Shown here: piece by piece, positions 1 through 20,286 of the stretch
Layout of the letters: every line of letters starts with the position of its first letter
Numbering within the stretch: position 1 is the stretch's first letter
IMG/VR virus record: IMGVR_UViG_3300044922_000340
Span: 1-20,286 of that record
Strand: one strand, 5' to 3'
DNA length: 20,286 nt
Source: a virus
Position numbers and translations under genes: made by a program
The notes under the pieces: model-generated
The model's input: the letters and a program-made list of their open reading frames with translations, nothing else
Database searches by the model: none
What the model was told of the DNA's origin: nothing

Positions 1-115
1 CTGATCCAGTAAGGGTTAGCCAAGCAATAAAGAATCCTAATAGGGTGAATATTTGGGCTATACTTTCCTTGATTACTTCCCATATATATTTAAATAGTGC
101 CTTGATTATTTTCAT
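1..115 (-). CDS. Small membrane protein, 3' end beyond window
   Basis: The N-terminal 38 residues of a gene that runs off the left edge. Its ATG overlaps the stop of the upstream 702-aa gene by one base (TAATG), and an AGGAGG ribosome binding site lies just upstream at about 119-127. The visible part starts with a basic amphipathic stretch (MKIIKALFKYIWEVIKE), then a hydrophobic run (QIFTLLGFFIAWLTLTG) that looks like one membrane-spanning helix. I do not recognise the family. A holin-like or other small phage membrane protein is possible given the exported protein upstream, but nothing visible proves it. The coupling implies co-translation with the PA14 protein. Confidence 0.6.
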   Translation of the reverse strand, partial: MKIIKALFKYIWEVIKESIAQIFTLLGFFIAWLTLTGS

Positions 116-2223
116 TATATCCTCCTAGTCATTGCAGCTGCAATAATATTTGATGCGATAATTACTGGTATTACAACTTCCTGCGCTTTTTCTCTTTGGT
201 CATCTGTCATATCTTTACCCCATTCTGAAGGGTTTAAAACTTTTTCAAAATCTATATCCAATATAGCTCCTATTGGATCCGCCAAAAATGCTTCTGTTTG
301 AACCTCTGTTGTTGCATCTGCTAAAGTATAAGGCATATTCGTATCTCCTGCTGACGCTGCTCTATCTTCAAATTCTACAAATGCCGTGGCCAATTCTGGA
401 TTGCTTTTCATTGCTTCAGCAATTGCTGATACATCTGAAGATTTAATTCCAAGGTTCTCTGCAACCTCGGATTTTGCTTCTTTTGTTAAAGCAGTTAATG
501 TTTGGCTAATTGCAGAAACTTGTTCAGGACTTAGTATAACTAATTTATTATCTTTACTTGTTAAATTAGCTATGACCCCAGAAAGATCTTCTGATGTTCC
601 AGTTCCTTTTTCAGGAATAAGCGCTGCTAATTCTTCATCTTTAATTTCAACATTATCTGTAGGCTCAGATGTTGGTTCTTCAGTAGGCTCAGATGTTGGT
701 TCTTCAGTAGGCTCTGGTGTTGGTTCTGGTGTTGGCTCTGGTGTTGGTTCTGGTGTTGGCTCTGGTGTTGGTTCTTCAGTAGGCTCTGGTGTTGGTTCTT
801 CAGTAGGTTCAGATGTTGGTTCCTCTGTAGGCTCTGGTGTTGGTTCTTCAGTAGGTTCAGATGTTGGTTCTTCAGTAGGCTCAGATGTTGGTTCTTCAGT
901 AGGCTCTGGTGTTGGTTCTGGTGTTGGCTGATTTGCTGCAGCGTTTGCTGCAGCTTGTGCAATTGCTGCGTTCAATTCTCTTTCAGACTGCTCAAAATAA
1001 TAAGTCCATGCATCTTCAATAGCAGCATTTAAATCAATTATAGATTGATTATATGTGTTGATTCTATTATTCTTTAATTCTAAAGCAGATGTTAGGTTTT
1101 GTTGTGCGATTGTTAGGTTTTGAATTGCTGTTGTGAGGTTTGATGTGAGATTTTGTAAGACTTGTACTTCTTGATTGTAAACATTTAGTTTGTCATTATA
1201 TACTGCTAATTTATTATTATAGATTGTTTGTGCTATAGACTGTGCTTCAACAGCATCATTGTAAGCATTGGTCTGTTCCTGTGTTGGTCCTGAGCCAGAA
1301 GAAAATGTATTAAGATTACAACTAAAGTTTTGTCCCCATACTCGTGGATCTCCAGCATAGTCGCATCCTGCTCCAGTCCAGCCTCCAGGAATTGCCCATC
1401 CAAGATGATAAGATCCTGGGCCTCCTCCGTTATACCACCAAATCTCTACACTCAATGTTTTGTCTTCGCTAACATCATATACTGGTGAATAGTCGCTCCA
1501 GGTAGTTCCTTGCTCTATCCATTGATCTATTGCAAGATTTCCGTCTACATACATTCTAAATCCATCATCTGTATATCCTGCAAAATATGTTGATGTGAAC
1601 CAAGACGGTACTGTTATTTGACCAGTGAACTTAACTATAAAGTTTTCGTATCTGTTACCACAAACTGGTAGTTGCATGTGACTTGAGTTCCAAGTGCCAG
1701 AACAAAGCACAGATCCTGGGGTAGCGACATTACCTTGTCTAACAAGAGTATAAACAGTGTATGCCAAACCTGTTCCCCCAGCACTCTGCATATTAGATTG
1801 TGTGGTTTGAACATTAATATTGGCTATGCTGAGAGCATCCTGTGCATCGTTTCTTTCTTCAAGAGCATTGTCTTTATGTTCAAGGGCCAAGGCTACTGTG
1901 GCTGTCTGCCCATCCACATTTGACTGGGCAAGGTTCTTTGCTTCTAAGGCTGTGGCTTCTGCTTCTACTGCATCTTCGTGGGCATCATAGGCATCATCTT
2001 TAAGTTCCTTCGCATTTGTGGCTGAAGCAAACTTATTTTCTGCTATGTCTATAAGATCTATAAAATCATCTTGATAAACTAAATTAGATACCTTACTATT
2101 AAGCTCTTCTATTTCTTGAGCGGCTAGGCTAAGTGGATCATCTCCGTGGGCAGGAGTAAGAAATACCCATCCAAACATTAAAATGGTGGCTAATGATAAT
2201 CTCCATGCTTTAGTCCTAGTCAA
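115..2223 (-). CDS. Exported PA14-domain protein with Pro-Thr repeats and coiled coils
   Basis: A 702-aa protein starting at TTG, chosen because an AGGAG site sits 6-7 bases upstream and only this start keeps the basic n-region of the signal peptide. Order: signal peptide at residues 1-27 (hydrophobic core about 9-24, AHG-D cleavage region); Ala/Glu-rich coiled coil about 30-145; PA14-like beta domain about 153-285 with the typical GYTDDGFRMYVDG segment and four Cys at 174, 188, 287 and 302; Asn/Gln-rich coiled coil about 314-425; a 90-residue PTPEP/PTEEP/PTSEP linker at 433-522; an acidic helical C-terminal domain; a hydrophobic segment about 682-698 followed by basic residues. PA14 domains usually bind carbohydrate. 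The domain order suggests a protein exported by the host and possibly anchored at its surface, or an unusual virion adhesin. It has its own promoter and is translationally coupled to the next gene. Function is inference. Confidence 0.85.
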   Translation of the reverse strand: MTRTKAWRLSLATILMFGWVFLTPAHGDDPLSLAAQEIEELNSKVSNLVYQDDFIDLIDIAENKFASATNAKELKDDAYDAHEDAVEAEATALEAKNLAQSNVDGQTATVALALEHKDNALEERNDAQDALSIANINVQTTQSNMQSAGGTGLAYTVYTLVRQGNVATPGSVLCSGTWNSSHMQLPVCGNRYENFIVKFTGQITVPSWFTSTYFAGYTDDGFRMYVDGNLAIDQWIEQGTTWSDYSPVYDVSEDKTLSVEIWWYNGGGPGSYHLGWAIPGGWTGAGCDYAGDPRVWGQNFSCNLNTFSSGSGPTQEQTNAYNDAVEAQSIAQTIYNNKLAVYNDKLNVYNQEVQVLQNLTSNLTTAIQNLTIAQQNLTSALELKNNRINTYNQSIIDLNAAIEDAWTYYFEQSERELNAAIAQAAANAAANQPTPEPTPEPTEEPTSEPTEEPTSEPTEEPTPEPTEEPTSEPTEEPTPEPTEEPTPEPTPEPTPEPTPEPTPEPTEEPTSEPTEEPTSEPTDNVEIKDEELAALIPEKGTGTSEDLSGVIANLTSKDNKLVILSPEQVSAISQTLTALTKEAKSEVAENLGIKSSDVSAIAEAMKSNPELATAFVEFEDRAASAGDTNMPYTLADATTEVQTEAFLADPIGAILDIDFEKVLNPSEWGKDMTDDQREKAQEVVIPVIIASNIIAAAMTRRI
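658..927 (-). repeat. Coding tandem repeat (Pro-Thr-Glu linker)
   Basis: A degenerate 12/24-bp tandem array inside the PA14 gene, encoding residues 433-522 as alternating PTPEP, PTEEP and PTSEP units. The periodicity opens long artificial reading frames on both strands (for example 386-931 plus and 627-962 minus), which I regard as shadows. Unit number probably varies by slippage. The product would be an extended, acidic, Pro-rich stalk of the kind found in wall-spanning or surface proteins. Confidence 0.9.
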
Positions 2224-2237
2224 CTATAACTCCTAAA

Positions 2238-2252
2238 TAAACAATTTGTTTA
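2238..2252. promoter_or_regulatory. Inverted repeat, possible operator
   Basis: A perfect inverted repeat with 7-bp arms (TAAACAA / TTGTTTA) and a one-base centre. It sits between the predicted -10 box at 2261-2266 and the ribosome binding site of the 702-aa gene, so it overlaps or closely follows the expected transcription start. The centre is too short for an RNA hairpin with full arms, so a protein-binding site is more likely. The binding protein is unknown. Confidence 0.35.
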
Positions 2253-2260
2253 CTTAGTTA

Positions 2261-2269
2261 ATTATACCA
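2261..2269 (-). promoter_or_regulatory. Extended -10 promoter for PA14 gene
   Basis: On the minus strand TGG is followed directly by TATAAT, a perfect extended -10 element. No good -35 box is visible at 16-18 bases. Transcription would start near 2254, giving a leader of about 30 nt with an AGGAG site before the TTG start. The same TGGTATAATTA string is found before the Hsp20 gene. Confidence 0.6.
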
Positions 2270-2275
2270 CTTTAA

Positions 2276-2464
2276 CTATTTAGGATTATCTGTCTTATAA
2301 AATCCATTACCTTTAAATTGTATACCAAATGGGGTAAAATGTCTTATCATTTCAGAATCACATTCAACACATGTGTAACCTGGATCTGCATCCATGATTG
2401 ATCTATTAACAGACATGGTTGCATGTGCATCATCTTCTGAGCATTTGTATTCGTATACAGGCAT
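2276..2464 (-). CDS. FmdB-like small zinc-ribbon protein
   Basis: 62 aa, begins MPVYEYKC as FmdB-family proteins do. The ATG overlaps the stop of the preceding DUF2061 gene by one base (TAATG), which favours this start over a longer frame reaching 2494. Possible metal ligands are Cys8, Cys32 and Cys35; the second Cys of the usual first CxxC is absent (Asp11 occupies it, with His14 nearby), so metal binding may be altered. FmdB-type ribbons are annotated as putative regulators, but their role in phages is unclear. It is the last gene of the Hsp20-to-FmdB unit. Confidence 0.75.
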   Translation of the reverse strand: MPVYEYKCSEDDAHATMSVNRSIMDADPGYTCVECDSEMIRHFTPFGIQFKGNGFYKTDNPK

Positions 2465-2667
2465 TACTTTCTTCCCCATTGTATATAGTTCCATCCACGC
2501 TCATGTGCGTAGTAGACAAACACTTTAACTACCGTTTCCCAAAACGCAATCGATATAGAAAGACTGGCGTTTTTAGTGATTACATAAGCAACAATAACAG
2601 ATGTTAGGGTCCCCCATATACGATAACTAAGAGCTTTAACAAAAGATCTTGCTCTGGTTACCGTCAT
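2464..2667 (-). CDS. DUF2061 small membrane protein (second copy)
   Basis: 67 aa from an ATG that overlaps the previous stop in an ATGA junction. It begins MTVTRARSFVKALSYRI, has two hydrophobic segments (about 17-33 and 40-55), and ends with the family-typical YYxHERxWN region followed by W-G-R/K. It is a diverged paralogue of the gene immediately upstream: equal length, same layout and same terminal motif. DUF2061 proteins are predicted inner-membrane proteins of unknown function, often found near sulfate-activation genes. Here they lie directly downstream of an APS-kinase-like gene, which repeats that association. Confidence 0.8.
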   Translation of the reverse strand: MTVTRARSFVKALSYRIWGTLTSVIVAYVITKNASLSISIAFWETVVKVFVYYAHERGWNYIQWGRK

Positions 2668-2867
2668 TCCTTGCCCCAGCCAACTGAATTCCAAATTCTT
2701 TCATGATAGTAGTAAGCTACAAAGTTAACCCCATTAGTTATTACTGTAGCAAGTGTGGCCATATTAATATCTTTACTCAGAGCATAAAGAGTTACAAATG
2801 TTGTTACTAGTGCTACAACTCTCCAGGTTAAAGACTTTGCAAAAGATCTACTTTTCTTTACGCTCAT
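2664..2867 (-). CDS. DUF2061 small membrane protein (first copy)
   Basis: 67 aa. The ATG at 2867 is preferred over an in-frame TTG four codons upstream because GGGGA lies at a proper distance before it. The protein begins MSVKKSRSFAKSLTWRV, has two hydrophobic helices (about 15-31 and 37-53), and ends YYYHERIWNSVGWGKE. It overlaps the second copy by four bases (ATGA). It and its paralogue may act as a hetero-oligomer, but that is inference. No catalytic residues are recognisable. Confidence 0.8.
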   Translation of the reverse strand: MSVKKSRSFAKSLTWRVVALVTTFVTLYALSKDINMATLATVITNGVNFVAYYYHERIWNSVGWGKE

Positions 2868-2907
2868 CTTTGTCCCCAAACATTATTCGCTCTTCCGCTT
2901 CGTTCAT
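2848..2907 (-). CDS. Possible 19-aa peptide in intergenic gap
   Basis: A very short acidic reading frame (MNEAEERIMFGDKDERKEK) fills the gap between the kinase/nucleotidyltransferase gene and the first DUF2061 gene, and overlaps the latter by 20 bases. The open frame continues upstream into the end of the kinase gene, so a longer version is also possible. Only a weak GAAGAG lies upstream. It may be chance, or a leader frame coupling translation of DUF2061. Confidence 0.2.
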   Translation of the reverse strand: MNEAEERIMFGDKDERKEK

Positions 2908-2932
2908 TAAGCGGCCAGACTCTTCTAAATAA

Positions 2933-3694
2933 TTAAATACCCAACTGCTTGCGTTTTTCAGTAGCCGAAATAGCATGAATGTCTGCCCCCAAATCTACTT
3001 GCTCAATCTTATATCCAACATCTCTTCCGTATACAATATTAGTAATGTTGGGTAGTCTTAGTACTAATGCGCCATCCATAAATTCATCCTTGGCTATGTA
3101 TTCTTTTACTTGATCAAACTTAAGTGGATCTTTTTCACTTGTGTTGTATGTATTGCGTACTCCAAGAAGTACTTGTCCTGTTCTCTTTCCCGCTTCTTTG
3201 TAAAGAGCGTGGTGCCCTTCATGCCATGGCTGATATCGGCCAAGCATCAGTGTTGTTGGAGCTGACCAATCATGCAATCCAAACTTTTCGATAATATGCG
3301 ATGACTTTGCTCCAGCATTAAGGTTATGACTAATAAAAGAAACATCAAAACTGGTTGGACGCTCAAACATTTTATTTGTATCCTCAAAACGACCCTCTGC
3401 TAAAGTATCCATAAAAACCAAAATGTCTGGTTTACCAAATGCTGCACGAGTCATTTCTGTTGGACACACAAAGTCTACAATTACTGGAGCAACTCCCTGC
3501 TTAGCAATTAAACGAGCCATTTCACCCATGCGTCTTGCTTGTTCAATTCTGTCTTCTGGCGTAAAACTTAAATCAGAGTTTACGGTTGCACGTACCTCAT
3601 CTGCATTAAGATGAATTGCATTTATTCTTTCTTTAAGTGCCTTTGCTAATTCTGTTTTACCAGATCCTGGTAGTCCAATAATTTGAATAATCAT
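2933..3694 (-). CDS. APS-kinase-like P-loop kinase fused to nucleotidyltransferase
   Basis: 253 aa, with AGGAAG six bases before the ATG. Residues 1 to about 120 form a P-loop kinase of APS/polynucleotide-kinase type: Walker A GLPGSGKT at 7-14, the NADEVR segment at 30-35, and a hydrophobic strand ending in Asp74. Residues about 146-253 form a HIGH-superfamily nucleotidyltransferase: GRYQPWHEGHH at 152-162, matching GxFxPxHxGH with His158 and His161, and the ISATEKR motif at 242-248, the counterpart of ISxTxxR in NMN and related adenylyltransferases. Family knowledge says the first domain phosphorylates a nucleotide, sugar or APS and the second transfers a nucleotidyl group. The true substrate cannot be read from sequence. 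Neighbouring DUF2061 genes hint at sulfate activation, but NAD or sugar-nucleotide metabolism is equally open. Confidence 0.8.
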   Translation of the reverse strand: MIIQIIGLPGSGKTELAKALKERINAIHLNADEVRATVNSDLSFTPEDRIEQARRMGEMARLIAKQGVAPVIVDFVCPTEMTRAAFGKPDILVFMDTLAEGRFEDTNKMFERPTSFDVSFISHNLNAGAKSSHIIEKFGLHDWSAPTTLMLGRYQPWHEGHHALYKEAGKRTGQVLLGVRNTYNTSEKDPLKFDQVKEYIAKDEFMDGALVLRLPNITNIVYGRDVGYKIEQVDLGADIHAISATEKRKQLGI

Positions 3695-3744
3695 ATCAAT
3701 CTTCCTGTTAGAGGGCAGTTTTTGGACGTACCCAGGTCTCGATG

Positions 3745-4161
3745 TTATTTAATTTTTAGAATTTTTGGCTGCTTTTCTTTTGGCAGATTTCTAACTACAC
3801 GGATATTTAGCATTCCGTCTTTTAGCTCTACACTAGAAACTTCCATGTATTCACTTAGTTCAAAAATCCTAGTAAACTTACGTGCAGCAATTCCCTTGTG
3901 GACAACTTCTGCATCTGTTACTTCTGTAATTTCACCTGTAATCCAAAGACTTCCGTCTTCAATTGATACAGTCAGATCTTCTCTTGTGAATCCAGCAACT
4001 GCCAGAGTTAACTGATAGTTGTCTTCGTCTAGCTTTAGCAAATCATAGGGCGGGAATGCCGTATTGTTTACCTTACTAAGACTATTGAAACGCTCCAACT
4101 CTCTGTTGAAGCCAATAAAAAATGGATCCTTGAATAGATCCATAGCAAATTGTGTTACCAT
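3745..4161 (-). CDS. Hsp20 / alpha-crystallin small heat-shock protein
   Basis: 138 aa. AAGGAG six bases before the ATG fixes the start. A short aromatic N-terminal arm (FKDPFFIGFNRELERF) precedes the alpha-crystallin domain at about 37-130, with PPYDLLKLDEDNYQLTLAVA, AGFTREDLTVSIEDGSLWITGE and the closing ELKDGMLNIRV strand. The C-terminal tail is KEKQPKILKIK. Small heat-shock proteins hold unfolding proteins in an ATP-independent manner and form cytoplasmic oligomers. Phage copies occur in several aquatic phages and probably aid virion protein folding or host survival during infection. The gene has its own extended -10 promoter, so it heads the unit ending with the FmdB gene. Confidence 0.92.
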   Translation of the reverse strand: MVTQFAMDLFKDPFFIGFNRELERFNSLSKVNNTAFPPYDLLKLDEDNYQLTLAVAGFTREDLTVSIEDGSLWITGEITEVTDAEVVHKGIAARKFTRIFELSEYMEVSSVELKDGMLNIRVVRNLPKEKQPKILKIK

Positions 4162-4187
4162 TTTATTCTCCTTTTAAGCAAGTAATA

Positions 4188-4214
4188 TAGTCACCCCCGT
4201 TTGGCAGATGACTA
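4188..4214. promoter_or_regulatory. Inverted repeat at Hsp20 transcription start, possible operator
   Basis: Six-bp arms TAGTCA (4188-4193) and TGACTA (4209-4214) are separated by 15 bases. The site begins about where transcription from the Hsp20 promoter should start. It does not match the CIRCE or HAIR heat-shock operators as I know them. It could be an operator or a weak leader hairpin. Confidence 0.3.
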
Positions 4215-4218
4215 AATA

Positions 4219-4248
4219 ATTATACCATTTGTATTAGCTTTTACGCAA
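4219..4248 (-). promoter_or_regulatory. Promoter for Hsp20 unit
   Basis: The -10 box TATAAT at 4219-4224 is preceded by TGG (extended -10). A moderate -35 box TTGCGT lies at 4243-4248 with an 18-base spacer. The -35 falls at the stop of the upstream nuclease gene. The expected start near 4212 gives a leader of about 50 nt. Confidence 0.65.
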
Positions 4249-4656
4249 CTACTTTTTTGCTTTAGCTCTTTTCTTAGCTAATGCTTCAAAATCTTTTACC
4301 TTGGTGTCTCCCATATATACCCAGGCATATCCATCATCTATCATTTTTTGATTAATTGATATACTTGATCCGTCTAGGAATACCCATCCTAAAATTCGAC
4401 CATATTTTTCTGAAGAATCCATTTTTTCTGTTTTAATTACAACTGTTTTTGCAGATTCAATTGCATTCTTTAGGTATGACTTAGACTCAAGACCAAGGGC
4501 TTTCTCAAACTTGTCAGACGTTCTGCTTTCTGGAGTATCTATGCCTGCCAGACGAACTCTTGAACTAAATGAAATATCAAACCCAAGATCGATATCGACA
4601 TCTATTGTGTCTCCATCAACAATCTTGCTTACCTTTTTTACATAATATTCAAACAT
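4249..4656 (-). CDS. Staphylococcal-nuclease (thermonuclease) homologue
   Basis: 135 aa, with GGGAG five bases before the ATG. One SNase domain fills the protein: VDGDTIDVDIDLG, then VRLAGIDTPE, then EKYGRILGWVF and a terminal WVYMGD segment. The catalytic set appears complete: Arg35, Glu43 and Arg87, with metal-binding Asp21 and Asp40. There is no signal peptide and the C-terminus is Lys/Ala-rich, so it should act in the cytoplasm. It would cleave DNA or RNA with calcium to leave 3'-phosphates. In a phage this may serve host DNA breakdown or nucleotide recycling. It lies ten bases from the dehydrogenase gene and is probably co-transcribed with it. Confidence 0.9.
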   Translation of the reverse strand: MFEYYVKKVSKIVDGDTIDVDIDLGFDISFSSRVRLAGIDTPESRTSDKFEKALGLESKSYLKNAIESAKTVVIKTEKMDSSEKYGRILGWVFLDGSSISINQKMIDDGYAWVYMGDTKVKDFEALAKKRAKAKK

Positions 4657-4666
4657 TTTTCTCCCT

Positions 4667-5365
4667 TTACCATGGCCTATCTATACTTCTTGTATGAGCC
4701 ATACTTATTTTATTTATATTAACTGTTTCTGGTAGCTGAGAAACCCAAAATACTGCCTCAGCTACATCTGAGCTAGACAATGCAACTTCTCTGTATTGCC
4801 TACCATTTATTGTTCCTGGTGCAATTTCTGTTACTCGGATGTTGTCTTGGTGTAACTCAAATCTTAATGACTCTGTTATTACAGAATTAGCTTTCTTAGC
4901 TGCAGAGTATGTATTGCTTCCTGGAAAAATGTTATCTGCCGCTGTAGAAGTTATATTTATTATGTGCCCCTTTTTATTTTTCTTAAATATTGGTATTAAT
5001 ATTTTTGACATATTAAACACATAAAATACATTTATGTCAAAACACTCTTCCAGACTATTACTTCTTGACTGATCCACTGGAACAAACTCTATTCCCCCTC
5101 CAGCAACGTTTACAAGTATAGATATATTCATTTCAGAAACATAGTTTCCAAACTCCATTATCTCTTCCTTATTTGACAAGTCTATCTTGTAAGGAATTAT
5201 TTTATCCTTATATTCATCGGGAAAATCTTTTATTGCAGATTCAGTTCTTGCTAATGCAATTACATTAAATCCTTCTTCTGCAAACCTAATGGCTGTCTGC
5301 CTACCAGACCCATAGCTAGCTCCAGCAACTACAACAACGCCTTTTGCGTCATCTACATTTAACAT
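4667..5365 (-). CDS. Short-chain dehydrogenase/reductase
   Basis: 232 aa from ATG at 5365, preferred over a start six codons upstream because AAGGAG lies seven bases before it. It is a classical Rossmann SDR: the nucleotide-binding glycine motif AGASYGSG at 14-21 (usually TGxxxGxG), NVAGG at 86-90 for NNAG, and a catalytic tetrad readable as Asn112, Ser140, Tyr153 and Lys157 in YSAAK. Arg40 after the second strand may favour NADP(H). The substrate is unknown. The length matches the clavaldehyde-dehydrogenase/YdfG-like SDR group. The gene follows tRNA-Arg within the tRNA-containing accessory unit, has no usual phage function, and looks acquired from a bacterial host. Confidence 0.9.
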   Translation of the reverse strand: MLNVDDAKGVVVVAGASYGSGRQTAIRFAEEGFNVIALARTESAIKDFPDEYKDKIIPYKIDLSNKEEIMEFGNYVSEMNISILVNVAGGGIEFVPVDQSRSNSLEECFDINVFYVFNMSKILIPIFKKNKKGHIINITSTAADNIFPGSNTYSAAKKANSVITESLRFELHQDNIRVTEIAPGTINGRQYREVALSSSDVAEAVFWVSQLPETVNINKISMAHTRSIDRPW

Positions 5366-5394
5366 TTTAATTCTCCTTGTCATAATTTATTTAG

Positions 5395-5467
5395 TACCCC
5401 TGAAAGGAATCGAACCTCCGACACGCAGGGTAGAAACCTGCTGCTCTATCCACTGAGCTACAAGGGC
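5395..5467 (-). tRNA. tRNA-Arg (UCU)
   Basis: A 73-nt cloverleaf. Acceptor GCCCTTG pairs with CAGGGGT (with G-U pairs), the D arm is GCTC/GAGC, and anticodon stem GCAGG/CCTGC holds loop TTTCTAC, giving anticodon TCT. The T loop is TTCGATT. Discriminator is A; CCA is not encoded. It reads AGA codons, which are common in this AT-rich DNA. It sits six bases after the SGNH gene and 29 bases before the SDR start, so it is likely cut from a longer mRNA. Confidence 0.95.
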
Positions 5468-5473
5468 ATTACT

Positions 5474-6196
5474 TTAGACCTTATAGCCTAAAAGAAATTG
5501 TAATATTGGCCTATATTTGTCAACAATTAGATGATCGTTAAGTAAAAGCTTTAGTGGCTTTTTATACTGCATAGTGCTGTCAATCATATCGCACCCAAGT
5601 ACCTCACGAATATTTATAGGATCTGGTAAGTTATTTTTTCTTGAATACTTTTGCAGCGCTTCTACAAATAAAAGGTGCTGCTCATGTCTTTGCTCAAACT
5701 CTATGGCTGGGTCATCAGCAAAATTACCCCAGTTAGCAGTTACTATTGTTATGAATTGTGGTATAGGCTCTATAAAAACTATATTTGCTTTGTCAAACTT
5801 TTTGATAGTGCTATTTACATAATGCTCTGCAACTTCGTCTGCGCCCTTATATTTATCTGATTGTGGTAAATAATTTTTTACATCTATGTAGCCTAGCCAA
5901 GGCATTACCAAAGATTCAGAGTTGTTAAAGTCTTTAAGATATTCATGTTTTTCATAGTTAAAATTATATGCTGATCTTCCTGGATGGCTTGAAAATGTAA
6001 TGTTAATATCATTTTCTATATAATATGTAAGTTCATCATGTATTTTTTGCTGACCACCATCTTTATTGGTTAAATATTGAACTAGAAATGTTTTAGATAA
6101 TATGTGATCATGCATTTGATTATTTTTAATATGCATGTCTGGAAGATTATAGCTTAGCTTGGAGGTATGAGAGTCTCCTATTACTACTTTTTTCAT
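5474..6196 (-). CDS. SGNH-hydrolase-like protein
   Basis: 240 aa from ATG at 6196, chosen because AAAGGAG lies six bases upstream and because a longer start at 6226 would run into tRNA-Met. The N-terminus MKKVVIGDSHTSKL carries a GDSH block with Ser9 as candidate nucleophile. Near the C-terminus LLNDHLIVDKY supplies an Asp-His pair resembling block V of SGNH esterases. No signal peptide is seen. If active it would remove acyl or acetyl groups from an unknown substrate, perhaps a glycan or lipid. Blocks II and III are not clear, so the enzymatic call is tentative. The gene is framed by two tRNA genes, suggesting a cassette insertion. Confidence 0.6.
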   Translation of the reverse strand: MKKVVIGDSHTSKLSYNLPDMHIKNNQMHDHILSKTFLVQYLTNKDGGQQKIHDELTYYIENDINITFSSHPGRSAYNFNYEKHEYLKDFNNSESLVMPWLGYIDVKNYLPQSDKYKGADEVAEHYVNSTIKKFDKANIVFIEPIPQFITIVTANWGNFADDPAIEFEQRHEQHLLFVEALQKYSRKNNLPDPINIREVLGCDMIDSTMQYKKPLKLLLNDHLIVDKYRPILQFLLGYKV

Positions 6197-6218
6197 CTTT
6201 TTCTCCTTTAAAACATTG

Positions 6219-6292
6219 TGTGCCAAGTAGGACTTGAACCTACGATTACCGAATTATGAGTTCGGGGCTTTAACCAACTAAGCTATTGGCAC
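6219..6292 (-). tRNA. tRNA-Met (CAU), elongator type
   Basis: A 74-nt cloverleaf. Acceptor GTGCCAA pairs perfectly with TTGGCAC, the D arm is GCTT/AAGC, and anticodon stem CCGAA/TTCGG holds loop CTCATAA with anticodon CAT. T arm is GTAGG/CCTAC. Discriminator is A; no encoded CCA. A paired 1-72 position and no G-C run in the anticodon stem argue against an initiator. A lysidine-modified tRNA-Ile cannot be excluded. Its promoter places the transcript start only a few bases upstream. Confidence 0.93.
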
Positions 6293-6301
6293 CTATGCTT
6301 A

Positions 6302-6329
6302 ATTGTACTATATTAGTGCTGAGTGTCAA
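6302..6329 (-). promoter_or_regulatory. Promoter for tRNA-Met / accessory unit
   Basis: A consensus -35 TTGACA at 6324-6329, a 16-base spacer, and -10 TACAAT at 6302-6307 on the minus strand. The start would be near 6295, about three bases before mature tRNA-Met. The -35 box lies in the last codons of the 78-aa gene. It probably drives tRNA-Met, SGNH, tRNA-Arg, SDR and nuclease together. Confidence 0.65.
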
Positions 6330-6549
6330 TAGAAGACTCTACTATCTGCTGAACATATTCAGAAAAATGTTTCCTAATGCTACCAGCTGGCCTAGAGCCA
6401 TAAGAGTCCCATATTCTTTTATACTCAATTACATTATAGTATGTAGTTGGACACAAAATATTATTATTGTAATTTTTTAGTGTAGTTGGCAAAGGAACGT
6501 GCTTTGTGCAGCACTTGCACCCCTTGGCTCTTTCTTGATACTCGCTCAT
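6313..6549 (-). CDS. Cys-rich small protein downstream of terminase
   Basis: 78 aa, GGAG five bases before the ATG, overlapping the terminase stop in an ATGA junction. The N-terminal part has Cys11, Cys13, Cys14, His17 and Cys33, which could bind one zinc ion. The rest is polar with an RIWDSYGSRPAGSIRKHF segment. I do not recognise the family. The tight coupling to the large terminase and its own coding-like composition make it a real gene. A packaging accessory is possible but unproven. Confidence 0.7.
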   Translation of the reverse strand: MSEYQERAKGCKCCTKHVPLPTTLKNYNNNILCPTTYYNVIEYKRIWDSYGSRPAGSIRKHFSEYVQQIVESSIDTQH

Positions 6550-8351
6550 ATTATCTCCATGTTTTCTATAGATCTAGCTAAACTTTCTGGCATTCTTGGT
6601 GCACGAATCATGTTCTGAACATACTCAACTTCACCGTCATTTTTGTTAGCAAAGTCATTGTCGTAACTCATTGATTCGTAATCATGAATCTTTATCTCTT
6701 CATCCCTCTTTATTCTACTTCTGCTTATAGCATTATATACAGCCCCACATACAGCATCGGCTAAATCTTTAGAGCCTTTTCTGGGGTGATCAACCTTATC
6801 TCTCATAATTCTAAGCTGAAGCAATTCATCAATTAATAATGGTATGTGTGGACCAGATAATCTTTCTTCTAATACAACCATAGCCATGTCATCATAATGT
6901 TTTTTTGCAACTGAAAGTATCTCTGTATTAATTCCATATGTTTTTAGTTGCTGCATCATATCGTGAGAATTCCATCTGTCAAATGTACAGACCTTTATGT
7001 TAAATCCCCTAGTTTTTAGGGAAAGTATATAGTCTTTTACTTCTGTGAAGTCTACAGACTTATCTGGAGTAGGCGTCCAAAATCTAACAGCATCTATCTC
7101 TACAATAGGTGCTGGCTGGTTATATGTATCTGTTACCTTTATGTCAACCCATTTATTTACATGCCCCATTGCTACTGCACAGTGGTCGTGCTTTTGAGCC
7201 AGGTCTACATGTATAAAGTAATCTTTTCCTTCTTCTGGCTTAAACCACTCCTCTAATCTTCCAAATGAGTCTACCGCTATATTAGCCTTGCTGAATGCCT
7301 TCTCAATTTTTTCTCTTGACTTAAAGAATGCATCTACTGCATCAGATGGCATGCATGCAAATCTTCCTAGTGCATCCTGTGGATTTTTATGAAAAGCAAC
7401 GGTAAAATCTGTTATCTTTTTTGTTGGATTTACTTCCCATGTAGGTCTTTTTAAAGCAAATACTCTTGGATAAACATAAGAAACTATGTGGTCTTCTTCC
7501 CATGAAACCTCAAACTCATTTCCAGGAGTTCCGTCTGGAAGATACTGGTCTAGCTTTAATAGCTCTGTTCTCATAATAGTTTCTTTTTCGGCTATAACCG
7601 ATTCATAAAATTTTTGGATTGGATCATTTTTAAATCGGGGAAAAGATAGCAAAATTACCTTACCTACATCTGGGAAACGTGAATCAACAGATGCTCTATA
7701 CATATCATATATAGCATCTGCAGTCTTTGCTTGATCGTGTCCGCTGGTATTTTCTGTTGCAAAACCAGAAATTTCATCTAAGATAACAACTAATACGTTA
7801 TATCCTTCCCAAGCCTCTCTTTCTGAGTGGCCAGAATGAACTGTAATAGATTTATCAAACTTAATTTCTGATGCTTTATCAGTATATTTACCAGCAAACC
7901 ACGGAGAAACTTCAATTCTCATTTTAAAACCTTTAAAAAAAACATTATTTGCCTGCTGAGAGTTGATAGCAATATTTAAAATATCTATTGCATCTCTTGG
8001 CGGCTTTCCATAGTATGCTGCTGGATCTTTTAAGCATAACAAAAGATAAACTATATATGCAACTGCAATTGTTGAAGAGTAATCTTTACCAGATCCTTTT
8101 CCTAGCTGTGCAATAACTTCAACGCAGGTTTGTTTAAATATCTTTTTGCCCAGCTCTTCGCCATAAAGTTTTATTAAGGTAGACTCTTTATATATCTGAG
8201 AACTTCTTTCTATAAGAGTGTACTGGTTTTCAGATAGTGGAGGCAAGCCAAGATAGTCTGGGCTTGTTACAAAAGTTTGAAGGTCCACTGGACGCTCTTC
8301 AAACTCTTCTCCGTCTAGTATCTCTATTAGGTCTGAAAAATCAAACGACAT
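6546..8351 (-). CDS. terL: Terminase large subunit
   Basis: 601 aa from ATG at 8351, preferred to an in-frame TTG four codons upstream because GAAGAG precedes the ATG. The N-terminal ATPase has a deviant Walker A GKGSGKD at 84-90 and a Walker B VLVVILDE ending Asp192-Glu193. The C-terminal RNase-H-like nuclease begins with FIHVDLAQKHDH (Asp383) and closes with DLADAV (Asp532). Length and order match phage TerL proteins, which cut concatemeric DNA and pump it into proheads. It overlaps the upstream gene by 11 bases and the downstream gene by four. Position directly after the probable small subunit supports the call. Confidence 0.93.
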   Translation of the reverse strand: MSFDFSDLIEILDGEEFEERPVDLQTFVTSPDYLGLPPLSENQYTLIERSSQIYKESTLIKLYGEELGKKIFKQTCVEVIAQLGKGSGKDYSSTIAVAYIVYLLLCLKDPAAYYGKPPRDAIDILNIAINSQQANNVFFKGFKMRIEVSPWFAGKYTDKASEIKFDKSITVHSGHSEREAWEGYNVLVVILDEISGFATENTSGHDQAKTADAIYDMYRASVDSRFPDVGKVILLSFPRFKNDPIQKFYESVIAEKETIMRTELLKLDQYLPDGTPGNEFEVSWEEDHIVSYVYPRVFALKRPTWEVNPTKKITDFTVAFHKNPQDALGRFACMPSDAVDAFFKSREKIEKAFSKANIAVDSFGRLEEWFKPEEGKDYFIHVDLAQKHDHCAVAMGHVNKWVDIKVTDTYNQPAPIVEIDAVRFWTPTPDKSVDFTEVKDYILSLKTRGFNIKVCTFDRWNSHDMMQQLKTYGINTEILSVAKKHYDDMAMVVLEERLSGPHIPLLIDELLQLRIMRDKVDHPRKGSKDLADAVCGAVYNAISRSRIKRDEEIKIHDYESMSYDNDFANKNDGEVEYVQNMIRAPRMPESLARSIENMEII

Positions 8352-8880
8352 CTGACTCTTCAATTATATTAATAGACTGTACAACACCAGTTATTTGAGA
8401 TAATCTTTTCGCCACCTCTATCTTGCAGTGGTTGCATCCAGAAGTTACCTCTTTCAATATCCCAACAAGCATCTCCTGCTTTCTTTCTGTTTCTAATATT
8501 TGAGATGCAATTTCGCTATTTTCTAAAACCCCGATAGACTGAAGCATGGCAATTCTTTTTGTCTCTATGTCTGCTATAAGCTTGAGTGTTCCAGACTTAA
8601 CATTAAGCTGACCCTGTGTGTCAGCATCTTCTACTGTTTTCCACGCTTCTTTAATTAGCATATCGTAATGTTGATCTGCCCCAAGCAAAGCCTCTTTGGC
8701 TCTATCTCTAACATTTGTATCATTATGGACAATAGACTTCCATTCATCTACATACTCAAGGACTTCTTTTCTTGTAAACCCAGTTATGGTGGCTATTTGT
8801 GTAGCAGAATTTCCTTTTAATAGCTCAGAGACTACCCTATTCATCTTATCAAAATGCACTGCTGGCTCTATTTCACTCAT
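8341..8880 (-). CDS. terS: Probable terminase small subunit (HTH protein)
   Basis: 179 aa. The ATG lies exactly six bases after a consensus -10 box, so the mRNA should be leaderless; no ribosome binding site is present. Residues about 15-48 form a helix-turn-helix (LLKGNSATQIATITGF followed by TRKEVLEYVDEW). The rest is largely helical with a central region about 60-150 and a CNHCKIEVAKRL motif near the end. An N-terminal HTH, a helical oligomerisation core and position just before terL are the pattern of small terminase subunits, which recognise packaging sites. Sequence similarity to a named family was not checked, so the name rests mostly on context. Confidence 0.7.
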   Translation of the reverse strand: MSEIEPAVHFDKMNRVVSELLKGNSATQIATITGFTRKEVLEYVDEWKSIVHNDTNVRDRAKEALLGADQHYDMLIKEAWKTVEDADTQGQLNVKSGTLKLIADIETKRIAMLQSIGVLENSEIASQILETERKQEMLVGILKEVTSGCNHCKIEVAKRLSQITGVVQSINIIEESDVV

Positions 8881-8886
8881 ATAATA

Positions 8887-8915
8887 ATTATACTTCTAGT
8901 CAACTAAAAAGTCAA
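8887..8915 (-). promoter_or_regulatory. Consensus leaderless promoter for terminase unit
   Basis: On the minus strand TTGACT (8910-8915), a 17-base spacer and TATAAT (8887-8892) form a near-perfect housekeeping promoter. Only six bases separate the -10 from the ATG at 8880, so transcription should start at or next to the start codon. The spacer holds a second TTGACT (8898-8903) in direct repeat. Confidence 0.8.
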
Positions 8916-9062
8916 TTATCTTTTAATTTTTAGCTTAAATTTGTCTAAATACCTTTGAATAGTCATATGCGAAACTGAGCACTCGTTTGCTATGTCTACC
9001 ACTGTTTTCTTCTGAACTATGTATCTATTGTATAGCCAGTCTTTATTTTGATACAACTTCAT
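8916..9062 (-). CDS. 48-aa helix-turn-helix protein
   Basis: A short gene of 48 aa whose ATG overlaps the RuvC-like gene stop (ATGA). Sequence pattern: W-L-Y-x-x-Y then VDIANECSVSHMTIQRYLDKF, a compact helix-turn-helix with the A-x5-V-x-x-x-T-I spacing of phage HTH proteins. Such domains also occur as DNA-binding ends of phage HNH nucleases, but no nuclease part is present here. It ends immediately before the terminase promoter and could bind it, which would make it a regulator of packaging-gene expression. That role is inference. Confidence 0.75.
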   Translation of the reverse strand: MKLYQNKDWLYNRYIVQKKTVVDIANECSVSHMTIQRYLDKFKLKIKR

Positions 9063-9625
9063 CTTTTTGTAAGCACCTGATTTGAATAATGGGCTATTCC
9101 AAAGGCATCTGCTACGTCAAAGTCTTCCAAAGATATTGAGTACTTCTTGTTAAAATAATCAGCAGTTCTTTGCTTACGCATATTCCTTAATTGATTTTTA
9201 TACCATGAGTCTGCATAGCCTGGGCTCTTTAATCGTATTGCCGCTTTCTCTTCTTTTGTAGGATTTTTATTTCCTATATAAGCTTGCCAAGCTGTTGGCG
9301 AAACTGTTACCACGCTGGCTCCAGTAGACATAAGCTCTGCAATAACTACACCATAAACATAAGATAGTTTTATTACAGCATCTGGTGATCTAACAAGAAC
9401 TGCGCCCTCTACTACAATATAGTCAGCTTTGAGCTCATCTAGCATCGCAGATGTTTTAACTTTTGCATCTAATATTTTTTCATAAATATCGTTTCCAACT
9501 AAGTTAAACTTCCCCCATTTGAGAGGGGTATCATTTTCCATAAGGCAAAATGCAACGGAATTTGTAGAAGCGTCTATGCCTAAAACTCTGCTTGCTTTTG
9601 TTTTTACAAGACTAGCCAATGTCAT
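9059..9625 (-). CDS. ruvC: RuvC-like Holliday junction resolvase
   Basis: 188 aa, RNase-H fold. Motif I is LGIDASTNS with Asp18, motif II is ADYIVVEGAV with Glu73, and the C-terminal acidic pair is in FDVADAFGIA (Asp170 and Asp173). This is the four-acidic-residue centre of RuvC-type resolvases. A helical insertion with several Arg/Lys (about 121-158) may contact DNA. It would cut branched DNA made by recombination before packaging. It overlaps the upstream zinc-finger gene by 14 bases and the downstream HTH gene by four. A second, unrelated resolvase candidate lies at 11970-12272. Confidence 0.87.
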   Translation of the reverse strand: MTLASLVKTKASRVLGIDASTNSVAFCLMENDTPLKWGKFNLVGNDIYEKILDAKVKTSAMLDELKADYIVVEGAVLVRSPDAVIKLSYVYGVVIAELMSTGASVVTVSPTAWQAYIGNKNPTKEEKAAIRLKSPGYADSWYKNQLRNMRKQRTADYFNKKYSISLEDFDVADAFGIAHYSNQVLTKR

Positions 9626-9890
9626 CTATAATACCCATCAAATCTTTTTTAAACTTTGAGTTCTTAGACTTTATACATTTAGCACAGTAAGGCTGGTCAT
9701 TATATCTACTTAAAAAGCCACTGCAGCCCTTGCACTTTCTAGGCGCACCATTTTTAATTGCTTTTTTTTCGTAATATTTTTCCATTATTCTTTTGTTAGT
9801 TGAGACCCTACAGCATTCATCTGAACAGTATTTTTGATTATGAGTTTTTGCAATAAATTCTTTTTTACATTCTGAATTTAAACACACCAT
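9612..9890 (-). CDS. Double zinc-finger protein
   Basis: 92 aa from an ATG that overlaps the Cas4-like gene stop by one base (TAATG); a longer frame reaching 9953 is less likely. Two Cys4 clusters are visible: Cys3, Cys8, Cys22, Cys26 (CLNSEC then YCSDEC), and Cys53, Cys56, Cys69, Cys72 (CKGC then CAKC). A basic linker (KRIMEKYYEKKAIKNG) joins them. Small proteins of this kind next to RuvC genes are frequent in phages, but I cannot name a function beyond probable nucleic-acid binding. The tail KKDLMGIIDDIG is partly shared in overlap with ruvC. Confidence 0.8.
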   Translation of the reverse strand: MVCLNSECKKEFIAKTHNQKYCSDECCRVSTNKRIMEKYYEKKAIKNGAPRKCKGCSGFLSRYNDQPYCAKCIKSKNSKFKKDLMGIIDDIG

Positions 9891-10678
9891 TACTTTACTA
9901 CCTTCATTAGATCTATTGTTATTTCTCCAGTGTCTGATCCTTTTGCCCAGCATTCTTTTTTAACAGGACAATATGTGCAAGGAAGCTTGTACTTAGTTGC
10001 GCCTTCTGGTCTAGTGGGAAGAGATCCATTTTGGAAATTATCCCATACATCTCTCATCCACTGAAAAGCATCCTCAATAATCTTTTTATTCTTATCATTC
10101 ATAGAAATTGGTATTATTAATACCTCTTGGGTATTTTTATTTTCATACAAGAAGAAGCCTTCTTTGGCATTCTTTAATTTCATATATGTAAGTAGCTGCA
10201 ACATATGATTAGGAGAAGACTTCATTTCTGCTTGTCTTGTATCCCATACCTCTTGCTTAGCTGTTTTAATTTCACCTATAACGGTCTCGCCATCATACTC
10301 CATAATCAAGTCTATAAATCCACGGATTGGAGGATACTCGTTAATTATCTCTTCTTCTTCTGCCCGCCACTCAGGCATGCTCTTAATTAGATTTTGCAAT
10401 CTTTCATGTGCCTGTGTGCCCTGTGCCATGTTTGCTACAGCGACTGCGTCATTATCATCAATGAAAACTGCACCAGTAAATGCCATATACCAATATCTTG
10501 GGCATGTTCCGTGACCGTAACCCAGTAAGCTTGGGCTAAAAGACTTTTTAGTAGTATCACCATCTGGACGCTTAGTATTCCTATATGATTCATCAAGAAG
10601 CTGTGCAAATTTTTCTGGATCAAAAAAATGACCAGTATGCTTTTTGAACTTAAGATTCTTTACAATATCTCTAGCCAT
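9890..10678 (-). CDS. Cas4-like PD-(D/E)XK Fe-S nuclease
   Basis: 262 aa. RecB-family nuclease core: His91 in GTQAHERL, Asp123 in IRGFIDLI, Glu136-x-Lys138 in VIGEIKTAK, and Gln161-x-x-x-Tyr165 in QLLTYM. An iron-sulfur site is indicated by Cys59 (TCPRYW) and Cys234, Cys237, Cys243 (CTYCPVKKEC), the one-plus-three arrangement of Cas4 and AddB-type nucleases. Such phage enzymes are probably 5' to 3' exonucleases that make single-strand tails for recombination. There are no cas1, cas2 or repeats nearby, so a CRISPR role is not supported. It follows the helical 114-aa gene with no gap (TAAATG). Confidence 0.88.
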   Translation of the reverse strand: MARDIVKNLKFKKHTGHFFDPEKFAQLLDESYRNTKRPDGDTTKKSFSPSLLGYGHGTCPRYWYMAFTGAVFIDDNDAVAVANMAQGTQAHERLQNLIKSMPEWRAEEEEIINEYPPIRGFIDLIMEYDGETVIGEIKTAKQEVWDTRQAEMKSSPNHMLQLLTYMKLKNAKEGFFLYENKNTQEVLIIPISMNDKNKKIIEDAFQWMRDVWDNFQNGSLPTRPEGATKYKLPCTYCPVKKECWAKGSDTGEITIDLMKVVK

Positions 10679-11023
10679 TTACGAGTTATACCTAACGACA
10701 TACTTAAGTGCATCTACAAGTTTGTCTATGGACTCCTTTACTGAATAGTAAATATTTTTCTTGTTATTGTTTGCGGTACCAGCTTTGTCTTTTGCAATTG
10801 TGGAATAAACAGAGGCAAGGACTGCGAACTTTGTAGACATAGCCTGAAGCTCCATAATTAAATGAGGGGCTTTGGCAGATGGAACATCTGGATTCATAAG
10901 AAGTTTTACTACTATGGCCAAGGCTTTATCCAAGTGCTCATCCTGCATAAACTCATGCAAGTCGTTAAACTCTGTAATATCGCTTATAAGTTGCAGTGTA
11001 TTTTTATCTTCAGTCTTTATCAT
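10679..11023 (-). CDS. Helical protein of unknown function
   Basis: 114 aa, GGGAG upstream, ATGA overlap with the oxygenase gene. The composition is helical: an acidic first half (DLHEFMQDEHLDKALAIV), a PSAKAPHLIMELQAMSTKFA segment, and a basic C-terminal helix (KKNIYYSVKESIDKLVDAL). No motif is recognised. Its fixed place directly before the Cas4-like gene suggests a partner of that nuclease or a DNA-metabolism accessory. Confidence 0.7.
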   Translation of the reverse strand: MIKTEDKNTLQLISDITEFNDLHEFMQDEHLDKALAIVVKLLMNPDVPSAKAPHLIMELQAMSTKFAVLASVYSTIAKDKAGTANNNKKNIYYSVKESIDKLVDALKYVVRYNS

Positions 11024-11973
11024 ATCTGTCTCCCATCCACATATGTTCTTTTTTCTTCTTCTACAAAAATAGAAGTTCCGTAGCTTAAGTCTTTTGGTGT
11101 TTCATGGCTATACAAAACTTGTCTGTCCATTTCTCCGTTAGATATTCTTTCTTGTATTCGATTCCTATTTATTTCTTTCCATTTTTCTTCGCCATGCTCT
11201 AATAAACCTGCCTTCCATTCATCTGTACCGTCATGTGACCATAGTATAAATAGTCTAAGGAAAAGCTTCCTACTCCCAGAAATTACAGATTTTGCAGAAT
11301 GCCAGAATGGTAGACCTGAAGGAAAGATCGTAAGATCACCCATCTTAGGCTTATAAGTTACTAAGCTATTATCATTTTCATTTAAAAACTCTATCTCTCC
11401 ACCCTCGTAGTCATCATTGATATAAAAAGTTACTGTTGCAACATGTTTATCTCCTGGCTCTTGCTCTCTATGTTCATGCGAATCAGTATGAAATGTTATT
11501 GAAAACTTTTGTCCTGGTGTGTAGTAATGCTGTAGTATTTCAATCCTTCCATAGTTCAGTCTTCCACCTAATGACCAATCATCTACATAGTCTGGCCATG
11601 ATCCTGATCCAACCCAATTTTTTTTATACTCTTCAAAGCACTCTTCTATTTTTATAAAAAGCTTTTCCTTAAATTCATATAGAAATTTATAGTCTTCATT
11701 ACTTACCTTGCTTGGAGTTTCTTTATTAGAAAACGCAGTCTTTTCTCCAAATGTATACCAGGTTACCCAGGGATCTAGTGGACTATCTGGATCTATTACA
11801 TAATCTGGTTCTCCGTGTACATTATATAGCATAGAATCCATGGGAGTAATCTTATTGCTATTGTCAACAATATTTTTTGTGTTTTCTATTGCATGCAGTA
11901 ATCTAGATAAATCTTCTTTAGAAAATAAATCTTTAAATACATATACTTGCGGAATCACTTCAATTTTTTTCAT
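11020..11973 (-). CDS. 2OG-Fe(II) dioxygenase, prolyl-hydroxylase type
   Basis: 317 aa, AGAGGA upstream. The double-stranded beta-helix core has HTD (His162, Asp164) as the first two iron ligands, His225 (FWHSAK) as the third, and Arg235 ten residues later to bind 2-oxoglutarate. The supporting pattern YEGGEIEFL, GDLTIFPSG and HSAKSV is that of P4H-like oxygenases. It couples oxidation of 2-oxoglutarate to hydroxylation of a substrate. Relatives are common in aquatic phages, where protein, DNA or small-molecule substrates have been proposed. Embedding between a resolvase and recombination genes by ATGA junctions hints at a nucleic-acid or DNA-protein substrate. That is inference. Confidence 0.88.
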   Translation of the reverse strand: MKKIEVIPQVYVFKDLFSKEDLSRLLHAIENTKNIVDNSNKITPMDSMLYNVHGEPDYVIDPDSPLDPWVTWYTFGEKTAFSNKETPSKVSNEDYKFLYEFKEKLFIKIEECFEEYKKNWVGSGSWPDYVDDWSLGGRLNYGRIEILQHYYTPGQKFSITFHTDSHEHREQEPGDKHVATVTFYINDDYEGGEIEFLNENDNSLVTYKPKMGDLTIFPSGLPFWHSAKSVISGSRKLFLRLFILWSHDGTDEWKAGLLEHGEEKWKEINRNRIQERISNGEMDRQVLYSHETPKDLSYGTSIFVEEEKRTYVDGRQI

Positions 11974-12272
11974 GTATTATCCTCTTTAAATTTAATTAAC
12001 TCTTCTAGCACTGACCACTCTATTATACCAAGTCTGACCTTGGATTCTTCACCTATGATTATTTTTAAAGCTGGGTGCATGTCTCTATTCACCTTAAATG
12101 TATCTGTACATATCTTAGACCACACCTCTTTGTTTAACGTAAATGACTTCGAAGCTTCTTTGTAATCTACTAAAAAGTAATTCCATTGAGCATCACCCTT
12201 TTGGTAGTCTCCCCTGCCACTATTTTTTTGAGCCTTAGCCTTATCTCTTTTTACTTCCGCTCTTTCTGACAT
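11970..12272 (-). CDS. PD-(D/E)XK resolvase-like nuclease
   Basis: 100 aa. Start overlaps the previous stop by one base (TAATG). A basic N-terminus (SERAEVKRDKAKAQK) leads into SGRGDYQKGDAQ with Asp27, then FLVDYKEASKSF with Asp36-x-Lys38. This is the compact Hjc-like layout: GS/SGR-KGD followed by (E/D)xK and a K-S-F/Y segment. The usual Glu of the ExK is Asp here, still compatible with metal binding. The likely role is cutting Holliday junctions or other branched DNA. Placement two genes after recA supports recombination. If correct, the phage encodes two different resolvase folds. Confidence 0.72.
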   Translation of the reverse strand: MSERAEVKRDKAKAQKNSGRGDYQKGDAQWNYFLVDYKEASKSFTLNKEVWSKICTDTFKVNRDMHPALKIIIGEESKVRLGIIEWSVLEELIKFKEDNT

Positions 12273-12460
12273 TAGCCCACCTTTATTTCATTTGAATGAC
12301 CATCTGGACACTCCCAAGCAAGCACCATGAGCTCTGGATCCCAGAATGCTTCGTCTGCATTCTTATCACATTTAAAACAGGGCTTAGATCCGTGTATTGA
12401 TTCTAAATTGTTTTTTTTAACTAACTTTGGCTTGCTAAAAAACTCATTAAGATTTGGCAT
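12272..12460 (-). CDS. Small zinc-ribbon protein
   Basis: 62 aa, overlapping the recA-like gene by 14 bases with AGGAAA before the ATG. Cys28 and Cys31 (CFKC) plus Cys51 and His55 (CPDGH) could form one zinc ribbon. The N-terminus is basic (SKPKLVKKNN). No family recognised. Co-translation with the recombinase suggests a DNA-related accessory. Confidence 0.75.
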   Translation of the reverse strand: MPNLNEFFSKPKLVKKNNLESIHGSKPCFKCDKNADEAFWDPELMVLAWECPDGHSNEIKVG

Positions 12461-13451
12461 TTATTTCCTGAATAAGCTTCCCAGATACTTCTGGATTTGC
12501 TCTTAAGTATGCAACAGCCTTTGCTCTTCCTTGAAAACGCTCACCATTAATTGTATACCATGCTCCGCCTTTTTCTACTAGACCATACATTTCTGCAACG
12601 TCTAAAGTCTCTCCTATGCGATCAACTCCTAATGTTTCTCCTTGGTAATAGAAGTCGTATTGTCCTGAAAGATTAGGGGGGCCGAGCTTGTTGTAATCAA
12701 TAATCCAATTGACTGGCCTGCCAACTCTTTGTTCAATGATTTTGTCACCAACCGCAACACCAGCTTTAATAGCATTAGCTTCAGCTTCCGAAGACCATAA
12801 CTTAATGACTGTGGAAGAGAAGAACTTAACTGCCATTCCTCCTGTCGGAATGTGGGAGGCATGCATAGATCCAAACTGATTTCTTTGCTGTGAGATGAGA
12901 ACCAATAGTGTATTTTTGTTTGCATAGTTTAACATTTTGACTGCATGAGTCATATCCTTTGCTTCTGCTCCGATTTGCTTTGTGTCTTGCAAATCTTTCA
13001 TTTCATTTCCGTCTTTTTCAAAATATATTCCAGGAAGTAAGGCTGAGATAGAATCTACAACAATAACATCCACTCCTGCTTCCATTAATTTAACGCCAAC
13101 GTCTACCATATCATTAACAGTCTTAGCTTGAGAATAAATAAGAGAAGATGAATCTACTCCAAGCTGCTCTGCCCATTTTTGATCGTAGGATGCCTCTGCA
13201 TCAATCCAAGCGCATGTTTTGCCTTCTTGTTGTGCTAAAGCTATCATCTGGAGACAGAAAGAAGATTTACCAGCAGACTTGTTTCCCCATACAAGGACCT
13301 GTCTACCGTACCCAAGACCACCTTTTAGTGCTACGTTTAGACCGATGCTTGGTGTCAATTGCTTGTGTACTTTTACATTTTGAGCCGATTGAACTCTTGC
13401 ACGGGTCTTTGGGTCTAGCTTTGCCATTATATCTTCTAATGAAATAGTCAT
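12447..13451 (-). CDS. recA: RecA-like recombinase
   Basis: 334 aa. The RecA ATPase core is intact: Walker A GNKSAGKSS at 56-64, catalytic Glu86 in WIDAEASYD, Walker B VDVIVVDSISALLP with Asp133, and the loop region GGMAVKFFSSTVIKLW. The C-terminal part (GLVEKGGAWYTINGERFQGR) matches the bacterial RecA region before its C-terminal domain. It should form filaments on ssDNA, with strand exchange assisted by the SSB of this window. It has a dedicated promoter and starts the recombination operon. The protein is more RecA- than UvsX-like to my eye. Confidence 0.93.
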   Translation of the reverse strand: MTISLEDIMAKLDPKTRARVQSAQNVKVHKQLTPSIGLNVALKGGLGYGRQVLVWGNKSAGKSSFCLQMIALAQQEGKTCAWIDAEASYDQKWAEQLGVDSSSLIYSQAKTVNDMVDVGVKLMEAGVDVIVVDSISALLPGIYFEKDGNEMKDLQDTKQIGAEAKDMTHAVKMLNYANKNTLLVLISQQRNQFGSMHASHIPTGGMAVKFFSSTVIKLWSSEAEANAIKAGVAVGDKIIEQRVGRPVNWIIDYNKLGPPNLSGQYDFYYQGETLGVDRIGETLDVAEMYGLVEKGGAWYTINGERFQGRAKAVAYLRANPEVSGKLIQEINAKS

Positions 13452-13474
13452 ATTTAATCTTTCTTCTCTCTAAT

Positions 13475-13503
13475 AGTATAGCATTAAAATAAAGCTTTGT
13501 GAA
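13475..13503 (-). promoter_or_regulatory. Promoter for recA-like operon
   Basis: TTCACA (13498-13503), a 17-base spacer and TATACT (13475-13480), with TG one base before the -10. The start near 13468 leaves a leader of about 17 nt containing a purine-rich GAGAGAAGAAAG stretch as ribosome site. Confidence 0.65.
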
Positions 13504-13508
13504 TACTT

Positions 13509-13706
13509 TTAATCTTTTATTTTTAACTTAAATGTGAATGATTGATTTTTTTCGTCATAATCAACTTGCAATTCTTTGTCTTCATTTTCTGCGTTTACTA
13601 CTGTCATTATTGGAATAGATATCTCTCCTAGTGTTTCAAGTGCTGCTACAAGAATTCTTGAAACATTTAGCTGTGCAAATACATCTTCAATTTTTGCTTC
13701 TGTCAT
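13509..13706 (-). CDS. Small acidic protein of unknown function
   Basis: 65 aa, AAAGGAA before the ATG, ATGA overlap with the dnaE stop. An amphipathic N-terminal helix (EDVFAQLNVSRILVAALETLG) precedes a beta-rich acidic half ending QSFTFKLKIKD. Not recognised. Strict coupling to the polymerase gene suggests a replication accessory. Confidence 0.65.
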   Translation of the reverse strand: MTEAKIEDVFAQLNVSRILVAALETLGEISIPIMTVVNAENEDKELQVDYDEKNQSFTFKLKIKD

Positions 13707-16700
13707 TTTATTTCCTTTACGTTTAACGTTCCATCATCTAATTTTGATAGAACCACCTTACATTTCATTCCCTCACGCATTTTTGCTAAGGTCATTTTAT
13801 ACATTGTTGGGAAAGCAATTGCTCTTGTTAAAGTTTTATTTTTATCTGATAGAACTATGTGGCTCATAGTCTTGCCAGCTTTTGTTGTATATGGAGTAAA
13901 GTTTACAACGATATACTCATCATCTTCTAAGTCATACTCTTTTCTATAAAGATAATCTACGAACATGTCATTTGAAGATGGGTCAATATCTGAAACCTTA
14001 ATGTACCTAGCAATTCTATTATCTCCTACTAGGATAAAGTACATCTGGCCAACTTCAATTTGAGTCTGCTCATTGTGGAATAGACCAATAGATCCAGTCT
14101 CATCGACAATTTCTACTCGTGCCCATCCAGTACCACGCTTGATACCCTTTACCATTCCAAACATAACAAATGAACCAAGGTCGTCAAACTCTTCAATCGG
14201 TCTAGCCTGAGCCTTTACTCTTGGTGGGATCCCCTCTAAGTTAAATGTAGGTATGCCCAGATACTCATAGTAGTTATCTTTTTCATTTCCGTTTCTTAAG
14301 TTATCTTTAAATGCTGCTGCTCCAATTGCATTTAGTGAACTTATTGCTCTGCTATTTATACCACTGCCTTTAGCAGAAGCAATTGAAATAAAGTGTTCAT
14401 AGCTCTTATAAGGCCTATGATCAATAATCTTATTTGAAATATTATCTGATATAAATTTAACTTCAGAAAGCCCAAAGCGTATAGCGTTGTCTTGAAGAGA
14501 AAAATAAAGCTCTGATTCATTTATGTGCGGCAATAAAACTTTTAATCCAAGTCTCTTCGACTCAATTAAATATTCCGTCCTAGCATCCTTATCGTTTTCG
14601 TTTTTAAGAATCGAAAACATAAACTCAAGTGGGTAATAAAACTTAAGCCAAGCAGTATAATAACTAAGCATAGAGTAAGCAACAGCATGGGAACGGTTAA
14701 AAGAATAACCAGCATGCGCTTCAAAATCGTGCCATAGCGCTTCTGCTTTTTTCTTAGTAATGTGTTCTGAAGCCCCAGTAACAAACCTATCTTTGAACTG
14801 GTCAAACTCTTTTGCATCTTTCTTCTTTCCAATAATCTTGCGGACCTTATCAGCCTCTGCCCAAGTCATTCCACCTAAGTGTACGCATGCCTGCATAACT
14901 TGCTCTTGATATATAATAACACCATAAGTATTCTCGGTAAAAGGCTTCATGATTGTATGCATATAATCTACTGCTTCATTGCCTTGCTTACGCTTGATAT
15001 AGGCAGCCCCTACAGTATTCATGGCACCTGGCCTTACTAGTGCATTAGATGCAACTAGATCTTCAAACTTGTCTGTCCCCATCTTAATAAGAAGGTTAGT
15101 GTATGGCGTTGCTTCAGCTTGGAATACTCCCTTAGTAAATCCTTCGCTAAGCATCTTGTAAACTTCTGGATCATCAAGAGTTAAATCAGACAGCACTATA
15201 TCCTTGCCAGTTCTAGATTTTATTGATTTAAGTGTATCTGAAATAACGGATAGAGTTTTTAGTCCCAAAGCATCTAGCTTGATAAGACCAATATCTGCAA
15301 CAGTATCCATATCATAGGCAACTACAGGAATTCTTCCTGAAACTTTATCCTGTGCATCTTCTCTTGATTCAACGGGAGCAAACTTTCTAAGGTCATCTTT
15401 AGCTACAACAACTCCAGCTGCATGCACTCCAACAGATCTAATTCTTCCACGCAATCTATCTGCAAGCCAAACAACTTCTGGGTACTTGGCTCTAAACTCT
15501 TTTGTGTTTGGTGAAGAAACAAAGTCTTCAAAGGTGTCAATTGATTTCATTGCACGATTAACTTCTTGCAGTGGAACCATAAAAATTCGTGCTGCATCTC
15601 GGATTACACCTTTATCTTTAAAATAAGTGTAAGTTGAAATAGAAGCAACGTGTTTAAATTTTTTCTTAAGGTATTCCTTTACCTCTTTACGACGACGATC
15701 TTCAAAGTCTGTATCGATATCTGGAAAGTCATTACGCTCTGGATTAATAAATCTAAAAAACAAAAGGTCATATTTAATTGGATCTACATCAGTTATTCCT
15801 AATGCGTAACAAACTAAAGATCCTGCAGCAGAGCCACGGCCTGGACCCACACGGATATCGTTTGTCTTAGCCCAATCAATCATGTCTGCAATCACTAAAA
15901 AATACGATGCAAAACTCTTAGATGCAATAACCGAAAGCTCTTCTTCTACTCTATCAATATATGCCTGATTATTTGAGAATCCAAGCTTATCTATTCCAGA
16001 ATATGCCATCTCACGAAGCTTGTCGTCTGCATCTGTTTTTGGAACTGGAAGCAGATCAAGTCCTTGATGGAAGTCGTAGTCTTCAATCTTATCTGCAATC
16101 TCCATTGTGTTTTCATATATGTCTGTGCGAGAAATTCCAGCAGCATTAAAGTCTGATTCAATCTCTTCTCTAGACTGAATGAAAAGGTTGTAATCCTGAA
16201 AAGAAATTCTGCGGTCTGGATATAGATAATTAAATCTTTCCATCATGTCTTTAATGTTACGAGACATTTCAAAGTCTGATTCCTTATCAATCTTTGGAGA
16301 TGTAGAAAGGATAAGTAGCGCTTCTTCTAACACCCTATCTTCTTCTTTAGCAAAGTGGGCATCTCCTGTTGCCACCGCCTTAATTTTTAATTCATCTGCC
16401 AACTCTAAGAGCTTGGCGTTTATTTCTGGCGGGTTGTGAGATTGAACCTCAATATAAAAATCTTCATTAAAAGTTTGTTTAAAGTCTTTGAGTACAAGTT
16501 TTGCTTCTGAGAATTCTCCACGCTCAATAGCTTTGCTAATAAGGCCGTTGAGGCATCCAGACAAAACGATAACACCTTCAGCATATTCTTTTAGAACCTC
16601 TCTGTCAATACGTGGCTTATGATAAAATCCTTCATTCCAAGCGAGCTCCTGAAGTATATTAATATTCTCCAACCCCTTTTTATTTTTCGCTAGCAAAATA

Positions 16701-16972
16701 ATATGGTTATAGGCTTGAATAGATTTATCTGTCTTGGAAGATCTATCAAATCTATCGGTTGGAGAAATGTACGCCTCAACACCAAGAATCGGCTTAATGC
16801 CAATTTCCTTTGCGGCAATCTGCATATCTCTGTGTGACGAGAGAGTACCATGGTCTGTGATTGCAATCGCAGTCTGCCCAGCATCTAACGCTGCTTGACA
16901 TAATTCTTTAGGTGAATTTAGTCCATCCATTAATGAATAATAGGAGTGAACATGTAGGTGTGTAAAACTCAT
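13703..16972 (-). CDS. dnaE: DNA polymerase III alpha subunit
   Basis: 1089 aa from the ATG at 16972, which overlaps the previous stop (TAATG). PHP domain: HLHVHS at 5-10, AITDHGTL, GVEAYI, YHKPRID, LSGCLNG and ATGDAHF, so the usual metal ligands all seem present. C-family polymerase core: GPGRGSAAGS near 375-385, PDIDTDFEDRR near 417-427 with Asp418/420/422, and KLDALGLKTL with Asp567. Fingers and helix-hairpin regions follow, then an OB-like C-terminal part (VEIVDETGSIGLFHNE). It is the replicative polymerase. No 3'-5' exonuclease gene is seen in the window, so an active PHP domain may proofread. The length is shorter than E. coli DnaE (1160), mainly at the C-terminus. Confidence 0.95.
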   Translation of the reverse strand: MSFTHLHVHSYYSLMDGLNSPKELCQAALDAGQTAIAITDHGTLSSHRDMQIAAKEIGIKPILGVEAYISPTDRFDRSSKTDKSIQAYNHIILLAKNKKGLENINILQELAWNEGFYHKPRIDREVLKEYAEGVIVLSGCLNGLISKAIERGEFSEAKLVLKDFKQTFNEDFYIEVQSHNPPEINAKLLELADELKIKAVATGDAHFAKEEDRVLEEALLILSTSPKIDKESDFEMSRNIKDMMERFNYLYPDRRISFQDYNLFIQSREEIESDFNAAGISRTDIYENTMEIADKIEDYDFHQGLDLLPVPKTDADDKLREMAYSGIDKLGFSNNQAYIDRVEEELSVIASKSFASYFLVIADMIDWAKTNDIRVGPGRGSAAGSLVCYALGITDVDPIKYDLLFFRFINPERNDFPDIDTDFEDRRRKEVKEYLKKKFKHVASISTYTYFKDKGVIRDAARIFMVPLQEVNRAMKSIDTFEDFVSSPNTKEFRAKYPEVVWLADRLRGRIRSVGVHAAGVVVAKDDLRKFAPVESREDAQDKVSGRIPVVAYDMDTVADIGLIKLDALGLKTLSVISDTLKSIKSRTGKDIVLSDLTLDDPEVYKMLSEGFTKGVFQAEATPYTNLLIKMGTDKFEDLVASNALVRPGAMNTVGAAYIKRKQGNEAVDYMHTIMKPFTENTYGVIIYQEQVMQACVHLGGMTWAEADKVRKIIGKKKDAKEFDQFKDRFVTGASEHITKKKAEALWHDFEAHAGYSFNRSHAVAYSMLSYYTAWLKFYYPLEFMFSILKNENDKDARTEYLIESKRLGLKVLLPHINESELYFSLQDNAIRFGLSEVKFISDNISNKIIDHRPYKSYEHFISIASAKGSGINSRAISSLNAIGAAAFKDNLRNGNEKDNYYEYLGIPTFNLEGIPPRVKAQARPIEEFDDLGSFVMFGMVKGIKRGTGWARVEIVDETGSIGLFHNEQTQIEVGQMYFILVGDNRIARYIKVSDIDPSSNDMFVDYLYRKEYDLEDDEYIVVNFTPYTTKAGKTMSHIVLSDKNKTLTRAIAFPTMYKMTLAKMREGMKCKVVLSKLDDGTLNVKEIK

Positions 16973-17178
16973 TAGTATCCGCCACAACATTCATTTCTAG
17001 TATGATAAAGTCTAATCTTTGTCAATGTTTTTTTATTTGGTGCGTAAAGATCTTCTTTGCAACAACCACATTTCATATGCCATTCTTTAGCAAAGAAATC
17101 GTAGATAGAGCCTACATAATTTTTGTACTTGTTATATACAAAAGTTTCAAACGGGTCTGGTATTTCGTAAGAAATCAT
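16972..17178 (-). CDS. Cys-rich 68-aa protein
   Basis: The ATG lies six bases after a TAAAAT -10 box, so translation is probably leaderless; no ribosome site is present. Cys37, Cys39, Cys40 (KCGCCKED) and Cys64-Cys65 near the end, with His34 and His59, suggest one zinc site. The first half is aromatic (FETFVYNKYKNYVGSIYDFF). No family recognised. It is the first gene of the polymerase unit. Confidence 0.65.
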   Translation of the reverse strand: MISYEIPDPFETFVYNKYKNYVGSIYDFFAKEWHMKCGCCKEDLYAPNKKTLTKIRLYHTRNECCGGY

Positions 17179-17184
17179 ATTGCT

Positions 17185-17213
17185 ATTTTACTAAATAATG
17201 CAGGGGCAGTCAA
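17185..17213 (-). promoter_or_regulatory. Leaderless promoter inside terminator hairpin
   Basis: TTGACT (17208-17213), 17-base spacer, TAAAAT (17185-17190), six bases to the ATG at 17178. The -35 box uses the last loop bases and the first part of the distal arm of the hairpin at 17201-17226. The geometry is identical to that of the terminase promoter. Confidence 0.7.
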
Positions 17214-17226
17214 TAGACTGCCCCTG
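17201..17226 (-). terminator. Hairpin terminator after ssb
   Basis: A perfect 11-bp stem (CAGGGGCAGTC / GACTGCCCCTG) with a four-base loop, 11 bases after the SSB stop. The GC-rich stem contrasts strongly with the surroundings. The tail on the minus strand is CATTATTTAGTAAAAT, T-rich but not a clean T tract, so termination could be partial. Confidence 0.75.
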
Positions 17227-17237
17227 ACAATAAATAG

Positions 17238-17915
17238 TTACCAGACTAGGCTGCTGTCTGAGTCTGAAGTAGACGAAGATTCTTGGCTTCCGCTTTCTCC
17301 GTTAAAAAACGCTTCTTGCTCGGTGTATGGCAGGTCGCGGATTGCAGTTGTTTCTAGATCATACAACTCAAGTGCTGACGAGTCGAATGGTGTTTCATCC
17401 TTAGCTAAAGGGATGATCGTGTAGCTTGTGTCTGTCTTAGTTCCAGTACGCTTAATGCGCCACATAAGATTTGTAATTGAGCCCATTTCTCCAGCATACT
17501 CAATTAGGGTTGGAGTAATAGTCTTTCCACTTGAACCCTGAGAAAGAATAGCTACGTAAGGCTCTTCTTTTCCGTCATCGATTAAAACATTCATGTAAAG
17601 TCGTGAACGGCCCTTCCAGCCCGCCTTATAATCTTTGCGGTGTTGTTCGCAACCGTAGCATTTGCCTTGATCTTCCATTGAGCAAAGTGCCTTGCGCTTG
17701 TAATCTTTAGGGTTAGTGTGCTCTACGGCAATAAATCCCAAACCTTTTGACTCGTCATATGTAGGTGAGTCTGGGTCAAGCTCTTGCAAGAAACGAACCT
17801 TTACGCTCTCTGCATCCTCTAGCTTTGCCCAACGTGCTTTTGTTCCATCGCTTTCGCTATACGAAGGCTTATCCATTACTTGATTTAATCCTTTTAGTCC
17901 TTTTACAATACCCAC
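17238..17915 (-). CDS. Zinc-containing ssDNA-binding protein, gp32-like
   Basis: 225 aa from GTG, with AGAGGA five bases upstream. The N-terminal region is Lys-rich (IVKGLKGLNQ). A candidate zinc site is His66, Cys78, Cys86, Cys89 (KALCSMEDQGKCYGCEQH), closely spaced like T4 gp32 His64, Cys77, Cys87, Cys90. A beta-rich core follows (GRSRLYMNVLIDD, YVAILSQG, WRIKRTGTKTDTSYTIIPL). The C-terminus is a Ser/Asp/Glu-rich acidic tail ending in an aromatic residue, typical of SSBs that recruit partners. It lies between primase and polymerase and is preceded by a strong promoter, fitting high expression. Similarity to gp32 is by layout only. Confidence 0.8.
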   Translation of the reverse strand: MGIVKGLKGLNQVMDKPSYSESDGTKARWAKLEDAESVKVRFLQELDPDSPTYDESKGLGFIAVEHTNPKDYKRKALCSMEDQGKCYGCEQHRKDYKAGWKGRSRLYMNVLIDDGKEEPYVAILSQGSSGKTITPTLIEYAGEMGSITNLMWRIKRTGTKTDTSYTIIPLAKDETPFDSSALELYDLETTAIRDLPYTEQEAFFNGESGSQESSSTSDSDSSLVW

Positions 17916-17964
17916 TTGTATCCTCTTTTCTTATAGTTGATGGTATAGATCCATCTGTCTGTTT

Positions 17965-17993
17965 AGTATATCATATCCAAGAACGATATTCAA
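17965..17993 (-). promoter_or_regulatory. Promoter for ssb
   Basis: TTGAAT (17988-17993), 17-base spacer, TATACT (17965-17970), with TG one base before the -10 (extended -10). It overlaps the last codons of the primase gene. The expected start near 17958 gives a leader of about 40 nt. Confidence 0.7.
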
Positions 17994-18966
17994 TATCTGA
18001 TACTGAATTTTTTACGCATGCTTTTATTTCTTCTTCAGTTAAATCGCCAGCATCTTTGGCTTTATTAGGATAAATTTCTTTATACCCAAATGAGGCCCAA
18101 GAAATATCTTTATTACGTAACTTAGATGAGATAGACCTTCCTAGTTCTCTTCCAGCCTCATCTGCATCTGTCATTATAATTATCTTGTTAAAGTATCTAT
18201 TTAACAAAGACTGCTGTTCATTTGAGAGAAATCCTCCTAGCGTAGCAACAACGTTAGGAAATCCAGCCTGATGAATTCTTATTGCATCAAAATTAGATTC
18301 ACATACTATTACCTGCTGGCCAATTTTTTTAGCCCTATGAATATTAAAAAGTGTTTTGCTCTTTGGCAAGTTGGTACTATTTTTAAAAGTCTTTCCCTCA
18401 ATAGATCTTCCAACTATACCAATAGGGATTGCATCTGGGCTATGAACAGGAGTGACTACCATATTCATTGATGAAGAATATCCAAGATTAAAATGTTTCA
18501 TAGAGTCTATGTTAATTCCTCTAGACTCAAGGTAGCTTCTAGCAATAGCACTGGATCCGAGATCTGAATGAAGTCTATCTAGTGTCTCTTGAGAAAATTC
18601 TTGAAACACTGGCTTGTCAGAAAGCATATCTTCCATCATCTCGTCAAAATTATTAAGTGCTTCTGTTTCTTTATTTGCAATTAACCTTAGTGATTGAAAA
18701 TCGTTCTTGTGCATAGTTCTTTTAATTAATTCAATTAGTGTTCCAGTTTCTCCGCATGCTGGATTAAAGCAAATAAATGCACCAGATGTTTGACTTACGC
18801 TAAAGCTAGATGTATGTCTGTTGGAATGAAATGGGCAGTAGCATAGGAAGTCATTACCTGTCTCACCAACAATGTTCAATCCAATTTCTTTTAGGATTGA
18901 TTTGATATGACTTGGGGCATATTCCGTGGTATCAATTTGCTTTGAGTTATACCCTCTGATTGCCAT
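17971..18966 (-). CDS. dnaG: DnaG-type primase
   Basis: 331 aa from ATG at 18966, preferred to a frame opening at 19017 because AGAGGAAGG immediately precedes this ATG. Zinc domain: Cys44, His47, Cys66, Cys71 (CPFHSN then ICFNPAC). The TOPRIM domain has VIVCESNFDAI with Glu223, ATLGG, and TDADEAGR near 265, the metal-binding acidic residues of DnaG. The middle RNA-polymerase part is shorter than in bacterial DnaG (about 580 aa in E. coli), and the helicase-binding domain seems missing. It makes RNA primers for the DnaE polymerase with the DnaB-like helicase upstream. Its start lies 76 bases inside the preceding gene in another frame. Confidence 0.9.
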   Translation of the reverse strand: MAIRGYNSKQIDTTEYAPSHIKSILKEIGLNIVGETGNDFLCYCPFHSNRHTSSFSVSQTSGAFICFNPACGETGTLIELIKRTMHKNDFQSLRLIANKETEALNNFDEMMEDMLSDKPVFQEFSQETLDRLHSDLGSSAIARSYLESRGINIDSMKHFNLGYSSSMNMVVTPVHSPDAIPIGIVGRSIEGKTFKNSTNLPKSKTLFNIHRAKKIGQQVIVCESNFDAIRIHQAGFPNVVATLGGFLSNEQQSLLNRYFNKIIIMTDADEAGRELGRSISSKLRNKDISWASFGYKEIYPNKAKDAGDLTEEEIKACVKNSVSDIEYRSWI

Positions 18967-19193
18967 GCCTTCCTCTTTCCTACATATACGCCATGAAGTG
19001 TCATTAGGAACCTCCATGTTTCACCAGTAAATTCAATTGAAAATGCTGGGTCTATATCTAAAACTCTTACGTAGCCTTTTCCACGCATGTCCTGTATAAG
19101 AAGATTTTCATATTGTGGTTTTAGGCTTATGAGTTGTGCGTTGTCATAAAACTCAACTTCAATCTGAAATCTTTTAATTCTTTTGTGCGTCAT
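18891..19193 (-). CDS. Conserved-looking 100-aa protein between helicase and primase
   Basis: 100 aa from ATG at 19193, which overlaps the helicase end by 20 bases. Segments such as KRFQIEVEFYDNAQLISLKP, DMRGKGYVRVLDIDPAFS and GVYVGKRKAWQSEGI look like a folded protein and resemble small proteins near replication genes of actinobacterial phages as I recall them. No catalytic motif. The last 25 codons overlap the primase start in a different frame. Function unknown, with a role beside helicase or primase plausible. Confidence 0.7.
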   Translation of the reverse strand: MTHKRIKRFQIEVEFYDNAQLISLKPQYENLLIQDMRGKGYVRVLDIDPAFSIEFTGETWRFLMTLHGVYVGKRKAWQSEGITQSKLIPRNMPQVISNQS

Positions 19194-20286
19194 TTTCAAA
19201 TGGGTTTTCGTAAATCTCCTTAACGATACCCCTGTTGATATCCCAGTCTAAAAATACTCCAAAGTCGTGGCCGTGTCTATTCTTTCTAGATACAACCTCA
19301 ATCATATCCGTACCTTTGTACTTATGAATAGCCATAGCCATATCAGCATCGTATTCAATTGCCTTTGACCACGCAACTTGGCTCATCATTGGCGGGTTGT
19401 CTTGATCTGTAATATCATCTGCAGTTGCAGCAGTAATATCAATAATAGGAATATTATTTCTAACCGCTAAGTTTTTAAACTCACGAGAGATATTCATATT
19501 ACGCTCAGTAGGAGCTTTTGAATTATTGTTATCTGTAAACAACTGGTGGTAATCCAAAATAACAATGTCTGGCTTATGCTGATCAATCTTTGCCTGAATA
19601 GCATTAGGAGTTACATTGCCAGAACCTTCATTGGAAACTAAAATAAACTTATTCTTGTCCGCAAACTTTTTATTTGACCAACTTCTAAAATCATCAATAT
19701 TAATGTCTCCCTTTGCAAAGTCGCTGGCCTTAAACAAACCAGAACCAAGCATGGTATAAATTCTGTCACGCATATTTTCTGGTGTCATTTCAAGAGAAAC
19801 GATCATGGGCTTAAATCCCTGCTCCCAGGCCTTACAGGCTAAATAAGAGGTGAACCATGTCTTACCCTTTCCTGGCCAGCCAATAGCGACTATAAGGTGC
19901 CCTGGAGCCATTCCAGTGGGGTATGCAAGGTCGATTGACTGAAAGCCAGTCTTAATACCTGGAGATCCACCCATCTCGGCTGTACGGACCTTCAGGGCCT
20001 CTAAATGCTTAATTGCGTTATCAGCATCTGTCACATCTAAGTCACGGACATTATTAGTATATTTATTTAAGCTAGCAAGCTGTGACTGCAATTCGTTAAT
20101 AACTCTGGAAGCAACATCTTCTTTTAGCATTGATCCACCGCGAATTAAAATGCTCTTTAGCTTGCTAGATAAAAATTCATTCTTAAGATTATCTAAATAG
20201 TATGCAGTTTCAGCTGTTACATTTAGGTCTGGCTCGAAGTCTTTAAACTTTTCTTGTAGGATTCCTACCTCTGGTATACCCTTAAA
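19174..20286 (-). CDS. dnaB: Replicative DNA helicase, DnaB family, 5' end beyond window
   Basis: The frame stays open to the right edge, so the 370 visible residues lack the true N-terminus; the Met at 20130 is internal. The RecA-like motor shows Walker A GWPGKGKT (near 19859-19882), the acidic VSLEM segment of SF4 helicases, Walker B DIVILDYHQL, a TAATADDIT and SQVAWSKAIEYDAD region, and SRKNRHG near the end. The upstream 100 or so residues are helical and correspond to the N-domain and linker. The hexamer would unwind the fork and recruit the primase encoded two genes downstream. Confidence 0.9.
   Translation of the reverse strand, partial: FKGIPEVGILQEKFKDFEPDLNVTAETAYYLDNLKNEFLSSKLKSILIRGGSMLKEDVASRVINELQSQLASLNKYTNNVRDLDVTDADNAIKHLEALKVRTAEMGGSPGIKTGFQSIDLAYPTGMAPGHLIVAIGWPGKGKTWFTSYLACKAWEQGFKPMIVSLEMTPENMRDRIYTMLGSGLFKASDFAKGDINIDDFRSWSNKKFADKNKFILVSNEGSGNVTPNAIQAKIDQHKPDIVILDYHQLFTDNNNSKAPTERNMNISREFKNLAVRNNIPIIDITAATADDITDQDNPPMMSQVAWSKAIEYDADMAMAIHKYKGTDMIEVVSRKNRHGHDFGVFLDWDINRGIVKEIYENPFENDAQKN

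Follow-up and report, generated by a model that had tools for sequence, protein, structure and literature searches.

The Terminase Promoter and Its Start Codon

How is a packaging operon translated when its first gene has no ribosome site and its start codon stands only six bases behind a promoter? The question is raised by the terminase genes of a 20,286-nt virus record (IMGVR_UViG_3300044922_000340), the whole of which was analysed and is called the window here. On the minus strand, TTGACT (8915–8910) is followed by 17 nt, TATAAT (8892–8887), TATTAT (8886–8881) and the ATG (8880–8878) of the gene encoding the small terminase subunit, TerS. No SD-like run of four or more bases precedes this ATG in the window. 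The first-pass annotation had described just this arrangement, TTGACT, 17 bases, TATAAT, six bases and ATG without a ribosome site, ahead of the terminase, and the arrangement is real. Its interval, 8880–8915, places the site correctly but gives no strand and ends at the A of the ATG. The features of the unit are as follows.

8910–8915, minus strand: −35 hexamer TTGACT (from the sequence and a comparison of 54 distinct TerS upstream sequences)
8897–8906, minus strand: inverted repeat TAGTTGACTA with an AGTYRACT core, in the promoter spacer; candidate regulator site, the core being present in 54 of 54 sequences
8887–8892, minus strand: −10 hexamer TATAAT (TATAAT in 49 and TATACT in 5 of the 54 distinct upstream sequences)
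8878–8880, minus strand: ATG start codon and predicted transcription start (A8880 = +1), from gap counts and the absence of an SD in the 54 distinct sequences
8341–8880, minus strand: small terminase subunit TerS, 179 aa (phrog_9507; several relatives are annotated as terminase small subunit)
6546–8351, minus strand: large terminase subunit TerL; its start, the ATG at 8351, gives an 11-nt overlap with the end of TerS
8916–9062, minus strand: 48-aa HTH-like ORF (matches to phage DNA-binding/HNH families in PHROGs), whose TAA (8918–8916) abuts the −35

TerS matches phrog_9507 with an E value of 8e-54. The family entry itself names no function, and the protein is assigned to TerS by homology and by its position directly before TerL. 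TerL is up to 64% identical to the TerL proteins of Gilsonvirus members (Stanwilliamsviridae), with a gene order that looks alike by eye. TerL alone also matches phages of Vibrio, Microcystis and other hosts, and all of the matches are below 80% identity.

TTGACT-N17-TATAAT has the make-up of a sigma-70 (group 1) promoter, i.e., a 16–18 nt spacing or an extended −10. The first T of TATAAT lies 12 nt 5′ of the TerS ATG, the distance that marks a TA-led gene. In leaderless bacterial genes of this type TANNNT is found about 12 bp before the start codon and no SD is present, according to Zheng et al. (2011, PMC3160421).

From the sequence, we consider it very probable that the TerS-TerL mRNA is leaderless, a sigma-70-type promoter placing the transcription start on the A of the TerS ATG. 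With this reading we infer the 5′ end, the ribosome route, the coupling and the regulator. Host RNA polymerase would read the promoter and begin transcription at the A of the terminase ATG, and ribosomes would initiate TerS on the bare 5′ AUG of the leaderless mRNA. TerL would be translated by coupling with TerS across the 11-nt overlap, and the AGTYRACT in the spacer is probably an operator at which a regulator of phage or host origin acts. The TerS start would then be one member of a regular leaderless class, alongside a larger class of genes with SD-containing leaders.

Two matches to the strict pattern TTGACN-N17-TANNNT-N6-ATG are present in the window where shuffling predicts 0.02, and none of 100 dinucleotide shuffles contained as many as two. 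The second match is at 17178, where the same geometry had indeed been reported. A looser pattern gives three matches against 0.37 expected; the third, at 14153, is inside the DnaE-like coding sequence and was rejected as a leaderless start. Since the window has no excess of plain promoter-like matches (64 observed, 66.1 expected), only the geometry relative to the ATG is significant.

Conservation of the TerS Promoter

The geometry, its conservation, the missing SD and a genome-wide peak at the same distance all come out of sequence comparison. For TerS, 160 viral loci were assembled as the best 80 from each of two overlapping searches, with some contigs counted twice. A −10 box 6–8 nt before the ATG, together with the lack of an SD, is found in 158 of the 160. 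The upstream regions of 148 loci could be parsed into 54 distinct sequences, in which the gap from −10 to ATG is 6 in 43, 7 in 8 and 8 in 3. An SD-like core (AGGA, GGAG, GAGG or AAGG) occurs in none of the 54, as is expected of a TA-led gene. The other 12 loci were read by eye and rechecked: ten fit the promoter pattern and two, L258 and L259, do not, having by eye an SD-like AGGA before the TerS ATG and no −10 there. In these two, the upstream sequence is different, yet the TerS protein is close to that of the leaderless group. A better, SD-led start conserved in homologues, which by the first-pass annotation would have refuted its reading, is absent from 158 of the 160 loci, and conservation of the TerS protein starts exactly at the ATG used in the window.

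The two upstream elements of the promoter exclude each other. A −35 match of at least 4/6 is present in 25 of the 54 distinct promoters (TTGACT or TTGACA in 14, TTGCAA or TTGCTA in 11), none of which has the TG of an extended −10. The remaining 29 have the TG and all lack a −35, the best match being 2/6. Such exact mutual exclusion is the expectation if each element compensates for the other, and selection on a sigma-70 promoter would produce an either-or of this kind. Judged by these sequences, the −35 is not the conserved part of the TerS promoter, and the weight originally laid on it was too great, as 29 of 54 promoters use an extended −10 instead. Further upstream, the sequences differ among subgroups, with the promoter geometry kept.

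A Probable Switch of Initiation Mode at TerS

TerS starts were compared in eight cultured relatives, i.e., seven Streptomyces phages and Rhodococcus phage Trina. The annotated start overlaps the upstream gene in six of the eight and lies 3–4 nt after it in two; some have a clear SD before TerS, and no −10 box 6–8 nt before TerS was seen by eye in any of the eight. The N-terminus of Trina TerS, MSEIEPA, is that of the window's TerS, which supports the window's TerS ATG, and the homologues of the cultured Streptomyces phages have other N-termini. Among the loci found with Coruscant TerS, L289 carries TTGACA-N17-TATACT at a gap of 8, and L279–L288 and L290 encode TerS without a leaderless promoter, all by eye; the partial L291 was left out. 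Leaderlessness is thus not essential to TerS, as the eight cultured phages, L279–L288, L290, L258 and L259 do without the promoter. TerS being coupled or SD-led in the cultured relatives and apparently leaderless in the window's group, the two make a natural comparison for studying switches of initiation mode.

A Hairpin–Promoter Joint before DnaE

At the second site, again on the minus strand, TTGACT (17213–17208) is followed by 17 nt, TAAAAT (17190–17185), AGCAAT and an ATG (17178–17176). The features are as follows.

17208–17213, minus strand: −35 TTGACT, in the loop and 3′ arm of a hairpin
17185–17190, minus strand: −10 TAAAAT (from the sequence, the strict pattern and relatives)
17201–17226, minus strand: terminator-like hairpin of 11 bp, 3′ of the SSB gene, with the next −35 in its 3′ side
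16972–17178, minus strand: 68-aa ORF, putatively leaderless, whose TAA overlaps the DnaE ATG (TAATG, 16974–16970)
13703–16972, minus strand: DnaE-like DNA polymerase III alpha, named by place and by eye; one-base overlap with the 68-aa ORF

The naming of DnaE is based on Streptomyces phage TunaTartare, in which a DnaE-like gene of similar size follows the SSB gene, as in the window. The segment 17179–17240 folds with −30.1 kcal/mol (z of −7.56). The hairpin may terminate transcription; its U-tract is weak. The original description of the promoters was right about the geometry and overlooked both this hairpin-embedded −35 and the AGTYRACT repeat at TerS.

Relatives of the second site (L292–L371) comprise 80 loci and 43 distinct sequences, of which 73 and 40, respectively, were used; two of the three rejected sequences follow a tRNA-like sequence and one has a different upstream sequence. 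In 40 of the 43, TTGNC and the −10 are separated by exactly 17 nt. Among the 40, the gap to the ATG is 6 in 37 and 7 in 3, and a stem of 9–15 bp surrounds the −35 in 38. Automatic delimitation of the stems gave 24 different arm sequences. As the arms vary while the −35 and the 17-nt spacing stay, selection seems to act on the hairpin and the promoter jointly. Two gene families, at 37846 of G003 and 59402 of G002, resemble this joint by eye.

Predicted Leaderless Starts across Related Genomes

Because the window is the whole virus record, the genome-wide test was made on relatives, i.e., five related phage records (G002, G003, G006, G007 and G008), taken together with the window. Of 801 genes called, 712 were used; those shorter than 150 nt and those for which no usable start could be assigned were set aside. 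Gene starts were chosen by a heuristic that favoured SD and ATG, not −10 boxes. A −10 box is found at gap 6 in 55 of the 712 genes and at gap 7 in 12, the background mean being 5.0 over the other gaps from 0 to 20 without 5–8 (P ~1.6e-37). Since records and orthologues are not independent, the count per gene family is used here: 27 at gap 6 against 4.24, coding coincidences included (P ~1e-13).

Five of the 55 gap-6 matches are coincidences of coding sequence, four in DnaE and one in a Cas4-like gene. DnaE was rejected as a leaderless gene: its TATTAT, 6 nt ahead of an ATG within the gene, codes for part of the N-terminus, and the start of DnaE is likely the TAATG at 16972. The Cas4-like gene of G003 was rejected too, its −10 match being coding sequence. 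Without the DnaE and Cas4-like families, 28 families with 62 members have the box at gap 6 or 7. All members do so in 19 of the 28 (12 of them single-member families), and some orthologues lack it in 9. Five of the 28 family representatives lack both the TG and a −35 that matches in 4 positions or more. Counting genes with an SD run below 5, with DnaE removed and one Cas4-like coding match still in, the predicted leaderless share of the six records is 17/141, 14/160, 11/149, 9/158, 6/78 and 2/26, or 59/712 in total.

Genes with an SD run of at least 5 have their −10 boxes elsewhere: 63 of the 85 boxes within 30 nt sit at gaps 21–30, and the SD-less genes peak at 6. The genome-wide pattern scan that had been suggested was run on the five relatives with TTGAC, and gave 13 matches at spacer 17 and gap 6, whereas the remaining 89 combinations of spacer and gap had 0–5 each. 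Ten members of the class, out of the 28 families, were scanned against PHROGs. Six matched, as a head maturation protease, a tail-fibre-like protein, an HslV-like peptidase, a protease, a 2OG oxygenase and a tryptophan halogenase, and no PHROGs match was obtained for the other four. A search of the five related records with one Pfam family for sigma-70 region 2, Sigma70_r2, returned none in any of the five, which makes a host sigma factor likely.

A cultured phage and a control bear on the breadth of the class. For TunaTartare (NC_070784; Stanwilliamsviridae), 100 of 131 kb and 154 published starts were covered, and −10 boxes are found at gap 6 in 9 of the 154, at gap 7 in one and at gaps 8–13 in none. 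Its ten starts at gaps 6–7 include those at 13683, 20343, 34681 and 53898 and that of the capsid maturation protease (16060), which from its first residue on shows 42% identity to the window group's putatively leaderless protease family, itself at gap 7 in 4 of 5 records. TunaTartare thus shares with the window's group homologous TerS and TerL, the same 6-nt peak and a homologous capsid protease predicted to be leaderless in both, and it differs in that its TerS start overlaps the upstream gene. In a 50-kb stretch of phage T4, by comparison, none of 75 starts has a −10 at gaps 0–10. These are the 75 CDS starts that remain of 86 features once truncated genes, non-CDS features and starts that are internal or nested have been taken out. 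The comparisons suggest that leaderless initiation is a regular start type in this phage group and not an accident, and the claim of a deliberate class, made for the window, extends by the gap-6 peak to the relatives and to TunaTartare. Its presence in a cultured Streptomyces phage opens the class to laboratory testing. Another gene of TunaTartare has at 34646–34681 (L374) the sequence TTGACT-N5-TTGACC-GAAAG-ATATAAT-N6-ATG, strikingly like the window's TerS promoter.

Comparison with Known Leaderless Genes

Leaderless genes in Actinobacteria and single phage cases make the kind of start already known. TA-like leaderless signals mark more than 20% of actinobacterial genes according to PMC3160421. 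Relative to those TA-led bacterial genes, the position of TANNNT and the lack of an SD are the same. The differences are that the genes here belong to phages, that the hexamer is near the full TATAAT and comes with a TG or a −35, and that TerS has an inverted repeat fixed beside the hexamer. In mycobacteria, leaderless translation requires nothing beyond a 5′-terminal ATG or GTG, and short leaderless ORFs frequently run into the start of the following gene, according to Shell et al. (2015, PMC4633059); the 68-aa ORF overlaps DnaE in the same manner. The mycobacterial transcripts come from host genes and have mapped 5′ ends, whereas the 5′ ends here are predicted.

Leaderless phage genes are mentioned for λ and P2 (PMC4633059; λ also in PMC3160421), and gene 90 of Adephagia is a putative case (PMC11373665). 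In these, too, a phage promoter has its transcription start, actual or predicted, at the start codon. They are single genes as far as the cited passages tell; the class described here takes in 59 of 712 genes, with a tail-fibre-like gene, a head maturation protease and TerS among its members. In the literature searched, mostly non-subscription papers, no title announced a survey of actinobacteriophages for leaderless genes. What is new here is the regular use of such starts in a phage group, the switch at TerS and the hairpin–promoter joint.

Alternative Readings and Significance

TerS might instead be translated mainly from mRNA reading through from the upstream operon, by coupling or by SD-independent initiation, with the promoter of minor importance. 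The stop codon of the HTH-like ORF ends 35 nt 5′ of the TerS ATG and no terminator was detected by the scan between the two, so a leadered read-through mRNA probably exists too; moreover, the cultured and some other viral relatives use overlapping or SD-led TerS starts. The window's group, however, has neither SD nor overlap, and the promoter geometry, found in 158 of 160 loci, is kept though the upstream sequences differ between subgroups. We regard read-through as an improbable main source of TerS. Hardly credible is the view that the TA-rich element is a chance match reflecting AT bias, or an A/U translation enhancer, rather than a promoter. The phage is AT-rich (GC 0.37), and its plain promoter-like matches are no more frequent than expected, but chance or base composition would have to account for a peak at a single gap, for the way a TG and a −35 at 17 nt strictly replace each other, and for the lack of such boxes in the T4 stretch.

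A promoter giving a very short leader, of 1–5 nt, rather than a strictly leaderless mRNA, is an unlikely variant. The gap is 7–8 in 11 of the 54 distinct TerS promoters, and some TerS mRNAs may accordingly carry 1–2 nt 5′ of the ATG; gap 6 nevertheless dominates at TerS (43 of 54), at the 68-aa gene (37 of 40) and in the class at large (55 against 12 at gap 7).

A further proposal is tentative, and we hold it rather doubtful: leaderless starts may gate expression and, at the same time, join operons in an ultra-compact way, with AGTYRACT as the operator that times the terminase gate. If the starts are gates, an SD-less gene would yield protein only when its mRNA begins at the gene's own ATG, and read-through would be silent. 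If they are joints, some 50 bp would combine an upstream terminator, the next −35 and the start of the next gene, as at the 68-aa/DnaE junction. 

On the main, leaderless reading, a widely sampled group of uncultivated phages, probably of actinobacteria, would start some operons without leaders, packaging and capsid genes among them. With such operon starts, annotation that prefers an SD may misplace start codons.

The Host

Actinobacteria are probably the best host reading for the window. The first-pass annotation had cited the abundance of leaderless mRNAs in that phylum in support of the same host, and independent support comes from the 132 phage records with TerS homology, 127 of Streptomyces and 5 of Rhodococcus phages, and from WhiB, which is encoded in 4 of the 5 related records and, among 14 control genomes, only in Corynebacterium. 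A search of genome contigs for the host returned only two contigs with a related TerL, CAILUB010000111.1 (L372) and CAINGU010000031.1 (L373), from metagenome bins labelled Cytophagaceae and cyanobacterium. Taken literally, these labels contradict an actinobacterial host; the contigs are probably misbinned phage contigs.

The AGTYRACT Repeat

The AGTYRACT core in the TerS spacer is found in all 54 distinct upstream sequences, at one of two distances 5′ of the −10, and in nine of the ten further fitting TerS loci, L270 carrying AGTCAACC instead. In the noncoding DNA of G002, G003, G006, G007 and G008 it is the most over-represented of 64 palindromes of the same form (46 copies against 4.7 expected, both strands counted); over the whole records of the relatives it is hardly enriched. 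In the TerS spacer, AGTYRACT probably serves a regulator, of the phage or of the host, as operator. The 48-aa HTH-like ORF is not an obvious candidate binder throughout the relatives, as by eye it adjoins the repeat in only part of them.

Some noncoding copies are located at TTG start codons or away from promoters, so the copies may not all share one role. In TunaTartare, AGTYRACT occurs at two places only in the 100 kb examined, both inside annotated genes. A contrasting arrangement is found in the window at 2221–2269, minus strand, where an extended −10, TGGTATAAT, is followed by a leader of about 30 nt with the SD AGGAG and a TTG start. This TTG sits inside a TAGTTGACTA repeat and precedes the gene at 115–2223, minus strand, whose long product contains a stretch of EPTEEPTSEP-type repeats and begins with what looks by eye like a signal peptide.
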